Shown here: positions 1 to 64,000 of the stretch, in pieces
How positions within the stretch are numbered: position 1 is the stretch's first letter
Layout of the letters: the number at the start of each line of letters is the position of its first letter
From: Nevskia sp.
GTDB taxonomy: Bacteria > Pseudomonadota > Gammaproteobacteria > Nevskiales > Nevskiaceae
Length of the DNA: 64,000 nucleotides
Assembly: GCF_021732705.1 (NCBI RefSeq)
Contig: NZ_JAKFUM010000007.1
Location: 186,001 to 250,000, forward strand
Direction: 5' to 3'
Translations under genes and position numbers: made by a program
The notes under the pieces: generated by a model
Seen by the model: only the letters and a program-made list of their open reading frames with translations
The model's database searches: none
Told to the model about the DNA's origin: nothing

Positions 1-81
1 ATCAGCCGCAGCACGACGGGGCTTTAGTCCGCGCGCAATGTCGGTGATCGCGAAGCTGCGCCGGGGCGAGACAGGTGGCAT
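1..81 (-). CDS. partial small ORF running off the left edge
   Basis: An ATG at 81 opens a frame that stays open for 27 codons to the window edge. It starts 4 bases after the stop of the next upstream gene, as expected in this tightly packed minus-strand operon. The visible residues are basic and proline-rich (MPPVSPRRS...), with no domain. There is no strong ribosome-binding site, so it could be chance. Confidence 0.4.
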   Translation of the reverse strand, partial: MPPVSPRRSFAITDIARGLKPRRAAAD

Positions 82-85
82 CGAC

Positions 86-367
86 CTAGCTCAATTCGAC
101 GGATTCAGCCGCTTGTCGAAACGCCGAAAGCCCCCGCATGACGACCCAGGCGCAAAGCGCACAGTTGGCGAGGAACAATGCGCGGCAGTACGCCGGCCAC
201 TCGGAGATGTCTGCGGTCGGCTCGGTCCAGGTCACGAACGCCGCAGCGAGCACGACGGCCACGGTCGAAGCGAAAACGGCGATCAGCCAGTAGGCATACG
301 CGAGAATCCAGTCAGATGGCGTCAGGGACTGGACGATGAAATCAAGCAGCGGGCGCTTCGTTGGCAT
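86..367 (-). CDS. small membrane protein, two predicted TM segments
   Basis: A 93-aa protein with a hydrophobic stretch at about residues 21-46 and a second, weaker one at about 63-80, separated by an acidic loop (TEPTADISE). It is the second-last visible gene of the polyvalent-protein operon. Size and topology would allow a holin-like or membrane-accessory role, but a better holin candidate lies next to Rz at 27235. Function not assigned. Confidence 0.6.
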   Translation of the reverse strand: MPTKRPLLDFIVQSLTPSDWILAYAYWLIAVFASTVAVVLAAAFVTWTEPTADISEWPAYCRALFLANCALCAWVVMRGLSAFRQAAESVELS

Positions 368-441
368 CGCGGACCATGAACGGACGGGCAGGACTCATTG
401 TTCCCTGCCGCCGTCGGCCGGCCGTGTCCGCTTTTCCCGCG

Positions 442-861
442 TCAGCGCGTCGCCATGTCCGGATCGGCGAGCACGTAGGGCGGCACGTCATCGTCGGCCG
501 ACAACGTGAACTCGTTGTTGCCCTCGAAGTAGCTTTGCCCTGCCATCGAATAGAAATCGTCGCCGGCAACGAGGGTCGGCATCACCGCGATGTCCTCGCC
601 GTCGAAGTGCCCGTATGCCGCGACCATCTCCGGACTGGTTTCCGGCCCGAAATCGTGGCCCTGCGCCGCGAGCGCCGCCTTGACCGCGTACCAGTAAGGC
701 CCGAACCGGGTGTAGCGGCCGGGCTTCGCGCGGAGATTCCCGGCGATCGAGTCGGCCGCGACCTGAGCGCATTCCTCTGCAGTGCGGCCGGTCGACGCCA
801 TGATCTCCGCGATGTGCTTGTCCAGCGCGACCCGATCAATCTTGAAAGCTGTGTAGTTCAT
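442..861 (-). CDS. hypothetical protein downstream of the DarB-like gene
   Basis: A 139-aa soluble, acidic protein (MNYTAFKIDR...). Its ATG overlaps the stop of the DarB-like gene (ATGA at 858-861), so it is probably translationally coupled to it. It has an N-terminal alpha-helical region and a C-terminal part rich in aromatic and acidic residues. No motif or family is recognised. Coupling to the ejected-protein cluster suggests a virion or accessory role, which is inference only. Confidence 0.65.
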   Translation of the reverse strand: MNYTAFKIDRVALDKHIAEIMASTGRTAEECAQVAADSIAGNLRAKPGRYTRFGPYWYAVKAALAAQGHDFGPETSPEMVAAYGHFDGEDIAVMPTLVAGDDFYSMAGQSYFEGNNEFTLSADDDVPPYVLADPDMATR

Positions 862-3800
862 CGCGTCATCTTCTTGACCGAATCAGGGTGCGGCGGGACG
901 ACCTGAATGCCCGGCATGCCGTTTGGATACTGTGCCTGAAGTTTCTCGTACGCCGCGCGCGGCACCGTCCACATCGGCTGCGGCGATGACTTGAACTCGG
1001 CCTTACTGCCGACGCTGATCGCCGCCTCCTTGAAGCGCTCCTTCATCGCCATGGTCCCGCTCCCCGCAAGTCCAACAAACGGACTGGTGGCAAGCGCTGC
1101 GGCTCGGGCAGCCTCTTCTGCGGTCATCCGCGCCAGTCGCTCAGCCTCCGCCGCTGCTCTTGCTGCCGCCTCTTCGGCCAAGCGCTTCGCGGCAATCTCC
1201 TGCGCGCGGTCGGACAGCGACTGGTAAATCGCGACGAGCGCGGCGTCCAGTCCCGGCACGCCATCATTCAGCTTTCGGCGCAGGGTGTTCGCATACATGC
1301 CGTTCGTGACGGGCGCTGACGGAACGGCCGTTTTCGTGAACTCGATAAGCCACGAATCGATGTGATCATTGCTTTCAAACTTCGACGAGGCGGCTTTGAT
1401 TGCTTCGACAATCCCACCGAACTGCGGGTCATCTTTCAAGGCTTGCACGAGCCAGGTTGTCTGCCATGCCCCCAACAACGGCGAAAGCGTGCCGGCGTCG
1501 AACGTGTAGCCCTTCACCTTCGCGAGCTGCCACAGGTAGGCCGCGCAAAGCTCATTCAACGCATCGCGTGTCGCGACTTGCCGAACGCCGCCGGCAGGAC
1601 CGCCGAAAAGCCGCTGCCATGAGTCGCCGACCTTGACGAAACCGGCTGCCCGCTGAGCCGATGCCAGCTCCGAAACGAGATTGCCGCTGATTGAATCCGA
1701 AATGAACTTCGGGAATAGCGGCGCTGGGAGGACGGAAACCTCAATATCCATCGCCACGGGTAAGCTCGACTTCATGCGTTCCGCGACAGGCGGAATGAAG
1801 GTCGAGAACAGCGCCGACAATGCTGTCTCACCTGATTCGCTGTGCAGTCCTGCCGACAGGATCAGCGCTTCATCCAGGGCTGCAGCTTCATCAAGGGCCG
1901 ACTCGTACGCTGCGCTGCCAGGCTCGATGACAACGGCCCCGGCCCCGATCGCGTCATTCACGGGCTGCGGATAGCGCAACGCTTCGGAAAAGCACAGCAG
2001 TTTGCGGTCACGAACCCCAACGCGCGCCAGCCCGCGCGCAGTACCCGACAGGCGCACGAGATCACCGACGCGCACCGGCACGCCAAGAACGACATCGGCG
2101 TCTCCCGATTCGACGGCTTCGAGAAACGCTGGCGTGAGCGCGCCCCCGCCGAGCTTCGCCGCGTCCGTGAAGTCCTTGCGCGATGCGTCGACGAGTTCTT
2201 GCGATTGTGCGCGGCCAGCCTCCCAATCCTGATACATCTCGCTGGCCGGGTTAATTCGGCTCGCTTCGGGTACCGGCACATACCGGTCCATCGTCCGAGT
2301 ATCAAGCTGCTCGATGGTTCGCATCAGCACGGGATTGAGCCCGACCTCGCGCAGCCGCTCCATTTTCCCGACAAGCGACGCCTCGTTCAGTTCGACCGTC
2401 AGGCCGATTTTCGTGCGAGCGCTCTGCGCCAGCTTGGGATTCGTCAGCCGCTTCCGCAGTTGGGCGAGCGACTTCGCGAACTCGAAGGTTGCTTTCGCTT
2501 CCTGCCTGTAGAACGCATCAAAGGTTTGGCGTAGCGCGGTCCCCTGCTTCTTGATCGTCGCCAGATTGATGATCTGCCGGGTGCGCAGCGCGCGGCGCGT
2601 TTCTGCTGCCTCGCGCTCAGCCAGTTCACGACGGAACTTCTCCGATGCGTCTGCATCGCCGGTCGTGTCGATCAAGGCTTCCAAGTCCTTTTCCGAGTAG
2701 CTACCGCCGACCTTGACCTGGTCGGCGTTGTCATCGGTCAGAACGGTCGAAATCCAGTCGCCCTTTCGATTGACCAGCATGCGGCGGTACTTGTCGAACG
2801 TCCCTTCCGCTTCGTAGAAATAGACGTTGACCACCGCGACCGTGTTGCCCTGCCGGATGCCGCGGCCGTTGCGTTGGTGCTCGCTGTCCGGCGTCCAGCC
2901 GAGCGTCATGTGATGGATCGCCTGAGCACCTTTCTGAAGATTGATGCCCACTTCAGCCTTTTTGTTGCCGACGACGATCTGATACTGATTCGCGTCGCCG
3001 TCGAGATTGAACCCGTCGCTGATCTCCTGAACGTCTTCCGGATTCGGTGCGGCCGGCGCGGTGATGAACGCGATCTTGTTCATCGGAATGCCGCACCGCT
3101 TGTGCAGGGCGATCTTGATCTTGTTGTGCATCGCGAGGGCGTCGCAGAAAATCAATTGCTTGGCCTTGCTGCGCGGCACGCCGTCGCCCCCGAAATTGCG
3201 CGGGTGCTCGTTCTCCTTCTGCACGTTCGCGATCAGTGCGGCGAGCTTCGGAGGAATCGACACATCAAGGTCAAGGCCGGCCTTTTGCGCCAACGCCATG
3301 AATTTCTGCTGAGTCCGCTGGTCCAGCGTGTCGAGAATAATCGCGCGAGCTGCGTCGTCGAAGACGCCTCTGATTCGGACGATCAGGACTTCTTCCTCGT
3401 CGCCATCGTCGTTGAGCGTGACCTTGCGACGGACCACGTCTTCGTCGGTCGACATCGGCGAGTGCCGGGACCGCTCTTCGGTGATCTTCAGCGCGTTGAA
3501 CTTCCCAACGACTTCAATCGCCGCCGCCACCTGCGCGCGCGGCACGGTGAATCGACTCTGCTGCCGATCCAGTTCCGGGTCCATGATCAGTCGCTCCATG
3601 CGATTGATCAGATTGAACGGGTGACCGATCAGGTTCTGCGTCGCGCCAGGCTCGTCGCGAAGAATTTCGGCCAACGCAGCCCCGTCCCCGCCGGGCAAAT
3701 CGCGAGCTGCGGCGTACGCGCCCTTGTACTTGATCAGCCGTTCGATGACGTGCCGATCCAACACGATTTCGGTCGTGTCCTCGGATGTTTCCGGGACCAC

Positions 3801-6800
3801 AATCTGCTCGCCGACCTGCTTTGCGTTACGCCCCAGCACGGAACCGGCAATGACCGTTTGCAGCATGCTCAGGTTATTGATGCCGTCGAAGACATCGTCC
3901 GGCCGCGGGTCGCCCGTGATCGTTGTCTCTTCATCCTGGCGAACATCGCAGAAGGTCTTCAGGAAGTCGTCGGCACCCTTGATGCCGAGCATCATTTCTT
4001 GGATGCGTTCCTCGCCCATCGCGAGCGACAGCATGCTGTAGATTTCCAGCGGCGAGTTCGTGATCCACGTCGCGGTAAGCGGCATGACGCCGTCGCCGTG
4101 ATTGCTGCGCAGCACCCATGCCTTTGCCTGGGCGTCGACCCCTCGGCCCGACGGCAGTGGGGTGGCAAGGAAGCGCGGGGCCTTGTAGTCGACGCTGAAG
4201 CGGCTGTTTTTGTAGTTGTGAGCCTCGTCAAGCACGAGGGAATCGACGCCCATATCCTCGAAATAGGTGATCGACCTATCCTGCGAGTCGAATCCCTCCA
4301 AGAACGAATTCAGCGACTTCCGGACGCGCTCTTCGCCCTCTTCCGAGGACTGAGACTTCAAGCTCTCGTCAATGCTCCGAAGGTACTCGACGTAGCCATC
4401 AATCGTTTCTTTCCGAAGCGGAATGAGCGACAGATCGTCGATCGTCATGAAAATCTTGTTGAACTTGCCTGACGTGATCCGCTTCAGGTCTCGGCGAACG
4501 GCCGCGCCGTCCCCGCGGTCGTTCGTGACGGCTCCAGTCTTGGCGTCCACCGCGCGCGTCATGCCGACGAACAGGCACTTGTCGAGCGATTCATAGGTGC
4601 GGCTCGCCTCGCGGTACCAGTTCGCCAGCACAGCTTTCGGCACCGCGAAAATGGTCCGCTTCTTCACGCCGATGTTCTGGACGTGCTGAACGGTCCACAG
4701 CGCCTGGAACGTCTTGCCGAGACCGACATCGTCGCCAAGGATGCCGCTGAACTCGCGGCTGAACCGGCGAATCGTCTGGAACTGGTAGCTATGGGGGTAC
4801 GGGTGTGGCTTGCCGGTATCCGGGTCGATGCCTTTCTTCAGGCCGGGGATGTCGAGATAGGCCTGATTCGTGGTCGGCCGGAAGCGCAGCTTGGCCGGGT
4901 CGTCTGCCAGCGCGGAGATCGTTGCCTGAATTCCTGGGTGCGACTTGCACCAGACGTTGAACTGCACGTTGCCGGTTTCGGCCAGCTCGCGCAGCTTCAG
5001 GACGATGCGACTCCGAACATCCGGGTCGATGTCCTTCGGCATGCGCATGTCGAACTTGCCCTTCTCGAAGTAGGACCAGAACAGTTCGAGTGCCTTGGCG
5101 TCGACGTACCGCTGAGACCGCCGGTCCGGCATGTCGCTGCTGCCGAGATCGGCCTTGATGCGCGGCTTGCCGTCCGGACCGTCGTAGTCCAGCGCGAACG
5201 CGGGCGACAGGTACTGCTGCGCGAACGCGAGCTTCTGCTCAAGCGTCACGAAAGGCGACGTGAGCGCGAAGCGGACGCGCTTCGGGTCGACCTTCAGCAG
5301 CCGCGACTCCGCGTAGATGCGCTGGCGCAGCAGCTTGGCGCGAACGTCATCGTTCGCCGCCGCCTTGATGTCGGCCTCGATCCGCGCGAGGAAATCGGTG
5401 TACTTGCCGAAGTAGTAGTCATCGGCGCGCATCACGCCGGTACCGGCCGCGTCGATGCACCATTCGTCATCGGCCATCGGATCGAAGTCGATCTGAGCCG
5501 CCCGCATCGTCTCGATCGGCACGAACTGAAGATCGCCGCCGGTCGCGCCATAGGCCAGGCGCTCGTACTTGCTCGCGGCCGTCTCGGTCGGGATGGTGGC
5601 CTCTTCACCGGCCGCACCGTTCCACCAGTCCGCGAAGCCACCCTTACGGGTGTAGAGCGTTTCCAGCTCCGACAAGGCTTCGCGACAGGTCTTGTTCTTG
5701 GCGGTCGTCTTGCGCGCCGTGGCGGATGCCGCCGGGGCCGCGTTCGTGATGTCGGGATAGGTCGAGTAGAAGTTGAAGGCGTCGACGCCGGCATTGGCCT
5801 CGCGCACGTCGCGCACGGCGCAGCCGGTGATCAGCGCGAACCAGACCGCTTCGTGCGTCCCTTCCGGTTGCGCTTCGACTTCGTAGAACAGTGGCCGGAC
5901 CCATTCGGGGACGTTGCGATGAAACGTGTTCTGCGCGGCGTTGTAGCGAATGAAACGGCTGGCATTCGCCCAGGTCGTGCGCTCGTTCAGGGTGACCAGC
6001 GGGTCGGACAGCGCGGCCTGCACCGACGACATATCGGTGTCGACTTCCGGGTTCGATTGCAGGGCAATCCAGCGGCCATCGGTGAACTTCAGGGTCACGC
6101 CGTCCTGAACCATCGTGTCGCCTTCTTCGTAGGTCAGCGGCACGGTTTCGGCCGCGTCTAGCAGCGACCAGTTGATCCGGGAGTCAGGGAAGCGCGTCAG
6201 CAGCTTGCTGATATTGGCAATGCTCTGTTCGTTGACGACGGCTTCGACCATCTTCAGCTTGCCGTCGACGTAGAAGCGGCCGGGCTTTTCGACCACTTCG
6301 CCGAGCACGAAGCGCCGGCCGGACTCGCGGAAATACTTGCCCCGGATGAACTCAGGCCACAGCACGCCTGCTTCGGTCAGGGTGTCTGGCGATTGCTCGC
6401 GGCACTCTGCGATCCGCTCCGCCGCATCGCGGCTGAACTTGCGCCAGACCATGACATCGGTGATCACGTCCGCACCGGCCGTGTCGAAGACCTTGTTCGG
6501 CAGCCGGTAGGCTCCGAGGAATTCGGCCTTCAGGCTCGCGGCCTGCCGGAACTTCTCATGCTTGATCGCGTCGATCAGGCCGGTCGGCGTGATGAACGCG
6601 GCCAGGCCACCCGGCCGCAGCTTGTCCAGCGAGCGAAGCACGAAGTAGCTGCCCAGGTCATAACGGCGGTACTTGCTGTCCTTGTTCGCATGCACGCGCA
6701 GGCCCGCGTCGCCGAATGGGACGTTGGTCACGACGGCGTCGTACTGCTCGTCTTCGCTTTCGCCCGCGACTTCCTCGAAAGGGGCCACACGCACCGCGTA

Positions 6801-7595
6801 GCCGTCGCGCTTGTTGACCACGGCATTGATGCGGCCGGACACGTCGTCAAGCTCGACCGCGTCCATGACGGTGTTCTCCGGGGCGGTCTGCCCGAAGATG
6901 CCGGTACCGGCGCTCGGATCAAGCACGCGCCCGCCAGCGAAGCCGAGTTCGTTCAGCAGGTTCCAGACCCCGGCCGCGACCGGCTTCGGGGTGTAATACT
7001 CGTAGGGGCTGCCGCGCCGGCCGTTGTAGCGGGTCAGCCCGCCGCCGCTGCCGCTGTACTTGGCGAGGATTGCCCGCTCTGCCGGGCCGACTTCCAGCCC
7101 TTCGCGCTCGATGCGTTCCAGCAGCTCGACGGCCGAATTGTTGTCGCGCTGGCGCTGGCCTCGCGTGATCTTGGCGTCTTCGGAGTCGTCGACATCGTTC
7201 AGCAGGGATTCGACGATCTGCGCGGCGATGCCGAGCCGCGCCAGCACGCCGCGCGTCTCCGCCAGGCTCTTGCGGAGCGCGTCGATACCGTCGTCGTCAG
7301 GGGTGGCCGCGTCAAGCGTGCCGCCATCGTCCTGCATGCCGATCGCGTCGGCGATCAGGTCTTCTTCGGGCTTCAGAATCACGATGCCACTCCCTTCAGG
7401 CTGGCAGAAATAAAACAGGTCATCCGGTTCAAGCATGTCGGCCGTGAGCGAATAGCCCTCGCCATTGATCCGGGTTGCAATGGAGTCGCGCAGGAATCGG
7501 ATGGCGGTTTCACTGCCTGCCCACTCGACGCCCTCGTCTTCCGGGAACGTCGCGGTCGCGACGCCAAACGGGGTCAGGACGGTGTAGGTCGACAT
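858..7595 (-). CDS. DarB-like antirestriction protein: N6-methylase domain fused to SNF2-type helicase
   Basis: A 2245-aa protein close in length to P1 DarB. An adenine-methylase domain shows motif I VLDPSAGTG near residues 224-232 and motif IV NVPFG at 291-295 (an NPPF variant). A superfamily-2 helicase follows: Walker A DVGLGKT near 955-962, DEAH near 1122-1126 and motif VI HQRNGRGIRQG near 1572-1582. After it come alanine-rich coiled-coil segments (about 2090-2160) and a basic C-terminus. In P1, DarB enters the cell with the DNA and protects it from type I restriction. Here it sits beside a DarA-like protein, which supports the same role. It starts at ATG 7595, two bases after the stop of the metallopeptidase-like gene. 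Methylase specificity cannot be read from the sequence. Confidence 0.85.
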   Translation of the reverse strand: MSTYTVLTPFGVATATFPEDEGVEWAGSETAIRFLRDSIATRINGEGYSLTADMLEPDDLFYFCQPEGSGIVILKPEEDLIADAIGMQDDGGTLDAATPDDDGIDALRKSLAETRGVLARLGIAAQIVESLLNDVDDSEDAKITRGQRQRDNNSAVELLERIEREGLEVGPAERAILAKYSGSGGGLTRYNGRRGSPYEYYTPKPVAAGVWNLLNELGFAGGRVLDPSAGTGIFGQTAPENTVMDAVELDDVSGRINAVVNKRDGYAVRVAPFEEVAGESEDEQYDAVVTNVPFGDAGLRVHANKDSKYRRYDLGSYFVLRSLDKLRPGGLAAFITPTGLIDAIKHEKFRQAASLKAEFLGAYRLPNKVFDTAGADVITDVMVWRKFSRDAAERIAECREQSPDTLTEAGVLWPEFIRGKYFRESGRRFVLGEVVEKPGRFYVDGKLKMVEAVVNEQSIANISKLLTRFPDSRINWSLLDAAETVPLTYEEGDTMVQDGVTLKFTDGRWIALQSNPEVDTDMSSVQAALSDPLVTLNERTTWANASRFIRYNAAQNTFHRNVPEWVRPLFYEVEAQPEGTHEAVWFALITGCAVRDVREANAGVDAFNFYSTYPDITNAAPAASATARKTTAKNKTCREALSELETLYTRKGGFADWWNGAAGEEATIPTETAASKYERLAYGATGGDLQFVPIETMRAAQIDFDPMADDEWCIDAAGTGVMRADDYYFGKYTDFLARIEADIKAAANDDVRAKLLRQRIYAESRLLKVDPKRVRFALTSPFVTLEQKLAFAQQYLSPAFALDYDGPDGKPRIKADLGSSDMPDRRSQRYVDAKALELFWSYFEKGKFDMRMPKDIDPDVRSRIVLKLRELAETGNVQFNVWCKSHPGIQATISALADDPAKLRFRPTTNQAYLDIPGLKKGIDPDTGKPHPYPHSYQFQTIRRFSREFSGILGDDVGLGKTFQALWTVQHVQNIGVKKRTIFAVPKAVLANWYREASRTYESLDKCLFVGMTRAVDAKTGAVTNDRGDGAAVRRDLKRITSGKFNKIFMTIDDLSLIPLRKETIDGYVEYLRSIDESLKSQSSEEGEERVRKSLNSFLEGFDSQDRSITYFEDMGVDSLVLDEAHNYKNSRFSVDYKAPRFLATPLPSGRGVDAQAKAWVLRSNHGDGVMPLTATWITNSPLEIYSMLSLAMGEERIQEMMLGIKGADDFLKTFCDVRQDEETTITGDPRPDDVFDGINNLSMLQTVIAGSVLGRNAKQVGEQIVVPETSEDTTEIVLDRHVIERLIKYKGAYAAARDLPGGDGAALAEILRDEPGATQNLIGHPFNLINRMERLIMDPELDRQQSRFTVPRAQVAAAIEVVGKFNALKITEERSRHSPMSTDEDVVRRKVTLNDDGDEEEVLIVRIRGVFDDAARAIILDTLDQRTQQKFMALAQKAGLDLDVSIPPKLAALIANVQKENEHPRNFGGDGVPRSKAKQLIFCDALAMHNKIKIALHKRCGIPMNKIAFITAPAAPNPEDVQEISDGFNLDGDANQYQIVVGNKKAEVGINLQKGAQAIHHMTLGWTPDSEHQRNGRGIRQGNTVAVVNVYFYEAEGTFDKYRRMLVNRKGDWISTVLTDDNADQVKVGGSYSEKDLEALIDTTGDADASEKFRRELAEREAAETRRALRTRQIINLATIKKQGTALRQTFDAFYRQEAKATFEFAKSLAQLRKRLTNPKLAQSARTKIGLTVELNEASLVGKMERLREVGLNPVLMRTIEQLDTRTMDRYVPVPEASRINPASEMYQDWEAGRAQSQELVDASRKDFTDAAKLGGGALTPAFLEAVESGDADVVLGVPVRVGDLVRLSGTARGLARVGVRDRKLLCFSEALRYPQPVNDAIGAGAVVIEPGSAAYESALDEAAALDEALILSAGLHSESGETALSALFSTFIPPVAERMKSSLPVAMDIEVSVLPAPLFPKFISDSISGNLVSELASAQRAAGFVKVGDSWQRLFGGPAGGVRQVATRDALNELCAAYLWQLAKVKGYTFDAGTLSPLLGAWQTTWLVQALKDDPQFGGIVEAIKAASSKFESNDHIDSWLIEFTKTAVPSAPVTNGMYANTLRRKLNDGVPGLDAALVAIYQSLSDRAQEIAAKRLAEEAAARAAAEAERLARMTAEEAARAAALATSPFVGLAGSGTMAMKERFKEAAISVGSKAEFKSSPQPMWTVPRAAYEKLQAQYPNGMPGIQVVPPHPDSVKKMTR

Positions 7596-7597
7596 GG

Positions 7598-9472
7598 TCA
7601 GGCGGCTCCGTTGGCGACTTCCGCCAGGCTGTTTTCGTCGACGCTCTGAATCTCGCGAACGAAAAGCCCGGATCGAAGATAGTTCGCGTAGATCGCTTTC
7701 ACTTCGTTCAGGTCTTTCGAGAAGATGTAGTTCGGATACATCGAAACGCGGTCGGTTGCCTCGCCATGCGGCCCGGTCTGCGGCTTCACAACGATCGCCA
7801 AGTGCCCCGACGTTTTTCGGCCAAGGCGGGCCTTCACCATTCCCGAATAGAGATAGACCGAATCACTGAACCGGCCGATGTACTTGGACTTCAGGGCGCG
7901 CTGGTAATACTCGCCGTAGAGCGCGTGAACCTGCGGGTGCGGGGGCGACTGCGTATCAATGGTCACGGTCTTTGCGGCCCTGATCGCAAGCTCACGACGA
8001 TTATCCGCGCCCTCTTCCAGTGCTTCCCGCGTGTTGTCTTGCAGGATGTCGTTCAGCCCCTTGATGGCGTCGCCCATCGCGGTCTGCGGAGTCAGCATGT
8101 AGCCGGCGACGAACTCGAATGTGTCCGGGTCCATCGCGATCCGCCGCCCCAGCATCTCTTTGTCGCTGAACGACTCGATGCCCATCGAGAACACTTCGGT
8201 CGTGCCGTGGCCGTAATCCTTCCCGACGTAGGCGTCGAAAAAGTGATCCTCGAATGCAGTTTCGTTCGGCCGGTAGCCGGTGTTCTTCGTGATCGACCGA
8301 AGTGATTTCGTATCCGGGCTGATGGCGCGCATCCGGATGTAGCGGCTGGCGGCAGCCCTCGCGACCGGGTCCGATTCCAGGTGATGCGCCAGTTCATGCC
8401 ACAGCACCCGCTTGTCGAACTGCGACCCCATGCGGATGATGCCGTCGGTCCCGAAGCTCCCGACGCCGGATGTGTTGGCGCGCTTGCCGCCTTCGGAGAC
8501 GATGGTCACCGCGCCGATCTTCCCGTCGACCAGGCGATAGAACTCCGCCATGTCGATCCGGGCCTGATCCGGCAAGTACCCCATCTTGCGCAGTCGCGCG
8601 CGCGCCGACGTGCTGATCGGGATGCCCGTCGCCCAGGCGGTAGCCTGTTCGGCGGTGACGCGGGACTTCGACAGGACACGGTCGTAAAGCTCGCCGCCGG
8701 CCTTGACGAGTTCGGCCTTCCCTTCGGCTGCGAGCGCCTGCACTTTTTCGAGAACGGCGGCGCTTTCTGCCGTCTGTGATTCGCTGATCGCGCGGGCTTC
8801 TTTGTAGATCGCCGAAGATTCATCACGCATTTTGGAGGCGGCGACGGCATCCCAGCTCTTCCAAGATTCGGTGTAGAGCTTGTCCGCGCGACGGCGCATG
8901 TCGCTGATCTTGCTGCTCAGTTCAAGCCATTTTTCTTGCTGGTCAGGCTCAAGAATCGAAAGCTGCCGGAACACATCCTTTGTCGCGATGTCGGCCTTCA
9001 TCAGTCCGACCTTGGCGTCGTCGATGAACGCTTGCGGCAGCTTCGCGGCCTTGACGTAGGACTCCGCGACGGCCGTCAGGTCATCATCTGACGGCAGCGC
9101 CCCGGCGCTCAGGTTAACAAGCTCCGGCGAGTTGAAAGCTCCGGCGGCAAGTTCGGCGTTGCTCAGTTGTTGCAGCATTTGCCGCAGCAAGTCCCTTTGA
9201 ACCTTCGCCTTCGTGAATTCCACCGGCCCGGCCGCTTCGGCTTGCGCGAGCTGGTCAGCCAGGTAGCTCGCGACGCCGGTCACCGTGACCGCGCCGTCAA
9301 TGGCCTCGCCGGGCAGCCCCAGCAACTTGCGGCGGGTCGCGGCCTGCCGAAGCCGGATGATCCGGGTGGCGAGCGCGCGCCGGGTGGTGTCGGCCTTCGA
9401 CGCCTCCGCATGGCCGATCTGCGCGCGCAGCGTGATCAAGTCGGCGGCAAGTGCCAGCCGACGGGTGACCAT
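7598..9472 (-). CDS. HExxH metallopeptidase-like polyvalent protein
   Basis: A 624-aa protein. The ATG at 9472 is preferred over the longer frame to 9559 because it begins 22 bases after the preceding stop. An alpha-helical N-terminal half (residues about 1-300, Ala/Lys/Glu-rich) precedes a zincin motif, HELAHH at 359-364. A plausible third ligand is a Glu in the segment GHGTTEVFSMG near residue 424. The C-terminus (about 540-624) is a mixed alpha/beta region. Large phage proteins that combine a helical virion-targeting part with an effector domain are known as polyvalent proteins, and peptidases are among their recurring domains. Its place between the DarA-like and DarB-like genes suggests it too is packaged and injected. 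Substrate unknown. Confidence 0.75.
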   Translation of the reverse strand: MVTRRLALAADLITLRAQIGHAEASKADTTRRALATRIIRLRQAATRRKLLGLPGEAIDGAVTVTGVASYLADQLAQAEAAGPVEFTKAKVQRDLLRQMLQQLSNAELAAGAFNSPELVNLSAGALPSDDDLTAVAESYVKAAKLPQAFIDDAKVGLMKADIATKDVFRQLSILEPDQQEKWLELSSKISDMRRRADKLYTESWKSWDAVAASKMRDESSAIYKEARAISESQTAESAAVLEKVQALAAEGKAELVKAGGELYDRVLSKSRVTAEQATAWATGIPISTSARARLRKMGYLPDQARIDMAEFYRLVDGKIGAVTIVSEGGKRANTSGVGSFGTDGIIRMGSQFDKRVLWHELAHHLESDPVARAAASRYIRMRAISPDTKSLRSITKNTGYRPNETAFEDHFFDAYVGKDYGHGTTEVFSMGIESFSDKEMLGRRIAMDPDTFEFVAGYMLTPQTAMGDAIKGLNDILQDNTREALEEGADNRRELAIRAAKTVTIDTQSPPHPQVHALYGEYYQRALKSKYIGRFSDSVYLYSGMVKARLGRKTSGHLAIVVKPQTGPHGEATDRVSMYPNYIFSKDLNEVKAIYANYLRSGLFVREIQSVDENSLAEVANGAA

Positions 9473-9494
9473 GCTTGGCGGCGAGCCGCCTGAA

Positions 9495-9881
9495 TCAGCC
9501 ACCGGCCGATTCCAGCTTGGCCCAATGCGTGATCGCGGCGTCGGCCGCTGACTCCGCATCGCCGGACAGCAGACCGCCGTCGTTCAGGGCCATGATCGCC
9601 GCGTTCATGCGGCTGAACAGGTCGATCACGCCGATGCGGTCCATCGCGCCGGTCACGATCTCGCGCAGCGTGCGGACGTGCTCGTTCTCCGGTGCCGGCG
9701 GCGTCAGTGCGGCCGTTCCGAGCTGCGCCAGCACGTCGCGGCGCTGCTGGTTCAGCTTCAGGCGCGCGAGCGCGCTCTTGGCGTCGCGCGGCATGGCCGC
9801 GATGTCGCGGTTCAGGGTGGAAAGCTGGCCTGCCAGGCGCAGGCGGACCAGCGGGGACGGTGCGGCGTCGAGCGTATCCAT
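9495..9881 (-). CDS. small helical hypothetical protein between two giant genes
   Basis: A 128-aa protein (MDTLDAAPSPL...) taken from the ATG at 9881; a TTG at 9893 overlapping the upstream stop is an alternative start. The sequence is almost all predicted helix, rich in Ala/Leu/Arg, without cysteines or a signal peptide. It lies between the 1675-aa and 624-aa polyvalent genes, so it could be a virion, chaperone or accessory partner for them. No family recognised. Confidence 0.65.
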   Translation of the reverse strand: MDTLDAAPSPLVRLRLAGQLSTLNRDIAAMPRDAKSALARLKLNQQRRDVLAQLGTAALTPPAPENEHVRTLREIVTGAMDRIGVIDLFSRMNAAIMALNDGGLLSGDAESAADAAITHWAKLESAGG

Positions 9882-9889
9882 GTCGGGCC

Positions 9890-12800
9890 TCAAGCGATGG
9901 TCGCGGCGCGCGCGGTTTCAAAGTCCACGAACGCATTGACGGCGTCGTTGAACAGTTCCGCGATCTCTGCGTCTTCGGCGAACGGGGTGTATGCCGCTTC
10001 CAGCTTTTCGGTCATCGCCGGGTCGGCGAAGTCCAGCGCGCCGGCCTTGGCGTCCATCAGGAATTGCTTGGCGGCGTCGCGCGCCGGGTTCGTTGGTTCC
10101 ACGGACTTTTTCTCCGGCGGGGTGGGCTTATCGGGGGCGCGCTTGCCCTTGTTCTTGATCGCCCCGATCGTCATCGGCGTGAAGTGGAAGTCCAGTTCGA
10201 CGCCGTGGTCGGTCAGTTCCTCGATGTTGATGTAGCCCAGCTCCGCGTTCTGCCGATCGCCGTTCAGAATCGTGTAGCCGAATGCCTGCATCTGACGCGC
10301 GGGGCGCTTGATGGTCGTGATCAGCGCCCCGGCCTTGCGAGCCTTTTCATACCGCGCGGCCTCGTCTTCGTCCGACCCGACATCCTTTTCGGTGATGTAC
10401 CAGTCGCTGCCGCCCCGGAAGTAGTGCAGGCGCGCGACCGCTTCATCGCCCTGCCCATCCGTTTCCCCGGTCTTCGGCATGGCGTCGATCACGCCCAACA
10501 GTTCGGCTAGGGTCGTACGGAAGTAGCCGCCCTCTTCACCCTTCAAGCCGGATCGCACGGCCGACATCTGCGCCTTGCCCATGAATGGGGTCAGCGCGAG
10601 CATGAGGAATTCGGCGCTCGGTTCCTTTTTGGCCGGGGTCTTCGCGCCGAAGTCGGCGATCTGCTGCCGGACCTTGTTCATCGTCTCGCCGTCAGCCGTG
10701 ATGGAGTTCAAGATGGCCAGGCCACGGCCTGCCGCCATTTCCTGCATGGTGCTGAACAGGTAATCGCCGACGAACTGATCGGTCGCGGCGATGTGGAATC
10801 GCACCGTCTTGTCCTTGATGCGCACGGTCAAGGGCATGCTGCCGCCGGTATTGGCGTAGGTCGCCGAAAGCGGGTAGTCAGCGCCCTTTTCGTCGCCTTG
10901 CGGGGCAGGCTCGTCCTTGCGCGCGAGGCTCATCAGCTTGGCGAGAACGTCGCTCCGTAGCTGCACGAAGTCGCCGATCGACGGGGGGTGACCGACGGTT
11001 ACGCGCTCGATCCGGACACGGACGGCGTTCTCGAACTCCGCCGGCTCTTCATCGGCCATGCCGACGTACTGGTCGGCATACCCGCTCATCTGGTCGGCGA
11101 TCTTGTTGGCGACGGCGGTGATGGCATCGCCGTCCAGCATCGGCGCAAGCTCGTACGACTTGGTTTCGGCGTCGGTCAGCTCGCGCTCGAAGATCGCGAC
11201 GCCGTGCCGGGCCATATCGTGATGCGGCTGGCCTGCGGCCGGGCGCGGCTCCACCGTGAACATGCCCTTCGGCATGCTGCCGACCATCGGCGGGCGGTTC
11301 ACCATTGCGTAGCGGAAGCCGCCGGCTGCCGGGGCGGGCGGCTGTTCGGCGGGCAGGACGCCACCCTGTTCCTTGATCGCGGCGATGCCGTGATCGTAAG
11401 TCCGGCCGACATTCGCGGAGCGCGCCACCTGAATCCGCGCCAGTCGGCCATTCCGGTCCAGGACGTACCGCGCGCCCTTCTTCTTCGCTTTCTGATTCGA
11501 GTGCATGGAAAAGTGCATCTCCGGCATGCCGCGCTCGATCACGAAGACGAACGCGCCTTCGGGGTGATTGACCAGCGCATCGTTCACGCCGTCGACGCCC
11601 ACGATTGCGCCGGCAAAGCCGGGCTTTCCAGCGCCGAACTCGCGCGCCTCTGCCAGCATCTTGTCGACCTTCGCGGTCATCGCCTCTTGCTGCGCCTTCA
11701 GCTTGGCTTCGCGCTCCGCTTCTGCCGCAGCTCGTTCGGCGGCGTCGCGTGCCTCGTATTCCTCCGGCGATTCGGCGTGCTCTTCCACCAGGATGAACGC
11801 GCCCATCGGCGTGCGCGTCCAGACGTTCAGCTCTTCGCTTGCCAGCAGGTCCGCCGCTTCAAACGAGTTGGCTTCGAGCCACGGCGTAGCCTCGAAATAG
11901 GCCATGCCATCGCCGCGCACGGTGACGGTCACGATGACGTTCTCGCCCTTCATGACGGAGCCGACAAGGTAGCCGTCCGAACCCAGCTCGCTGAACAGGG
12001 CGTCCGGGAACAGCGATGCCGACGAGTCGTCCAGCGATGCGCCGTCCATCGTCGGCGCGTTCCGCGCGGTCGACCAGGCGACCTTGAATCCGCGCAACGC
12101 GGCCTGCTTTTCGATCTCCACGGCGGTCGTGTAGGCGGTGCCGCGCTGATCGGGAAGGCTGGCGCTGATCGCCAGCAGCGTGCGAGCCGGGGCCGTGATG
12201 TCGCCGAACTCGAAGAAACCTTCGGGGATCGGTACCGGGGTCGCTCTCGACCGCGCTTTGGGAATCAGCGCTGTCACACCATCGCTTGGGAAGTCCTCTT
12301 CTGCCAGCGAGCTGCCGAGTTTCGCCTCGACTGCGGCGCGCAGCTCAGGCGTCACGGTCATCCGTCCGCCACCATCACGCTCGAAGGTGAAGTCGCCGCC
12401 CGCGATCGGGCGGGTAACGCCAAGCGCACCCCAATCCATAGCGGACACGATGTCGGCGATGATCGCATCGCGGTCAGCTGCCGACTTGGCTGCTTCGTAG
12501 GTATTTGCCTTCAGCAGCGTGAATGACCGCTCCCCGTTCTCCCAGCCGATCAGCCAGAACTTGTTCGTGTCGCTGTAATCGACCGCGATGCCGGTCCAGT
12601 CATTCGGGAGGTTCTCGGTACCGGCTGCGTTCGACACGCTGCCGTCCTTCTGCAAGAACGGCAGGTCGCGCGAGGCGATTACTTCGGCCGGTTCCGTGAC
12701 CGCCGGCACCGTCGCGCCACCCTTGATCGCCGCAATCTGCCGCTCAAGCCCCTCGAATTCCTCGGTCTTGACCTTGATCTGTTCCTTCAGGTCGGCGATC

Positions 12801-14917
12801 ACCGCTTCCTTAGCGGCGGCTCCGGCCTGGGCGGTGGTGAACGCAGCGCTGTTCTTTTCGGCCAGCGCCATGACGCGCAGCGCGACGGTGTTCAGGTTCA
12901 GGTCGCGGCCGCGCTCCGGGGCGACGACGATCGTCACGTCCTTGCGGTTCAACAGCCACTTCCAGGACACCAGCACGTCTTCCGGCTTCAGGCGGCGCGG
13001 GGTGGCGTCCGGGTTGTTGAAAAAGATCGTCAGCGTCTGCCCGTCGCTCAGGCGGTACATCAGCGTGACGTTCAGCACGCCCTGCATGATTCGCGGCTTG
13101 CTGACGGTGAAGTCGACCGGCTTCACCGCACCGGCCTGCGCGTTCAGCGCACGTTGCAGCGCTTTCGCGGTCGACTCGATGCGGCGGCTTTCGATCGCGA
13201 TGGCGTCCAAGGTGACGGAGTCAACATCGCCTGGCGCGAACTCCGCTGCGAGGTCAGCCTCGGTCAAGCTGTCGAACAGCAGACCCTCGTCTGCGTCGCT
13301 CGCGCGCAGTGCATACAGCACTTCGGCCATGCCCTTGCCGATCGGCTGCAGCCCGTCCCACATCACTTTGTCCATGCTGGTGCTCTCTGGTGAAAGATCG
13401 CCGCTGGTCAGCGGCTTGTTGGGATTGCCGGTGCGAAGCCACGCCCGAAGCTGCTTCGGGGTGACGCGCACGATGTCCCGCAAGCCCTGCCATCCGGGGC
13501 TGTAGCTCGCGAGGTAAGTGGAACGGGCATGGGCCTCGTCAACGCAGCCAAACATGACCTTGTGCTCGTCGAAGCGGCCGTTCAGCCACTGGTTCACGAC
13601 GTAGATGTCGGGCAGCTCAGGCCACGGCCCGATGAAGCAGTCGATGCCGTCGCCGTCCGCGCCGGTCGTGCCGCTCAGGTAGCCGTAGTGGGCAGGCATC
13701 CGGGTTTCCCAGGCGACGCCGTTCGGATCGGTGCCGCGCCGGATGGAACCTGCCGGGTTCTCGATCGCGACGTGAAAGCCCTGCACCTTCGCGCGGCCGA
13801 CCTTGTAGTTCCCGGCCTCGCACTGCGCCGGGGTCGGCGGCTTTGGGGACCGATCGCCGAACGCGCTGTCGTGCGCGGCTTCGTGAATCACGGCCCAAGG
13901 GGCGCAGGTTGTGCTGTCGGTCGAATTCGCGCCGGACTTGCCGGAATCCGTCAGCTTGACTACGATCAGCGCATTCCCGCTATCGCTTCGGGCGTTGAGA
14001 TTCTCGGCCTTCAGCAGTGCGTCGGCATGAATCGTAGCGGGATACTTCCTTGCGGAATGCAACGCCAACTGGCGATTGCCAGTGCGAATCTCTTCCAGAA
14101 CGAGCACTGACCCGTCGGCCTGAGTCTTCAGGCTGACCAACAAATCCTTCCCCTCTCGCGTCTTCGGCCCCCACGCGACGTAGTCAGGCGCGGCCGTCAC
14201 TTCGGGGAACTTCATCCAGTCGTCTTCGGTGATCGGAAGCTGCCCGCGCGCGCGCTCGGCAGAGGGGTTGCTGTGCGCCTTGTGCATGTGCTGCAAGGCA
14301 TAGACATCAACCGCATGGACGTAGCCGGATAGGTCCAAGCCGAAGCCTTTGGCCGCGCCGACAACCGCATCCGAGACGCCCATAAGCGGCTTAGCTGACC
14401 CTGAAAAGTCTTTCCGACGCCATTGGCCGACGACGCTGCTGAACGTCTCCTTTGCCGCCGCTAGGGCGCTCGCGAATCGACCGAGTTCGTCGCGGGGCTG
14501 CTCGACCGCGTCGAACGTGACGACGAGCTGTCGGCCTCCGGCGAGTGCAGACCATTGCCCGTCGCTCAGGCTGTCGAAAGCGACCCCTTCCGCCCCCTCG
14601 CCCGCGTCCGTGCCGCTGTAGGCGGTCAACCGGCCTTCCGGGATGTCGCGCAGCACCGCATACAGGGCCGCGCCGCTGTTCTGTTCAGCCGATGGCGGGA
14701 TGCGCACCGCGATGTCGTAGCGCCCCGCCTCGCAGCCGACCACGAAGCCCAGGCAGTGGAAGTGCTCGAAGCCTTCCGGCTGCCCCTCGAAGTCGCACAT
14801 CAGCAGCGTGACCGGATCGCCATGCGCGAAAGCGCCGTACTGGCGCTGCCCGGCGTCGGGTGCGCTCAGGCCGATTGCTTCGGACTCGCTCAGGAATCGG
14901 CCGCGTAGCCAGGACAT
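9890..14917 (-). CDS. giant polyvalent protein with DarA-like, InPase-like and nuclease-like domains
   Basis: A 1675-aa protein starting at ATG 14917. In order: an N-terminal domain (1-140); the linker motif PRDELGRFAS (141-150), common in phage virion proteins; a region at about 195-300 resembling the barnase/EndoU-like (PBECR) domains of polyvalent proteins; the inorganic-pyrophosphatase-like domain of such proteins at about 370-490 (HYGYLSGTTGADGDGIDCF); a DarA-type domain at about 600-690 (VDFTVS...DGQTLTIFFNNPD...WKWLLN); a coiled coil at 700-745; then several unassigned domains and another coiled coil (about 1060-1120). Such proteins are packaged and delivered with the genome to counter host defence. 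The domain calls are by recognition of conserved segments, not by search. The nuclease-like call is the weakest. Confidence 0.75.
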   Translation of the reverse strand: MSWLRGRFLSESEAIGLSAPDAGQRQYGAFAHGDPVTLLMCDFEGQPEGFEHFHCLGFVVGCEAGRYDIAVRIPPSAEQNSGAALYAVLRDIPEGRLTAYSGTDAGEGAEGVAFDSLSDGQWSALAGGRQLVVTFDAVEQPRDELGRFASALAAAKETFSSVVGQWRRKDFSGSAKPLMGVSDAVVGAAKGFGLDLSGYVHAVDVYALQHMHKAHSNPSAERARGQLPITEDDWMKFPEVTAAPDYVAWGPKTREGKDLLVSLKTQADGSVLVLEEIRTGNRQLALHSARKYPATIHADALLKAENLNARSDSGNALIVVKLTDSGKSGANSTDSTTCAPWAVIHEAAHDSAFGDRSPKPPTPAQCEAGNYKVGRAKVQGFHVAIENPAGSIRRGTDPNGVAWETRMPAHYGYLSGTTGADGDGIDCFIGPWPELPDIYVVNQWLNGRFDEHKVMFGCVDEAHARSTYLASYSPGWQGLRDIVRVTPKQLRAWLRTGNPNKPLTSGDLSPESTSMDKVMWDGLQPIGKGMAEVLYALRASDADEGLLFDSLTEADLAAEFAPGDVDSVTLDAIAIESRRIESTAKALQRALNAQAGAVKPVDFTVSKPRIMQGVLNVTLMYRLSDGQTLTIFFNNPDATPRRLKPEDVLVSWKWLLNRKDVTIVVAPERGRDLNLNTVALRVMALAEKNSAAFTTAQAGAAAKEAVIADLKEQIKVKTEEFEGLERQIAAIKGGATVPAVTEPAEVIASRDLPFLQKDGSVSNAAGTENLPNDWTGIAVDYSDTNKFWLIGWENGERSFTLLKANTYEAAKSAADRDAIIADIVSAMDWGALGVTRPIAGGDFTFERDGGGRMTVTPELRAAVEAKLGSSLAEEDFPSDGVTALIPKARSRATPVPIPEGFFEFGDITAPARTLLAISASLPDQRGTAYTTAVEIEKQAALRGFKVAWSTARNAPTMDGASLDDSSASLFPDALFSELGSDGYLVGSVMKGENVIVTVTVRGDGMAYFEATPWLEANSFEAADLLASEELNVWTRTPMGAFILVEEHAESPEEYEARDAAERAAAEAEREAKLKAQQEAMTAKVDKMLAEAREFGAGKPGFAGAIVGVDGVNDALVNHPEGAFVFVIERGMPEMHFSMHSNQKAKKKGARYVLDRNGRLARIQVARSANVGRTYDHGIAAIKEQGGVLPAEQPPAPAAGGFRYAMVNRPPMVGSMPKGMFTVEPRPAAGQPHHDMARHGVAIFERELTDAETKSYELAPMLDGDAITAVANKIADQMSGYADQYVGMADEEPAEFENAVRVRIERVTVGHPPSIGDFVQLRSDVLAKLMSLARKDEPAPQGDEKGADYPLSATYANTGGSMPLTVRIKDKTVRFHIAATDQFVGDYLFSTMQEMAAGRGLAILNSITADGETMNKVRQQIADFGAKTPAKKEPSAEFLMLALTPFMGKAQMSAVRSGLKGEEGGYFRTTLAELLGVIDAMPKTGETDGQGDEAVARLHYFRGGSDWYITEKDVGSDEDEAARYEKARKAGALITTIKRPARQMQAFGYTILNGDRQNAELGYINIEELTDHGVELDFHFTPMTIGAIKNKGKRAPDKPTPPEKKSVEPTNPARDAAKQFLMDAKAGALDFADPAMTEKLEAAYTPFAEDAEIAELFNDAVNAFVDFETARAATIA

Positions 14918-14979
14918 GACGGGCAGGGGTTTGGGTGTGAAGCATTGTCCGGCCCCGGCCCGCCCCTTCCGGCCGTGTT

Positions 14980-14998
14980 TTTCCGGTCCGGACGGAAA
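14980..14998. promoter_or_regulatory. inverted repeat abutting the 15002 promoter
   Basis: TTTCCG and CGGAAA arms flank a 7-base centre that itself contains the palindrome TCCGGA. The element ends 4 bases before the -35 box of the rightward promoter, in the divergent gap between the DarA-like gene and the small-gene operon. Its position fits an operator for either direction, but no second copy was noticed. Confidence 0.4.
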
Positions 14999-15001
14999 CA
15001 G

Positions 15002-15029
15002 TTGACTTATGAAATTTGGGTGCTATCTT
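15002..15029 (+). promoter_or_regulatory. sigma70-type promoter for the 15066-17648 operon
   Basis: TTGACT (15002-15007), a 16-base spacer and TATCTT (15024-15029), the latter preceded by TGC as in extended -10 promoters. This is the best consensus promoter in the window. The surrounding bases are conspicuously AT-richer than the flanking genes. The 11-mer TGTCTGTACAT begins on the last base of the -10 box (15029-15039) and recurs at 34417. Confidence 0.7.
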
Positions 15030-15065
15030 GTCTGTACATTAACTCGCAGGACAGGACGCAAACCG

Positions 15066-15380
15066 ATGAACACTTTTCTTTTCAGCGACACCACCGAAGC
15101 CTATGACTCCACCCAATGCGATGACCGCATCAAGGACGGCGACGTGCTGGTCATTGCCGACGAGGGCGTTGTGGGCATCTGCCACACATGGCCGATCGCC
15201 GTCACCGCTGAGTCGGGTTCGCTCCATCAGATCGCCTTCATCACGGGCATCGAAATGGCGCGCGTGCTGGGCCTGTCGTACGAACAGATGCTGACCAGCC
15301 TGCGCGCCGCCGTCGCCACGGCCGAGCATCAGGGCTGGGACATCGCTCCGCAGATCGCCGCTGTCCTTGCTGCCGCCTGA
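15066..15380 (+). CDS. hypothetical protein, first gene of the small-gene operon
   Basis: A 104-aa acidic protein (MNTFLFSDTT...). The ATG at 15066 is chosen over 15009 because 15009 lies inside the promoter spacer; a purine-rich AGGACAGGAC sequence precedes 15066. The protein looks alpha/beta, without membrane segments or cysteine clusters. As the first gene after a strong promoter it should be well expressed. No family recognised. Confidence 0.65.
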   Translation: MNTFLFSDTTEAYDSTQCDDRIKDGDVLVIADEGVVGICHTWPIAVTAESGSLHQIAFITGIEMARVLGLSYEQMLTSLRAAVATAEHQGWDIAPQIAAVLAAA

Positions 15381-15394
15381 ACACGGAACCAACC

Positions 15395-15607
15395 ATGACC
15401 CCCCTCGAATCCACCCCCGCCATCACCGGCCGCACGGTCCGCAGCCTCATGCGGAAGCACCGCAAGACGATCCGTGGCATCGCCACGGAGTTCGGCCTGA
15501 CGATGAAGCGGGTGCGGGAAGTCCGTACGCGCGGGGTCGCCGCCGGCTTGATCGCCGGGGAGTGGACTTTCATCTTGACCGGCGTTTGGCCGGACCACGT
15601 TGCTTAA
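15395..15607 (+). CDS. small basic helix-turn-helix-like protein
   Basis: A 70-aa basic protein. The segment RKTIRGIATEFGLTMKRVRE (about residues 23-42) reads as a helix-turn-helix (IA..FGLT..RVR pattern). The C-terminus resembles the short beta-hairpin ending (WTFILTG) of small plasmid and phage regulators. It follows the first operon gene by 14 bases. It could regulate this operon or the neighbouring promoter. DNA binding is inferred from the motif only. Confidence 0.65.
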   Translation: MTPLESTPAITGRTVRSLMRKHRKTIRGIATEFGLTMKRVREVRTRGVAAGLIAGEWTFILTGVWPDHVA

Positions 15608-15613
15608 CCACCA

Positions 15614-15631
15614 GCCCGGCGAGCGCCGGGC
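15614..15631 (+). other. intercistronic stem-loop
   Basis: GCCCGGC, a 4-base loop (GAGC) and GCCGGGC form a perfect 7-bp stem 18 bases before the next start codon. There is no T-run, so it is not a standard terminator. Similar stems occur before other genes of the plus-strand operons. Confidence 0.55.
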
Positions 15632-15649
15632 GACTTACTGGAGCCTCAC

Positions 15650-15934
15650 ATGACCCTCAGTTTTGCTTGCACCAAGGATGAATCCGCCCTGATCGCGAAG
15701 GCCGTCGACCGCGCGATGAAGCTGGCCGATGAAATGGGCTTGGACTATCCGCGTATGGACTGCCACATGGACCTGACCGCGTGCCACGCCAATGGCAACC
15801 CGCTGGATTTCGCCCGGCTGGTAGACGCCGACGACTTCAATTTCAGCCATGACGTGCTTGGCATCCGCCGGCACATCGACCGGAACACCGGGAAGCTCTT
15901 GGACTGCTTTTCCCCCCGCTTCTCGCAACGCTGA
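15650..15934 (+). CDS. DUF6874-like protein
   Basis: A 94-aa protein with the pattern MDLTACHANGNPLDF...ADDFNFSHDVLGI.RHIDR.TG.L, which I recognise as the small DUF6874-type family common on plasmids and phages of proteobacteria. Conserved His, Cys and Asp residues suggest a metal- or nucleotide-related fold, but the function is unknown. It is preceded by TGGAG and by a stem-loop. Confidence 0.7.
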   Translation: MTLSFACTKDESALIAKAVDRAMKLADEMGLDYPRMDCHMDLTACHANGNPLDFARLVDADDFNFSHDVLGIRRHIDRNTGKLLDCFSPRFSQR

Positions 15935-15945
15935 CCCGGCTTGCC

Positions 15946-15970
15946 GATGCGCCTGCACTGCGGGCGCATC
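15946..15970 (+). other. intercistronic stem-loop
   Basis: GATGCGCC and GGCGCATC form a perfect 8-bp stem around a 9-base loop in the 72-base gap between the DUF6874-like gene and the next gene. No T-tract follows. It may stabilise or process the operon mRNA. Confidence 0.5.
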
Positions 15971-16006
15971 CACAAGCCACACCCTTGAGCCTGATCGGAG
16001 CCGAAC

Positions 16007-16258
16007 ATGCAGACCCCCGACACCCAACCCGGTGCCTACTTCGTGACCGCCCGGTCGGACGACGGCGCAACCTTCTGGCCGATGCTGGGGCCGTTCGTGA
16101 ATGACCATGCCGCAGCACTGGCGATGGTCGACAAGGCCCGCGACAAGGCCACCGAGATCGACCCGCGCGCATGGTGGATGGCATGGGGAACGACCCGACT
16201 CGACGCTGATCACCCGGCCGCTGCCAAGCCGGGCCGACTGAACCCGCTGTTTCCCTGA
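16007..16258 (+). CDS. hypothetical accessory protein
   Basis: An 83-aa protein with a short N-terminal beta-rich part (GAYFVTARSDDGATFWPMLGPF) followed by a helix and a tryptophan-rich segment (AWWMAWGTTRL). This is typical of short conserved plasmid/phage proteins of the type 'GxYyV...gP', which modify or decorate nothing known. No catalytic motif is seen. It is co-directional with its neighbours. Confidence 0.65.
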   Translation: MQTPDTQPGAYFVTARSDDGATFWPMLGPFVNDHAAALAMVDKARDKATEIDPRAWWMAWGTTRLDADHPAAAKPGRLNPLFP

Positions 16259-16270
16259 ACGAGAGCGCCC

Positions 16271-16474
16271 ATGTCCGCCTACGCCGAAATCTTCCGCAAG
16301 CTGCAACCGAAGTGCGACCCGCGCCATGTCGAAGCCTATGTCCGGCTCGAATACGCGACGCTGGGGAGCCTGCCGATCGAAACCCTGCGGCGCGAGGCGA
16401 AGATCGCCGCCGATTGCATCAATGCCGTGCCGCTGGCCGAGTCCGAATCGCTGGCCGTCTCGTTCGGGCTGTGA
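16271..16474 (+). CDS. small helical hypothetical protein
   Basis: A 67-aa protein (MSAYAEIFRKL...), predicted to be mostly helical and amphipathic. It starts 12 bases after the previous gene with a GAGAG purine stretch upstream. The HVEAYVRLEYATL...LSIE-like pattern is common in small plasmid-borne proteins. No function assigned. Confidence 0.6.
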   Translation: MSAYAEIFRKLQPKCDPRHVEAYVRLEYATLGSLPIETLRREAKIAADCINAVPLAESESLAVSFGL

Positions 16475-16476
16475 TC

Positions 16477-16695
16477 ATGACGAAGACCTATACCCTGTCC
16501 GGCGTCGGCGCTCCGATCGCCGACGTGACCGAAGCCGAGGCGACCCGGTTCGTCGCCAAGGCGACCGGCAAGCCCGTCGATTCGACCGAGGTCCGCGCGT
16601 TCATGCGCGTCGCTGCGAACGACGGCATCGCCCTGACCGTCGCCTATCCCCACATCGGCGAACAGCGGATGATGCTGCGCGCCAACGGAAACTGA
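16477..16695 (+). CDS. hypothetical protein
   Basis: A 72-aa protein (MTKTYTLSG...). The ATG at 16477 follows the preceding stop at once; a GTG at 16471 is also possible. The sequence looks like a compact alpha/beta fold with a beta-hairpin end. No motif recognised. Confidence 0.6.
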   Translation: MTKTYTLSGVGAPIADVTEAEATRFVAKATGKPVDSTEVRAFMRVAANDGIALTVAYPHIGEQRMMLRANGN

Positions 16696-16696
16696 C

Positions 16697-16888
16697 ATGC
16701 CAACCAAAGCAAACGCCGCCCTTGAGCGCAAAGTGAAAGCCCTCTGCGCCAAGTTCTACGACGACCTTCAGGCCGTGTTCGACGATCCGGCGATGGACGA
16801 CGCCACCTATTCGGCGGCGATCTGCACTGCCGCCGTCAGCGCGCAGGGCTACGCCGATGATGCGCGCAATGCCGAGTTGGATTCATGA
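16697..16888 (+). CDS. small hypothetical protein
   Basis: A 63-aa helical protein (MPTKANAALER...), starting one base after the previous stop and overlapping the next start by 4 bases (ATGA at 16885). It contains several Ala, Asp and Tyr residues and no cysteine pair. Unknown. Confidence 0.55.
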   Translation: MPTKANAALERKVKALCAKFYDDLQAVFDDPAMDDATYSAAICTAAVSAQGYADDARNAELDS

Positions 16889-17127
16889 CCGCCCGCCTCG
16901 ACCATCTCCGCGCGACCTACCGCGCGCTGTATCTTGAAATCGCCGCCGCCCCGGACGATGCCGCCCTCCGCGCCATAGCGGAACGCGAGATCGGCAACGA
17001 TTCGCTTTGCGAGGATGGCCACGGCCGCGACAACCTGATCGACTACGTCAGCGAGCTTTGCCACGAAGCTGGCATCCATGTTGACGATGTCATGCCCGAG
17101 GAACATGAGGACCGCCATGCACGATGA
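16885..17127 (+). CDS. small acidic hypothetical protein
   Basis: An 80-aa acidic protein (MTARLDHLRAT...), coupled to its upstream neighbour by an ATGA overlap. Two helices are predicted, with an acidic C-terminus (DDVMPEEHEDRH). The acidic character could suit a DNA-mimic role, but there is nothing specific to support it. Confidence 0.55.
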   Translation: MTARLDHLRATYRALYLEIAAAPDDAALRAIAEREIGNDSLCEDGHGRDNLIDYVSELCHEAGIHVDDVMPEEHEDRHAR

Positions 17128-17212
17128 AGCGACCCAAGCGATTGACCAGCGCACGCGCGAGTCCGACGCGCTGATCTTGCTGCGCGCCGGGTACCGGGCG
17201 GCGCTGCTCTGA
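17117..17212 (+). CDS. 31-aa micro-ORF
   Basis: MHDEATQAID... is a 31-residue frame that overlaps the preceding gene by 11 bases and shares TGATG with the next start at 17212. Its close fit in the chain of overlapping genes suggests that it is translated, at least to couple ribosomes to the next gene. Function unknown. Confidence 0.4.
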   Translation: MHDEATQAIDQRTRESDALILLRAGYRAALL

Positions 17213-17427
17213 TGGCCAAGATACCCACGCCGAGCGCTGATGATCTGCACATTGCAGCGCAGTGGCTAGACATCTATGAGGGTGCCGAGGACGCCGCCGC
17301 CTGCCACCGCGTTGCCGCATGGCTTTTGCAGAAGTCTGACGATGCTGAATTGCGCGCGGCCTGCCGGGACTCAGGGGTTTCGGTAGCAAAGGCAAGACAG
17401 GCGATGCAGGCGAGGAAAAAGGCATGA
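17212..17427 (+). CDS. small hypothetical protein
   Basis: A 71-aa helical protein (MAKIPTPSADD...) with a basic C-terminal helix (KARQAMQARKKA). Starts in a TGATG overlap and ends with an overlap on the next gene at 17424. Small plasmid and phage proteins with this layout (helical, Cys-containing middle segment) are frequent, but no role is known. Confidence 0.55.
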   Translation: MAKIPTPSADDLHIAAQWLDIYEGAEDAAACHRVAAWLLQKSDDAELRAACRDSGVSVAKARQAMQARKKA

Positions 17428-17648
17428 GCGCCTTCCCGCCATCGCCCGCCCCGGCCGAAGTCGCCGCCGCCCGAGCCAAGTCTGGCCTGACGCAGACGGA
17501 AGCCGCAGCGCTGGTCTATTCGACCTTCCGGACCTGGCAGAACTGGGAAAGCGGCGCGCGGAACATGCCGCCGGCACTGTGGGAGCTGTGGCAGTACAAG
17601 GCGCTGCGCGTGCCTATCCCTGCGGGGCTCGCCCAAGGCCCTCGGTGA
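17424..17648 (+). CDS. XRE-type helix-turn-helix protein
   Basis: A 74-aa protein. The segment ARAKSGLTQTEAAALVY.. ..WQNWESGARNMP (about residues 16-48) is an XRE/Cro-type DNA-binding domain with the typical T-Q-x-E-A-A and W-x-x-x-E-x-G signatures. It is the last gene of the plus-strand operon and its last 35 bases overlap the end of the convergent tail-module gene. A local regulator of the operon is likely. Confidence 0.75.
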   Translation: MSAFPPSPAPAEVAAARAKSGLTQTEAAALVYSTFRTWQNWESGARNMPPALWELWQYKALRVPIPAGLAQGPR

Positions 17649-18144
17649 CGGAGTTCGCGAGGAATGCGAGGTCGTCACGCGCCTGCAGCACGAACCGGCG
17701 CGTGTACGGCGCGATGTTGACGTTCCCCTCGATGCCGGCGATCTCGTAGGGCAGGTGCACGTCCTGACCGATCAGGACGTAGATCACGTCATTCCTGCGG
17801 GGTACGAAGTAGCCCGGTGAGTCGATCGCCGCGACGGCCTCGACCAGCGCCTCGACTTCCGGTACCGGAACCAGCCCGTCCGCGCGCTCAGCCTGCGCAC
17901 TGCCGGGGAACGTGCCGGTGAACAGGATGCGGCCTTCGCCGAGATCGTCCCAGTCGAAGTCGCTTTCATCTTCCGACGAAAGCACGCCCAAGCCCCCAAG
18001 CGTCGCGAGGCTCCCGAGCTGGCCTGGCGGATCATCCGATCGCCGCGTGACCTTTCTGAAGATCACGCACGGGATAGCCTGCGGGTGCCGCAGCGTGACC
18101 GCGCGGGCGGCTGTATTGATCTGCCGCGGTACGTTCGGAAGCAT
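17614..18144 (-). CDS. hypothetical protein at the end of the tail module
   Basis: A 176-aa protein (MLPNVPRQINT...) with a beta-rich middle and C-terminal half (FTGTFPG..., GYFVPRRNDVIYVLIG, NVNIAPYTRRFVLQA), like phage structural or baseplate proteins. It is the final gene of the leftward tail operon and overlaps the convergent XRE gene by 35 bases. The start is 7 bases after the upstream stop. No family recognised. Confidence 0.6.
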   Translation of the reverse strand: MLPNVPRQINTAARAVTLRHPQAIPCVIFRKVTRRSDDPPGQLGSLATLGGLGVLSSEDESDFDWDDLGEGRILFTGTFPGSAQAERADGLVPVPEVEALVEAVAAIDSPGYFVPRRNDVIYVLIGQDVHLPYEIAGIEGNVNIAPYTRRFVLQARDDLAFLANSVTEGLGRAPQG

Positions 18145-18150
18145 CTCGGT

Positions 18151-19158
18151 CTACCCCTTCAATTGCGCCACGATCGCGGCATGTTGCTTCGCGCTGATGA
18201 CCTTGAGTGCCAGCAGCGCATCGACGTGCATCTTCGCCTTTGCGCTGCCTCGCGGCACTTTCGCAGCCACCGCTTGAATGCTCGCCTGAGCCTTCCGGAT
18301 TGCGGCCGGCGACGGCTTCGGAAGCGCCCGCGCCTTGATCGCCGCCGGCCGCAGCTGCTCTTGCGCGATGGCCTCGATGTCTTTCCCGCGCAGCTTCGTG
18401 ACCTTCGCACGCCCGACGCGCTCGCGGTCCTTCGTGATGGCACGCGCGAGGAAGGCCTTGAACGCGGGCTGCTGAATGACCGCCATGGTCCGCAGCACAT
18501 GCTTGCAGGCCACCCCGGTCAGTCCGGGATTTCTGATTTTCGGGAACCCGGTTTCATCACGGCCGGCATTGAACCGGCCGATCGTCGAGATGTACCGAAA
18601 CCAGAAGCGATGCCGGCCGCAGTCGCAGTCGAACTTCAGGTAGGACTTGACGAGGTAGTCGGCCATCTTCGCCGCGGCGCGCGGGCTGGCCAGCACCGCC
18701 GAATAATTGATGAAGTCGATCGCGACGTAGTGACGGCGCACGTTCGATTGAGGGCTCGCGTTCGTTGCGAACTGGAACATCCCCGCCGCGTGCGACAGCG
18801 GCACAGAAAACTTGATCTCGCGCTGGGCGCGCTTGCGGTCTTCGGCGCGGCTATGGTCGATGACGGTCTGCGCAGTGATCCCCGCCCGATAGCGCCGGCC
18901 GGCTGCCTTCGCGTTGCGCTGGAACTCGCGCAGGTCCTGATCAGTGATCGGCCGCAGCGTCCCGCCCAACGTGGTGTACAGCAGCCGCTTGGCGTTGTAC
19001 TTGCCGAGGACATCGTCCGGCGAAAGGATTTGCTTGCGATCGGACTTCCGCGCAGCAACGTCGGCCGCTTGGCGCTCGTCGCGCTCCCCTGCCGCCCCCC
19101 GAATCAGCGAGGCGGTGCGCTTCTTCAGCGCTTCAGCTACCGATTTCGCGATTGGCAT
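18151..19158 (-). CDS. phage protein with SWIM-like zinc motif
   Basis: A 335-aa protein. The N-terminal third is basic and helical. The middle contains CDCGRHRFWFRY and, about 40 residues later, GLTGVACKHVLR, giving a CxC...CxH arrangement like SWIM zinc fingers. The C-terminus is Ala/Lys-rich and helical. Similar proteins occur in tail or structural regions of large phages, where they are usually called virion proteins. Its position after the tail genes suggests a structural or DNA-contacting virion role; this is inference. Confidence 0.6.
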   Translation of the reverse strand: MPIAKSVAEALKKRTASLIRGAAGERDERQAADVAARKSDRKQILSPDDVLGKYNAKRLLYTTLGGTLRPITDQDLREFQRNAKAAGRRYRAGITAQTVIDHSRAEDRKRAQREIKFSVPLSHAAGMFQFATNASPQSNVRRHYVAIDFINYSAVLASPRAAAKMADYLVKSYLKFDCDCGRHRFWFRYISTIGRFNAGRDETGFPKIRNPGLTGVACKHVLRTMAVIQQPAFKAFLARAITKDRERVGRAKVTKLRGKDIEAIAQEQLRPAAIKARALPKPSPAAIRKAQASIQAVAAKVPRGSAKAKMHVDALLALKVISAKQHAAIVAQLKG

Positions 19159-19420
19159 AGCCTGCTCGACGTTTCATTTCGCGGAGCTGATCCGGTCCGG
19201 GAAGAGTCAGCAACTGCTCCAACAGTTCGTTCTCCGTCGACTCAAGGCCCGCAGCCGCCTGGATGACCAGCGACTCGTCGGGATTGCCGTAGACGCGCCG
19301 GCTGACCAAGGTGAGGTCGTAGCGCTCATCAGGAAGCGTCTGGTACCGGATCGCCTGCGCCCACACCGGGACGCGGATCGAGAAGTCGCGCACGGACTGA
19401 TACAAGCGGGCGGCTTTCAC
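19133..19420 (-). CDS. LysM/tail-X-like baseplate protein
   Basis: A 95-aa protein with a GTG start at 19420. The pattern RYQTLPDERYDLTLVSRRVYGNPDESLVI resembles the short LysM-type module of phage tail protein X and related baseplate hub proteins, followed by LPGPDQL. It lies next to the collar-fibre gene and overlaps the following gene by 26 bases. The family call is by pattern; peptidoglycan binding is not shown. Confidence 0.5.
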   Translation of the reverse strand: MKAARLYQSVRDFSIRVPVWAQAIRYQTLPDERYDLTLVSRRVYGNPDESLVIQAAAGLESTENELLEQLLTLPGPDQLREMKRRAGYANREIGS

Positions 19421-19423
19421 GGG

Positions 19424-21421
19424 CTACTGATAGTTGAAGTACGTGTGATAAACCGGGACGGAGATCGCCATGCTGTTGCCAGCAGAGTCGCTGATGGTGA
19501 TCTGGTATGTGCCCTCGCGCGTCAGGTTGCCGTTCCCGCTGGACGAGAAGCGGATCAAGGTCGGCGATGTCTGCGAAACCGTGATCAGGTCTGCGCCGCC
19601 GCGATCTTCCAGCAGCGTCACCGTGGTGGTGTACGGGGCGGTACCGTTGACCACGTTCAAGGTCACGCTCGAAACGATCGAGCCAGGCCCGGTCGAAGTA
19701 TCGCGATTGACGCTGACCGGATTCGGCGACGCGGTCGCGCTGAACGAGCCTGACGAACTGGTAGTCACCGTGAAGGTTGCCGAAACGCCGCCGATGGTGA
19801 CGGTTGCGGAGGTCGAGACGAGCCCGCCGGATGCCGACTGCACCTGTGCGCGCACGAAGTCCCCCGCCACGACCGTGCCGACCGACGACGTGAACGGCCC
19901 GCCGTTCACACTGTAGCTGCCGCCGCTGACGCTGATCGGCGTCGCCGCATTGATGCCGCTGATGTTCTGCGATGCCGATGTGATCGCCGCGTTGCGGCTG
20001 ACGCCCGATTGCGACGAAAAGCTGAAAGCATTCGGCACCGTGTCGACGCCAGGGGCGGACTGCGTCGCGATCTGCCATGTCGTCGAGTAGCCGTTGACGG
20101 TGACGCTGACCGATGTCGTCGTCGAATAGGTGCCGGAAGCTGTCGCCACGAGGGCCAGCGTGTCGCCATTTGCGATCGACCCGCTGACCGCGGTCGGCGC
20201 TCCACCGTTGACGCTGTAGCTGCCGCCAATGATCGAAATTGCACCAGGCGCAGCAAGGCCCGAGATGACCACCGTGTTCGACGTGACCGTCGCTCCGAGC
20301 GCTTGGTTGTAGGCCGGGCTGAACGAGAAAGCGGCCGGCGGCACAACCGCGCCGCCGCCACCGCCGCCGCCGCCACCGCCGACGTTGCTGACCGACGTGC
20401 ACCGCCACTTGCGGACGACTTCGTACGGCTGCAGGTTGTTATGCGCCGCCCCGCCGCCGACGGACGAACTGCGCGATATGGTCGCTCCGTCGTTCGCGCG
20501 CGCCTCGTAGCTGTACGCGCCGCCGGTATCGACTCGCTGCACCATGGTGTTCGCCGCCGAGACGGCGATGCTGCTGTCGGTGCCGGCGTTCAGCGTGAAG
20601 TGCGTGTGCGCCGGGGTTTCTTCCGCCGTCAGCGTATGCGTTTCCTCGCCGCCCTGCTGTCCGATCGTCGCGAAAGCGACGTTTGCCGGGTCTTGCCCGA
20701 CGAAAACTCGCCCGACTCCGACCATCACCCAGGTTCCGAACCCCAAGATTTCGGCGGGGCTCCGCGTGTCGTCGTATGTCGTGTACACGCCGCCGCCGCT
20801 GTATTCCTTCTTCAGCGTGTAGATCGCGATGGCTTCAAGGTCAGTCGAGCGAAGGTACTGCTGGTGCGGATGATCTGCGGCCGTGTGCAGCCGATCGGCC
20901 ATCACGGCGAACGCTCGATCGCCGTGCGGGTCGTCAGCCTGCTCGTGATTGCCGATCAGCAGCAGGATGGCCTGTGCATTCTGATCGACGAGGACGGTCA
21001 CGCTTCCTGACGGCAAGGCCGACAGTCCCAGGGTGTAGCTCGTGGTCACCAGAAACTGATCGGAGACGTAGACCACCGGCTGCAGCGCCGGGTCGGCGGA
21101 GCTGTAGACCGCCAACAAGGTGCCGCCGCTGTCCGGATGTCCGAGGTAGAAGCCCACTTCTCCGCATGCGAACGACTGGCCGGGGTTCGCTTGGAAGGCT
21201 GCGTGCAGCCGCAGTTGGGTCGGCGCGATCTCGCCGCCGCCCGCGATCGGCGAGACGATCCGGCGATCCTGCAGCGCGGTTTCCGTACCGACCGGGTTGT
21301 ACTGCCCGGTCCCGAGGGCGATGTGCGTGACCTGCACGCTGACTTGAAGCCCGGCTGCCGATACCGCAGCGTTCAGGCCCGCCTGCGTGATCTTGGGGGC
21401 GAACGGCAGGGATTGAGGCAT
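19424..21421 (-). CDS. tail-collar fibre protein with repeated Ig-like domains
   Basis: A 665-aa protein. The first ~160 residues (MPQSLPFAPKITQAGLNA...) match the N-terminal domain of P2 H-type tail fibres (DUF3751-like), which attaches the fibre to the baseplate. A tail-collar domain follows (about 215-350: PAEILGFGTW..VGVGRVFVG, then EETPAHTH). A run of ten glycines (about 355-364) forms a hinge. Two tandem beta-sandwich repeats follow, sharing GGSYSVNGG, and then a third, divergent domain. The exposed C-terminus would bind the receptor or carbohydrate. No separate fibre-assembly chaperone is recognised next to it, although the 95-aa neighbour is in the usual place. Confidence 0.85.
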   Translation of the reverse strand: MPQSLPFAPKITQAGLNAAVSAAGLQVSVQVTHIALGTGQYNPVGTETALQDRRIVSPIAGGGEIAPTQLRLHAAFQANPGQSFACGEVGFYLGHPDSGGTLLAVYSSADPALQPVVYVSDQFLVTTSYTLGLSALPSGSVTVLVDQNAQAILLLIGNHEQADDPHGDRAFAVMADRLHTAADHPHQQYLRSTDLEAIAIYTLKKEYSGGGVYTTYDDTRSPAEILGFGTWVMVGVGRVFVGQDPANVAFATIGQQGGEETHTLTAEETPAHTHFTLNAGTDSSIAVSAANTMVQRVDTGGAYSYEARANDGATISRSSSVGGGAAHNNLQPYEVVRKWRCTSVSNVGGGGGGGGGGAVVPPAAFSFSPAYNQALGATVTSNTVVISGLAAPGAISIIGGSYSVNGGAPTAVSGSIANGDTLALVATASGTYSTTTSVSVTVNGYSTTWQIATQSAPGVDTVPNAFSFSSQSGVSRNAAITSASQNISGINAATPISVSGGSYSVNGGPFTSSVGTVVAGDFVRAQVQSASGGLVSTSATVTIGGVSATFTVTTSSSGSFSATASPNPVSVNRDTSTGPGSIVSSVTLNVVNGTAPYTTTVTLLEDRGGADLITVSQTSPTLIRFSSSGNGNLTREGTYQITISDSAGNSMAISVPVYHTYFNYQ

Positions 21422-21494
21422 TGGTAGAGGAACCGGGGCGGACGATGGGCCATTGTCGGCACTCCAATCGAACGCACTGCGGTTGTTTTCCTCG

Positions 21495-21959
21495 TCAGAT
21501 CGACAGCATGCCGCCCCTCAGCAGCGTCTGCAGGTCGTCGCCGAATGCCTGCGCTTGCGTGATCTTGATCGACAAATCGGCCTGCCAGCACGCCGCGATG
21601 GCGGCAATCTGCGCCGAGGTCGCGCTCTCATTGATCTCGTACTTCCGGCCGCGCTCTTCGATCTTGAGCACCTGAATTGCGTTCAGCGGGTTCGCACGCT
21701 GGGCCTGATCGCTGAACATCAGCCGGTTGGTCGTGTATCGCTTGTGCCAGGCAGAAACCGCCTCTTGCATGCTCAGGTCCGAGAACTGCGAGTCCCACGC
21801 ATCGACATCGACGTTCGCGACTACCAGGCTGTCCTTGAACCGCGCGCGGTTGAACTCGCCGACCTTGCCGACCGTAATCACGTCCGTGGACTGGTCATGA
21901 ATCGCATACAGCGTGACCATCCCGCCCGCGTACCCGCCTATGGTGACCTGCAGTTTCAT
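21495..21959 (-). CDS. tail-module protein, DUF4376-like C-terminus
   Basis: A 154-aa protein starting at ATG 21959 (MKLQVTIGG...), coupled by ATGA to the gene before it. The N-terminal half is beta-rich. The C-terminal half has the pattern RANPLNAIQVLKIEERGRKYEINESATSAQ, near the style of small phage tail or fibre-assembly proteins. It lies 73 bases before the collar fibre and could be an assembly or structural partner. The family call is weak. Confidence 0.55.
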   Translation of the reverse strand: MKLQVTIGGYAGGMVTLYAIHDQSTDVITVGKVGEFNRARFKDSLVVANVDVDAWDSQFSDLSMQEAVSAWHKRYTTNRLMFSDQAQRANPLNAIQVLKIEERGRKYEINESATSAQIAAIAACWQADLSIKITQAQAFGDDLQTLLRGGMLSI

Positions 21960-22756
21960 GGGAAGGGAACGGCCGATTTCGTTTCTGCGACGGTACCGTC
22001 GGGCTGCTCGGTCAGCAGGATGTGCACCGGCACCCCGGTCTCGTTCTGCGTGATCATCCGCAGCGTTCGGAAGCCAGGCAGATCGTCCGGCGTGAAGCCA
22101 TCTGACGGTACGCCTTGGCCATCGTTCGCCGCGGCGAAGCCGGGCGACTGCAGCAGGGGCACCGTCGCCCGAAGCGTCACGTCCGCGACGAGAATGACGA
22201 GGTTCTTCTGATCGCTCGGAACGCTTTGGAACAGGATGTCGGGCGTTTCGATCATGCACGGGTAGTCGAAGCGGATGCCGCTGAACTGATACGGGCAGTC
22301 GAAGCGCCGATTGGCAAAATCCGCGACCCACATCTGGTACTGAATCCCGAGGCTTCGCGCGGTCGGATCGTCCGACGCGAAGATCACGATCTGCGCCCGC
22401 ACGTCGAGCTGGGCTTGCCGCATTCGGAACACGCGGGCTTTCGGGTCTTCCGGCAGGGTCACATCCGTCGGCATGCCGCCCTGCAGCTGCCAGTCCGGCG
22501 AAAGCGACGGCTCGCGGCTTATTGCGACCAGGATCACCGGTAGCGTCGCTGACGTGCCAGGCAGGCCGCTGTTGTCGTTTGATCGCCACTGGGAAAGCAT
22601 GTCGTCAGCGCTGTCCAAGACGCGCGCTGGCGTCCACGCAATCGCTCTGGCGACATCGCGTCGGCAGAACTCTTCGAGCGCGCGAGTCGTCGGCACGAGC
22701 TGGGCATGAAAACGGCCGAGATAGCGGCCGAAGCCGACCTTGGTCTCGTCGAACAT
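21956..22756 (-). CDS. tail/structural protein, beta-rich
   Basis: A 266-aa protein (MFDETKVGFG...). An N-terminal helical part of about 50 residues is followed by a beta-rich region with proline and aromatic residues, the composition of a baseplate or tail protein. ATGA overlaps at both ends couple it to its neighbours. No known domain. Confidence 0.6.
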   Translation of the reverse strand: MFDETKVGFGRYLGRFHAQLVPTTRALEEFCRRDVARAIAWTPARVLDSADDMLSQWRSNDNSGLPGTSATLPVILVAISREPSLSPDWQLQGGMPTDVTLPEDPKARVFRMRQAQLDVRAQIVIFASDDPTARSLGIQYQMWVADFANRRFDCPYQFSGIRFDYPCMIETPDILFQSVPSDQKNLVILVADVTLRATVPLLQSPGFAAANDGQGVPSDGFTPDDLPGFRTLRMITQNETGVPVHILLTEQPDGTVAETKSAVPFP

Positions 22757-23550
22757 CAGCCGAAGGTTCCGCGCACGAGAGCCATGTACTCCGTCTGTTG
22801 CGCCATCGGCGCAGGCTGAGCGCTGCGGCGCGCTTGCGTTCCGCTTCCGGCCTGCTCGACGAGCCGATCGGCGTCATCGAACTTCGTCTTCCGCGACCGC
22901 ATGCTGTCCAGCGTCGACTTCCGGCCGGCGGCTGCGTCGATGGCCTCTTTCAGCCGATCGTTCAGGCGGGCGATCTCCGCCTGCATCGCCTCGCGGGCGC
23001 TGTCGAATGTCGCGATCACGCCCGCCACGCTTTTCACCGAACCGAGGTACTCATTCACTTCGTCGAACGTGACCGGATCATCCTCCGCCGCGTTGTCGAG
23101 CGTGTACGGACGATTCGCAGTGAAGTTGGGTTCGAGGACGTAGTCGAAGCCGTACACCATGGGCTTGTCGTGATTGATCGCGGACGAGAATCCGCCGGCC
23201 TTGTTTGCGAACAGTCCGGACGCGGCGCGGCCGGGCGCGTTGTCGAAGAACTCCGCCTGATGGTGCACCGTGCCGTCGGTATCGGCGCGCATCATCGTCG
23301 TGACGTGGGCGGGCTCGATGATCACGACCTTCCCGTCGATCACGCCGCCTTCGGCAAGGTCCATTCCGAGCCGCTGGCGCGGCCAGTGGCCGTAGTAGCC
23401 GAGCATGTCGCGGTTCCGGATGCGTTCCTGCGTCGAGGGGCTATTGATGGCGTCGACCAAGCGCGGGATGTTCCAGTTCCGCTTTTTGCCGGTGTGCCGC
23501 CGACCGATGTCGGCAAGGCTGAAGGAGATGACTGGCGTTTGCTGCGGCAT
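22756..23550 (-). CDS. phage protein of unknown function with coiled-coil C-terminus
   Basis: A 264-aa protein. The N-terminal ~160 residues look alpha/beta (GVIDGKVVIIEPAHVTTMM...HHQAEFFDNAPGR), vaguely like prohead-protease or head-processing proteins. They are followed by a helix-rich segment (about 170-225, AEIARLNDRLKEAI) that could be a coiled coil or scaffold. No catalytic Ser/His pair can be assigned safely. In a tail module a tail accessory role is equally likely. Confidence 0.55.
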   Translation of the reverse strand: MPQQTPVISFSLADIGRRHTGKKRNWNIPRLVDAINSPSTQERIRNRDMLGYYGHWPRQRLGMDLAEGGVIDGKVVIIEPAHVTTMMRADTDGTVHHQAEFFDNAPGRAASGLFANKAGGFSSAINHDKPMVYGFDYVLEPNFTANRPYTLDNAAEDDPVTFDEVNEYLGSVKSVAGVIATFDSAREAMQAEIARLNDRLKEAIDAAAGRKSTLDSMRSRKTKFDDADRLVEQAGSGTQARRSAQPAPMAQQTEYMALVRGTFG

Positions 23551-23598
23551 GGGGCTGTCTACGGTCTAGGACAAGGTCAATAGTGCGACGCGCGCCGG

Positions 23599-24171
23599 TC
23601 AGCGAGCGTGCCGTTTTCCGGGTACGCCGCCCGGTGCCAGACGGCCGTAGTTCGCGTGCGCGTTGTCTCGGTGCAGTCGCCAGCGGTAGCCCACGCGCGG
23701 GATTTCGATGAATGCGCGGTCCGATCGCCGAGCTGCTGCGACGATCATCTGCTCGATGCCGTGCGCGGCCGCGCTGGCTTCGGCCCTGATTTGCGCGATC
23801 AGGTCGCGCCGGACGACGACGAGATGATGCGCGCGCTGAGGCAGCGGCTGGCCCGAGTTCGACGCCATCAATGTCTTGCCGGTTTCGCTGATGTGCGCCT
23901 CCCAGGTGAACGCGCCGACGGCATCCGGTCTTGATGCGAGGACGCCGACCAGCGTCTCGAAAATGCCAGGAATGATCTCATCGTCCGGGTCGACCCAGGA
24001 AACCCAATCGCAGATGCCGTGCTCGAACGCGGCGAGCCGCGCGGCGTTGGTCTGATCTCGGATGGCCTGCTCGACGTGCAGCGGGACGCCTTCAGCCAGC
24101 ATCTGCCGGTGCATCTTGCGCCGCCACTCCGCGCGCTCCGTGAGGCCGATCAGCATGTGCACGTCGATCAT
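23599..24171 (-). CDS. glycosyltransferase-like (GT-A type) protein
   Basis: A 190-aa protein. WVSWVDPDDEIIPG (D61, D63, D64) is the DxD-like metal/nucleotide-sugar motif of GT-A family 2 enzymes, placed, as usual, after a segment with conserved R/N residues (RDQTNAARLAAFEHG). A C-terminal region rich in Arg and aromatic residues follows. At 190 residues it is shorter than most family-2 enzymes (about 230-300). It is coupled by ATGA to the gene before it. In a tail operon it could glycosylate a fibre or host surface sugars; substrate unknown. Confidence 0.6.
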   Translation of the reverse strand: MIDVHMLIGLTERAEWRRKMHRQMLAEGVPLHVEQAIRDQTNAARLAAFEHGICDWVSWVDPDDEIIPGIFETLVGVLASRPDAVGAFTWEAHISETGKTLMASNSGQPLPQRAHHLVVVRRDLIAQIRAEASAAAHGIEQMIVAAARRSDRAFIEIPRVGYRWRLHRDNAHANYGRLAPGGVPGKRHAR

Positions 24172-25190
24172 CAGGCGAGCCCCGTGATCGCGCCGCCGGA
24201 CGCGGTAAAGACCACTGTCCGCGTGCCCGATCCGCTGTAGATCACCGAGTCTACCGACGGTGCGCCAGACTGGATTCGGACGCTACCGGTGTTCGTCGGG
24301 AACGTGACCGACAACTGCCTGCAGTTCGTGTCCGTCGGCAGATTCAGGTGGGAGATGTTCACCGTGATCATGACGCCCGACAGCGGCGATTCCGTCACCG
24401 AATACGCCAGGGTGCCCGCCGACCAATCAATCGTCGCGCTCACGACCGGGTAAAAGCTGCTGCCCGTGACGACGGCTGGCAGCGCTTCCGGGGTCAATCC
24501 GCCGGCGGCGATGGCATCGCACGAGCTGGGCGCTGGGGACGGTGGTGGCGGCAAGGTCGCTTCTCCCGCAAGGAACAACATGACCACGGCAGTGCCGCCA
24601 TTTGATAGCGCCAGGCCATTGTCGTCGGCGTTGGCCAGCGATCGAGCGATGCTGATCACCAGAATGAAGCGTGCCGCAACGACCGACCGCAGTGCGGGCA
24701 GCACGCGCAGCAATCCCGCACCTTGTTCGCCGGGCTCGTCGATCTCGACGCCGATACGGCTGGTCAGGATGAAGCGCTCATGCGGGTCGGTGTCGGGGAT
24801 CAATTCCCGCTGTAGCAGGCCGGTCGGGTATGGCAGCGACTTGCGCTGCCAGAGTTGGTCGGCGCGGTTGCCTTCTGGCCACAGCAGCTGCAGATAGGTT
24901 CGGAGAAAGTGCAGGCCGCGCTTCGGGTTCCGCGCGCGCCATGCCCGATACAGGTATCGCATGGCGTACTCGTCAGCCTTGCGATACAGCGCCAGACCTT
25001 CCTGAGTCACGACGCGCTCGATCAGCGAAAACGATCCGAGATGCGCCATGCCGAAGACATTGATGTCGCGCTCAGGGACGCGCAGCGTGTCGTCGAACAG
25101 GTCGATGAAGATTTGCTTCAGGTCGGCCTCTACGGCGTCGGCGTCGTAGCTCGCTCGAAGCGGATACAGGTCAGGCGGGTCGACCGACAT
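24171..25190 (-). CDS. baseplate/tail protein, gpI-like position
   Basis: A 339-aa protein whose start overlaps the stop of the baseplate-J-like gene (ATGA), the position taken by tail protein I in P2-like phages. The first 150 residues are helical (YRAWRARNPKRGLHFLRTYLQ). A proline-rich hinge near residue 215 (PPPPSPAPSS) leads to a beta-rich C-terminal domain that looks Ig-like. It probably connects the baseplate to another tail component. The assignment is positional. Confidence 0.6.
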   Translation of the reverse strand: MSVDPPDLYPLRASYDADAVEADLKQIFIDLFDDTLRVPERDINVFGMAHLGSFSLIERVVTQEGLALYRKADEYAMRYLYRAWRARNPKRGLHFLRTYLQLLWPEGNRADQLWQRKSLPYPTGLLQRELIPDTDPHERFILTSRIGVEIDEPGEQGAGLLRVLPALRSVVAARFILVISIARSLANADDNGLALSNGGTAVVMLFLAGEATLPPPPSPAPSSCDAIAAGGLTPEALPAVVTGSSFYPVVSATIDWSAGTLAYSVTESPLSGVMITVNISHLNLPTDTNCRQLSVTFPTNTGSVRIQSGAPSVDSVIYSGSGTRTVVFTASGGAITGLA

Positions 25191-26629
25191 CAGAGCCCCC
25201 AGCCCTCGCTTTGCTGCGTACGCGGGGTCACCGTCACCGATAGGCTCGCGGCCGTGACCGCGCGGCGCTGTTCGGGCAGCACAGGCCCGGCAGGCGGAGT
25301 GATCACCACGCGAAGATCGGCTTCGGAGTCGGCGACGGCCGGCACGTCGCGCCGAACGCGGTCATACAGGCGCTTGTACTGGGGCTCGACCGAACCGCGG
25401 CGCGCGGCCGGCGTGTCGATGCCGTATTCGTTCAGCGCCGCGCCGCGGATTTGATTCGCAACGGCAACTGGGTCGTGCACCAGGGACACGAATGCTTCGA
25501 TCTGCACCGCGATCGGCACATCGACCGGTGGAACAAACCGAATGCTGTAGCCGTCGTCGGCGTCTCGAATCACAGCGGCGATTCGCGCTTGCACAGTCGC
25601 GCGGTCATCGCCCTGCGCTTCGATGAAGCTGACGAACAGGCGATTGATGTTGTCCACGCTTGGCCCGCGGGCGATCTCTTCCCGCTGCTCATTCCAGACG
25701 CTCAGGAAGCGAAGGCCAGGGACGTTGCGACGCACGAGGAAGTCGAATTCGCCTCGGAAAACGGCGCTCGAATCGTAGATCGACGGGTACTTGCTGATCT
25801 CGCGGATAGTCGGGATGTCCATCGGGGCCGCGCCGCTTTCAAGCAACGCATCCATCTCCACGGTGATCAGCGAGTCCTGCGGCGTGAAGGTGTACTGCAG
25901 AGCGAATGGGCTGCCAATGCCCGGCCGAACATCGCCGTTGCACTCCCCGATCTCAATGATGAACTGATCGCCGACCGCCGGCTGATACCCAACGATGCCG
26001 TCATATCCGAAGCGCACCGAAAGGCGGCGCAGCTCGTCCGACTCGACGTGATAGATGAAGTCGCCGATGCCGACGTTGCAGAATTCAGGGGTGTAGATGA
26101 ACACCTGGCCGTCGGATCGTCTGACCGATATCCCGCAAATCAGCCGATCGTCAGCCGGTGCGGCAATTTCGATTGCGAGGAACGGCACCGACTGGGCGAC
26201 CGTGTACGTCTGCGTGCGGGTGCTGCGCTGCTGAAGCACCGCGACCCCAGTCCCGCCGACCGCCACCGTGACCGGCGTCAGCGCGAAATAGAGGTTGCCG
26301 GCGGAATCCAGCATTGCCCGGCCGGCCTGCAGCGTGAACGGGGCTGCAGAGTTGTTCCGGATCAGCACTCGGACCGTCGCCGGGACCGCCATCGGCAGGA
26401 TGCCCTTGAGCGCGGCGTCGGCGAGGATGGTCGCGTCGCGCACCTTCTCGAAAGGCTCCGCGCTGCTCACTTCGATCTGCTGCGACAGCGCTGCGCACAT
26501 CGACGCGATGGCCCCAAGCGACGCCAATAGGCGCTGGTCCCCGGCCTGGTACCGCAGCGCGGCGTCTGGATATTCGCTGATCGAGTTTCGGATCAGGTCC
26601 AGATATTCGCTTCTCGTCCTCGCGGTCAT
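25190..26629 (-). CDS. baseplate J-like protein
   Basis: A 479-aa protein. The C-terminal segment with AVANQIRGAALNEYGID..., RLYDRVRRDVPAV and RVVITPP follows the baseplate-J pattern of myoviruses (P2 J and Mu gp47 families), and the N-terminal RSEYLDLIRNSI start and YQAGDQRLLASLGA are also typical. Such proteins form the baseplate wedge. It is coupled to the gpI-position protein downstream and to the Rz gene upstream (26626-26629). It is the main evidence for a contractile tail. Confidence 0.75.
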   Translation of the reverse strand: MTARTRSEYLDLIRNSISEYPDAALRYQAGDQRLLASLGAIASMCAALSQQIEVSSAEPFEKVRDATILADAALKGILPMAVPATVRVLIRNNSAAPFTLQAGRAMLDSAGNLYFALTPVTVAVGGTGVAVLQQRSTRTQTYTVAQSVPFLAIEIAAPADDRLICGISVRRSDGQVFIYTPEFCNVGIGDFIYHVESDELRRLSVRFGYDGIVGYQPAVGDQFIIEIGECNGDVRPGIGSPFALQYTFTPQDSLITVEMDALLESGAAPMDIPTIREISKYPSIYDSSAVFRGEFDFLVRRNVPGLRFLSVWNEQREEIARGPSVDNINRLFVSFIEAQGDDRATVQARIAAVIRDADDGYSIRFVPPVDVPIAVQIEAFVSLVHDPVAVANQIRGAALNEYGIDTPAARRGSVEPQYKRLYDRVRRDVPAVADSEADLRVVITPPAGPVLPEQRRAVTAASLSVTVTPRTQQSEGWGL

Positions 26630-27207
26630 TCGGGGGCCGTGTTCGCCCGCACCAGCTTCTGCAGGTCTTCGTAGTCGATCCGGTTCAGCGTTGCGGCGCG
26701 GGCGTCGGCGGCGAGATCGTCAACGAATCGATCGTGGGCGTCGGCCGCGGCGGCTGCTTCATCAGCGGGTGTTCCAGAATTTCCCGCGGGCACTGGTAGA
26801 CCACCGTCGGCGCTGGCCTGCTGGCGCACGCTGGCAGTAGGACCACAAGCGCGACGACGAATATCGTCGGCGATCGTGGTCGGCGGAACGTCAACGGCTG
26901 CTCGTCGCGCGGCATTTTCATAGGTCAGGGCGATGTCTTTGCGGGCTTGATTGATCACGATGGCGGCAGCGGCGGTGATTTCGCTCGCTTTCGCGCGCAC
27001 CGCGCGGGATTCCTCGGCCACTCCGCGCTGATAGCTCCCCAGTGCGTATGCCCCGCCCAAGGCAGCCGCAGCGGCCAACAGCAGCACCGCCGGCACGAGG
27101 ATGGCGGCAGCAGCGGTGCCGAATCGTTTGGCGAGGAACGTAGAAAGGATGGTGATCACGGCGCGGCGCGAGGTCGGGATGACAGGCGAAGCATAGGTCG
27201 CGCCCAT
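26626..27207 (-). CDS. Rz: Rz-like inner-membrane spanin
   Basis: A 193-aa protein with an N-terminal basic segment, a transmembrane helix at about residues 31-58 and an Ala/Arg-rich periplasmic helix, the i-spanin layout. Spanin pairs disrupt the outer membrane in the last step of lysis. The gene contains a complete Rz1-like lipoprotein frame (26685-26921), which makes the assignment strong. It sits between the holin-like gene and the baseplate J-like gene. Confidence 0.8.
   Translation of the reverse strand: MGATYASPVIPTSRRAVITILSTFLAKRFGTAAAAILVPAVLLLAAAAALGGAYALGSYQRGVAEESRAVRAKASEITAAAAIVINQARKDIALTYENAARRAAVDVPPTTIADDIRRRACGPTASVRQQASADGGLPVPAGNSGTPADEAAAAADAHDRFVDDLAADARAATLNRIDYEDLQKLVRANTAPE
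26685..26921 (-). CDS. Rz1: Rz1-like outer-membrane lipoprotein, embedded in Rz
   Basis: A 78-aa protein read in another frame, wholly inside Rz. A hydrophobic signal sequence (residues 19-29) ends in a lipobox LPAC, with the acylated Cys at position 32. The mature part is short and proline-rich (PPRPTPTIDS..ISPPTPAPQR), as in o-spanins. The nested arrangement is the classic embedded Rz/Rz1 pair of lambda-type phages. Confidence 0.85.
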   Translation of the reverse strand: MKMPRDEQPLTFRRPRSPTIFVVALVVLLPACASRPAPTVVYQCPREILEHPLMKQPPRPTPTIDSLTISPPTPAPQR

Positions 27208-27234
27208 GACGCGACCGGCCGGGGTTGTCCTGCG

Positions 27235-27567
27235 CTACTCATCAGCCCGCGGCGGGACTCGAACGGCGCGAGCGACGACGATCAGCAGCGTCAGGAGGCC
27301 GACCGCCATCCGATAGCGTTCGGACTCAAGGACCACCGTCAGCCATGGCAGCCCGTCAATCGCATGGAGCTGCGGGAGTACGGCCAAGGCCTGTTCTGCG
27401 ATCGGCGGGAGCAGCGCCAAGAACCCCGCGACGAGCGCCAGGAGCGCGGATGACTTCCGATGCACGACTCGCCAGTCCTCGATGAGTTCGAGCCGAATGG
27501 CAGGCGAGCGGACGGCGACGAGGACGGCGGCGACGATGCAAACGAAAGCGAGGACGATGAAGGCCAC
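27235..27567 (-). CDS. holin candidate (three TM segments)
   Basis: A 110-aa protein with a GTG start at 27567 and three predicted transmembrane segments (about 2-19, 39-57 and 87-101), a short polar loop and a basic tail. These features and its place directly upstream of Rz/Rz1 fit a class I holin. No endolysin is seen within the lysis cassette, so the enzyme it would release is elsewhere or unrecognised. Confidence 0.7.
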   Translation of the reverse strand: MAFIVLAFVCIVAAVLVAVRSPAIRLELIEDWRVVHRKSSALLALVAGFLALLPPIAEQALAVLPQLHAIDGLPWLTVVLESERYRMAVGLLTLLIVVARAVRVPPRADE

Positions 27568-27582
27568 GGGTAGCTCCGGTGA

Positions 27583-30045
27583 TTATCCGAGGGTGCCGGT
27601 GAAGAAAGGCCGGACTTCGGTGATGGTTGCTGCGAAGCACGAAATGGACTGCGCCGCGTTGCCTTGCGACGAGCGGATGCGCAGCGACAGTTGCGTGATG
27701 GCGCTCGAATCGACCAGCCCTGAACCGATGCCCGGCGGCAGCCCGGAAATCGAAAGGTTGGCCCCTGCGGCCAAGTTCGCGACGCGGGTGTTGACGTCGT
27801 AGCTGCGGACGTGCACGAGGCCACGGAAGTGCCAGCCGCGACCAGGCGCGGCCTGCGCCGACCCTCCGGCCTGCACTGAGGCGGTGGCGAGCACAGTCCC
27901 CGCCTGATTGATGATGTCGACCGTGATGGCGTTCGTCGCGTTGGCCTGCTGCTGCACCCCGAAGGCCTCGATCGCGAAAGACTCTCCGGCGGTTGGATAG
28001 GTCGACGGGACTTCCAAGGTGACGAGCGCTGTGCTCCCGGTGTTTCCGGCCGGCGAGTAGACGGGGTCGTTCGCCGACATCCGAAGCGGGCTCGCTGCGG
28101 CCAAGGCAGTGTTGGCGGATGTGGCAGCACTGGCGGCAGAAGCGGCCGAAGCGACAGCCTGCGCGGCAGCGGTTGCGGCGCTTTGCCTGGCCGATTCGGC
28201 AGACAGGGCCGAGCTTGCCGCCGACAGTGCCGACGACGTAGCCGACTGGGCCGACGATTGCGCGCTCGCTGCACTCGAACTGGCCGATTGCGCCGACGAT
28301 TGCGCGCTCGACGCGCTTGAACTGGCGGACTGGGCCGACGACACGGCCGATCCTGCCGACCCCGAAGCGCTTGTCGCGCTTGATGCGGCCGAAGTCGCGG
28401 AAGCTGCAGCGGCAGTTTGCGCATTCCCGGCAGCGGTAGAGGCCTGGCTGGCCGACGTTGCCGAACTGGCCGCTGACTGCGCAGACGACACAGCCGATCC
28501 GGCGCTGGACGACGCCGATGATGCGCTTGCAGCGGCCGATGTTGCCGACGACGCGGCGGCGGTTTGGGACGCCCCTGCGGCGGTCGCGGCAGCCGCCGCA
28601 GAATTCGCAGCAGTGACTGCAGATGCAGCGCTTGATGTCGCGGACGACGCGCTGGACGCGGCCGATGTTGCCGACGACGCGGCACTGCCGGCGCTGGACG
28701 CAGCCGCAGTCTGTGAAGCCCCGGCAGCCGTGGCGGCGTTCGCGGCCGACGTGGCGGCGCTCGTAGCTGACCCCGCCGACGACGCCGCGCTGTTTGCTGA
28801 TGAGGTTGCCGAGTTTGCCGATGACAGCGCCGATGCCGCCGACGCCGACGCCGCATTGCGATCCGTCAGCGTGCCGTCTTTCGCTGCTACCGCGAGCGCA
28901 CGCGCTGATTCAGCCGAGGCCGCAGCGGTTGCGACCTGCCCGGCCTGCACCTGGGTCTGTTGCTGCGCGACCTGCGTCTGTTCGAGTGCGATCGCGGCCG
29001 AAGCGGCGGCGGCGACGGTGTTGACGCGGGCCGTCTCGGCGAGGCCGGCGGCAGTCTGCGCCTGGGTCGCGGCGGTCTGCGCAAGCGCGACCTGCGCGAC
29101 GGTCTGCGCGGCGGCAACGTCGACCTGAGTCTTCGCCGTGTTGACGCTCGCGAGTGCGGCAGTAGCGTTCTGCCGCGCGGTCTCGGAAAGGGTCGCTGAC
29201 GCGGCCGACTGTTGCGCCGACACAGCAGCCTGCTGTACCGCCGTGGCGGTCTGGTCACGCGAGGTTTGAGCACTCGCGGCGGCAGTGGCGGCTGACGCGG
29301 CGGCGGCGGCGGTGTTCACGCGGGCCGTCTCTGCCAGCGCCGCCGACCCGGCGGCAGCGTCGCGCGCGACCTGCGCTTGCTGCGACTGCACCCCGGCTTG
29401 GGTCGCCGCCGTCTCTGCGGCAGTCCGCGCGGTCGTTGCGGCAGTGCGTTCCAGTGCGGCGTTGACGCTCGCGACTTCGGCCTGTTCTGCGGCCGTCGTC
29501 GCGAGCCCGGCTTGCAGCCCGGCCTGCTCTCGCTGAACTTCCGCCTGCTCTGCCGCCGTTGCAACCAGCGCCTGAACCTGCTGGATGGCGGTGAGCGCAT
29601 CCGCCGCCGACTGCGCGGCAAGCGCCGTCTGTTGGCGTGCGATCTCGACTTGAGCGGCGGCGGCAACGGTAGCGGCCCGCTGGACATCGGCTTGCGATGC
29701 CGCGATTACGGCTTGCTCTTGTGCGATTTCGCCCTGCTCGACCGCAATCGCGGCTTGCTCGTACGCGATCACTGCCTGGTCGCGCGCGGTCTGCGACTGC
29801 TGAAGCGCGATCTGGACCTGAACGATCGCTTCGCTGATCTCGGCGCTGATGGCCCCGGTCCCGCCGGCCAGCAGCTGATTGATCGCCGCCTGGCTATCCG
29901 CGATCAGCTTGGCGATCGACGGCAGCGCAACGACTCCGTTGCTGATGACGGTGTTCGGCCCACCACGGAAAACGGAATCAAGCGCCGTCGCCGATTCGAG
30001 GATCAGGGCAATAGCGTTTTCGAGCTGCTCTTGACTGGCGCTCAT
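27583..30045 (-). CDS. long side-tail-fibre protein, Ala/Ser/Thr repeat shaft
   Basis: An 820-aa protein. A helical N-terminal part (about 1-65) attaches to the tail. Heptad-like repeats rich in Ala, Gln and Val (65-380) and then Ser/Ala repeats such as ASSATSAASSASSA (380-630) form the long shaft, as in lambda Stf. The C-terminal ~180 residues (from about 635) are beta-rich (NTGSTALVTLEVPS...) and carry the likely receptor-binding head. No chaperone domain is seen. Receptor unknown; repeats make this a hot spot for length change. Confidence 0.8.
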   Translation of the reverse strand: MSASQEQLENAIALILESATALDSVFRGGPNTVISNGVVALPSIAKLIADSQAAINQLLAGGTGAISAEISEAIVQVQIALQQSQTARDQAVIAYEQAAIAVEQGEIAQEQAVIAASQADVQRAATVAAAAQVEIARQQTALAAQSAADALTAIQQVQALVATAAEQAEVQREQAGLQAGLATTAAEQAEVASVNAALERTAATTARTAAETAATQAGVQSQQAQVARDAAAGSAALAETARVNTAAAAASAATAAASAQTSRDQTATAVQQAAVSAQQSAASATLSETARQNATAALASVNTAKTQVDVAAAQTVAQVALAQTAATQAQTAAGLAETARVNTVAAAASAAIALEQTQVAQQQTQVQAGQVATAAASAESARALAVAAKDGTLTDRNAASASAASALSSANSATSSANSAASSAGSATSAATSAANAATAAGASQTAAASSAGSAASSATSAASSASSATSSAASAVTAANSAAAAATAAGASQTAAASSATSAAASASSASSSAGSAVSSAQSAASSATSASQASTAAGNAQTAAAASATSAASSATSASGSAGSAVSSAQSASSSASSAQSSAQSASSSAASAQSSAQSATSSALSAASSALSAESARQSAATAAAQAVASAASAASAATSANTALAAASPLRMSANDPVYSPAGNTGSTALVTLEVPSTYPTAGESFAIEAFGVQQQANATNAITVDIINQAGTVLATASVQAGGSAQAAPGRGWHFRGLVHVRSYDVNTRVANLAAGANLSISGLPPGIGSGLVDSSAITQLSLRIRSSQGNAAQSISCFAATITEVRPFFTGTLG

Positions 30046-30800
30046 GATTCGACTCGCGGGTATTCGACGTAGAGCGCTTGATCAATCTGCCCCCGCAGCC
30101 TCAGCAGCTCGGCGAACTGGCCGGCATCTATGCTCAGGGTCAGGGTGGTCGTCGGCTGCACGCCAAGGAACGCGCCGACCGGGTTGAACAGGGTCAGCGT
30201 CAGGGTTTGGCCAGTCAGCAGCAGGTCGTCGTCAACGAGGGGGACGGCGATCAGCTTGGGAGTGGAATCACCGTCAAGCCATGTCAGGGTGCCGGTGACG
30301 CTGATGTAGTCGCGGCCGACGACGGCAGTCCCGCCGGATGTCGCGTAATCGACCGTGGCGATGCCGCGGCTGCCCCCAGTTCGCATGACCGAAACCTGGG
30401 CCTGCCCGTCATCCTCGTTGAACGAGAACGCGCCCGACGCGAAGCTGATGAACCCGCTGCGACGCGATCGGCCAAGGGACGTGACGATTGATTGGGGCGG
30501 CGCGGTCGCACGCGGCTGCGCCTCGATGGCGAATTGCGACCCGATCCCGATGACGATGTTTCGGCGGTCCGGCCCTTCGTCGGTGAACCCGATCTGAACG
30601 TCGGCCGCACTGATCGCCGACAGCACGGGCACGTCGTTGCGGAGCTTGCGGATGAACGATTCCGCGATACCGGATCGTTGGGGGGCCTGCAGCATGGCCC
30701 GGATGTCCGACCCATACAGGGAGCCGAAATAGCCGTTCGGCGGGCATCCCAGCCAGTGGGACACCATGCTTTGCACTTCCGATGCGGTGATTCGACTCAT
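30042..30800 (-). CDS. baseplate protein: gp25-like N-terminus and Calx-beta domain
   Basis: A 252-aa protein. The first ~90 residues (FGSLYGSDIRAMLQ...) resemble the gp25/GPW baseplate-wedge domain. A Calx-beta domain spans about 125-235 (FSFNEDDGQAQVSVMRTGG...ATVDYATSGGTAVVGRDYI...GTLTW). Calx-beta domains bind calcium and stabilise adhesins, so the fusion suggests a Ca-dependent tail structure. It overlaps the fibre gene by 4 bases. Confidence 0.65.
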   Translation of the reverse strand: MSRITASEVQSMVSHWLGCPPNGYFGSLYGSDIRAMLQAPQRSGIAESFIRKLRNDVPVLSAISAADVQIGFTDEGPDRRNIVIGIGSQFAIEAQPRATAPPQSIVTSLGRSRRSGFISFASGAFSFNEDDGQAQVSVMRTGGSRGIATVDYATSGGTAVVGRDYISVTGTLTWLDGDSTPKLIAVPLVDDDLLLTGQTLTLTLFNPVGAFLGVQPTTTLTLSIDAGQFAELLRLRGQIDQALYVEYPRVES

Positions 30801-30830
30801 GCAGCCATTGTCGAATCGGGGCCGGCTCAG

Positions 30831-30854
30831 GCCGGGGGCGGTTTTCCGCCCGGC
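30831..30854. other. stem-loop between the mini-CsrA gene and the tail operon
   Basis: GCCGGG(GG)CGG, a TTTT loop and CCGCCCGGC pair with a two-base bulge. On the minus-strand transcript it lies 3' of the CsrA-like gene and 5' of the gp25-like gene, with GGA in the AAAA-loop strand. No T-run follows. It may be an RNA structure or regulatory target. Confidence 0.35.
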
Positions 30855-30909
30855 GTCAGACCCTAGCCGGGCTGGTCGGCCTCATGCGGCACCAGCTCAC
30901 CGCGCAAGA

Positions 30910-31032
30910 TCACGACTTCAGCGGCGCGTCGATACCGACGCGGACTTGCCCGTTCTTCAGGTCGGTGATGGTCACGACCACGTCAGGGCCGATATGGATG
31001 GTTTCGCCTACGCGGCGAGTGAGGATCAGCAT
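30910..31032 (-). CDS. csrA: truncated CsrA/RsmA homologue (40 aa)
   Basis: The first 37 residues follow the CsrA consensus closely: [30 protein letters not shown]. CsrA is a dimeric RNA-binding post-transcriptional regulator. The frame stops after DAPLKS, so the usual beta-5 strand with R44 (RNA contact) and the C-terminal helix are missing; a typical CsrA has about 61 residues. It begins at ATG 31032 and is the last small gene before the tail operon. It may be a shortened variant that binds RNA differently, acts by dimer exchange with the host CsrA, or is a decaying gene. Confidence 0.7.
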
Positions 31033-31067
31033 GGCGAACGCTCCGTGTTGCCGGGAAGAGCTTGAGC

Positions 31068-31229
31068 CTAAGCCACTTCGGACGGCCATTCAAAAGCATC
31101 ATCCGAATCTGCAATCCGGAATCCGCATGAAGGGCAATCCTGATGGCTCTCGTCGAAACGGGAGCCATCGGACTTTTCGTCCGTCATGGTAGAAAAAATC
31201 ATTGCCTCTTGGCACTCAGGACATTTCAT
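31068..31229 (-). CDS. 53-aa zinc-ribbon protein
   Basis: [10 protein letters not shown]...CPSCGFRI: two CxxC pairs about 35 residues apart form a zinc ribbon, with acidic residues between them and an acidic C-terminus. It starts at 31229, just after the TM-protein gene. Phage zinc-ribbon miniproteins can bind DNA, RNA or host enzymes; no partner is evident. Confidence 0.65.
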
Positions 31230-31231
31230 TT

Positions 31232-31480
31232 CTACTGCTGGGAATAGGCGGCGATCAAGAAAGCTGCGGCGGATGCAACGGCGAACACCGCTGAAATCGC
31301 GAGCAAGAACAGCGCCTCGCCTCGGTCCCCGCTTCGTTTCGGGCGCGGCATGCGTGCAAGTTCTTCGTGAATCGACGTCCAAAGTTCTAGGGAAGCGGGA
31401 GTCGCATCATTCCGGGAGGCTACCGCAGGCGTCGCCGCTACCGCTGCCGGGGACGAAGATGATTGCGCCATGTCGCCCAT
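31232..31480 (-). CDS. small C-tail-anchored membrane protein
   Basis: 82 aa (MGDMAQSSSS...). The N-terminal half is Ser/Ala-rich and low in order. A hydrophobic segment at about residues 57-76 (LFLLAISAVFAVASAAAFLI) ends two residues before the C-terminus. It starts two bases after the preceding stop. Paired with the next gene, which has the same topology. Confidence 0.6.
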   Translation of the reverse strand: MGDMAQSSSSPAAVAATPAVASRNDATPASLELWTSIHEELARMPRPKRSGDRGEALFLLAISAVFAVASAAAFLIAAYSQQ

Positions 31481-31482
31481 GC

Positions 31483-31803
31483 TCAATCTCCGAAGTAGAA
31501 GACAGCAGCGAGGGTAACGAAAGCCAGCACAGCGAAGGCCAGCGCGCACTTCAAGAGCAGCCTATCAAACTCCCGGAGAATATCCGCTCGGGCGGTATCG
31601 TGCGCCCTCTGCATTCTGTCCTTAGCACGCTGCAAGGCCGCTTCATTAGACTCGATGTACGCTGCCTCCCAGGCTGAATTACTCGCCGAATTAGCTGTGT
31701 CCGCATACGCTCTTGCGGAAGCCGTCGACGACGCTGCCGACCCATAACCGGTCAGACGTGGCGTGCTGTCCGTCGGCGAGGATGAAACGGTCTGGTCATT
31801 CAT
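31483..31803 (-). CDS. small C-tail-anchored membrane protein with helical stem
   Basis: A 106-aa protein: Ser/Ala-rich N-terminus, a charged helix (KDRMQRAHDTARADILREFDR) and a C-terminal transmembrane segment (about 86-103). Topology resembles the neighbouring 82-aa protein, suggesting a pair acting at the membrane. It overlaps the previous gene by 8 bases. Function unknown. Confidence 0.6.
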   Translation of the reverse strand: MNDQTVSSSPTDSTPRLTGYGSAASSTASARAYADTANSASNSAWEAAYIESNEAALQRAKDRMQRAHDTARADILREFDRLLLKCALAFAVLAFVTLAAVFYFGD

Positions 31804-32104
31804 GTTTGATCTCGACAATCAGGGCGGCTTGGTCGGAGTCTAGCGTTCGCCCGACATGCGGTTCCAGCACCTTCGACAGCGACTCGACGGCCGCGCGGAC
31901 GTAGCCAGGCACCGATTCGATTCGCCGATGCGCGTCGACAAGCCGCGCACGGCCGGCGTCCGACACTTCATCAGGGCCGATCTTGTCGAGAATGTTCCCG
32001 ACGATCGCCTTGTGCTCTTCCGGCGACGGGCCGATCTCGCACCGCACCCATCCCAGCAGGCGGCGCAGATGGTTCAGTTCGGCTTGCGTGAGGCGCGGGG
32101 TCAT
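31796..32104 (-). CDS. helical hypothetical protein
   Basis: A 102-aa mostly helical soluble protein (MTPRLTQAEL...), coupled by ATGA to the gene before it and overlapping the one after. The sequence LTQAELNHLRRLLGWVR looks like a short amphipathic helix, and no zinc or membrane motif is present. Unknown. Confidence 0.55.
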   Translation of the reverse strand: MTPRLTQAELNHLRRLLGWVRCEIGPSPEEHKAIVGNILDKIGPDEVSDAGRARLVDAHRRIESVPGYVRAAVESLSKVLEPHVGRTLDSDQAALIVEIKHE

Positions 32105-32427
32105 GAGGTCTGCCGGTTCCGCGGGAACGGCGGCGACGGCGTAGGCGCGGCCGGGGTTTGATCGGCCTTGCGAAGCCGCCGACTCACTCTATCGACAAGC
32201 GCGCCACGGGCGCTATCCATCGGCCGGTTGCAGTGCGGGCAGCTCGCCAGCAATTCCGGCGTTTGATCTTCGACGAACGCGATCCATCCGTGATGCAGGT
32301 TGTTTACTTGTCGCGCCTTCGCGCGCCAGACCCATCCGATGAACTCGAAGCCGTCAGGCGTGCAGTGCGCGAGGCGTATCGGACGCCACCAGGGGACATA
32401 GGCGACGCGGTAGCGAAGGCCGCTCAT
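32101..32427 (-). CDS. hypothetical protein with CxxC motif and disordered tail
   Basis: A 108-aa protein from ATG 32427 (MSGLRYRVAY...). A beta-rich aromatic N-terminal half (PWWRPIRLAHC, GFEFIGWVW) leads to CPHC and a basic helix, then a proline-rich tail (TPAAPTPSPPFP). A single CxxC pair with a nearby His could bind zinc. Linked by ATGA overlaps on both sides. Confidence 0.55.
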   Translation of the reverse strand: MSGLRYRVAYVPWWRPIRLAHCTPDGFEFIGWVWRAKARQVNNLHHGWIAFVEDQTPELLASCPHCNRPMDSARGALVDRVSRRLRKADQTPAAPTPSPPFPRNRQTS

Positions 32428-32855
32428 GCCGGCAAATCTCGGAGCGCGAACACGATGCCACGGCAGTACGGCGAGCCGTCTTCGACGATCTCGAACGTGG
32501 CGTGCGGGATGTCCGTCTCGAACGTCCACGAATGGCCCCCGTCGTCGTGCCATACCGCCCTGATCTTCGTCGCGGCCTTCTTCGCACGCTTGAAGTGCGG
32601 GCAGTCGTCGTTGTCGCAGTCGTTCTCGACCAGCCCGGCGCTCGTCAGGCATGCCTCAGTGCCATCGTACGCACCGATCTCGTCATGGATCGCGCCTCGG
32701 AACTCCATCAGGTCATCCGATGCGCCGAACACGACGACAAGCCCGTCACGCTTGGCGCTGTTGGCTTCGGCCAAAGAAATTTCCTTGAGGTATTCGCGGC
32801 CGTTCAGTTCGGTGGCGAGGGTCAGCACCAGCTTGTTTGTCGTGAGGGTCATCAT
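32424..32855 (-). CDS. hypothetical protein, Cys/His-rich middle
   Basis: A 143-aa acidic protein starting MMTLTTNKL. Beta-strands alternate with a cysteine-rich segment (CLTSAGLVENDCDNDDCPH) and a basic helix, then a beta-rich end. This pattern is seen in small conserved phage proteins of unknown function. Located in the block of ten small genes before the terminase operon. Confidence 0.55.
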   Translation of the reverse strand: MMTLTTNKLVLTLATELNGREYLKEISLAEANSAKRDGLVVVFGASDDLMEFRGAIHDEIGAYDGTEACLTSAGLVENDCDNDDCPHFKRAKKAATKIRAVWHDDGGHSWTFETDIPHATFEIVEDGSPYCRGIVFALRDLPA

Positions 32856-33097
32856 TGGTCACTCGGTTGTGGAGTCTTGCTTGCAGCCGCCTTGATCGCG
32901 GCCAGGATGTCGCGGAGTTCTTGCAGCGCCGCCTCCGCCGCTTTCTTCGTGTTGAAGAACACTGCGCCGCTGATCGTCGTCACCCCTAAATCGGGGTGCT
33001 CGAAGCGCTGCGGCGGGCCGACGACGCGGCACTGTCGGGCCTCATTCCAGATGACCCAGCGGCTGTCATGCTTTTTGACGGTCAGGGAGTCAGTCAT
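32852..33097 (-). CDS. small hypothetical protein
   Basis: 81 aa from ATG 33097 (MTDSLTVKKHD...). A beta-hairpin with tryptophan (SRWVIWNEARQ), a VTTISGAVFF strand and a C-terminal helix with Lys/Ala (AAEAALQELRDILAAI). Overlaps both neighbours. It may be a small DNA-binding or inhibitor protein, but nothing shows it. Confidence 0.5.
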   Translation of the reverse strand: MTDSLTVKKHDSRWVIWNEARQCRVVGPPQRFEHPDLGVTTISGAVFFNTKKAAEAALQELRDILAAIKAAASKTPQPSDQ

Positions 33098-33338
33098 GAG
33101 CTTTCTCAATTCGGGACCACTGCGAACTGACGCGGTCGACGCATTGCCACGCGATACCGGGTTCACGCATCGCAAGCTCGACTTCTTCCTTGTTGCCCGT
33201 CTCGCACCCGTAGGTCCGCAGATGCGACAACGTCAGCCCCAGCAGCTTCGCCGCGACGACTTGTGACGTTGCGGCGACGATGCCGCGATGCCTGCCGTCC
33301 AGGTTGCAGCCGTAGACCTTCAGCGGGCGATTAGCCAC
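33090..33338 (-). CDS. small hypothetical protein, GTG start
   Basis: An 82-aa protein. The GTG at 33338 is preceded by a strong GGAGG at 6 bases' spacing, and the long upstream frame is not used. The first half, with GRHRGIVAATSQVVAAKLLGLTLSHLRTYG, resembles a small helix-turn-helix or nuclease-associated fold. Two Cys and an aromatic-rich tail follow. Unknown. Confidence 0.55.
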   Translation of the reverse strand: MANRPLKVYGCNLDGRHRGIVAATSQVVAAKLLGLTLSHLRTYGCETGNKEEVELAMREPGIAWQCVDRVSSQWSRIEKAHD

Positions 33339-33504
33339 GGGCCACCTCCGGCTCCGCCGGGGTACTCGAATTGCAAAATCCGCAGTAGAACGGCGTCCCG
33401 TGTTTGCACACGCGGCCGGCGTCGACTTCTTTTTGCGCGACGCACAGGCTGCGGTAGTGAGTGTTGCCGTGTTTGCACTTCGGGGCAGGGGTCGGCTTAG
33501 CCAT
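33331..33504 (-). CDS. 57-aa zinc-binding miniprotein
   Basis: MAKPTPAPKC...: two similar half-units, CKHGNTHYRSLC and CKHGTPFYCGFC, each with two Cys and one or more His. They look like a pseudo-repeated zinc module. The gene overlaps its neighbours by 8 bases at each end. It is not recognised in any named family. Confidence 0.6.
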   Translation of the reverse strand: MAKPTPAPKCKHGNTHYRSLCVAQKEVDAGRVCKHGTPFYCGFCNSSTPAEPEVARG

Positions 33505-33979
33505 GCGGCACTTCCGGCGCTGCGGTGAAATGCTCGACGGCCTTCCGCCAGATGGCCTTGATCGTCGTCCAGTCCACTTCGACCTTGCCGACGGTCCAAC
33601 CCTCGCCGGCGCAGTCCGGGCAATCTTCGTCGACATCTTTCGCGGCCGTCGCTCGACGCTCAGGGTGATCCCCTGTGCCCTCACACGCATCACAGACGAC
33701 GCGCGTCGAAACAAAGAACTCGCCGATCATCAGCCCCTTCGCGCCGTTCTCCGCAGTCAGCCGAAGGGGCAGCACGGCATGATCCGCCGACAGTTTCGGC
33801 GTCGGCGGCGCGGCTTCTTCCAGCAACTCGATCAGCCGCAGGCCGTTACCGCCATAGCCAGGTTCAAGCATCCCCGCAATGCGCTGCGCTGCTTCTTCGG
33901 CTTGCTGCCCTGCGCGGCAGATGCGGTCAGCTGCCGCTTCGATTCGATGCACAGCGCGCCAGATGGATTCGTCGTTCAC
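33497..33979 (-). CDS. hypothetical protein with DnaJ-type CxxCxGxG zinc motif
   Basis: A 160-aa protein with a GTG start coupled to the previous stop. It contains CDACEGTG and CPDCAGEG, spaced 20 residues apart, similar to half of the DnaJ zinc domain (CxxCxGxG). A helical N-terminus (about 1-60) precedes it and a short helix follows. The motif is common in small phage proteins; chaperone function is not implied. Confidence 0.6.
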   Translation of the reverse strand: MNDESIWRAVHRIEAAADRICRAGQQAEEAAQRIAGMLEPGYGGNGLRLIELLEEAAPPTPKLSADHAVLPLRLTAENGAKGLMIGEFFVSTRVVCDACEGTGDHPERRATAAKDVDEDCPDCAGEGWTVGKVEVDWTTIKAIWRKAVEHFTAAPEVPHG

Positions 33980-34389
33980 GGTTTGGCCTTCAGTTCTGGA
34001 TGCACCGTCGGTTCCCTGATCTCGGCGTTGATCTCGGCGTCAATCGCGGCGAGGCGCTTGGCGGCGATCAGTTCGTACTCGGCGCGCATGGCGCGCAGAC
34101 CAGCTAACCGGTCCCCGAACAGCAGGCGAGGATTCTGAGACGCTGATCCTGAATCGCAGTCGCCGTGATGGACGGAACTCGTCCATGCGGGCCGAACATC
34201 TCCGGGGAGAGTCACGAATGACGACTCATGAACATTTACTTTCCAGCCATACGCTTTCTGTATGCCGGGACCGTCATTCGCTCGCACGGTTGGCTTCGGA
34301 ACTTGCGTCGGATCACTCCACCGAAGCGCGAACGCGATGCTCCGCGCCTTCAAGGCCACTTCAAGCTCGGCCTTCTCCGCCTTGTTCAT
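33976..34389 (-). CDS. hypothetical protein, first gene after the nested palindrome
   Basis: A 137-aa protein from ATG 34389 (MNKAEKAELEVALKARSIAF...); an in-frame ATG at 34431 lies inside the palindrome arm and is less likely. Helical N- and C-termini flank a beta-rich centre (YGWKVNVHESSFVTL). Its promoter probably overlaps the 34435 operator. It is therefore the first gene of a leftward operon of small proteins and may be controlled by the phage repressor. Confidence 0.55.
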   Translation of the reverse strand: MNKAEKAELEVALKARSIAFALRWSDPTQVPKPTVRANDGPGIQKAYGWKVNVHESSFVTLPGDVRPAWTSSVHHGDCDSGSASQNPRLLFGDRLAGLRAMRAEYELIAAKRLAAIDAEINAEIREPTVHPELKAKP

Positions 34390-34417
34390 CGCCACGTTTC
34401 GACGCTCCCGTGATAGT

Positions 34418-34467
34418 GTCTGTACATCCAATTCACTAGCGAACGCTAGTCCTTTTTCCGTACAGAC
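34418..34467. promoter_or_regulatory. 50-bp nested palindrome with repressor-type operator at its centre
   Basis: Outer arms GTCTGTAC (34418-34425) and GTACAGAC (34460-34467) are separated by 9 bases on each side from the perfect 16-bp dyad ACTAGCG AA CGCTAGT (34435-34450). All four arms share the same centre (34442.5). The core matches the sites at 50233 and 52466. It lies in the divergent gap in front of the ribbon-helix-helix gene. Confidence 0.75.
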
Positions 34468-34471
34468 GCAA
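34443..34471 (-). promoter_or_regulatory. candidate leftward promoter inside the nested palindrome
   Basis: On the minus strand: TTGCGT (34466-34471), a 17-base spacer, and TAGCGT (34443-34448). The -10 is weak (3 of 6 consensus bases), but it overlaps the operator core and the -35 overlaps the GTACAGAC arm. It would drive the gene starting at 34389. Confidence 0.4.
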
Positions 34472-34478
34472 GCCCCCT

Positions 34479-34652
34479 ATGACCCGACCGCCCGTGCCGC
34501 CCGAATCACGCCGCGACCATCGGTTTCAGATTCGCGTGAACCAGGCTGAACACGACGCGATCAAGGCCGCTGCCGCTCCCGATGACGAAAGCACATGGGC
34601 GCGGCGCGAGCTGCTGAAGATCGCAGCGAGCAAGGCCAAGCCGAAGCGCTAG
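34479..34652 (+). CDS. 57-aa ribbon-helix-helix regulator
   Basis: Only plus-strand gene in a 33-kb leftward region. Translated directly: after a proline-rich start, HRFQIRVNQAEHDAIKAAA...DESTWARRELLKIA has the Arc/MetJ-type ribbon-helix-helix pattern (alternating beta strand, helix, turn, second helix). It lies 12 bases after the nested palindrome, which is likely its own operator. Its stop shares the tetranucleotide CTAG with the stop of the terminase gene on the other strand. Small RHH proteins commonly repress their own promoter. Confidence 0.7.
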   Translation: MTRPPVPPESRRDHRFQIRVNQAEHDAIKAAAAPDDESTWARRELLKIAASKAKPKR

Positions 34653-36178
34653 GGCACGTCGGCGAAGGCGTCTTCCGCTTCCTTGACGGCGCGCTTGATT
34701 CGAGTGCCGGTCTCGCCGGAAATCTCTTCACCGCTCGGGGTGTAGTGCGCCCATTCGAGGAACAGAAAGCTGATCGCGTCCCACAAGTCGGGCGACGGGA
34801 TGCCTTCTCGTTCCATGTCCTCTTTCGACATGATGTATTGCTTGCCGCGGCCGTCGAACTTGCGCGGGATGCGCGACGCTTCGAGGATCAGGTCGGTCTT
34901 GCACTCGTCCGTGAGGATGCTCAGACGCCCCTCGCGCACGGCGCGTGCTGCGAAGGCATTGGCCTGCGCGCGCTGATTCAGGAACCGGTCCTTGTAGTTC
35001 TTCCGGAAGTTCGGCTTGCCCCACATGACGGGGTGGATAGAGATGCCCTGCTCTTCCATGTTCTTGAACACTGGCCAGCCCTGCCCGACAGCGTCGATCA
35101 GGACCGCGCTGTTCGTCAGCTCGCGCGCTTCAGCAAGCGCAATGCCCCCCATCGCGATTGGGTCGGTGCCACCGCGACGGATGATCTTGACGATCTCCAT
35201 ACGCCGCGCGTCCGGGCCGAATTCTTCGCTGCCTGTGACCCGCGCGATGATCAGAACGGACTTGTTGCGCCAGCCGCCGCCGGCCACGTCGAAGCCGATC
35301 AGCCAGCCAGGATTGTCGGACGCCGCGATGATGCGGCCGAGCGTGTAGCTGCGCTCGATCTCAGTCCGCCCCAGCAAGTAGTTTTCGGAGTCGACCGGGA
35401 ACAGCCCGCGAACGCGCACCTTGTATTCGACCGAATCGCGTCCGCCGTACTCGTCTTCCTTCTCGCGCAAGTTCTCGCGCGACACCAGCGGCGAGTTCTC
35501 GCCGTCGAAGTGCAGCGCCTTCCAAGCGCCGCCCTGCCTCGTGCTGGTCTTGTGGTGCGTCTCCCAAAAGAACCCGCTGTTGCGGCTCCCCTGCGACGCG
35601 CAGGCGATGCGATTGCGCTTGTCCGTCAGCGCACCAGTGAAGCGCGACATCACGCCGTCCGGGATGCCGGCGGTTTCGTCGGTCAGGATCAGCAGCCAAT
35701 CCGCGTGCGATCCTGATACGTTGTCCGGCGATCCGCGCGGCGCTGTCTTGGCGTGAACGAACCAGGTTTCCTTGAAATCGCGGATGTAGACGCGCTGCGA
35801 ATTCATGACGATGTAAGGCCGCAGCCAGGCATGCGAGCCGCGCTGCAATTCATTCAGTGCGACCGCCATCTCGCGCCAAACACCCTTGCGGACCTGATCG
35901 ACCTTCGGGGCGCTGATCACCGTCTCGCTGCCCTGATTGCTGTTGCTGAAGTAGCAGGTCAGGTGCCACAAGGCGATGATCCCGAATCCTCGGGTTTTGC
36001 CGGTACCGTGGCCACTGACTGCAGACACGCGACACCCGGCTTCGCTCACCGCGTCGTAGAGCTGGAATTGCTGGTGCGTCGGCTCTTGATTGCAGACCTC
36101 CACAGCGAAGCGTCCGGCGTCAGGCGCGTAGCGTTCGCGGAAGGCGGCGTGCAGCTCGCGGTTGGGAAGCAGGATCAT
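34649..36178 (-). CDS. terL: terminase large subunit
   Basis: A 509-aa protein. The ATPase has Walker A SGHGTGKT (55-62) and Walker B ILTDE (164-168). A nuclease domain of the RNase-H type follows, with FDVAGGG near residue 300, VLIDAVGQG near 360 and SPDLWDAISF near 470. It packages DNA into the prohead. The gene starts in a 4-base overlap with the previous stop. The small subunit candidate lies at 38336. No portal gene follows; small genes do. Confidence 0.9.
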   Translation of the reverse strand: MILLPNRELHAAFRERYAPDAGRFAVEVCNQEPTHQQFQLYDAVSEAGCRVSAVSGHGTGKTRGFGIIALWHLTCYFSNSNQGSETVISAPKVDQVRKGVWREMAVALNELQRGSHAWLRPYIVMNSQRVYIRDFKETWFVHAKTAPRGSPDNVSGSHADWLLILTDETAGIPDGVMSRFTGALTDKRNRIACASQGSRNSGFFWETHHKTSTRQGGAWKALHFDGENSPLVSRENLREKEDEYGGRDSVEYKVRVRGLFPVDSENYLLGRTEIERSYTLGRIIAASDNPGWLIGFDVAGGGWRNKSVLIIARVTGSEEFGPDARRMEIVKIIRRGGTDPIAMGGIALAEARELTNSAVLIDAVGQGWPVFKNMEEQGISIHPVMWGKPNFRKNYKDRFLNQRAQANAFAARAVREGRLSILTDECKTDLILEASRIPRKFDGRGKQYIMSKEDMEREGIPSPDLWDAISFLFLEWAHYTPSGEEISGETGTRIKRAVKEAEDAFADVP

Positions 36179-36444
36179 CGGCCGTCGTCGAATGCCTGGA
36201 CGAGAAGGCCGTAAATCAGCAAAGGCCAGAAGGCGATCGACATGATGCAGTCGATGATCACAGTCGACATGAATTGAAACGCCGGGGACGGCAACGACTC
36301 GGCTGGCATGTCATCTCGAACGGATTCTTGAAGCCGTTGCAGCTTGCCCGGACTCCAACGGAAGTCGGCGAGCCAAGTCGCAACGCCCGGCAACAGGTAA
36401 GACAGCAGGTAGACTTCAGCGTCGCTCAAGCCGCCATCCCTCAT
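36175..36444 (-). CDS. small membrane protein upstream of terL
   Basis: An 89-aa protein (MRDGGLSDAEVYL...). An N-terminal hydrophobic segment (about 9-23, VYLLSYLLPGVATWL) and a C-terminal segment (about 60-80, VIIDCIMSIAFWPLLIYGLLV) suggest one or two TM helices. Ends in the overlap with the terminase start and overlaps DUF1643 by 29 bases. Unknown. Confidence 0.55.
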   Translation of the reverse strand: MRDGGLSDAEVYLLSYLLPGVATWLADFRWSPGKLQRLQESVRDDMPAESLPSPAFQFMSTVIIDCIMSIAFWPLLIYGLLVQAFDDGR

Positions 36445-36985
36445 ACCGCACCGGGGCCACGTCGTAACCGACGTACAGCGGATGCTCGGGCGAGCCGTCG
36501 GCATTGATCCGCAGGGCATGCAAGGCTATGCCGCCCTTCACCAGCATGTCGCGCACCTGTCGCCCGCGATTCAGCAGGTTTCCCGGACGCCCCCAGCCGC
36601 ACAGCACGATGCCGGCGTCGAGGCACCGGCTGAAGATCATGTCGTCGTTCGCCGGGCCGACGATGTCGACGCCGGCCTTGATCATCGCAGGCAACTTCTT
36701 GCTGTCGGTCTCTCGGATCGCGAAGACGTTGACGACGCCGACCGCGCCAAAATTGGCCCCGGCCGCGTTCCACTGCATCACGCGCCGGTAAAAGCGCTCG
36801 ATCGTCGGGTCGTTGTCGCGCTCGTCCGCCGTGCTCGGGTTCATCGCCAGGAGCACCGCCATCGGGCCATCTGCCCAGCGCCGCGCCAGCCAATAGCGGT
36901 ACGCGCCGCACAGGCTGAAAGCGGCGACCGACTTCATGCCGTCGAGACTGGTGTGATTCCGGACATCAAAGGTGTTCACGCGCAT
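36416..36985 (-). CDS. DUF1643-type protein
   Basis: A 189-aa protein. AMNPSTADERDNDPTIERF (about residues 47-65), GVVNVFA and CGWGRPGN are the conserved signatures of DUF1643. The family is widespread in phages and bacterial accessory regions. The conserved N-P-S-T-A motif with Asp suggests an enzyme, but its activity is unknown. The gene sits among terminase-associated genes. Confidence 0.8.
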   Translation of the reverse strand: MRVNTFDVRNHTSLDGMKSVAAFSLCGAYRYWLARRWADGPMAVLLAMNPSTADERDNDPTIERFYRRVMQWNAAGANFGAVGVVNVFAIRETDSKKLPAMIKAGVDIVGPANDDMIFSRCLDAGIVLCGWGRPGNLLNRGRQVRDMLVKGGIALHALRINADGSPEHPLYVGYDVAPVRYEGWRLERR

Positions 36986-37212
36986 GTCGCTTCGTCCCCC
37001 GGATCGCGGTTGTCGTCGGCCGTCTCGTCGAGATGCCGCGCCCAGGTCAACGCGACGCCGGATGTGCCGAGTAGCTCGCGCGCCCTCGCGGCGATTTCTG
37101 CGGGATCGTCATGCCGCCACCGCACCGCCCTGAAGCGCAGCATGTCGAGCGCGACGCAGTCCATGTGCGCAGATAGGTCACGGAGCTGATTCGCCAGCGC
37201 GGTATTGGTCAT
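36976..37212 (-). CDS. small helical hypothetical protein
   Basis: 78 aa (MTNTALANQLRDL...). Predicted helical, with acidic C-terminus (DETADDNRDPGDEATCA). Coupled to the gene before by ATGA and overlapping DUF1643 by 10 bases. No family seen. Confidence 0.5.
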   Translation of the reverse strand: MTNTALANQLRDLSAHMDCVALDMLRFRAVRWRHDDPAEIAARARELLGTSGVALTWARHLDETADDNRDPGDEATCA

Positions 37213-37463
37213 GGCGCAGCCCTCAATGCCGCCCGCTCCCTACGCTTTGCAAGGCAATCGCTGCATGCGACCAAAGCCCCTTTCGAGTGCTTTCCGCCCA
37301 GCACGTTTTTTCTTTGATTACACGACCGGCATTGCTTTCGAGGAATGACATCAAAAGCCGGTTTGCACTCCGCCGCGGTCGGGCGACGTGGGTCGTTGTC
37401 ATATCGTGTGCCGATGCCAATAACCCGCAAGGCATCGTCTTGATTTCTTGATGAATAAGGCAC
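37209..37463 (-). CDS. 84-aa zinc-ribbon-like protein, GTG start
   Basis: The GTG at 37463 follows AAGGA by 6 bases and the upstream stop at once. The second half has CRSCNQRKNVLGGKHSKGALVACSDCLAKR, two CxxC pairs with a basic intervening loop. A basic C-terminal helix (KRRERAALRAAP) follows. The pattern resembles HNH- or treble-clef-associated zinc modules. Unknown function. Confidence 0.55.
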   Translation of the reverse strand: MPYSSRNQDDALRVIGIGTRYDNDPRRPTAAECKPAFDVIPRKQCRSCNQRKNVLGGKHSKGALVACSDCLAKRRERAALRAAP

Positions 37464-37465
37464 TT

Positions 37466-37672
37466 TCAGTCCTTGATGAAATGATCTGCGACGCTTTCGG
37501 GATGCGAAGCGCGTGCGGCACTGCCGCTGTAGGTTTTCGGGCAAGCCTTGATGTCGTGGTCGGTCTTGCCGCAGTAGGCACAGCGCAGGTGCCGGCGGGC
37601 CGACGATCCACCTACGGTCTTCGGACACAGAACGATGTTGTGGTCGTTGCTGCCGCAGTAGGTGCAGGCCAT
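37466..37672 (-). CDS. 68-aa protein with two CCHC zinc knuckles
   Basis: CTYCGSNDHNIVLC and CAYCGKTDHDIKAC each fit CX2CX4HX4C, the retroviral nucleocapsid-type zinc knuckle, separated by a basic linker of about 15 residues. Such knuckles bind single-stranded nucleic acid. The gene is coupled by ATGA to the gene before it and lies between DNA-packaging and HNH-like genes, so an ssDNA- or RNA-binding role is plausible. Confidence 0.7.
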   Translation of the reverse strand: MACTYCGSNDHNIVLCPKTVGGSSARRHLRCAYCGKTDHDIKACPKTYSGSAARASHPESVADHFIKD

Positions 37673-38343
37673 CAATGGCGCTCGCACCGGTTGCCTGACT
37701 GCTCCCACGGGTAATGGTGGTCAAGGTCGACCGCCCGCCGGCCGCAGTGCGCGCACCGCGCGATCTCCATCCCCTCGCGTTTTGCCTGAGCGATCGACAT
37801 CAGCACGCTGTGGCGTCCGTCTTCGTGCAGTTCCGAGGCGTAGCACTCGCCGCGGCCGACAATCCGGAACCCAGGCGACACGCGCGGTTGGTCGGGCGCT
37901 GCGACGGCAAGGCGGTCCGCCCCGGCCTGCATCTCTGCCAAGGCCTCGCTGTCGTTCGGCGCAGGGTAAGGCCCCCGGAACAGACAGACCACGGAGCCGT
38001 TCTCGTACGTTCCATGCGTGATGAAGTCGTTCAAGCGGTAGACCCCGCCGACCTTCAGCAGAACGTCGCTCGCATCCTCTGCGCACACCAACGAGCCCCC
38101 GCGCGGAATTACCAGAGGCGCGAAATAGACGAAACCGGTCCTGTCGGCATGCGGCTGCACGTTCTTCTTCCAGGCGTAGAGCTGCGTCACCGGGCCATCG
38201 TCGTTTGACGTGCCGAGCACCCTGCCGTCGATGAAGTCGGTCAGCCGCTTGACCGACGCCAGCGCCTCTCGGACGCGCCTGTGCCGCCGGATGTCCGGCG
38301 GGAGCTTGATGGTGCCGACGGCGGCAATCGCCAGGTCAGTCAT
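37672..38343 (-). CDS. hypothetical protein with C-terminal HNH-like zinc motif
   Basis: A 223-aa protein from ATG 38343. The N-terminal 190 residues are a mixed alpha/beta domain with no recognised family. The C-terminus CAHCGRRAVDLDHHYPWEQ resembles the start of an HNH domain (C..C, D-H-H), but the second zinc half is not evident and the protein ends soon after. Nuclease activity is uncertain. Located in the terminase operon. Confidence 0.5.
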   Translation of the reverse strand: MTDLAIAAVGTIKLPPDIRRHRRVREALASVKRLTDFIDGRVLGTSNDDGPVTQLYAWKKNVQPHADRTGFVYFAPLVIPRGGSLVCAEDASDVLLKVGGVYRLNDFITHGTYENGSVVCLFRGPYPAPNDSEALAEMQAGADRLAVAAPDQPRVSPGFRIVGRGECYASELHEDGRHSVLMSIAQAKREGMEIARCAHCGRRAVDLDHHYPWEQSGNRCERH

Positions 38344-39013
38344 CGTCGCCCTCGACTTCCGGCGAGCCGCCCATCTCGATGCGCTTCGCCTCCGCGCGCT
38401 GCCGGACCTTCGCGTAGGCGTCATCCGGAATCTGCGGCAGGGCTTCCTTCGGGGCCTCCGTGTAGGCGTCTAGGCCCCAGGCTTTCCGCTCGCCGGTCTG
38501 CCGGATCATGGTCGTCTCCGCCGTGATCTTGGCCAGCTTCGCCTTGTCGAAGTTCGAGTTCTCGATCGCGGCGGTCAGCAACAGCTTGTGGTCGTCCCAT
38601 TCCTTCCGGTGCCGGGCGATTACTTCAGCGCGCGCATCGACTGCCTGCTCTTCAGCGGCTTTCGTGGCGGCATCGACAATTCTTTTGATGTTGTCGGCGA
38701 CAACTTGATCCGAATCGACAACCTCGCCGACAACTTTCCCGACAACTTCCGCAGCAGCGCGGGCGGCATCTTTCGCGGCCTTTTCCTCGCTGATCCTCTT
38801 TTCGATCAGGGGCTTGGCGTCTGCCGCAACGTGCGCGCGTTGGGCGATTTGCGACAACGTCGGCTTCTTCGCCCACCCCTTCGACTTGATCTGCTTCGCG
38901 ACCGCCTGTTTGCTCGTGCCGAACTTCTTGGCGACATCTGCGGCCGTGACCCGGTCATCGACCTCCCAGTAGGCGCGGGCCTCAATCCATTGGCGCTCCG
39001 TCAGGCGTGCCAC
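38336..39013 (-). CDS. terminase small subunit-like protein
   Basis: A 225-aa protein with GTG start at 39013, preceded by GGAG at 8 bases. VTAADVAKKFGTSKQAVAKQIKSKGW (about residues 19-44) is a clear helix-turn-helix; helical and coiled segments follow (60-140), then a C-terminal acidic tail (GSPEVEGDDD). This is the layout of small terminase subunits, which bind DNA and stimulate packaging. Its location two genes after the XRE gene and before terL supports this call. Other phage HTH proteins look similar. Confidence 0.6.
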   Translation of the reverse strand: MARLTERQWIEARAYWEVDDRVTAADVAKKFGTSKQAVAKQIKSKGWAKKPTLSQIAQRAHVAADAKPLIEKRISEEKAAKDAARAAAEVVGKVVGEVVDSDQVVADNIKRIVDAATKAAEEQAVDARAEVIARHRKEWDDHKLLLTAAIENSNFDKAKLAKITAETTMIRQTGERKAWGLDAYTEAPKEALPQIPDDAYAKVRQRAEAKRIEMGGSPEVEGDDD

Positions 39014-39189
39014 GAGGAACACTCCGAAATGACTTCGTCGCGGGTGCACACGAGGAAGTCGGCGATCTTCCAGATTGGGACGCCGCGGTCGCGCAGCGTC
39101 TTGACCGTGCTCGCGAACGGGGCCAGATCGACCGGCTCCGGTGCAGCGAACGTCTTGCCGGCCGGCGGCAGGGGGTGCTTCAGGGTCAT
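39001..39189 (-). CDS. 62-aa HTH-like protein
   Basis: TVKTLRDRGVPIWKIADFLVCTRDEV looks like the helix-turn-helix pattern of small regulators (RG..I..IA..L..T...V). The N-terminus is short and proline-rich. The gene overlaps the terminase small-subunit-like gene by 13 bases and is coupled to the XRE gene. Possibly a packaging or transcription regulator. Confidence 0.55.
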   Translation of the reverse strand: MTLKHPLPPAGKTFAAPEPVDLAPFASTVKTLRDRGVPIWKIADFLVCTRDEVISECSSWHA

Positions 39190-39902
39190 CGGGTGGCCTC
39201 GAATAGCTGTGCTTGGATCGCATCGGCTTCAGCGATCAGGTGCGATTGGGATGCCGCCTGCCCGACCTGACCTTGGTCGAACATCAGCAGGAGGGGGTAT
39301 TGGATTTCCGGCGTGATCTCGTCGAAATACTCGTGCGCCCGCAGCATCTTTCGGCGGCGCAGGTAGTCGTACGCTCCCTCTGCGACTTCGACGGCCGTCT
39401 CGATCGCTTCGCGCAGCGGCGGCGGCATGACTGCGGCCTGCCCTTGGGCCGGCGCGGGCACGGCGCACACCTGCTTCCAGACTTCGCCGACGGCACGCTG
39501 CAGCGTGTCGAGATGCGCACCCAGCGCAGCCGAATCACCAGACGCGGCCGCGATCCTCCGGGCTGCCTCTGCACTGTGCTCCGCCAGCTGCTCGCGAACG
39601 CAGCGCATCATCGCGAGATGCTCGATAGTTGCGGCGTCGCGTTCGGGGTAGTCGGACAGGCCCATCAGGTAGTCCGCGCTGACGGCGTACAGGATCGCCG
39701 CCCGGACAAACAGCTCAGGCGGCGGCACCGCCAATCCCTTTTCGATCTTGCACAGCGGGCTGCTGTTCCGGTATCCGAGCCGAACCGCTGCGCTCACCTG
39801 TGTCATGCCGGCGATCCTCCGGCCATTCTCGAAGCGCTTGGCGATCATCGGCCGCAAGGCGTTCCGATTGATGCTCAGGATTCGCGACGTTTTCGAGTTC
39901 AT
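39186..39902 (-). CDS. XRE-family regulator with long C-terminal domain
   Basis: A 238-aa protein from ATG 39902 (coupled to dnaB by ATGA). Residues ~20-72 form an XRE/Cro domain (KRFENGRRIAGMTQVSAAVRLGYRNSSPLCKIEKGLAVP). The C-terminal 160 residues are helical and have no recognised family. It may regulate replication or the late operon, but no operator is identified. Confidence 0.65.
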   Translation of the reverse strand: MNSKTSRILSINRNALRPMIAKRFENGRRIAGMTQVSAAVRLGYRNSSPLCKIEKGLAVPPPELFVRAAILYAVSADYLMGLSDYPERDAATIEHLAMMRCVREQLAEHSAEAARRIAAASGDSAALGAHLDTLQRAVGEVWKQVCAVPAPAQGQAAVMPPPLREAIETAVEVAEGAYDYLRRRKMLRAHEYFDEITPEIQYPLLLMFDQGQVGQAASQSHLIAEADAIQAQLFEATR

Positions 39903-41296
39903 CAGATGCCGTCCCATGGTTCGTGGTCCGCGTAGTGCTCCGGGTCGACATTCATCGGAGCCATGGCATCGAACGCCATGTACTTGCCGTGGAACATCGT
40001 GCGTACCTTCCCGGTCGGACCGTTGCGCTGCTTCGCGACGATGATTTCCGCCTGTCCTGGCTGCTCGCTGTTCTTGTTGTAGTAGTCGTCGCGGTAGACG
40101 AACAGGACCACGTCGGCGTCCTGCTCAATCGAACCCGACTCGCGCAGGTCGGACAGCAGCGGGCGTTTGTCCTGGCGCTGTTCGACCGCCCGGCTGAGCT
40201 GGGTCAGGCCGATGACGACGATCTGCAGCTCCATCGCCAGCGCTTTCAGGCCGCGGCTGATCTCGGACACTTCGTTCGTGCGACCGCCCTTGTAGCCGGG
40301 GATGGTCATCAGGTTCAGGTGGTCAACGATCAGCACCGACAGGCCGTGCTTGATCTTGTGCCGGCGGGCTCGCGAGGCCACGTCAAGGTGCGACAGGCTG
40401 CCGGCGTCCTCGACGTGCATCTGGCACTCGCGAATCGCCTGCCCGACGCTGGCGAGGCGCTTCCAGTCGCCATCGCTGAGCGATCCCGAAATCAGGCTCG
40501 ACAGGTCGACACGCGCCCGCCGGGCGTAGCTGCGGAGCGCGATCGACTCCCCGCTCATTTCCATGCTGAACATCGCCGACTGCACCGCCCGTGCGTCCGA
40601 CACGGATTCCGCGAACTGCTGCGCGAGGGCCGATTTGCCCATGGCAGGGCGACCGCCGACGATGATCAGCTGCCCGGCCTGCATGCCCTGCGTCATCCGG
40701 TCCAGGTCTGCAATCCCGAATGGCAGGGCAATCGTGCCGTCCGACTTCGCAGCGCGGTCAATCGCTATGTCGGCTTTTTCGGCCAGATCGCTCATGGCCT
40801 GCATACCGCCGGACGAGCGCTCAGCGCCGGTGCGGATCGCCAACAGGCCGCGCTCGGCTTCAGCGATCAGTAGGGCCGTCTCTCTCCCTTCCGGCGTGAA
40901 TCCCAGCTCCGCGATGTCTTGGCCAGCGGCAATCAGCCGCCGAAGCATCGCCCGGTTGCGCACGATGTCGGCGTAGGCATTGATGTTCGCCGCCGACGGC
41001 GTATCCGCGCACAGCGTTCCGAGATAGCTCACCCCGCCGACATCATCCAGCGTGCCCTCATGCCGGAAGTGCTCCGACAGGGTCACGAAATCGCACGGTG
41101 TCGCGGTGTTCAGCAGCTTGGCGATGCCGGCGAAGATCAGCCGGTGGTCCTGCGTGTAGAAATCATCCTCGTCGACGCGCTCGAACACGTCATGCCAGGC
41201 GCGGTTGTTCAGCAGCAGCCCCCCCAGCACCGACTGCTCCGCCTCGATGGAGTGCGGGGGATGCTTCGGGCTGGCTGCCAGCCGCGGCGCGTTCAT
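39902..41296 (-). CDS. dnaB: replicative DNA helicase DnaB
   Basis: A 464-aa protein of normal DnaB length. N-terminal helical domain (SIEAEQSVLGGLLLNN), then the RecA-like core with GGRPAMGKSA (Walker A, about 212-221) and LIVDHLNLM (Walker B, about 322-330), followed by the DLRESGSIEQDADVV motif. It unwinds DNA ahead of the phage replication fork. It is coupled by ATGA to the DnaC-like loader, so helicase and loader are translated together. Confidence 0.92.
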   Translation of the reverse strand: MNAPRLAASPKHPPHSIEAEQSVLGGLLLNNRAWHDVFERVDEDDFYTQDHRLIFAGIAKLLNTATPCDFVTLSEHFRHEGTLDDVGGVSYLGTLCADTPSAANINAYADIVRNRAMLRRLIAAGQDIAELGFTPEGRETALLIAEAERGLLAIRTGAERSSGGMQAMSDLAEKADIAIDRAAKSDGTIALPFGIADLDRMTQGMQAGQLIIVGGRPAMGKSALAQQFAESVSDARAVQSAMFSMEMSGESIALRSYARRARVDLSSLISGSLSDGDWKRLASVGQAIRECQMHVEDAGSLSHLDVASRARRHKIKHGLSVLIVDHLNLMTIPGYKGGRTNEVSEISRGLKALAMELQIVVIGLTQLSRAVEQRQDKRPLLSDLRESGSIEQDADVVLFVYRDDYYNKNSEQPGQAEIIVAKQRNGPTGKVRTMFHGKYMAFDAMAPMNVDPEHYADHEPWDGI

Positions 41297-42099
41297 CGGC
41301 GCGCTCCGTTCGCGCGATGGTCCTGCCAGCGGAACGTCAGCACCCTGCCGCCGTTGTCCATCAAGCGGCTCAGCACGCGCTCACCCAGATACTTGCGCAG
41401 TTCCGGGAGCCCGACATTGCTGACGAAAATCGTCGGCCGAAGATTCCGGTACCGGTGGTCGATGATCCCCGCCAACAACCCCAGTTCGTGATCGCTGCCC
41501 TTCTGCTCCGCGCCGATCTCGTCGAGCACCAGCAGGTCCGGGGTCTGGAACAGCGCGCGAGCCTGAGCCTCGGTAAGATCGCCATCGCGATCCCAGGTGC
41601 CGCGGATGGTCGCGATCATGTCGCCAACCGTCGCGTAGCGCGCCGTCAGCCCCTGCAGGATCGCGAGCTTGAGCGCAGCGACCGCAAGGTGTGTCTTCGC
41701 CGTGCCGGTGCTCCCGATCAGCGCGATCGATCGACCGGTCTTCAGGTGACCGGGAAGCCCTCGCGCATACGACCGAACCTCGTCGCACACGGTCGCCGCC
41801 ATGGGCGCTTGGTCGCCAGCACGCGCCGGGTCGAAGCTCGAAAACGTGCACGCCCGGAACCGCAAGGGCACGTCGGCATCAGCGAATCGCTTGCGTCTGT
41901 CCTCGGCCTGCCGGGACTTCTCGTCTGCGACACGGGCGTCCTCGGCACACTGGGCACAGCGGGCCAGTTCGCCGACCACGGAGCCGTCGCTCCCCAGGAA
42001 CTGCCGGATCACGAATTCGCCATGCACCGCGCAATGGCCCGGCACGGTCGTCTGGTCGATCTCGCCGCGTAGTGCCGCCAGGATCGTCGAGCCGGTCAC
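41293..42099 (-). CDS. DnaC-like helicase loader ATPase
   Basis: A 268-aa protein with GTG start in a GTGA overlap. An N-terminal zinc-binding segment (CAVHGEFV...LARCAQC, about 21-48) precedes an AAA+ core: LIGSTGTAKTHLA (Walker A, about 127-139) and LLVLDEIGAEQ (Walker B, about 186-196). It matches the DnaC/IstB family of phage helicase loaders. It stands next to dnaB and the O-like gene, and should load DnaB at the phage origin. Confidence 0.85.
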   Translation of the reverse strand: MTGSTILAALRGEIDQTTVPGHCAVHGEFVIRQFLGSDGSVVGELARCAQCAEDARVADEKSRQAEDRRKRFADADVPLRFRACTFSSFDPARAGDQAPMAATVCDEVRSYARGLPGHLKTGRSIALIGSTGTAKTHLAVAALKLAILQGLTARYATVGDMIATIRGTWDRDGDLTEAQARALFQTPDLLVLDEIGAEQKGSDHELGLLAGIIDHRYRNLRPTIFVSNVGLPELRKYLGERVLSRLMDNGGRVLTFRWQDHRANGARR

Positions 42100-43073
42100 T
42101 GGATGATTCGCCCGTGCTCGTCCAGCCCTTCGCGGTAATCGCGATCAGCAAACCCGAAATGCGGGCTCAGCGGGCGCGGTTTGCATGCCGCCATCAGCAT
42201 CGCGGCAGGATCGACGGCGCGCTCCCGCTGGGCCTTCGAGATGGCCTCGAACGCCGCCGCATCGCCGCACGCTGCCCGCAGCTTCCCGATCAGCGAGCGC
42301 GCCTCGCGCGCCGGCTTCCCCGCAGCCGTCAGCAGGGCAATGCCGGTGTCGAAGACCGTCTTCGTCAGGTCGACAGCGGGTGTCGACCCTGTGCTCGACA
42401 CCCCCGATGGCTGACCGTGCACGACAGGCTGCCTTTCCTCGATGGCGAAAAAATCAGCAGTTGCCGGCGGCTTGCCGCCCGACGTAGTCGGAATAGCTGT
42501 TATTGCAGAAGCAGATGCAGATGCAGAAGAAGAGCCGTCACCCTGCCGATCACCTTGCCCGACACCCTTCCCATCACCCCGCTCGTCACCTTGGCTTTCA
42601 CCATGCCGTCGGCTTGGTGAAGACCTTGATGCGCCCTTTGCCGGTGGACCAGTGTCGTCGTCATCGTGCCTTTGCGCTGCACCGAACCGCGTCGATGCGC
42701 CGGCCTTGGTGCGCACATGCTCGTCCTTCACCATGCGCGACGAGTACCAGATCGGGCCTTCCTCCGCCCCAATCAGCGTCACCGGATCGCCGTCACGCCG
42801 GCCAGATCGCGGCGTGTAGACATAGGGCTCGCACACGCCCTTGTCGCAGCCCTTCAGGACGCCCTTGCTGACCAGTTCGGACACCAGCGAGAACGGGCAG
42901 CCGACGGCCTGGGCGATCTCCTTCAGCGGCCACCGCAGCACGCCGTAGCGGTCGGCGTCGTGCATGAACGCCATGATCTCGATCCACGCTCCGCGGGCAG
43001 CCCACGAGCAACGCATCAGGTTGCTGTTGCGTCGCCAGTCGCCGAAGTAAAGCTGGATTGCAGGACTGCGCAT
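42096..43073 (-). CDS. O-like replication initiation protein
   Basis: A 325-aa protein from ATG 43073. The N-terminus (LYFGDWRRNSNLMRCSWAARGAWIEIM...) is the conserved start of the phage replication-protein/DUF1376-like winged-helix group. A Ser/Ala/Asp-rich low-complexity linker covers about 120-190, followed by a helical C-terminus likely to contact DnaB or its loader. A repeat-rich region of this kind in the middle of O-like genes often contains the origin iterons, so the nt 42400-42800 region is a candidate origin. Confidence 0.65.
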   Translation of the reverse strand: MRSPAIQLYFGDWRRNSNLMRCSWAARGAWIEIMAFMHDADRYGVLRWPLKEIAQAVGCPFSLVSELVSKGVLKGCDKGVCEPYVYTPRSGRRDGDPVTLIGAEEGPIWYSSRMVKDEHVRTKAGASTRFGAAQRHDDDDTGPPAKGASRSSPSRRHGESQGDERGDGKGVGQGDRQGDGSSSASASASAITAIPTTSGGKPPATADFFAIEERQPVVHGQPSGVSSTGSTPAVDLTKTVFDTGIALLTAAGKPAREARSLIGKLRAACGDAAAFEAISKAQRERAVDPAAMLMAACKPRPLSPHFGFADRDYREGLDEHGRIIQ

Positions 43074-43075
43074 GA

Positions 43076-43345
43076 TCAATGGGTAGGGTCGGGATTGTTG
43101 GACTTCTGCTGTGCTTCAGACCGGATGCAAAGAACCGCTTCGCGTAGGCGCAGGCGCGCTTCTTCGCCGTGCTTCACGCCGTACGCCGCGAGACGAGCCT
43201 TCACGTCGGCGTTGGCCCGCGGAGCGAGATCGGCGGCGATCGACCAGAAGCGCGCCGGCCACTCGATCGCCGACGAATAGCTCCGGATGTCTTCGCCGGG
43301 CTCGCGCTCGCGCCAAGCGACGCGCGGCGGCAAAGTGATCGCCAT
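43076..43345 (-). CDS. small hypothetical protein
   Basis: An 89-aa helical protein (MAITLPPRVAW...), with DIRSYSSAIEWPARFWSIA in the middle and a helical C-terminus. Its stop overlaps a TTG start candidate of the O-like gene. Part of the replication-recombination operon; no motif. Confidence 0.5.
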   Translation of the reverse strand: MAITLPPRVAWREREPGEDIRSYSSAIEWPARFWSIAADLAPRANADVKARLAAYGVKHGEEARLRLREAVLCIRSEAQQKSNNPDPTH

Positions 43346-43351
43346 GACCTG

Positions 43352-43567
43352 TCACTGCAGGGCGAACAGCGACGGCTGTACGCGGACGCGCTCGAACCGC
43401 TCCGCTTCGAGCTGCGCGACGATCGCCGGATCGCGCAGTGCGTTCAGGGCGACGACAACTGCAGTCGCCTTCACGAACACTTCCGCGTCGGAAGTGCGTG
43501 CGTCAGCGGCAACGTCGCGCCAGTAGGCGATCTGCGCCTCGACGGCGAGATAGTCGAGCCTCAGCAT
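43352..43567 (-). CDS. small helical hypothetical protein
   Basis: 71 aa (MLRLDYLAVEAQIA...). Almost entirely helical, with alternating hydrophobic and charged residues. Overlaps the Ref gene end by 7 bases. Unknown. Confidence 0.5.
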   Translation of the reverse strand: MLRLDYLAVEAQIAYWRDVAADARTSDAEVFVKATAVVVALNALRDPAIVAQLEAERFERVRVQPSLFALQ

Positions 43568-43941
43568 GCGACCGTCCTCCCGCCGACGCGCAATGACCCG
43601 TGCCGCCGCAGGATGTCGTCCTGCATCTTCAGCAGGGTCTCGTCATCACCGAAGCGGGATTCAAACTCTCGCGGGTGCTTCGCCCGGCTGGGTCCAAACA
43701 CGCCATACGCAGCGCGCTCCCCCATGCCGGCCGGAACAGCGCCGCGGTGGTGATACGGGCACTCCGAAACGGTGAAGCGATGGCCGCGCCGGCGTCCGGC
43801 CGAAAGCAGATGATTCGCCTCGCCAGGATTGATACCGAGTCCCTGCATTCGGCACGGGACGCAACCGAGTTCCTTGATCAGCCGGAAACGCTCGCGTTCG
43901 GCAGGGGTCGCATCAGGAAGAGATTGGGACATGAAGCTCAT
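43561..43941 (-). CDS. Ref-like RecA-dependent nuclease
   Basis: A 126-aa protein. CVPCRMQG...EANHLLSAGRRRGHRFTVSECPYHH (HNH-type zinc/active-site block) and GPSRAKHPREFESRFG match P1 Ref, a RecA-dependent site-directed nuclease. P1 Ref cuts at RecA displacement loops and aids recombination. The P1 protein is longer with a basic N-terminal arm that is missing here. It is in a lambda nin-like recombination cluster. Confidence 0.75.
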   Translation of the reverse strand: MSFMSQSLPDATPAERERFRLIKELGCVPCRMQGLGINPGEANHLLSAGRRRGHRFTVSECPYHHRGAVPAGMGERAAYGVFGPSRAKHPREFESRFGDDETLLKMQDDILRRHGSLRVGGRTVAC

Positions 43942-44423
43942 GCGGCGATTGCCTCCACTTCGGCCGGATCGGGCTTAGGTGCTGGCAACGCTTCCGGTTT
44001 CGCGTCATCGCCCCACTTCACGCCGCGCTCGTTCCCGAACGCGAATAGGAGTTCAATCAGGTTCGACATGGTCTCGGCATCCATTCCGGATGTCCCCATG
44101 CCCAGTAGCACCATGCCGCCATCGATACCGCGCGCAATGCGCATCTCGTGTCGAAGGCTGGCCGTCAGCACGAGCTTCCAGTCGGCCGGGCACATCATCA
44201 CCAGTTCGTCATTGACCACCCAGGGAATCTGCTCCGAGATGTCGGTCAACATCGCCCACATGCGCGCGTTCTGGCGCAGCGTGCGGCGAGGGGTGAAAGT
44301 CTTGACGACGACCTGTACAAGCCTGCCGGTTTTCAGGATTCCATTCGCGAAGTCGTAGACGCGACGCCAGAACGACTTTTCGTCCGCGTGCGGACCCAGG
44401 ATGAAGGTCGGAAGATCGTTCAC
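43938..44423 (-). CDS. ninB: NinB-like recombination protein
   Basis: A 161-aa protein with GTG start in GTGA overlap. RTLRQNARMWAMLTDISEQIPW (about 47-68), LRHEMRIARGIDGGMVLLG (about 90-108) and MSNLIELLFAFGNERGV match lambda NinB (Orf), an ssDNA-binding recombination mediator. It should help RecT/YqaJ or host RecA at phage recombination. The last ~20 residues (PEALPAPKPDPAEVEAIAA) are a disordered extension. Confidence 0.85.
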   Translation of the reverse strand: MNDLPTFILGPHADEKSFWRRVYDFANGILKTGRLVQVVVKTFTPRRTLRQNARMWAMLTDISEQIPWVVNDELVMMCPADWKLVLTASLRHEMRIARGIDGGMVLLGMGTSGMDAETMSNLIELLFAFGNERGVKWGDDAKPEALPAPKPDPAEVEAIAA

Positions 44424-45100
44424 GGCGCGACCTCGCGCGGAGTCGTGAACGTCGCACCGGTCAGCGGCTCGATCATCGTGAGGTTGCCGCCGAACTGGCT
44501 GATGCCGGTGTCAATGTAGACGTGGCTGCCAATACGCTTCACTGAGTCGACGGGCGTGTGTCCGACGTAGGTCGTCGACAGGCCCGGCTTTGCGTCAGGC
44601 GGGAATCCGCCTATCTGAAGTCGACCCCACAGCAAGGATTGAATCTCGTCGCGGAGGAACGCGCCGGCATCAAGATCGAAGTCGTCGCCAAACCATTCAG
44701 CATGCAGCACGTTGAACCGCCGGCTGCCCCCGCCGACTACGATCACCAGTGGCAGCGCTTCGCAGGCTTGCGCCATCAGCGCGCGCTGTGCGTCCGAGAC
44801 CGAAGACCACCAGCGCCCACCGTTCGCGATCCAGTTCGTCGGGCGTCCGATCCAGGTGCGGATCAGCATGTCCTCATGATTGCCTCGCACGGCCTTGAAC
44901 CACGGCTGCGCCAGCAACGCGAGACAGCCCGGCGAGTCCGGCCCTCGGTCAATCAAGTCGCCGACGCTGAAGACGCGGTCGCATGCCGCGTCAAAGCGCG
45001 CGAGTTCCAGTAGCCGAAGGAACATCGAAAGCTGGCCGTGCATGTCGCCGACGACGAAGTCACGGCCGCGCTCGTTGCTGGCGAAGTGCTGGACGTTCAT
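44420..45100 (-). CDS. NinI-like serine/threonine phosphatase
   Basis: A 226-aa protein. GDMHG (18-22), GDLIDRG (47-53) and GNHED (73-77) are the metal-binding signatures of PPP-type phosphatases of the lambda phosphatase (NinI) kind, with likely C-terminal His residues. Lambda phosphatase is 221 aa, so the length fits. Targets are unknown. It is placed between NinB and the methyltransferase as in nin-type clusters. Confidence 0.9.
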   Translation of the reverse strand: MNVQHFASNERGRDFVVGDMHGQLSMFLRLLELARFDAACDRVFSVGDLIDRGPDSPGCLALLAQPWFKAVRGNHEDMLIRTWIGRPTNWIANGGRWWSSVSDAQRALMAQACEALPLVIVVGGGSRRFNVLHAEWFGDDFDLDAGAFLRDEIQSLLWGRLQIGGFPPDAKPGLSTTYVGHTPVDSVKRIGSHVYIDTGISQFGGNLTMIEPLTGATFTTPREVAP

Positions 45101-47187
45101 GCAGCCTTCAGCTTCGGGCGCTGCAATTCATGCGAAAAGTTCGCGCGCACAAGGGCTGCTGCGACAGGCGGGCAGACCGAATTACCGATCATGCGAACCT
45201 GAGCCGTCTTGGTCAGCGGGGTGCCATCAGGCTTCCGATCAATGATGTAGTCGGCTGGGAACCCCTGCGCCGTCGCAAGCTCGCGCGGGGTCAGCATCCG
45301 CATGCCGATGTCGACAATCTCGTAGGGTTCGCCGTGCACCATCACCAGGCCGAGGCGGTCCTTGGTCGGGATCGTGTGCATCGGTTCGTCGAGTGAAACC
45401 CCGTCGCGCTCGTTGCCGTAATACTTGACGAGGAAAGCCCGGACCTCGCCGGCATGCGTGCCGCTGGCCGTGATCGTCGGGGCTGGCTGGTCGACCGGCT
45501 GGCCGTCCTGACAGGTGCCGCGCAGCTTGATCAGGTGCGACGTGACGACTGACTGATGGCTGCCGCTGGCGCAGAGCGTGCTGATCGGCTCGCCGACCTC
45601 GCGGCCCACGTTCGGCACGCCGCCGCGATGGTTGTTGTGCTGCGCGAGGAAGGCAGCGACCAATGCTGTCTTTCCGCTGCCGCCGGCAGTCGTTGTGCCG
45701 ACAGGCTCCTCCACGCTATTGCAGGCGCTGGCCCCGAACTGACGGTCAAGAACCGCGGCGATGACCGCGTGCTTCGCGCCGCCACCGACGACCGTGCCGA
45801 GCGGCTGCTCGATGTCCAGGGCGCGCGGAGCCTGCCCCTCGCGCTCGCCATAGCCGGTCTGCACCAGCGTCGCAGCGACAACCGCCTGCCCGTTGCTGGC
45901 CGTCACCGTCTTGACCGGCTGATTGATGTCGGCGGTGCCATCGCCCCACCGCTGCACGCCGCCGGGCTTGCCCTCGCCGTGCGCAGCCTGAATCAGCGTC
46001 GCCGAGATCAGCGCCTGCTCGCCGCGATGCGCCCCGGTGACCGTCGGCATCGGATCGGTCATCGCAGTGCCCCGGCGGTCACCGTGGTGCGTCAGCGGAG
46101 CAACATGCGCCGATACAAGCCCGATCGGCGCAGAGCCACCAGGACGCACGATGTAACTGTTCGCCGTGACAGTCGGCAACGGCTCATCAATGCCAGCGCC
46201 AGTCGCGCCGTTCCGGAACTTCGTGATGTGCGGGACGACAACGGCATGCGCGCCGCCCTTCGGGTTCGCCGTGATCGTGGTCAGCGGCTCGTCGGCGTCA
46301 TTCACCCGAAGGCCAGAGCCGTAATTCGCGATCGGCACGATGAACGGGTTGGCGGAGTTGACGACGTAGCGCATGACGCCGCGCGCGATCCGGCGAAGCG
46401 TTGCCTCCGCAAGCGGCTTTTTACGCTCGAAGATGGACGGACATGAGATTGACCAGTCGATGCACTCAGCAGCCGTGCGCCACGGCCGCACCTTGCCAGA
46501 CTGCGCCGGCAGCTTCTTCGGGTCGCCATGCGTCGGCGCAGGCCAGACAATCGGCAAGCCATCGCGCCGGGCGATCAAGAACAGCCGCTTCCGGATCGTC
46601 GGTGCGCCGTAATCGCAGGCGCGCAGTTCGCGGTGCTCAATTGCATAGCCGAGCTTGCGAAACCGATCCAAGAACCTCTCGAAGTATTCGCCTTTGCGAT
46701 CAGGATCGGGGTGCCATTCCTTAACCGTGTACGGTTTGCCAGCAACGTCGATCTTCACGACCGTCCGCTGAATGAGCGGCCCCCAGGACCGGAATTCCTC
46801 GACGTTTTCCATGATGATTACGCGAGGCTTGACCTTGTCCGCCCACTTCGTAACTACCCAGGCAAGCCCTCGAATCTTCTTGCTGACCGGCTTCCCGCCC
46901 TTCGCCTTGCTGAAGTGCTTGCAGTCCGGCGACGCCCACAGCAGGCCGACCTGTCGATGGCCCATTGCGCCTTCAGGGTCGATTGCCCACACGTCCTCGC
47001 GGATGTGTCGGGTGAGCGGATGATTCGCTTCGTGCATCGCGAGCGCTTCGCCGTCGTGATTCACGGCGACATCGGGGCAGCGGCCGAGTGCTATCCGAAT
47101 ACCGGTCGACGCGCCTCCGCCGCCCGCGAAGGAGTCAACAACCAATTCATGGAAATCGAACTCAAAACTGCGGCCATCAGCGCTCAA
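45097..47187 (-). CDS. C5-cytosine DNA methyltransferase with nine tandem repeats in the TRD region
   Basis: A 696-aa protein with a TTG start at 47187 and GAGG upstream; no in-frame ATG is near. DSFAGGGGAS (18-27) is motif I, SPDCKHFS (86-93, catalytic Cys 89) is motif IV with S-P-D in place of P-P, ENV (127-129) is motif VI and KRLFLIARR near 200 is motif VIII. Nine repeats of about 35-45 aa, each with an EPxxTxTA-like core, fill about residues 295-600 where a target-recognition domain is expected. The C-terminus (MLTPRELATAQGFPADY) is motif X-like. It should methylate phage DNA; target site unknown. Confidence 0.9.
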   Translation of the reverse strand: MSADGRSFEFDFHELVVDSFAGGGGASTGIRIALGRCPDVAVNHDGEALAMHEANHPLTRHIREDVWAIDPEGAMGHRQVGLLWASPDCKHFSKAKGGKPVSKKIRGLAWVVTKWADKVKPRVIIMENVEEFRSWGPLIQRTVVKIDVAGKPYTVKEWHPDPDRKGEYFERFLDRFRKLGYAIEHRELRACDYGAPTIRKRLFLIARRDGLPIVWPAPTHGDPKKLPAQSGKVRPWRTAAECIDWSISCPSIFERKKPLAEATLRRIARGVMRYVVNSANPFIVPIANYGSGLRVNDADEPLTTITANPKGGAHAVVVPHITKFRNGATGAGIDEPLPTVTANSYIVRPGGSAPIGLVSAHVAPLTHHGDRRGTAMTDPMPTVTGAHRGEQALISATLIQAAHGEGKPGGVQRWGDGTADINQPVKTVTASNGQAVVAATLVQTGYGEREGQAPRALDIEQPLGTVVGGGAKHAVIAAVLDRQFGASACNSVEEPVGTTTAGGSGKTALVAAFLAQHNNHRGGVPNVGREVGEPISTLCASGSHQSVVTSHLIKLRGTCQDGQPVDQPAPTITASGTHAGEVRAFLVKYYGNERDGVSLDEPMHTIPTKDRLGLVMVHGEPYEIVDIGMRMLTPRELATAQGFPADYIIDRKPDGTPLTKTAQVRMIGNSVCPPVAAALVRANFSHELQRPKLKAA

Positions 47188-47561
47188 GGCGTTGCCCTCA
47201 ATGATGTGGAGTTGTTGTCACGGCTCGCGATGACGATTCGGATGCCGTGCGCGGCCTTTGTCTTTTCCTGCGCGTAGGTCACCGACATCAGATCGCTCCG
47301 ATCGTCGATGCCGAAGACGCGGGCGATCTCGTCGACCGTCCCCTTGAATGCGCTGCACAGGTTGTCGTGCGAATCCAGCGTGCGCGGCGACCGCCGGACG
47401 AGATGCACGCTGATCGGCAAAGCGGGACGAGGCTTCGATTGCAGGACCAGGCCGACAGCCTTGCGCTCCGCCTTCACCCGCCGCGACCGGGCCATGTGGT
47501 GCTCGCGCGCGTTCAGGGCGCTGATCACTTTCAACGGCAGTTCGATGGACAGCGCGCTCAT
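47184..47561 (-). CDS. RusA-like Holliday-junction resolvase candidate
   Basis: A 125-aa protein. RRSPRTLDSHDNLCSAFKGTVDEIARVFGIDD (about 56-87) follows the RusA core pattern of D-x-D-N-L...K...D.....G..D. RusA cuts four-way junctions. The length suits the family (~120 aa). It lies next to NinB, the phosphatase and the methyltransferase, which resembles lambdoid recombination clusters. It is read as a likely, not certain, member. Confidence 0.6.
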   Translation of the reverse strand: MSALSIELPLKVISALNAREHHMARSRRVKAERKAVGLVLQSKPRPALPISVHLVRRSPRTLDSHDNLCSAFKGTVDEIARVFGIDDRSDLMSVTYAQEKTKAAHGIRIVIASRDNNSTSLRATP

Positions 47562-47965
47562 GCCGCGCGCGCCTTGGCAAAGAACTCGGTGATCGTCGCG
47601 AGCTTTGATTCAGCGGCATGCAGCTTTTCCGTCTGTTCGCGAAGCTGGCGTTCCAGCTCGGATTCCCGCTTGCGGATCGACGCCGGGTCGTAGCCGCGCG
47701 AGTGCAGCAGCCACAGCATCGGGAACTCATTGCCGCAGGCGTCCATGAGCCGATCAAGGAAGTCGCCCTTGATACCGGCCTCGCCCTGCTTCAGCTTCGA
47801 CCAGGTCGCCGCGTCAAGGCCCGTGTCGAGCGCGACCGACTTGTCTTGCGATCCGGCGATCTCCGCGCACTTCGCGCAGGCTTGCGCGAGCGAATGACAC
47901 AGCGGGATGTCGGCTAGGTTGACCGGTACAGCAGGCCGGACCACGCGAAGGTCAAGGGTTCCCAT
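47558..47965 (-). CDS. HTH protein with coiled-coil C-terminus
   Basis: A 135-aa protein. Residues ~24-90 resemble a helix-turn-helix domain (IAGSQDKSVALDTGLDAATWSKLKQGEAGI), as in phage CII- or XRE-type regulators. A coiled coil follows (about 95-130, KRESELERQLREQTEKLHAAESKLA). It could be a transcription activator of this arm. It overlaps the HNH-AP2 gene by 14 bases. Confidence 0.55.
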   Translation of the reverse strand: MGTLDLRVVRPAVPVNLADIPLCHSLAQACAKCAEIAGSQDKSVALDTGLDAATWSKLKQGEAGIKGDFLDRLMDACGNEFPMLWLLHSRGYDPASIRKRESELERQLREQTEKLHAAESKLATITEFFAKARAA

Positions 47966-48506
47966 AGATCACCTTCTGTAGTGCTTCGCGTGCCTGACGA
48001 AGCTCGCTCTCAAGCGCAGTGACGCGCGCGGCAAAATGCGCGTGCAACACTTCGACGGGGATCTCATTGAGTCGGGCAAATTCGCCGCCCAACCTTTGCG
48101 CAACTTCGTTGTACGCAAGCGCAGCTTCTATTTCGGTCGAGAAACTGCCGATGTATTTGCAGCCAGCTTTCGCAACGAAGATTCCAGGCTTAGGGCTATA
48201 AACGCCCTTGTACTTCCCCGCTCTCGGGAAAACCGAATTCCATGCGTTCTGACTGGCAGAACAAACACGAATGTTGCTACGCCGATTGTCGAGGCCGTTG
48301 TTGTTGATGTGGTCGACCACAGCGCCCTTCGGCGCGTCAAGCAGCATCCGGTGAAGCTGCACCCGTCGACCGGACACAGTGGTGGCTGCATAACGATGCT
48401 TAGGCATTTCGACGACATGCCACTTGTACGCGGCAACTAATGCTTCGTCCTGCCTATCGACGAGGGCAAAAAAGCCTTTCGTCAATGGGATTTCAACGTG
48501 ACTCAC
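47952..48506 (-). CDS. HNH-AP2 endonuclease (homing-type)
   Basis: A 184-aa protein. VDHINNNGLDNRRSNIRVCSASQNAWN (about 64-90) is an HNH nuclease motif, followed by an AP2 DNA-binding segment (GVYSPKP...YIGSFSTEIEAALAYNEVAQRLGGEFA, about 100-145). A coiled-coil extension (about 155-184) ends at the HTH gene. HNH-AP2 proteins act as free-standing homing endonucleases in phages. It stands at the 5' end of the nin-like operon, next to the tRNA. Confidence 0.85.
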   Translation of the reverse strand: MSHVEIPLTKGFFALVDRQDEALVAAYKWHVVEMPKHRYAATTVSGRRVQLHRMLLDAPKGAVVDHINNNGLDNRRSNIRVCSASQNAWNSVFPRAGKYKGVYSPKPGIFVAKAGCKYIGSFSTEIEAALAYNEVAQRLGGEFARLNEIPVEVLHAHFAARVTALESELRQAREALQKVIYGNP

Positions 48507-48587
48507 AATCAGCCTCCAAGGAATGGAGTGTCATGGAAGGTCTGTTCACGGGCACGCTGAAGGCCGATGAACAACGCATACAAAAAC

Positions 48588-48662
48588 TGGCTGATCGGGA
48601 TGGACTCGAACCATCGAATGGCGGAACCAAAAACCGCTGCCTTACCGCTTGGCGACCGATCA
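48588..48662 (-). tRNA. tRNA-Gln (anticodon TTG)
   Basis: A 75-nt cloverleaf on the minus strand including CCA. The acceptor stem TGATCGG/CCGATCA is a perfect 7-bp match, the T arm is GATGG-TTCGAGT-CCATC, the D arm matches that of E. coli tRNA-Gln, and the anticodon loop TTTTGGT gives anticodon TTG. The anticodon stem has one T-T mismatch next to the loop. Phage tRNAs supplement rare codons or resist tRNA cleavage by host defences. Confidence 0.9.
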
Positions 48663-49107
48663 ATTGAAGTGAGAGACGTGGGGGGCGGCGCGACACGCCC
48701 CCGTGCATATCCGCTTGTGCTGGCTGCAAGGACTCGAATGCAGACTGTTCCCGCCGGCCGTCGCGCAGCCTCGGTTTCACCAGGGTTGTATAGGTGCCGA
48801 ACTGTTCCCGGCTGTCAGTCGCCCCACTGTTCTCGCGGTATTGCTCCGACCACTGTTGCACTGCTTCACGGCCACCGCAGGGGTGCGCTCGCCGCAGAAC
48901 ACTCAGATCGGCAGTTCCCTGATTCCCAGGCCACCCGTTCAGGGAGGCGCGACCGCCACCCGTCAATTCGCAAACGCTTTGTGATGCTGGCCGGGCTTGC
49001 CGGCTATCCGGTTGATCGCCGCACGCTGAATCTGTCGGCTGAGTTCGCGCTGGTAGCACCCCTGCCCGCGTGTCCATCCACGCCGCAGCATCACAAAACA
49101 TTCGAGA
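48663..49107. other. 445-bp region with no confident gene
   Basis: No ORF here is trustworthy: the open minus-strand frame runs through the tRNA, and the plus frame is its shadow. It contains three copies of the 7-mer ACTGTTC (48744, 48801, 48826), two of them followed by CCG and one by TCG, and a TTCGAGT-containing hairpin near 48724 that resembles a tRNA 3' end but does not form an acceptor stem. A 42-aa frame (start 49096, minus) cannot be excluded. Confidence 0.4.
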
Positions 49108-49133
49108 AGCCGACGGCGCGAACGCCGTCGGCT
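49108..49133 (-). terminator. strong stem-loop downstream of the small membrane-protein genes
   Basis: AGCCGACGGCG and CGCCGTCGGCT form a perfect 11-bp stem with a 4-base loop. On the minus strand it is followed by TTCTCGAATGTTTTG, a broken T-rich tract. It separates the cro-operon membrane genes from the tRNA and nin-like genes and could end early leftward transcription or act as a bidirectional terminator. Confidence 0.65.
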
Positions 49134-49151
49134 CTATTTCAGAACTACGCT

Positions 49152-49484
49152 TCAGATGGACCACATTCGCGGTCGTATCGGCACACGCGCAGCGGCCTCC
49201 GGCCACTGCCGCGCGGGCGTCACGGCGATGCGGCCGGGCTTCAGGCCGGCACGACTCGAATGCTGAACGGGGACCAGGGTGACGGCCGTTCCGGGGTTCG
49301 TAGCCACCGGGGCCGCTTCCAGCCCCTTGATGGCGAGAACGGCCGAAGCCGGTGCCAGTTCGGTCATCGCGTAGTCGTCCTTCGGTTCGTGCGCCGCACC
49401 GCCCTGAATCAGCGGCGGTGCGACCAGCAGGCATACCGCCCACATGACCGCCATGATCGGCAAGACCCATTTCGTCTTGTGCAT
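49152..49484 (-). CDS. 110-aa exported or membrane-anchored protein
   Basis: MHKTKWVLPIMAVMWAVCLLVAPPLIQGG: a basic start and one hydrophobic segment (about 7-24) that can be a signal peptide or anchor. The remainder is Ala/Val/Pro-rich and ends with an arginine-rich tail. ATG 49484 is preferred; 49496 is a longer option. It ends 19 bases before the stem-loop at 49133 and is the last of four small membrane genes after cro. Confidence 0.55.
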   Translation of the reverse strand: MHKTKWVLPIMAVMWAVCLLVAPPLIQGGAAHEPKDDYAMTELAPASAVLAIKGLEAAPVATNPGTAVTLVPVQHSSRAGLKPGRIAVTPARQWPEAAARVPIRPRMWSI

Positions 49485-49535
49485 CACTCTCTCCACATTT
49501 GCCCCGGAGGGGCGGGACTGGAATGCACCGGGCCA

Positions 49536-49625
49536 TTACTTGCGCTCCGGTGCGACACGCATCAGGTAGATGAACACCGCGACGATCGCGATGGCGGCGA
49601 GGATCAGGGCTTGCCACAGCGTCAC
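49536..49625 (-). CDS. 29-aa single-TM micropeptide
   Basis: Translated directly from 49625: a GTG start in a GTGA overlap with the previous stop, then LWQALILAAIAIVAVFIYLM, a single membrane helix, and a short polar tail ending PERK. The exact 4-base overlap supports its being a real gene. Confidence 0.6.
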   Translation of the reverse strand: MTLWQALILAAIAIVAVFIYLMRVAPERK

Positions 49626-49837
49626 CGCCGTTCCTCCCAAATCACGGAAACGACGAATACGATCAAGACCAAGGCAAGCGCCAGAACGCCGCCGCCGTCG
49701 CCCGGCACCGTGCCTTGTGCGGGCGACGACGGCTGTTCCTGCGCCACCCCCGTGGAATTCGTGGCGTCGCGCGGCAAGACGATCGGCTCGGCGAGGCGAA
49801 CGTCGTGGAAGTCGGGGCGTGCGGAAGGGGCGATCAC
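49622..49837 (-). CDS. 71-aa C-tail-anchored membrane protein
   Basis: GTG start at 49837 in a GTGA overlap, with AAAGG upstream. The N-terminal 45 residues are polar and disordered-looking; the C-terminus has a transmembrane segment (about 50-66, VLALALVLIVFVVSVIW) and a short basic end. Coupled to genes on both sides. Confidence 0.6.
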   Translation of the reverse strand: MIAPSARPDFHDVRLAEPIVLPRDATNSTGVAQEQPSSPAQGTVPGDGGGVLALALVLIVFVVSVIWEERR

Positions 49838-49983
49838 GGGCCTTTCTTCCGGTCTGGCGCGAGTGCCCAAATGACGGCAGCCCCTACGGCGCAAACGATC
49901 GCGCTGACAACGCGATCATTTCGAGACAGCAGCAGCGCCGTCATGATCAGCACCCAAACCGCAATCGCCGGTCGCGCGCCCAT
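49834..49983 (-). CDS. 49-aa two-TM membrane protein
   Basis: MGARPAIAVWVLIMTALLLS...VVSAIVCAVGAAVIWAL: two hydrophobic helices with a short charged turn and a lysine-rich end. The ATG at 49983 is two bases after the cro stop. It could act as an early membrane-targeting protein or exclusion factor. Unknown. Confidence 0.6.
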   Translation of the reverse strand: MGARPAIAVWVLIMTALLLSRNDRVVSAIVCAVGAAVIWALAPDRKKGP

Positions 49984-49984
49984 G

Positions 49985-50221
49985 TCAGGCAGCCGCCTGC
50001 GAGCCGGTGCCGCGCACGACCGCCCAATCGACATCCGGGCGCGTGACTTCGACGGGCACTTTCCCCTCCGTCTCGCGCTCGATGTTGATGGCGAGGCTCT
50101 CGCCGGGCGTCGCGTTCTCGCTCGACACCAGCATCAGATAGCCGACCGTCGATCCGACGGCTTTGGCAAACGCCTCGCGGTCGAGGCGGGACAAGGGCAA
50201 CCAGAATTCGCGGAATTTCAT
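49985..50221 (-). CDS. cro: Cro-like repressor of the early switch
   Basis: A 78-aa protein. LSRLDREAFAKAVGSTVGYLMLVSSENATPGESLAINIERETEGKV is a helix-turn-helix with the YdaS/Cro-type pattern, ending in RPDVDWAVVR, a motif that often follows the HTH in this group. It is divergent from the repressor gene and its -10 overlaps operator 50233. Its promoter lies so close to the ATG that the mRNA may be almost leaderless. It should promote lytic development by repressing the repressor. Confidence 0.75.
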   Translation of the reverse strand: MKFREFWLPLSRLDREAFAKAVGSTVGYLMLVSSENATPGESLAINIERETEGKVPVEVTRPDVDWAVVRGTGSQAAA

Positions 50222-50230
50222 AGTGCCGTG

Positions 50231-50259
50231 AGACTAGCGTCCGCTAGTCTTCTCGTCAA
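50231..50259 (-). promoter_or_regulatory. cro-operon promoter with overlapping 16-bp operator
   Basis: Minus strand: TTGACG (50254-50259), a 17-base spacer and TAGTCT (50231-50236). The -10 lies in the perfect dyad AGACTAGCG TC CGCTAGTCT (50231-50250), so repressor binding would block polymerase. The same arrangement of -10 in the operator is repeated at 52478. Confidence 0.75.
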
Positions 50260-50289
50260 TAGCGATCACTCGTTTAGTTTTCACTAGCG
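50253..50289 (+). promoter_or_regulatory. candidate repressor promoter with operator half-sites
   Basis: TCGTCA (50253-50258), a 16-base spacer and TAGTTT (50275-50280) give a moderate promoter in front of the repressor gene. AATAGCG (50258-50264) and ACTAGCG (50283-50289) are operator half-sites without a matching partner. They could give graded self-regulation. Confidence 0.5.
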
Positions 50290-50307
50290 GTGCGCGGTAA
50301 TAAGTGG

Positions 50308-50952
50308 ATGGCAAAACCGCGCAAACCAGACGATCCGATCACGGCCAATCGGCGGCGGAAGCTCCGCGACCTTGTGTCGAGCTACGACTCGGTAGCCGAC
50401 TTTTGCAGGCGATACGGGCTAGACGAGGGTTACATCGGCCAGCTTCTGAATGGCTTTTCGAGCTTTGGGGAAAAGTCCGCACGCAATCTGCGCGCGAAAA
50501 TCGGGTCGATTCCCGACGGATACTTTGAGTCGCAACAGGACGCCAATGTTGAACCGGGGCCAGCCCTTGCCCCTGTGCGGATGGTGCCTATCGTGGCAAT
50601 GGTTCAGGCAGGGCCAAATGGCTTTTTCGAGATCATCGGCCATGTTGCCGGGGAAGAAGTACCGTTCTACACGCGGAGCACGAACGCCTACGCGCTCAGA
50701 GTGCGGGGCGATTCGATGCGCCCCAGGATTCGCAGCGGGCAGATCATCGTGGCGGACCCTGACACGGTTTACGCGCCCGAAGACGATGTGGTCGTGATGC
50801 TGAAGTCGGGGGAGTACATGGTTAAGGAACTGCTCGTCGAGCGGAATGACGAAATTGTCGTCACCAGCGTCAACAACGGCGAGCGGCGAACAATCGCCAA
50901 GGCCGACATCGAGTACATCCATTGCGTAGTCGACATCATGAGGCGGGGATGA
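50308..50952 (+). CDS. LexA/CI-like S24 repressor
   Basis: A 214-aa protein from ATG 50308; a GTG at 50290 would add six residues. N-terminal HTH (VADFCRRYGLDEGYIGQLLNG, about 29-49), then the S24 peptidase domain: cleavage bond A101-G102 (MVQAGP), S136 in RGDSMRPR and K173 in GEYMVKEL. The spacing of 34 residues from the cleavage Gly to the Ser and 37 to the Lys equals that in E. coli LexA. RecA-stimulated self-cleavage would induce the phage after DNA damage. The gene and cro diverge over the shared operator region. Confidence 0.9.
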   Translation: MAKPRKPDDPITANRRRKLRDLVSSYDSVADFCRRYGLDEGYIGQLLNGFSSFGEKSARNLRAKIGSIPDGYFESQQDANVEPGPALAPVRMVPIVAMVQAGPNGFFEIIGHVAGEEVPFYTRSTNAYALRVRGDSMRPRIRSGQIIVADPDTVYAPEDDVVVMLKSGEYMVKELLVERNDEIVVTSVNNGERRTIAKADIEYIHCVVDIMRRG

Positions 50953-51629
50953 ACAGCAGGGGCATCGTGGAATCAGCGGCCGTCGCGGTGTGCGCGGTCC
51001 TCGCCGGTTGCGGGCTGTCGGAACGCACCCTGCAATGTCACGACGACGACGTTCGTGCGCTCATCTCCGAAACAATCTATCGCGAGGCGTTGCCGGCGGC
51101 AATTGCAGCGGTCGATTCGAGCGATCTTCGGGAACCCGTCAGCGCATTCCCGACTTCGCACCCTCTGGCGCTGGCCGGCATCGTCGAGCGCGAGCGGCGG
51201 GAAGGTGGCGGCATTGCGTGCCAGGCAACGCTATCCCTGCCGTACGGCGATGCTGCCGTCACGCCCGCCGCCGTCAGCGAAGAAGCTGTCGCCTTCGTGC
51301 AGCGAGCGATAGAGCGCAACGCTTTCGGCGATCGGCTGATCCGTGCGAAGCGGCTCGCGCCAGTGCTGGAATACCTGCCCGACGACGCGAACGGTGCCGC
51401 GACGTGGCGCATCGAATACGACGTGAACTTCACGTCCGATCGGAAACAGATCGTCGTCAGCACCGACCGCGCGAAGGGCATCGCCCTGTGGGTCGGCGAG
51501 TACATCGCGGCCGTCAGCGCGGCCGAACGCGAACTGTCGCTTGGCAGCACGAAAGCGGATGACTACGAAGCTGATTCGCTTGACCCTGACGATGCCCCAC
51601 AGGAATCGCCGCCCGCCCTGGTGAACTGA
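50949..51629 (+). CDS. lipoprotein in the repressor operon
   Basis: A 226-aa protein coupled to the repressor by ATGA (50949-50952). The N-terminus has a signal sequence and a lipobox LAGC, with the acylated Cys at position 21. The mature part is acidic, mixed alpha/beta, and ends with an acidic disordered tail. A lipoprotein made with the repressor should be produced in lysogens and might exclude superinfecting phage or alter the cell surface. No known family is recognised. Confidence 0.65.
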   Translation: MNSRGIVESAAVAVCAVLAGCGLSERTLQCHDDDVRALISETIYREALPAAIAAVDSSDLREPVSAFPTSHPLALAGIVERERREGGGIACQATLSLPYGDAAVTPAAVSEEAVAFVQRAIERNAFGDRLIRAKRLAPVLEYLPDDANGAATWRIEYDVNFTSDRKQIVVSTDRAKGIALWVGEYIAAVSAAERELSLGSTKADDYEADSLDPDDAPQESPPALVN

Positions 51630-51633
51630 TTGC

Positions 51634-52377
51634 ATGGCGCTGCCGGCCGCGCATCTGCTGATCACCCCGATCGTCCGCACCGTCAGCGAGACGCAGGGGC
51701 TGACCATCAAGGAAATCGCCGCCGTAGTCGCCGCGAAGCTGAAGCTGTCGGATGCTGACCTTGCGCCGCTGCGGCCCGGCGTGAAGCGCAAGCAATCCCT
51801 ATTCGACTTCCGGATTCAGAACGTCGTCGGCGAGCTGCAAACTGCCGATTGGCTCGAACTCGATGGCAAGGCGCTGCGGCTTGGCGGGCACGGCCGCGCG
51901 CAGCTCGCGCTTGGCCTGCCGCACTCGTTCAGGTGCCTGCGCAGCTACCCGCCTTACGCGGACGATTGGGACACGATGGGTGTCGCCGGCTTCGACGACG
52001 ATGGTGTGACGATCTTTCGAGATGCCCCGGAAGAACCGATCGAGCCGCCCGACATCGACGAACTGACTGCCGACGAGATCGCCGAACTGCGCGACATCAC
52101 GCCGCCCGACCACGACCAGGCGCACAAAATCGGCATGGAGATCGTGTATGGCGCGATCAACCTACTGAACGGCGAGATGGCCGGGCACCGGGCCGTGCTT
52201 CACGCGCTGATCGCAAGCCACCCTGCCCCGGCCAAGCTCTACGCCGAGCTGTCAGGCGCGGCCGAGCGACTGCGCGATCGGCCGATTGACGACGCCGTTT
52301 CCGACGAAGCGCGCGCCGCCGCATTGTCGAGCGTGCTGGAAGCTCAGGCACTCATGCGCGACCCGGTTCGCCGCTAA
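51634..52377 (+). CDS. protein with Mrr-N-like winged helix
   Basis: A 247-aa protein. Residues 9-80 (ITPIVRTVSETQGLTIKEIAAVVAAKL...FRIQNVVGELQTADWLELDG) resemble the N-terminal wHTH domain of Mrr restriction proteins. There is no Mrr nuclease domain; the rest is acidic (DITPPDHDQ) and helical. It starts four bases after the lipoprotein stop, so it shares the repressor transcript. A DNA-binding regulatory or immunity function is possible. The nuclease-less form is unusual. Confidence 0.5.
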   Translation: MALPAAHLLITPIVRTVSETQGLTIKEIAAVVAAKLKLSDADLAPLRPGVKRKQSLFDFRIQNVVGELQTADWLELDGKALRLGGHGRAQLALGLPHSFRCLRSYPPYADDWDTMGVAGFDDDGVTIFRDAPEEPIEPPDIDELTADEIAELRDITPPDHDQAHKIGMEIVYGAINLLNGEMAGHRAVLHALIASHPAPAKLYAELSGAAERLRDRPIDDAVSDEARAAALSSVLEAQALMRDPVRR

Positions 52378-52440
52378 ACCTGCCCGCTGTACCCGTGATC
52401 CGTTGACCGCGATCAAAGGTTTTACCGTTCGTCAGCAATT

Positions 52441-52456
52441 ACTAGCGTTTGCTATT
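52441..52456. promoter_or_regulatory. repressor operator, degenerate copy
   Basis: ACTAGCG-TT-TGCTATT matches the operator consensus ACTAGCG-N2-CGCTAGT in 12 of 14 specified bases. It lies upstream of the -10 and overlaps the start of the -35 (52455) of the rightward promoter. Together with the site at 52466 it forms a pair with centres 25 bp apart. Confidence 0.6.
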
Positions 52457-52483
52457 GCATATTCAAATAGCGTTCGCTAGTCT
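52455..52483 (+). promoter_or_regulatory. rightward early promoter with operator over the -10
   Basis: TTGCAT (52455-52460), a 17-base spacer and TAGTCT (52478-52483). The operator AATAGCG-TT-CGCTAGT (52466-52481) covers the spacer and -10. It is the same design as the cro promoter and explains co-regulation of both arms. It should drive the 52524-64000 operon. Confidence 0.75.
52466..52481. promoter_or_regulatory. repressor operator over the rightward -10 box
   Basis: AATAGCG-TT-CGCTAGT differs from the perfect dyad at 34435 in one arm base. It overlaps the -10 box at 52478-52483 and lies 25 bp from the degenerate copy upstream. Confidence 0.7.
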
Positions 52484-52523
52484 TTCTCCCGTACCGCAAC
52501 ACGCGGCATACGGGAGCACCGCA

Positions 52524-52718
52524 ATGCAACAGCAGTCCACCAGCGCCGCGTTACCGCCGGCCCACAAGCATCGGGAAGCAGTCCGAGTTGTGCCGCGCGA
52601 CGGAATCACCGATGTACTGATGTCGCTCCCGACCCGATCGGGCAGTTTGATTCGCTGGTCGTGGTGCTCCCTTGGACCGCACGACCGCCGCCGTTCCGAA
52701 GCCCTCGCGAACGCCTGA
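52524..52718 (+). CDS. 64-aa basic protein, first gene of the rightward operon
   Basis: MQQQSTSAAL...: a small protein with a basic stretch (RVVPRDG, HDRRRSE) and several aromatic/Ser residues, rather like a short nucleic-acid-binding protein. It precedes a factor-independent terminator by 18 bases, the position of the lambda N gene. An antiterminator role is an attractive but untested idea. Confidence 0.55.
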   Translation: MQQQSTSAALPPAHKHREAVRVVPRDGITDVLMSLPTRSGSLIRWSWCSLGPHDRRRSEALANA

Positions 52719-52736
52719 AACCGAACCCTGAGCCTT

Positions 52737-52767
52737 GCCCGGCCGGAGGTTTAGGCCGGGCTTTTTT
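52737..52767 (+). terminator. factor-independent terminator inside the rightward operon
   Basis: GCCCGGCC (52737-52744), a 9-base loop with GGAGG, GGCCGGGC (52754-52761) and TTTTTT (52762-52767). It meets all requirements for an intrinsic terminator. It lies between the first and second genes, and the next gene's ribosome-binding site begins right after the T-run. Confidence 0.85.
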
Positions 52768-52777
52768 GGAGGGCGAC

Positions 52778-52975
52778 ATGCTGAACGAAAGACTCGAAGA
52801 ACAGCGCGATGACATTGAGTCGTTGCGACGCCGGAACGTAGTTCTCACCAAACAGAACGAAGCGCTTGCCGCCGTCCTGAAAGACGCCCGCGAACGCATG
52901 CTGGGAACCAGCCCGGCCATCGTGGCGTTGCGCAACCGTGCTGACGAAGCGCTGGCCATGACGGGGCAGTCATGA
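52778..52975 (+). CDS. 65-aa coiled-coil protein
   Basis: MLNERLEEQRDDIESLRRRNVVLTKQNEALAAVL shows leucine/asparagine heptads of a coiled coil. A GGAGGG ribosome-binding site lies 4 bases upstream and overlaps the terminator end. Small dimeric coiled-coil phage proteins commonly precede recombination genes; role unknown. Confidence 0.6.
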   Translation: MLNERLEEQRDDIESLRRRNVVLTKQNEALAAVLKDARERMLGTSPAIVALRNRADEALAMTGQS

Positions 52976-53196
52976 ACGCCCGCATCCTGCTACGCCTCGC
53001 GTTCAACAAGCGCCGCGCCGCAGCCGAACCAGCAACCAACCGTACCGCCCTGCGCGCCGAACAGATCGCGCGCCGACACGAGTGCGTGACCGACTCGAAT
53101 GGAGTCCAGCATCTCGCGCCGATTGTGTACTGCGCTCGCGAACTGCCAGGTCACCGCACCGTGAAAGGCACTGAGATCAAAGGTGCGATCCGGTGA
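52972..53196 (+). CDS. small basic hypothetical protein
   Basis: A 74-aa basic protein coupled by ATGA overlap (52972). The N-terminus is helical and arginine-rich (ARILLRLAFNKRRAA), the C-terminus contains a beta pair (QHLAPIVYCARELPG). It could bind nucleic acid. No family. Confidence 0.5.
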   Translation: MNARILLRLAFNKRRAAAEPATNRTALRAEQIARRHECVTDSNGVQHLAPIVYCARELPGHRTVKGTEIKGAIR

Positions 53197-53501
53197 ACTA
53201 CGACATGACGAAGCCGTGCGACGAGTGCCCGTTTCTTCCGGAGATGCACTTTCAAGTCGAGCGCCTTGAAGAGTTCGCACGCGGCGAGTTCCCTTGCCAC
53301 AAGGCTTGCAAGGTCGACAGCAAAGGCAATTTCGTGGCTCGAAACGACAAGACACCCCACTGCGCTGGCGCATTGATCTTCAACGAACGGCGCAATCGAC
53401 CGCACCAGATGATGCGTATCTGCGAGCGCGTTGGACACTACGATCGAAGGAAATTAGACATGACGGTCGCACTCGTCGGTGACGAGGAACTTGACTCGTG
53501 A
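53193..53501 (+). CDS. zinc-binding DUF6283-like protein
   Basis: A 102-aa protein with a GTG start in a GTGA overlap. CDECPFLPEM, then CHKAC and a later C (PHCAG) give a Cys/His-rich layout like DUF6283-type phage proteins. A metal-binding fold is likely. It sits in a run of coupled early genes. Function unknown. Confidence 0.65.
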   Translation: MNYDMTKPCDECPFLPEMHFQVERLEEFARGEFPCHKACKVDSKGNFVARNDKTPHCAGALIFNERRNRPHQMMRICERVGHYDRRKLDMTVALVGDEELDS

Positions 53502-53719
53502 GCCTCGTCACGTCGTATCGCACCATCACGATCAGCATGCCTGACGACATAGATCGCTCAGACATTGAGCGCGCCGTTCTAGCGACTGCGCGTGCGCACA
53601 ACCTGGAATGTCGGCGGAGTGGAGACGCTGGCGACTCGTTCCATTTGTCGAGGCCTGTCAAGAGCGCGCGCAATACCGTTGCCGGTTTTCTGCGGCTGAT
53701 CAGCGGCGGGAAACAATGA
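53498..53719 (+). CDS. small hypothetical protein
   Basis: 73 aa, GTG start overlapping the preceding TGA. ITISMPDDIDRSDIERAVLATARAHNLECRR looks like a short alpha/beta unit with an arginine-rich end. Coupled to both neighbours. Unknown. Confidence 0.5.
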   Translation: MSLVTSYRTITISMPDDIDRSDIERAVLATARAHNLECRRSGDAGDSFHLSRPVKSARNTVAGFLRLISGGKQ

Positions 53720-54132
53720 ACGGCCGCGAGCTTACTCCCGATGCGCAAGCTGATCGGGTCGAATTTGACTCGACACTCGCCAGTCGCGGCTGCACCTGTT
53801 TCGTTTCCCCGCCGTGCAGCTTTTGCACGCACGCGGGGAATCCGTTGAATCAAGCCGAAAACGAAAGCTGCTGGCTCCCGGAAACCCTCGAATTACCCGC
53901 AGTTGCAGTGCACGCGGAAGCTGGCGCGTTCATTGGCGTAGAGATCGCGCCGAACGGGCGCGAGTGTACCGCAGTCGTGGCGGTCACTCGGCTGCGCGAC
54001 GGTCGAATCCACATCAAAAATGCGCGCGACTTACTTGATACCGCGTCGGCGCTGATCAAGGCGTTTGAAGACATGCGCACCCGTCGTGCTGCGGTCGCGA
54101 ACGCATCAATCCCCCCCGAGAACCGGCCGTAA
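53716..54132 (+). CDS. hypothetical early protein, Cys-rich N-terminus
   Basis: A 138-aa protein starting at ATG 53716 (overlap). N-terminal CTCFVSPPCSFCTH suggests a small zinc site, after which there is a beta-rich region (AGAFIGVEIAPNGREC.AVVAVTRL) and a helix (DLLDTASALIKAFEDM). Small conserved phage proteins of this kind have no known role. Confidence 0.55.
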   Translation: MNGRELTPDAQADRVEFDSTLASRGCTCFVSPPCSFCTHAGNPLNQAENESCWLPETLELPAVAVHAEAGAFIGVEIAPNGRECTAVVAVTRLRDGRIHIKNARDLLDTASALIKAFEDMRTRRAAVANASIPPENRP

Positions 54133-54165
54133 GGCCATCACCCTGCAGTTCACCGAGTAACCCCA

Positions 54166-54510
54166 ATGTCACTGAAAGCCAATCTGGAACAGTTCAACGG
54201 AGGCAAATTCGCGAAGCGACTCGACGACGAGTTTCGCGATCTTGTGGCCGCATGCGTCGCAACCGGGAAGTCGGGCGCGATGACGATCACGCTGAAACTC
54301 AAGCCCGGAAAGGGCGGCGGACAGACGATGGCCGTTGACTACGACTCGAAGGTCAAGGAACCGAGCTTCGACTCGCCAGTCGCGCATCTGTACGTCGCGA
54401 ACGGCAACAGCCTGGTCATCACCCCGCCCGAGCAGAAGGAAATGGAACTGAAGCCATCGGCGGCTCAGGAACAGGCTCCGCTGCGCGCCGTCGGCGGTCG
54501 CGACGCCTAA
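54166..54510 (+). CDS. hypothetical protein, acts upstream of the DUF2303 gene
   Basis: A 114-aa protein (MSLKANLEQFNGG...). The beta-rich centre (GAMTITLKLKPGKGGGQTMAVDYD) and the acidic/Gln-rich C-terminal half are typical of the small protein that precedes DUF2303 in phage operons. A putative ssDNA-related role is guessed from context only. Confidence 0.6.
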   Translation: MSLKANLEQFNGGKFAKRLDDEFRDLVAACVATGKSGAMTITLKLKPGKGGGQTMAVDYDSKVKEPSFDSPVAHLYVANGNSLVITPPEQKEMELKPSAAQEQAPLRAVGGRDA

Positions 54511-54544
54511 GTAGCAATCCACCCGCATTTTTTGGAGTAGAGCA

Positions 54545-55354
54545 ATGGAAGAAGAAAACCAGTCGGCTGCGGCGATCGTTCGCGACCTGTCACGGCCGAC
54601 GCTGCAGGACGTTCAGGGCGTCCCGACCCTGATCATTCAGGATGGTCAGAAATTCACACAGTTCCCGGAACTGCTGCCCCGGCCGAAGCGCACAAAGGCG
54701 AAGCTCACGGCGATGGATGTCGGCGGCTTTGTCGACTACGTCAGGGAATACAAGCTGCCGCGCACGCGGCTGTTCGCGACGACCGTCGGTCAGGCCCTGA
54801 GCATCACCGGCAAGATCGACTATCACGAAGCCGGTGAAGGCGACGAAGCGCCGTCGCACTGCGAGCACAACATCACCTGTCCGCTGACGTACAGCGACGA
54901 ATGGGGCCGCTGGACTGGTGCCAGCAATCGGCACATGAGCCAGAAGGAGTTCGGCGAGTTCCTGGAAGAAAACCTGCCAGACATCATCGAGCCGCAGTCG
55001 GATGCCCTGCTCGCTGCCGCGCTGAACTTCAGTTCGTCACGCAAGGTCGAGTTCCGTTCGTCTCAGCGGCTGTCCGACGGACTGACGCAGTTCACCTATT
55101 CCGAGTCGGACAACAACGCACAGCAGGCCGCGTTGCCGACGGAGATCGTCGTCGCCATCCCGGTGTTCGTGAACGGCACGAAGTACGACCTGAAGGCCCG
55201 TCTGAAGCACTCGATTCGCGATGCCAACCTGAAGATTTGGTACGAGATCGTGCGCCCCGACAAGGTTGTCGAGTTGGCCCTGAAGGCGGTGCTTGCCGAC
55301 ATCGCCATGAAGACCGGCATCACCCCGATCCGCGCCAGCGTCGCGCTCGCCTGA
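54545..55354 (+). CDS. DUF2303 (YfdQ-like) protein
   Basis: A 269-aa protein. YREYKLPRTRLFATTVGQALSITGKIDYHEAG, CPLTYSDEWGRW and MSQKEFGEFLEENLPDI match DUF2303, a family found near phage recombination genes such as RecT/exonuclease. The role is unknown; context suggests recombination or DNA protection. It is followed by a stem-loop and the coiled-coil protein. Confidence 0.85.
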   Translation: MEEENQSAAAIVRDLSRPTLQDVQGVPTLIIQDGQKFTQFPELLPRPKRTKAKLTAMDVGGFVDYVREYKLPRTRLFATTVGQALSITGKIDYHEAGEGDEAPSHCEHNITCPLTYSDEWGRWTGASNRHMSQKEFGEFLEENLPDIIEPQSDALLAAALNFSSSRKVEFRSSQRLSDGLTQFTYSESDNNAQQAALPTEIVVAIPVFVNGTKYDLKARLKHSIRDANLKIWYEIVRPDKVVELALKAVLADIAMKTGITPIRASVALA

Positions 55355-55369
55355 TCGACTCCCGTCACG

Positions 55370-55393
55370 CAGCGCCGGGATAGGCCGGCGCTG
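55370..55393 (+). other. intercistronic stem-loop
   Basis: CAGCGCCGG and CCGGCGCTG form a perfect 9-bp stem around a 6-base loop in the gap after the DUF2303 gene. No T-run, so not a standard terminator. A probable mRNA processing or stability element. Confidence 0.5.
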
Positions 55394-55415
55394 CACCCAA
55401 CCCCTACGGAATCCC

Positions 55416-56783
55416 ATGACCACCGAACTGATTGAGCGGGGCGACAGCGCTCGCGCCGATGACGACAGCACTTCGTTGACCCCCGCGCCGCCGCCCAGCG
55501 CGCTGGTCACCTTGGACCCGGAGGCGTACACCGCCGCCGTATTCAACCCGTTCGTTGCCCGCGTGAAGGCTGCGAAGCAGACCGTTGCCGAAACGCCGGT
55601 CTACGACATCACCACGAAGGCCGGACTGGCCACCGCAACAAAGCTGCGCGCCCTGTTCCGGAAGATTCGCACCGAGGGCGACGCCGAACGCAAGCTGCGC
55701 ACCGAGCCGGTCACGAAAATCCAGAAGCGGCTGATCGAAGAGTTCGCGAAGCTCAAGGCCGAAGTCGAGCCGTTCGAGGCGCGCTTTGATGCCGAGATCG
55801 AGGCCGAGAACAAGCGGCAGGAACAGGTTGCCGAAGCGAAGCGGCAGGAAGAAGCCGCCCGCGTCGCCGCGCTGCAGGAAAAGGTACGCGCGATCGGTGC
55901 ACGAACTGCCGAAGCCGTCGGCAAGACGCCTGACGAGATCGCCGCGATCCGCGCCGAAGTGATGGCGATCGACCCGACCGAAGCCGAGTACGAAGAGCTT
56001 GCCGGTGCCGCGCTGCGCGTGCAGCGTGAAACGCTGGTCGAGTTGGATCGCCTGCATGCCGCCGCTGTCGAGCAGCAGCGCAAGAACGAGGAAGCGGAGC
56101 GTAACCGCCTGGAACTGGAAAGGCTCCGTGAGGACAAGGCGAAGGCTGAACGCGCCGCCGCGATCCGCGAGCGCATTACCGGCATGAAGTCGCTGGCCGA
56201 ATTCGAGTCACCCGCGCCGGCGTCGGAAGTGATCAAGGCTCGCATCGCCAAGGCCTTCGAGATCGACACATCCGAAGACTCGTTCGGCGATCAGGTAGAG
56301 ATCGCGCAGCTCGTCCTGAACGGCGTCCGCGACAAGCTGAACGTCGCGCTGGTAGCCGCGATGGATCGTGAGCAAGCTGCTGCGACCAAGGCCGAGGCTG
56401 AGCGCCAGCGCCTGGCCGACGAGCGTGCGAAGCAGCAAGAGACCGAGCGCGAGAACGCAAAGCTGCGCGAACAACTCGCTGCCGCGCAGCGCGTAGCCAG
56501 CGAGCGCGAAGCAGCGCCCACCGCTGCCGCACCGCCGGAACCCGTCAGCGCGGTTGTCGAGTTCACCGCCACGAAGGAATACCGCGCATTCGACGACGCC
56601 CCGGATGTTGCCGCAGCTGACGTTGCCGAAATCGTCGCAGGCGTTGCCGACCTTCCGGCCAGCCCCGCGATCCCGAAGCGCCCGACGGATACGGAGATCG
56701 TCCGCGCCGTCGCGGATGCCTTCCATGTCGACTCCGCCATCGCCAAGGGCTGGATTCGCGCCATCAATTTCGCCGCCATCTGA
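55416..56783 (+). CDS. coiled-coil protein of the recombination operon
   Basis: A 455-aa protein. Residues ~110-250 and ~325-370 are Glu/Ala/Arg/Lys-rich coiled coil (EIEAENKRQEQVAEAKRQEEAARV). The N-terminal ~100 residues form a small domain and the C-terminal ~60 (TDTEIVRAVADAFHVDSAIAKGWI) a short helical domain. Such proteins stand between DUF2303 and RecT in many phages, resembling DUF1351-type. Role unknown; probably recombination-related. Confidence 0.7.
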   Translation: MTTELIERGDSARADDDSTSLTPAPPPSALVTLDPEAYTAAVFNPFVARVKAAKQTVAETPVYDITTKAGLATATKLRALFRKIRTEGDAERKLRTEPVTKIQKRLIEEFAKLKAEVEPFEARFDAEIEAENKRQEQVAEAKRQEEAARVAALQEKVRAIGARTAEAVGKTPDEIAAIRAEVMAIDPTEAEYEELAGAALRVQRETLVELDRLHAAAVEQQRKNEEAERNRLELERLREDKAKAERAAAIRERITGMKSLAEFESPAPASEVIKARIAKAFEIDTSEDSFGDQVEIAQLVLNGVRDKLNVALVAAMDREQAAATKAEAERQRLADERAKQQETERENAKLREQLAAAQRVASEREAAPTAAAPPEPVSAVVEFTATKEYRAFDDAPDVAAADVAEIVAGVADLPASPAIPKRPTDTEIVRAVADAFHVDSAIAKGWIRAINFAAI

Positions 56784-56784
56784 C

Positions 56785-56967
56785 ATGACCAGCATCGACA
56801 CCTACCTGCGGCACGTCGACAAGGACGGCAAGCGGCACGTCGCCCGGTACCGCGTCTGGGATCGCGACCGGTTCCTGAAGTCGCAGCTTGACGCTGCGGC
56901 GAAGGAACAGGGCCGGATTGAACCGATCACCGAGGCGCAGTACGAAGCCGATCGCGCCAAGCACTAA
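56785..56967 (+). CDS. 60-aa basic small protein
   Basis: MTSIDTYLRHVDKDGKRHVARYRVWDRDRFLKSQ: a strongly charged, helical, arginine-rich protein in the gap between the coiled-coil gene and RecT. It looks like a DNA- or RNA-associated factor. Unknown. Confidence 0.55.
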   Translation: MTSIDTYLRHVDKDGKRHVARYRVWDRDRFLKSQLDAAAKEQGRIEPITEAQYEADRAKH

Positions 56968-56978
56968 CCACACCTGAA

Positions 56979-56996
56979 GCCCGGTGCGAGCCGGGC
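56979..56996 (+). other. intercistronic stem-loop before recT
   Basis: GCCCGG, a 6-base loop and CCGGGC, with the GGAG ribosome-binding site immediately after. Same stem sequence class as 15614 and 52737. It could modulate recT translation. Confidence 0.5.
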
Positions 56997-57007
56997 GGAG
57001 ATCACAC

Positions 57008-58162
57008 ATGAGTTCCGAAGCCGTAACAGCCGTTGCAGCCGTAACATCCGCGGAGCCGCCAATGCTGCCCGATGCGTTCATGTCGACCACGTCGCTCGTC
57101 ATGGACAGCAACGCGATGTCGCAGATGCTGACGCTTGCCGAAGTGATGGCCACCGCCGTCGCCACTGTGCCCGTGCACTTCAGGGGCAAAAAGGGCGACT
57201 GCCTGGCGGTCATCATGCAGAGCATGCAGTGGGGGCTGAATCCGTTCACCGTCGCACAGAAAACGCACCTGGTCAGCGGCACGCTTGGATACGAGGCGCA
57301 GCTCGTCAACGCCGTCATCATCGCCCGCGCGCCTGTGGCCAATCGTCCGAAGTTTGAATGGTTCGGACCATGGGAAAAGATCGTCGGCAAGTTCGTCGAG
57401 CGTGAAAGCAAGACGAAGAAAGACGACCACGGCGACGCACAGAAGTACCGCGCGCCAGCGTGGGATATCAAGGACGAGGCCGGCTGCGGCGTCACTGTTT
57501 CGGCCGTGTTCCGGGGCGAGAAAGAGCCGCGTGAACTGACGCTGCTGATGACCCAGGCCCGCACCCGCAATTCGACGCTGTGGGCCGACGATCCGAAGCA
57601 GCAGCTTGCGTACCTCGCGATCAAGCGCTGGTCGCGGCTGTACTGCCCGGACGTGATCATGGGCGTGTACACCCGCGACGAGCTTGAGGATCGTCACGAA
57701 GAGATCGACGTGACACCGAAAAGCAATGCGCCTGACCCGTCGATCGATCTGTTGCTGAAGACGCTGATCGGCTCGCTTGAGCGCGAGTCGAAGCATGGCT
57801 TCGCTGCCGTCGACGCGGCCTGGAAAAGCATGACTGCGGAACAGCGCCGCCTGATCCCGAACGCCGACTGGACGCGGATCAAGATCGATGCTGTCGAGGC
57901 GGACAAGGCGAAGGCATCGCCGCGCGGTACCGGCTCGCCGGATGCCCCCGCCCCGACACCGCAAGCGGAGCCCGGCGCAAGCCCCGTGGCCGATCCGAAC
58001 GCTCCGTCCTATGCCTGGCTGATGTCACAGGTTCACATCGCGACAACCGGTGACGAGCTGCTCCAGATTCAGTCCGACGCATCGCATCTGACGCCGCAGA
58101 TGCAGGGCGAGATCGCTGCGGCATGCAAGTCGCGCGCACGGACCCTGTCGGCCAATGGCTGA
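57008..58162 (+). CDS. recT: RecT-family annealing protein
   Basis: A 384-aa protein starting at ATG 57008. CLAVIMQSMQWGLNPFTVAQKTHLVSGTLGYEAQLVNAVI (about 60-100) and LAYLAIKRWSRLYCPDVIMGVYTRDE are RecT-family signatures. It anneals single strands for phage recombination with the adjacent exonuclease. It is longer than E. coli RecT (269 aa); the last ~120 residues form an additional domain, proline-rich near 300. The gene overlaps the YqaJ exonuclease by 8 bases. Confidence 0.9.
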   Translation: MSSEAVTAVAAVTSAEPPMLPDAFMSTTSLVMDSNAMSQMLTLAEVMATAVATVPVHFRGKKGDCLAVIMQSMQWGLNPFTVAQKTHLVSGTLGYEAQLVNAVIIARAPVANRPKFEWFGPWEKIVGKFVERESKTKKDDHGDAQKYRAPAWDIKDEAGCGVTVSAVFRGEKEPRELTLLMTQARTRNSTLWADDPKQQLAYLAIKRWSRLYCPDVIMGVYTRDELEDRHEEIDVTPKSNAPDPSIDLLLKTLIGSLERESKHGFAAVDAAWKSMTAEQRRLIPNADWTRIKIDAVEADKAKASPRGTGSPDAPAPTPQAEPGASPVADPNAPSYAWLMSQVHIATTGDELLQIQSDASHLTPQMQGEIAAACKSRARTLSANG

Positions 58163-58793
58163 AGATCGGATCATCGAACAGGGAAGCGAGGGCTGGCGCG
58201 CGCTGCGCGCCGGCAAGCTCACGGCCAGCGAGTTCCAGACGATTTGCGACGGAACACCGGTCGCTCGTGAGTCGCTGATGTGCGTGCTCGCATTCGAGCG
58301 GCTTTCCGGACAGCCGCGACATGAGATCAGCGCCGCATCCCTGAAGTGGGGCACAGCGCAGGAACAGGAAGCCCGGCGCGAGTATGAATTCCAGTCCGGG
58401 AACATCGCCCTGCAAGCGGAGTTCACCCCGCACCCGGATTACCCATTCATCGGTGCCAGTCCGGACTTCATCGTGCCGCCGAAGGGCGGCGGCGAGATCA
58501 AGTCGCCGCTGAACGAAGGGGTACACGTCCGCACCTGGCTCGACGGCATGCCGAAAGAACATCGCTGGCAGGTTCAGGGCGGAATGATGTGTACCGGGGC
58601 CGCATGGTGGGACTTCTGTTCGTGGCACCCGAACACTTCACCAAACCTGCGCCTGTACCGGCAGCGGATCAAGCGCGACGACTCGTTCATCGCCGAAATG
58701 CTGGACAGCCTGCTTCAGTTTGAGGCGGAGCTTCGGACGCTGGTGAAGCGGCTCGAAGCAAAGGGCGTCGCCGCTGCGGAGTTCGTGGCATGA
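58155..58793 (+). CDS. YqaJ-type (lambda exonuclease-like) nuclease
   Basis: A 212-aa protein. W-R-x-L-R-A-G near the N-terminus, GASPDF (about 93-98), GGEIKSP (about 110-116) and HRWQVQGGMM (about 135-144) are the active-site motifs of the YqaJ/lambda Exo group, including D, E and K residues. It resects duplex ends to feed RecT. Its start lies inside the end of recT, so the two are translated together. Confidence 0.9.
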   Translation: MAEDRIIEQGSEGWRALRAGKLTASEFQTICDGTPVARESLMCVLAFERLSGQPRHEISAASLKWGTAQEQEARREYEFQSGNIALQAEFTPHPDYPFIGASPDFIVPPKGGGEIKSPLNEGVHVRTWLDGMPKEHRWQVQGGMMCTGAAWWDFCSWHPNTSPNLRLYRQRIKRDDSFIAEMLDSLLQFEAELRTLVKRLEAKGVAAAEFVA

Positions 58794-58993
58794 CGGCCGT
58801 CACGAAGCGTCAGCGGCGCATCTGGAATCGCGTTCGACGCGAGCTGATTCAGCTCGTCCGGGAACTGAACAGCGAACCCGCGCTGGTCGGCATCGCCGAT
58901 CAAATCACCGCGACGATCAATCGCGCGGACCTGTCGCTGACGGATGCCGTCGGCGGCGATACCAACATGGGCGACATGGAGCCTTCCCTGTGA
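58790..58993 (+). CDS. small basic hypothetical protein
   Basis: A 67-aa protein starting in an ATGA overlap with the exonuclease. The N-terminus is arginine-rich and helical (KRQRRIWNRVRRELIQLVRELN), the rest acidic. It could aid the nuclease or bind nucleic acid. Confidence 0.5.
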   Translation: MTAVTKRQRRIWNRVRRELIQLVRELNSEPALVGIADQITATINRADLSLTDAVGGDTNMGDMEPSL

Positions 58994-60084
58994 GTGCAAC
59001 GACTGGAATCGCCTGGTGCGACTCAACACTGAATTTTTGGGCTGGTTGCACGAAGGTCAGCCCGGCCTGTGATCACTGCTACGCGGAGCGCGATTCAGCG
59101 CGGTTCAAATCCGCCGAATGGGGGACTGGCAAGCCTCGGAAGCAGATGGCCGAAGCGACGCGGGCACAGGCTGATAAGTGGAACAAGGTGCAGTTCTACG
59201 AGTGCAGTGCATGCGGCCGACGCGGAGCTGGCCTTGATCGGATCGGCGAGTCGACATTTTGTCCCGAGTGCGGAACGCACGGAACCTCAGCCCCCGCCCG
59301 CCGCCGAGTCTTCGTAAATTCTTGGTCCGACTGGCTCGACAACGAAGTGCCGATCGAGTGGCTTGTCGACTTGCTCGACCGTATCCGGCGCTGCCCGAAC
59401 ATTGATTTCTTGTTGCTGACGAAGCGGATCGGTAACTGGCGCGCACGCGTCGATGCAGCCATCGAATGCCTGGACGATGCCGATCCGGCGGATTGCATCG
59501 TTGATCGCGACGCGCTGCGGACTTGGCTGGAGTCGTGGCACGCCGGGGAAGCGAGCGCCAACGTCTGGCTCGGTGCCACTGTCATCAACCAAGCCGAAGC
59601 CGACCGCGACGTGCCGAAGCTGCTGGCCGTGCCAGCGCGCGTCCGGTTCCTGAGCATCGAGCCGATGCTTGGGGCAATTGATCTGTCGAACTGTTTTTCG
59701 GCCAATGCGTTGCACGAGATCGACGGCGGTCCACGCATCGACTGGATCATCGCCGGCGGCGAGTCCGGCCCGCATGCCCGGCCGATGCACCCGGATTGGG
59801 TCCGCAGCCTGCGTGACCAGTGCGAAGCGGCCGGCGTGGCATTCATGATGAAACAGTGGGGCGAGTTCGCACCAGTGCCGCGCAATGAGCAACTCGGCAA
59901 GCCCGCGATGGTGTGGGTCGGCGACACGATGATCGCAGCAGATGGCCGGATACAGGTGCTAGACGAGACGTTGGGATGCGGGATCGAGTCGAACGCCGCC
60001 CCGATGCGCCGCATCGGCAAAAAAGCCGCCGGCCGCTTGCTCGACGGCGTCGAACACAACCAATTCCCGGCGGTGACGGCATGA
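58990..60084 (+). CDS. DUF5131 (phage Gp37/Gp68-like) protein with zinc insert
   Basis: A 364-aa protein, GTG start in a GTGA overlap. WCDSTLNFWAGCTKVSPACDHCYAE (about 9-33) is the conserved Cys cluster of the Gp37/Gp68 (DUF5131) family, probably a metal-cluster (radical-SAM-like) enzyme. A zinc-ribbon insert with CSACGRRG and CPECGTHG (about 75-105) is present. FLSIEPMLGAI and IAGGESGPHARP are also conserved. It often appears next to ASCH genes, as here. Confidence 0.8.
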   Translation: MSATTGIAWCDSTLNFWAGCTKVSPACDHCYAERDSARFKSAEWGTGKPRKQMAEATRAQADKWNKVQFYECSACGRRGAGLDRIGESTFCPECGTHGTSAPARRRVFVNSWSDWLDNEVPIEWLVDLLDRIRRCPNIDFLLLTKRIGNWRARVDAAIECLDDADPADCIVDRDALRTWLESWHAGEASANVWLGATVINQAEADRDVPKLLAVPARVRFLSIEPMLGAIDLSNCFSANALHEIDGGPRIDWIIAGGESGPHARPMHPDWVRSLRDQCEAAGVAFMMKQWGEFAPVPRNEQLGKPAMVWVGDTMIAADGRIQVLDETLGCGIESNAAPMRRIGKKAAGRLLDGVEHNQFPAVTA

Positions 60085-60716
60085 AGGTCACTCCGATCAG
60101 CTTCAACGGCACGAACATCGTCGCGATCGACGAGGGACGCAAGACGCAGACGAGACGAATCGCGAAAGAGTTTGCCGGTCGTGATGATCTTGACGCCATC
60201 CTACGGCGATTCCCGGACCAGAATGGATGTCCCTTTGGCGAGCCCGGCGACCTGCTATATGTCAAGGAGGACGCATTCATGTGGTGCGAGCGTCGGCCGA
60301 ATGGCACGACGCCGACCGGCCGGCCGAAGTGGCTTTATGTCCCGATGCGCGACGCGCCGATTCACTATGCCGCCGACGGCCCGAAGCCGACCACGAGCAT
60401 CGTGTCGCCAGATACCGGCAACGCCTGGGGCTGGCGACACAAGGTCGCGCGGTTCATGCCGCGCTGGGCTTCGCGCACGACGCTGAGGCTCACAGCCGTC
60501 CGAATTGAGCGCCTGCAGAAGATCACCGAGCGTGACGCTGTGGCCGAAGGCTGCGGCTCGCCGGTCACGCGCGATTGCAAGGTGCCGAAGTTCATTCGCT
60601 TGTGGGAGTCGCTACACGGACTCAGTTCGTGGCCAGAGAACCCCCATGTGTGGGTGCTGACGTTCAAGCCGATCAAAGCCAACGTCGACGACGTGATCGC
60701 GCGGGGGCTGTCATGA
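60081..60716 (+). CDS. ASCH-domain protein
   Basis: A 211-aa protein from ATG 60081. GRKTQTRRI (about 16-24), GDLLYVKEDA (about 50-59) and ASRTTLRLTAVRIERLQKITERDAVAEG are the signatures of phage ASCH proteins, related to RNA- or modified-base-binding PUA-like folds. It is coupled to DUF5131. The pair probably modifies or recognises RNA or DNA; function unknown. Confidence 0.75.
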   Translation: MKVTPISFNGTNIVAIDEGRKTQTRRIAKEFAGRDDLDAILRRFPDQNGCPFGEPGDLLYVKEDAFMWCERRPNGTTPTGRPKWLYVPMRDAPIHYAADGPKPTTSIVSPDTGNAWGWRHKVARFMPRWASRTTLRLTAVRIERLQKITERDAVAEGCGSPVTRDCKVPKFIRLWESLHGLSSWPENPHVWVLTFKPIKANVDDVIARGLS

Positions 60717-61276
60717 GCCTTGAAGCCCTAGACGCTCCGATGCCGCGCCTGTCGCACCACGATCAAGCCCTCGACCTGCTGCGCAACTCTTCCGCGCCGC
60801 TGTCGATGACTGGCCTAGTTCAGCGCCTTGGGATCGGCCGGCGGGCTGGCGCGGCGGTGCTGCGCGACCTGATCGACCGACAAGCAATCAGGCCGGTGAC
60901 CATCGCCGATCGCACCGATGTCGTGTGGCTTGCTGGCGAGCCGACCCCTGACGAAATCGAGCGTGTCGCCACCGCCTTGAGCGCGCTGTACGAGCCCCCG
61001 CCGGCTCGACGGAAGGATCGAAGGCAGCGAGTCACGCCGCGGGTTCGCGAAGACGAGTTCTGCGCGCTGCTGGAGCTGCGCGCGACAACGCCGATTGATC
61101 TTCGCGAAGCAATGGGCGTGTCTACATCCGTCGTGAGCACGACATTGCGTTCGCTCGCAGCCGACGGCCGCGTGGTCTGCCTTGGCAAGCTGATGCACGC
61201 GAAGGCTTCGAGCGCGTCTGGCCTATATATCGGTCGATCGCTTTTCGACAAGACCCTGAAGGAACTGAATTCATGA
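60713..61276 (+). CDS. winged-helix-type DNA-binding protein
   Basis: A 187-aa protein from ATG 60713. Two wHTH-like units are visible: residues ~18-60 (ALDLLRNSSAPLSMTGLVQRLGIGRRAGAAVLRDLI) and ~115-170 (FCALLELRATTPIDLREAMGVSTSVVSTTLRSL). They are joined by a basic linker (RRKDRRQRV). A regulator or replication-associated DNA-binding role is likely. Coupled to its neighbours. Confidence 0.6.
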   Translation: MSLEALDAPMPRLSHHDQALDLLRNSSAPLSMTGLVQRLGIGRRAGAAVLRDLIDRQAIRPVTIADRTDVVWLAGEPTPDEIERVATALSALYEPPPARRKDRRQRVTPRVREDEFCALLELRATTPIDLREAMGVSTSVVSTTLRSLAADGRVVCLGKLMHAKASSASGLYIGRSLFDKTLKELNS

Positions 61277-61464
61277 CCCTGGAAGTGCGTCAGCAATTCG
61301 CGATTTTCCAGCAGGTTTGGATTGTCCCGCTGGTCGTCGAAGGGCGCGTGATGGCGATTTATGAGGACAGCAAAAGCGTGCAGTTCTACGTCCGCTACTT
61401 CTACAACGGCGACGCGAAATACGTCTATTTCCTTGCCGACGAACTTTCTACGAGCAAGCCATGA
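61273..61464 (+). CDS. 63-aa beta-rich hypothetical protein
   Basis: MTLEVRQQFAIFQQVWIVPLVVEGRVMAIYEDSKSVQFYVRYF: alternating hydrophobic/polar residues suggest a small beta-barrel. ATGA overlaps on both sides. Conserved phage proteins of this size and character are common; no function. Confidence 0.55.
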   Translation: MTLEVRQQFAIFQQVWIVPLVVEGRVMAIYEDSKSVQFYVRYFYNGDAKYVYFLADELSTSKP

Positions 61465-62102
61465 ACGATCAGCGATACCCCCTACAGTGGCCAAACGCCA
61501 AACCGCGCACGCCGAACGGCAGCCGCCAATTCGGCCGCTTCGTGACGCGCCGGGAAAGAGCTGGCCGCGGCTACAAGTCCAACGAGTCGGTGACCTTGTC
61601 CGAAGCCATAAAGCGCCTGCAGGACGAGCTGGACCGCCTTGGTGCAGCCGACTTCATCCTGAGTACGAACGTCGCCTTGCGACTCGACGGCCTGCCGCGC
61701 GGCGGGCAGTCGGCACCGGCCGATCCTGGCGTGTGCGTCTACTTCAAGCTCAAGGGCAAGGCGCATGCCCTGCCGTGCGATCGGTTCACGGAGGTCGAAC
61801 AGAACATCGCCGCCATCGCTGCGCACATCGAGGCGACGCGCGCGATCGAGCGCTACGGCGTCGCCGACATGGGCGAGCTGTTCCGTTTCGCCGCCCTGCC
61901 CGCCCCCGGCCAAGACACGGCGCGCGGCTGGCGCACGGTGCTGGGCTTCGACGAAGGCGATCGGCCGTCGACCGCGCTGATCGACAAGGCGTATCGCAAG
62001 GCCGCGTCGATGTCGCACCCGGACAAGCCGGGCGGCAGCGATGCCCGGATGGCCGAAATCAACGCGGCGCGCGATCAGGCATTGCAGGAAATTCGCTCAT
62101 GA
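61461..62102 (+). CDS. J-domain protein
   Basis: A 213-aa protein. The C-terminal 60 residues contain AYRKAASMSHPDKPGGSDARMAEINAARDQAL, with the HPD tripeptide (186-188) of J-domains. The N-terminal 150 residues are unrelated to DnaJ (no G/F or zinc region). A lone C-terminal J-domain would recruit host DnaK to a phage complex, as in polyomavirus T antigens or phage replication. Coupled to its neighbours. Confidence 0.75.
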   Translation: MNDQRYPLQWPNAKPRTPNGSRQFGRFVTRRERAGRGYKSNESVTLSEAIKRLQDELDRLGAADFILSTNVALRLDGLPRGGQSAPADPGVCVYFKLKGKAHALPCDRFTEVEQNIAAIAAHIEATRAIERYGVADMGELFRFAALPAPGQDTARGWRTVLGFDEGDRPSTALIDKAYRKAASMSHPDKPGGSDARMAEINAARDQALQEIRS

Positions 62103-62416
62103 CCCCTCAACAGCGTCAGCAGCACGATGCACTGGTCAAGGCGTACACCGACAAGGGCAAGCTGATCGAAGCCGGGTTTGCGGCGCTACGCCTGCAAGTC
62201 ATCCCGGCATCGGCGTCGAAGACGCAAGTCGACGAAATGCGCATGGCGTTCTTCCTTGGCGCGCAGCACCTGTTCGCTTCTTTCATGGCGGTTTTTGACC
62301 CGGAATCCGAGCCGACTGCCGCCGACCTTAGTGCTCTCGGAAAAATCGACGCCGAATTGTCGAAGTTCGCGGCCGAGTTCGCCCTTCGCGCTGCGCCGAC
62401 CGGACGGAAGCAATGA
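62099..62416 (+). CDS. helical hypothetical protein
   Basis: A 105-aa helical protein (MTPQQRQQHDALV...) starting in an ATGA overlap. GFAALRLQVIPASASKTQVDEMRMAFFLGAQHLF resembles small conserved phage proteins found near replication and methylase genes. Unknown. Confidence 0.55.
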   Translation: MTPQQRQQHDALVKAYTDKGKLIEAGFAALRLQVIPASASKTQVDEMRMAFFLGAQHLFASFMAVFDPESEPTAADLSALGKIDAELSKFAAEFALRAAPTGRKQ

Positions 62417-62499
62417 ACGAGATCGCCGAATGGATCGTCATCGTGTTGGGCCTGGCCGTGGCGTTCGACTGGATTTTCAAGCCGAGGGGGCGGAAGTGA
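62413..62499 (+). CDS. 28-aa single-TM micropeptide
   Basis: MNEIAEWIVIVLGLAVAFDWIF: one membrane helix followed by a basic end (KPRGRK). It starts in an ATGA overlap and its stop overlaps a GTG start. The close coupling argues that it is real. Confidence 0.6.
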   Translation: MNEIAEWIVIVLGLAVAFDWIFKPRGRK

Positions 62500-62783
62500 A
62501 ACAGGAGCTACGGGACTTTGTGCAAGCCGCGCTTCGGGGCGGGGCGAACCTTGATCAGATTCGCGCGGCAGTTGGCCACGATGTCGACGTGTTGCGTGAA
62601 GCGTGTTCCTGCCCGTCCGGCAACGGCTCGCTGCGGAACCCGTGCGCAGTGCATCCGCAAGCCGCGCCTGTCGACGCCCTCGCGCAGTTCATCCGCATGG
62701 TCGACGGCAATCATTCGATGGGCGCCGGCGCGCTTGCCGAAGCGATTTGCGGCCGATTCACCATCTTGGAGATCGCATCATGA
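62496..62783 (+). CDS. hypothetical protein, GTG start
   Basis: A 95-aa protein starting at GTG 62496 in a GTGA overlap. VKQELRDFVQAALRGGANLDQIRAAVGHDVDVL is helical, then three Cys (CSCP..NPC) and a helical C-terminus. Could be a small DNA-binding protein. Unknown. Confidence 0.5.
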   Translation: MKQELRDFVQAALRGGANLDQIRAAVGHDVDVLREACSCPSGNGSLRNPCAVHPQAAPVDALAQFIRMVDGNHSMGAGALAEAICGRFTILEIAS

Positions 62784-62920
62784 TCAGCCGCGCCCACATC
62801 GACAGCTTCAGCGGCAAAGCCGCCAACCTGCCCCCGCGCGACCGCACCCCGACGTGCATCTTGCGGGCGCTGGTGATGATCGGCATCTTTCTGAACATGC
62901 CGGGGGTGAACCGTGGCTGA
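62780..62920 (+). CDS. 46-aa small protein with hydrophobic tail
   Basis: MISRAHIDSFSG...: a basic N-terminal half and a hydrophobic C-terminal segment (CILRALVMIGIFLNMPGV). Its start lies in an ATGA overlap and its end overlaps the methyltransferase start by 8 bases. Unknown. Confidence 0.5.
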   Translation: MISRAHIDSFSGKAANLPPRDRTPTCILRALVMIGIFLNMPGVNRG

Positions 62921-63428
62921 ACCGCGCATTCTCGACCCGTGCAGTGGTAGTCGCATGATGTGGTTCGACCGTGAGCATCCCGACGTTGTTTTCGGAGACT
63001 GTCGATCCGAGACGTTGACTGTGACGGATCGTAGTCGCGGCAACGCAAGCGGCACGCGCACGATCCGAATTGACCCCGACACGTTGCTCGATTTTCGCGC
63101 CATGCCCTACCCGGATGGTTCGTTCAATCTGGTGGCGTTCGACCCTCCGCACCTGATCCATGCAGGGCCTCGAAGCTGGCTCGCCGCGAAATATGGGCGA
63201 CTGAGCGATAACTGGCGCGACGACTTGCGGCAAGGCTTCGCGGAATGCTTCCGCGTGCTGGCCAACAATGGAGTGCTGGTGTTCAAGTGGAACGAGACGC
63301 AAGTCAAGGTCCGCGAAGTCTTGGCGCTGACGCCGCATGCGCCGCTGTTCGGACACACGTCCGGCAAGCGCGCCGGCACGCACTGGCTGGTATTCATGAA
63401 GCCAAGCTGCCCGGAGACGCCCCGATGA
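62913..63428 (+). CDS. small SAM-dependent methyltransferase
   Basis: A 171-aa protein, GTG start. ILDPCSGSRMMWFD (6-19) is the SAM-binding motif I, and AFDPPHL (about 73-79) is motif IV, the DPPx box of amino-methyltransferases, followed by NGVLVFKWNE. This short phage type resembles N6-adenine or N4-cytosine DNA methyltransferases, but the DPPHL variant and the small size leave the substrate open. A second modification enzyme besides the C5 methylase. Confidence 0.7.
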   Translation: MAEPRILDPCSGSRMMWFDREHPDVVFGDCRSETLTVTDRSRGNASGTRTIRIDPDTLLDFRAMPYPDGSFNLVAFDPPHLIHAGPRSWLAAKYGRLSDNWRDDLRQGFAECFRVLANNGVLVFKWNETQVKVREVLALTPHAPLFGHTSGKRAGTHWLVFMKPSCPETPR

Positions 63429-63535
63429 CCCCCTACGTATGCTGGAACTGCGGGCACGAAGTGCATCCGCTCGACGAATTGCACGTCCGCTGGTGCATTG
63501 GATGGCTGCTCGCCGCCGCACCGGAGCGCGCTTGA
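63425..63535 (+). CDS. 36-aa zinc-binding micropeptide
   Basis: MTPYVCWNCGHEVHPLDELHVRWCIG: a CxxC pair followed by His and Cys at suitable spacing for one zinc site. ATGA overlap at its start and a shared base with the next ATG at its end. A small metal-binding peptide. Confidence 0.55.
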   Translation: MTPYVCWNCGHEVHPLDELHVRWCIGWLLAAAPERA

Positions 63536-64000
63536 TGAGCCGCAAAGGAACGAATCCGCCGCCGCCGAGCGTGAAGAAGCCTGCGCCGCCCTCGCCCCCG
63601 CCGTCGACCAGCACGCCGCATCCGATCGTGTTCACCGACAAGCACGGCCAGTCCATAACGCTCGACGGAAACATGCGGATCAGCGATCTGGTCAAGGGCC
63701 GCATCATCGGCTTGAACGTGCAATTGCGCGTCGTGCTCGCCGACGAGCCGATGGCCGACGGGCAGTTCAGGCACGACCCGATGAGCCGCCTATCCCCGAC
63801 CCTACGCAGCGCCGAAAACAACACGCTGATGTTCTGGTGCCTCGGATGCGACATGCCGCACCACGTCGCGCACGGCCCCGGCAGCGGCCCCCGCTGGACG
63901 TGGAACGGCGATGCCATCAAGCCGACGTTCTCGCCGTCGATCCTCGTTCGCTGGGAGCAAGGCGAGCCGCCGGCAACCGACCCGGAGATCGCCGCGAAGA
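63535..64000 (+). CDS. DUF6527-like protein, partial
   Basis: At least 155 residues, running off the right edge in frame. After a proline/serine-rich N-terminus (PPPPSVKKPAPPSPPPS), the C-terminal part has FWCLGCDMPHHVAHG, RWTWNG and KPTFSPSILV, the DUF6527 pattern with a zinc-like Cys/His pair. These proteins are common in phages, function unknown. Starts at ATG 63535 sharing a base with the preceding TGA. Confidence 0.7.
   Translation, partial: MSRKGTNPPPPSVKKPAPPSPPPSTSTPHPIVFTDKHGQSITLDGNMRISDLVKGRIIGLNVQLRVVLADEPMADGQFRHDPMSRLSPTLRSAENNTLMFWCLGCDMPHHVAHGPGSGPRWTWNGDAIKPTFSPSILVRWEQGEPPATDPEIAAK

Follow-up and report, generated by a model that had tools for sequence, protein, structure and literature searches.

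Why should a prophage carry what appears to be one of its repressor operators beside a terminase gene, ~16 kb away from its immunity region, and why should this site lie at the exact centre of a second, larger dyad? The locus is a 50-bp palindrome, GTCTGTACATCCAATTCACTAGCGAACGCTAGTCCTTTTTCCGTACAGAC, in the window (the whole stretch of 64,000 nucleotides of Nevskia sp. DNA that was analysed). It has the form GTCTGTAC-N9-ACTAGCG-AA-CGCTAGT-N9-GTACAGAC. The outer arms are perfect reverse complements of 8 bp each, the inner dyad is perfect over 7+7, and a 9-base gap separates them on each side. An earlier note had described such a nested palindrome with a common centre at 34442.5 and a right arm ending 12 bases before the frame at 34479; arms, gaps, centre and distance all proved to be exact. 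Each arm is centred at a distance of 21 bp from the middle of the core, which corresponds to two helical turns. Symmetric perfect arms of at least 8 bp at offsets of 8-30 occur at 0.055% of all centres, and such an outer arm is found on one of the nine perfect dyads with 7-bp arms in the window, the chance figures for core and arms being after-the-fact ones.

The palindrome and the prophage that carries it

The prophage is bounded by a tRNA-Val gene, at least 40 bp of which is repeated at -19515 and 65842 in window numbering, and from these repeats its size is taken as about 85.4 kb (C3:166485-251842, where C3 is the contig, 476 kb long). The tRNA-Val repeats, the integrase and the 476-kb contig show that this is not a plasmid prophage. 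Its tyrosine integrase domain (65137-65655) lies at the right end and is the only one within the att-bounded element. The virion genes are P1-like and include a PacB-type terminase that is 40% identical to that of Xanthomonas phage Rb1, 33% to that of P1 and 47% to that of pBVIE05; three phage-plasmids match many genes between -13.8 kb and 30.8 kb. An asymmetric operator consensus of the P1 C1 type gave 0 matches here with up to three mismatches. The phage also carries a short CsrA-like frame (30910-31032, minus strand, 40 aa, Pfam CsrA E 1.6e-15). At the palindrome there are four GGA in the minus-strand leader and none on the plus strand, and any link between the CsrA-like frame and this leader is speculation.

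Table 1. Features at the palindrome, the 15-kb locus and the immunity region (window positions)
Feature	Position	Strand	Basis or remark
Promoter TTGACT-N16-TATCTT (9/12), then directly GTCTGTACAT	15002..15039	+	
Series of small genes that may be a second target	15066..16888	+	mostly without family matches
Divergent gene	33976..34389	-	phrog_28248 E 2.6e-17
Weak promoter candidate TCGCCA-N17-GATAGT (8/12)	34389..34417	+	promoter-like match scan
Composite 50-bp palindrome	34418..34467	none	sequence, arm-symmetry scan
Left arm GTCTGTAC	34418..34425	+	within TGTCTGTACAT (34417-34427), common to 15029-15039
Inner dyad, probable distal S24 repressor operator	34435..34450	none	motif common to 50233, 52441 and 52466
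Right arm, inverted copy of GTCTGTAC	34460..34467	-	exact match, symmetry
57-aa gene, possibly RHH, start codon uncertain	34479..34652	+	tail-to-tail overlap with terminase stop
P1 PacB-like large terminase gene	34649..36178	-	profile and protein comparison
cro-like gene, divergent to repressor	49985..50221	-	phrog_35 E 3.6e-7; Pfam YdaS below cut-off
Operators 50233, 50258 and, weakly, 50283, spaced 25 bp	50233..50298	none	between repressor and cro-like gene
S24 repressor gene	50308..50952	+	Pfam PF00717, PHROG
Operator pair 52441/52466, spaced 25 bp	52441..52481	none	upstream of plus-strand block with RecT and exonuclease genes

The inner dyad and the S24 repressor

The earlier note had likened the core to sites at 50233 and 52466 and had assigned these to a LexA-like repressor. 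Both parts are supported. The same motif is present at both sites, the core being identical to the 50233 site except for two central bases and different from the 52466 site at one base, and the gene at 50290/50308 carries an S24 domain (Pfam PF00717, E 8.2e-14). The phrog_4 repressor profile spans residues 19-218 of its product, and a Pfam search gave no HTH match. The protein has QAG, GDSM and Lys residues, located by eye, which we take to be those needed for self-cleavage. The layout of the immunity region is lambda-like, and a minus-strand TTGACG-N17-TAGTCT overlaps the 50233 operator. At the 52441/52466 pair the best promoter match reaches just 7/12.

How specific is the core motif? With up to three mismatches it has 7 matches in the window where 2.27 are expected, and 7 or more were obtained in 0 of 100 shuffles; at least two of the seven, at 14068 and 62859, are probably chance matches. 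The exact core is found at two places in the 4.53-Mb genome, both in the window (reversed control 0). Allowing one mismatch, AMTAGCGNNCGCTAKT is found at five places in the genome, four in this prophage and one on contig 13, and its reversed control at nine, so that the evidence for the core lies in clustering and not in a genome-wide excess. When 144 kb covering the prophage and its surroundings was scanned, the core motif was found only at 34435, 50233, 52441 and 52466. A matrix built on six sites placed 34435 at the top (26.3), followed by 52466, 50233, 52441 and 50258, with 50283 scoring only 7.8, a ranking that is circular because the same sites trained the matrix. The next-best operator-like sequence is ACTGGCGATTGCCAGT at 14068-14083, inside the gene at 9890-14917, with a matrix score of 16.7 (0.4 expected at 14 or above); it is possibly a chance match.

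Because the same motif occurs in the immunity region (50233) and at 52441/52466, the core at 34435 is very likely to be a site at which the S24 (LexA/CI-type) repressor of this prophage acts, and since the window lies within the ~85-kb prophage it would be a distal operator. The consensus SOS box is CTGT-N8-ACAG; an exact copy is absent from the arms, and the sole match in the window is at 46157. A tandem partner 25 bp away is absent at the 34-kb operator, with nothing at 34410 or 34460. A degenerate second operator at 34412-34427, picked out by eye, has a half-site of 5/7 and a spacing of 23 rather than 25, and it is not claimed here.

The outer arms, the 34479 gene and the 15-kb locus

The core accounts for the centre of the palindrome. 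What could bind the arms? The earlier note looked to the gene at 34479, which it called a ribbon-helix-helix (RHH) gene, and suggested that the palindrome controls a divergent gene pair and that two proteins could compete for it or bind it co-operatively. Matches of the 34479 protein to phrog_4113 (E 4.6e-4, residues 8-33) and to Pfam NikA-like (E 0.019, under the family cut-off) speak for RHH identity. Against this, a single-sequence monomer model (pLDDT 73, pTM 0.33) has two helices and no strand, with a helix in place of the expected RHH strand, searches of NCBIfam and PDB gave unrelated weak matches only, and the coding score favours a start at 34536 over 34479, with the result that most of the N-terminal RHH-like stretch (residues 8-33) would be lost. 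The assignment is therefore weak, and RHH is a possible identity of the protein on its profile matches. At a limit of 1e-4, which the 34479 protein itself missed, phrog_4113 was matched in 4 of 274 genomes, whereas 14 controls gave no match. Two or more of these four proteins (L172 and L174 among them) look RHH-like by eye. As for divergent control, the minus-strand gene at 33976-34389 is indeed divergent, but the promoter-like matches are weak, 8/12 on the plus strand versus 7/12 on the minus strand, and a stricter promoter scan found none at the 34-kb locus.

The arm sequence itself is found elsewhere in the prophage. In the window GTCTGTAC has three exact copies, the two arms and one at 15030, where 0.38 are expected (three or more in 1 of 100 shuffles), and all three are in upstream regions. 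With one mismatch it occurs 20 times versus 20.4 expected, which is chance level. The bare 11-mer TGTCTGTACAT has an E of 1.8 in 144 kb. The longer pattern TGTCTGTACATNNA, the last letters (NNA) of which were fitted to the two sites, occurs in the genome just at 15029 and 34417, both on the plus strand and both immediately 3' of a -10-like hexamer (reversed control 0). One gene in the 15066-16888 run has DUF6874 (E 5.8e-32), and the run adjoins a large minus-strand gene.

Is the left arm then an element shared by the two loci? Alignment of the 15-kb and 34-kb regions scores 11, and the 95th and 99th percentiles of the shuffles are 10 and 12. In 144 kb, the 15-kb and 34-kb genes are the only ones preceded by the leader motif ACAG(G)ACGCAARCC. 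The leader alignment scores 9 (p 0.02 by shuffling), other upstream regions giving one score of 10 and four of 9, and pieces of 12 and 13 bases of the 34-kb copy are also found elsewhere. A comparison of 35 upstream regions revealed one more, that at 31803, with an 11-mer in common with the 34-kb region, and this 11-mer is core-like. The controls on the similarity between the 15-kb and 34-kb loci are borderline, and they make both a function of the left arm and the regulatory relay described below less probable. The left arm may be a shared functional element, an assignment that we regard as tentative and somewhat below even.

The palindrome, the common core, the common 11-mer and the gene layout are direct observations, and from them we infer binding events, promoter use, a cleavage step and a role for the arms. 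A two-layer model, the preferred reading, would have the core as a distal S24 operator and the arms as a second element for the 34479 product; its chance falls a little short of one half. In a lysogen, a repressor dimer on the 34435 core would silence the plus-strand 34479 transcript, and such silencing of the 34479 gene is somewhat more probable than its absence. Should the weak promoter candidate with its end at 34417 be genuine, this operator would cover about +11 to +26 and the block would act just downstream of the start. Upon DNA damage the repressor would be cleaved and the 34479 gene would be turned on. The left arm would be a piece of the promoter-proximal phage motif TGTCTGTACAT that is also present at the 15-kb operon, and the right arm would be its inverted partner. 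RHH proteins often regulate their own genes, and for this reason the 34479 product, if RHH, is the natural candidate for the arm ligand. It would be the likeliest ligand and would regulate its own gene; that it binds the arms at all is doubtful. Against the two-layer model, the 34435 site is single while the other sites are tandem.

It may instead be that the core alone matters. The left arm would then be start-site sequence and the right arm leader sequence, the symmetry would be accidental, no second protein would be involved, and the locus would be an ordinary distal operator; we give this somewhat less than an even chance of being correct. The right flanks of 34435 and 52466 match in register at 10 of 13 positions, among them the GTAC of the right arm (the best of 120 comparisons, p 0.0004). 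When the 34435 and 52466 regions are aligned with gaps, operator included, the score is 22 versus 14 at the 99.9th percentile, a cut-off derived by shuffling a different pair of regions. The borderline controls at the 15-kb locus and the chance-level count of one-mismatch arm copies point in the same direction. However, the low frequency of symmetric arms and the three exact copies of GTCTGTAC, all in upstream regions, count against an accidental symmetry.

A bolder version of the two-layer model is a two-tier relay, which we consider improbable. The S24 repressor would silence an RHH gene through an operator nested in the RHH protein's own dyad, and the RHH protein would repress the GTCTGTACAT promoter of the separate plus-strand operon at 15 kb. 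All sites at 34 kb would be on one helical face. With the repressor off, the RHH protein would be made and the 15-kb operon would be turned off, so that lysogens would express this operon and induced cells would not. A second promoter class of their own may be present in relatives, as may be the case for GTGAGCGCATACA, found at four places in pBVIE05.

The palindrome could also act in RNA, either by forming a long hairpin in the 34479 mRNA leader or as an attenuator (the inner stem, then CCTTTTTCC). The plus strand folds at -23.1 kcal/mol (z -6.5) with an outer stem of 10 pairs, one of them G-U, and there is one terminator-like match at 34435-34450, where 0.6 are expected. However, any such palindrome folds, the minus strand has a z of -3.0, the core recurs at sites that need no such hairpin, and the promoter candidate would start within the left arm; an RNA role is very unlikely. 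In P1, loxP is located near pac. A recombination or resolution site beside the packaging gene is the least probable alternative and almost negligible: the palindrome is ~200 bp beyond the PacB homologue and in pBVIE05 a gene for a resolvase follows the terminase at a distance of ~4 kb, but a serine-recombinase domain is found on contig 6 only, the sole tyrosine-integrase domain of the prophage belongs to its right end, and the core matches the immunity operators.

Known systems and relatives

Like a lambda-type CI/Cro switch, the prophage has an S24 repressor, a divergent cro-like gene and tandem operators between them; unlike it, there is an extra single operator ~16 kb off, by the terminase and inside a larger dyad. 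Here P1-type virion genes are combined with a lambda-type switch, in a prophage that has a tRNA repeat at its ends. Arc and Mnt of P22 immI are small RHH repressors whose control region is separate from, and distant to, the main switch. The comparison is limited by the weak RHH identity of the 34479 protein, and we know of no prophage-repressor operator inside P22 immI.

In P1, the C1 repressor has 22 operators dispersed over the genome (PMC8546580). The likeness is that of a prophage repressor with dispersed operators and a P1-type packaging gene; in contrast, the P1 operator described there is 17 bp and asymmetric, whereas here an S24 repressor would use a symmetric operator at three loci (PMC8546580). 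TP901-1 is reported to have a composite OM-OR in which putative sites for a second protein lie beside the CI operator, and there is evidence for the importance of both (PMC7250872). Second-protein sites, putative here, likewise adjoin a CI-type operator, but MOR is described as an HTH protein that binds CI and the site here is outside the immunity region (PMC7250872). Mycobacteriophage stoperators are numerous repressor sites that lie beyond the immunity region and are able to arrest elongation (PMC9283540). Both systems have repressor sites away from the immunity region, those of the mycobacteriophages being numerous and that of the prophage a single symmetric distal site (PMC9283540).

Dispersed and composite operators are already known. 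A prophage-repressor operator enclosed by a second dyad before a small, possibly RHH, gene would be new if both layers are real; nothing of this kind was among the papers listed by searches of one open library, which does not prove absence. The two-layer model, if correct, would couple a damage-sensitive master repressor to a second small regulator via one nested site. It would also account for the way in which genes located beyond the immunity region, one accessory operon among the virion genes included, follow the lysis-lysogeny decision.

Do relatives keep the arrangement? The core (194 genomes), the repressor (61 genomes, E 1e-30), the 57-aa protein (369 genomes, E 0.001) and the terminase (369 genomes, E 1e-60) were each found in the window's own genome only. 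Pattern scans of IMG/VR for arms and core returned 5 and 15 stretches, which were treated as chance since tblastn (E 1e-3) with the 34479 gene, the minus gene, the repressor and the terminase matched none of these 20 loci. Searches with single proteins also failed to reveal a close relative: the repressor has distant phage matches only (152 records, all <60% identity), and the minus gene at 33976-34389 has ~30% matches in 600 plasmid records. With the terminase profile, genomes yielded 39 loci and IMG/VR another 333 (80 kept), with a best identity of 48%. Across 150 loci, the best matches apart from the prophage itself had E 0.69 for the RHH gene and E 0.016 for the minus gene, and none of the genomes and IMG/VR loci searched proved to be a relative that retains the core. 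A distal-operator scan of the window and 10 relatives missed even the window's own operators and is thus without power.

A dyad scan of three plasmids returned mostly GC-rich chance dyads and, in DR133, a GATATC dyad at five places, four of them close to a ParA gene. pBVIE05, for which a search by name in one open library found no publication, also has a plus-strand operon of small genes beside a related large minus-strand gene. In pBVIE05 (L166/L167) the exact 13-mer GTGAGCGCATACA occurs at 7902+, 73651+, 74576+ and 60461-, in each case, by eye, with a sequence resembling TTGACC or TTGCG ahead of it and a start codon after it; these sites are a possible second promoter class on that pattern. 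Several terminase matches (L033, L089, L090, L093, L094, L103, L108, L147 and L031) span ~2.2 kb and not 1.5 kb. The long match in P. atacamensis (L031) is annotated as a Hint-domain homing endonuclease, and this annotation suggests that inteins are present in PacB-type terminases.
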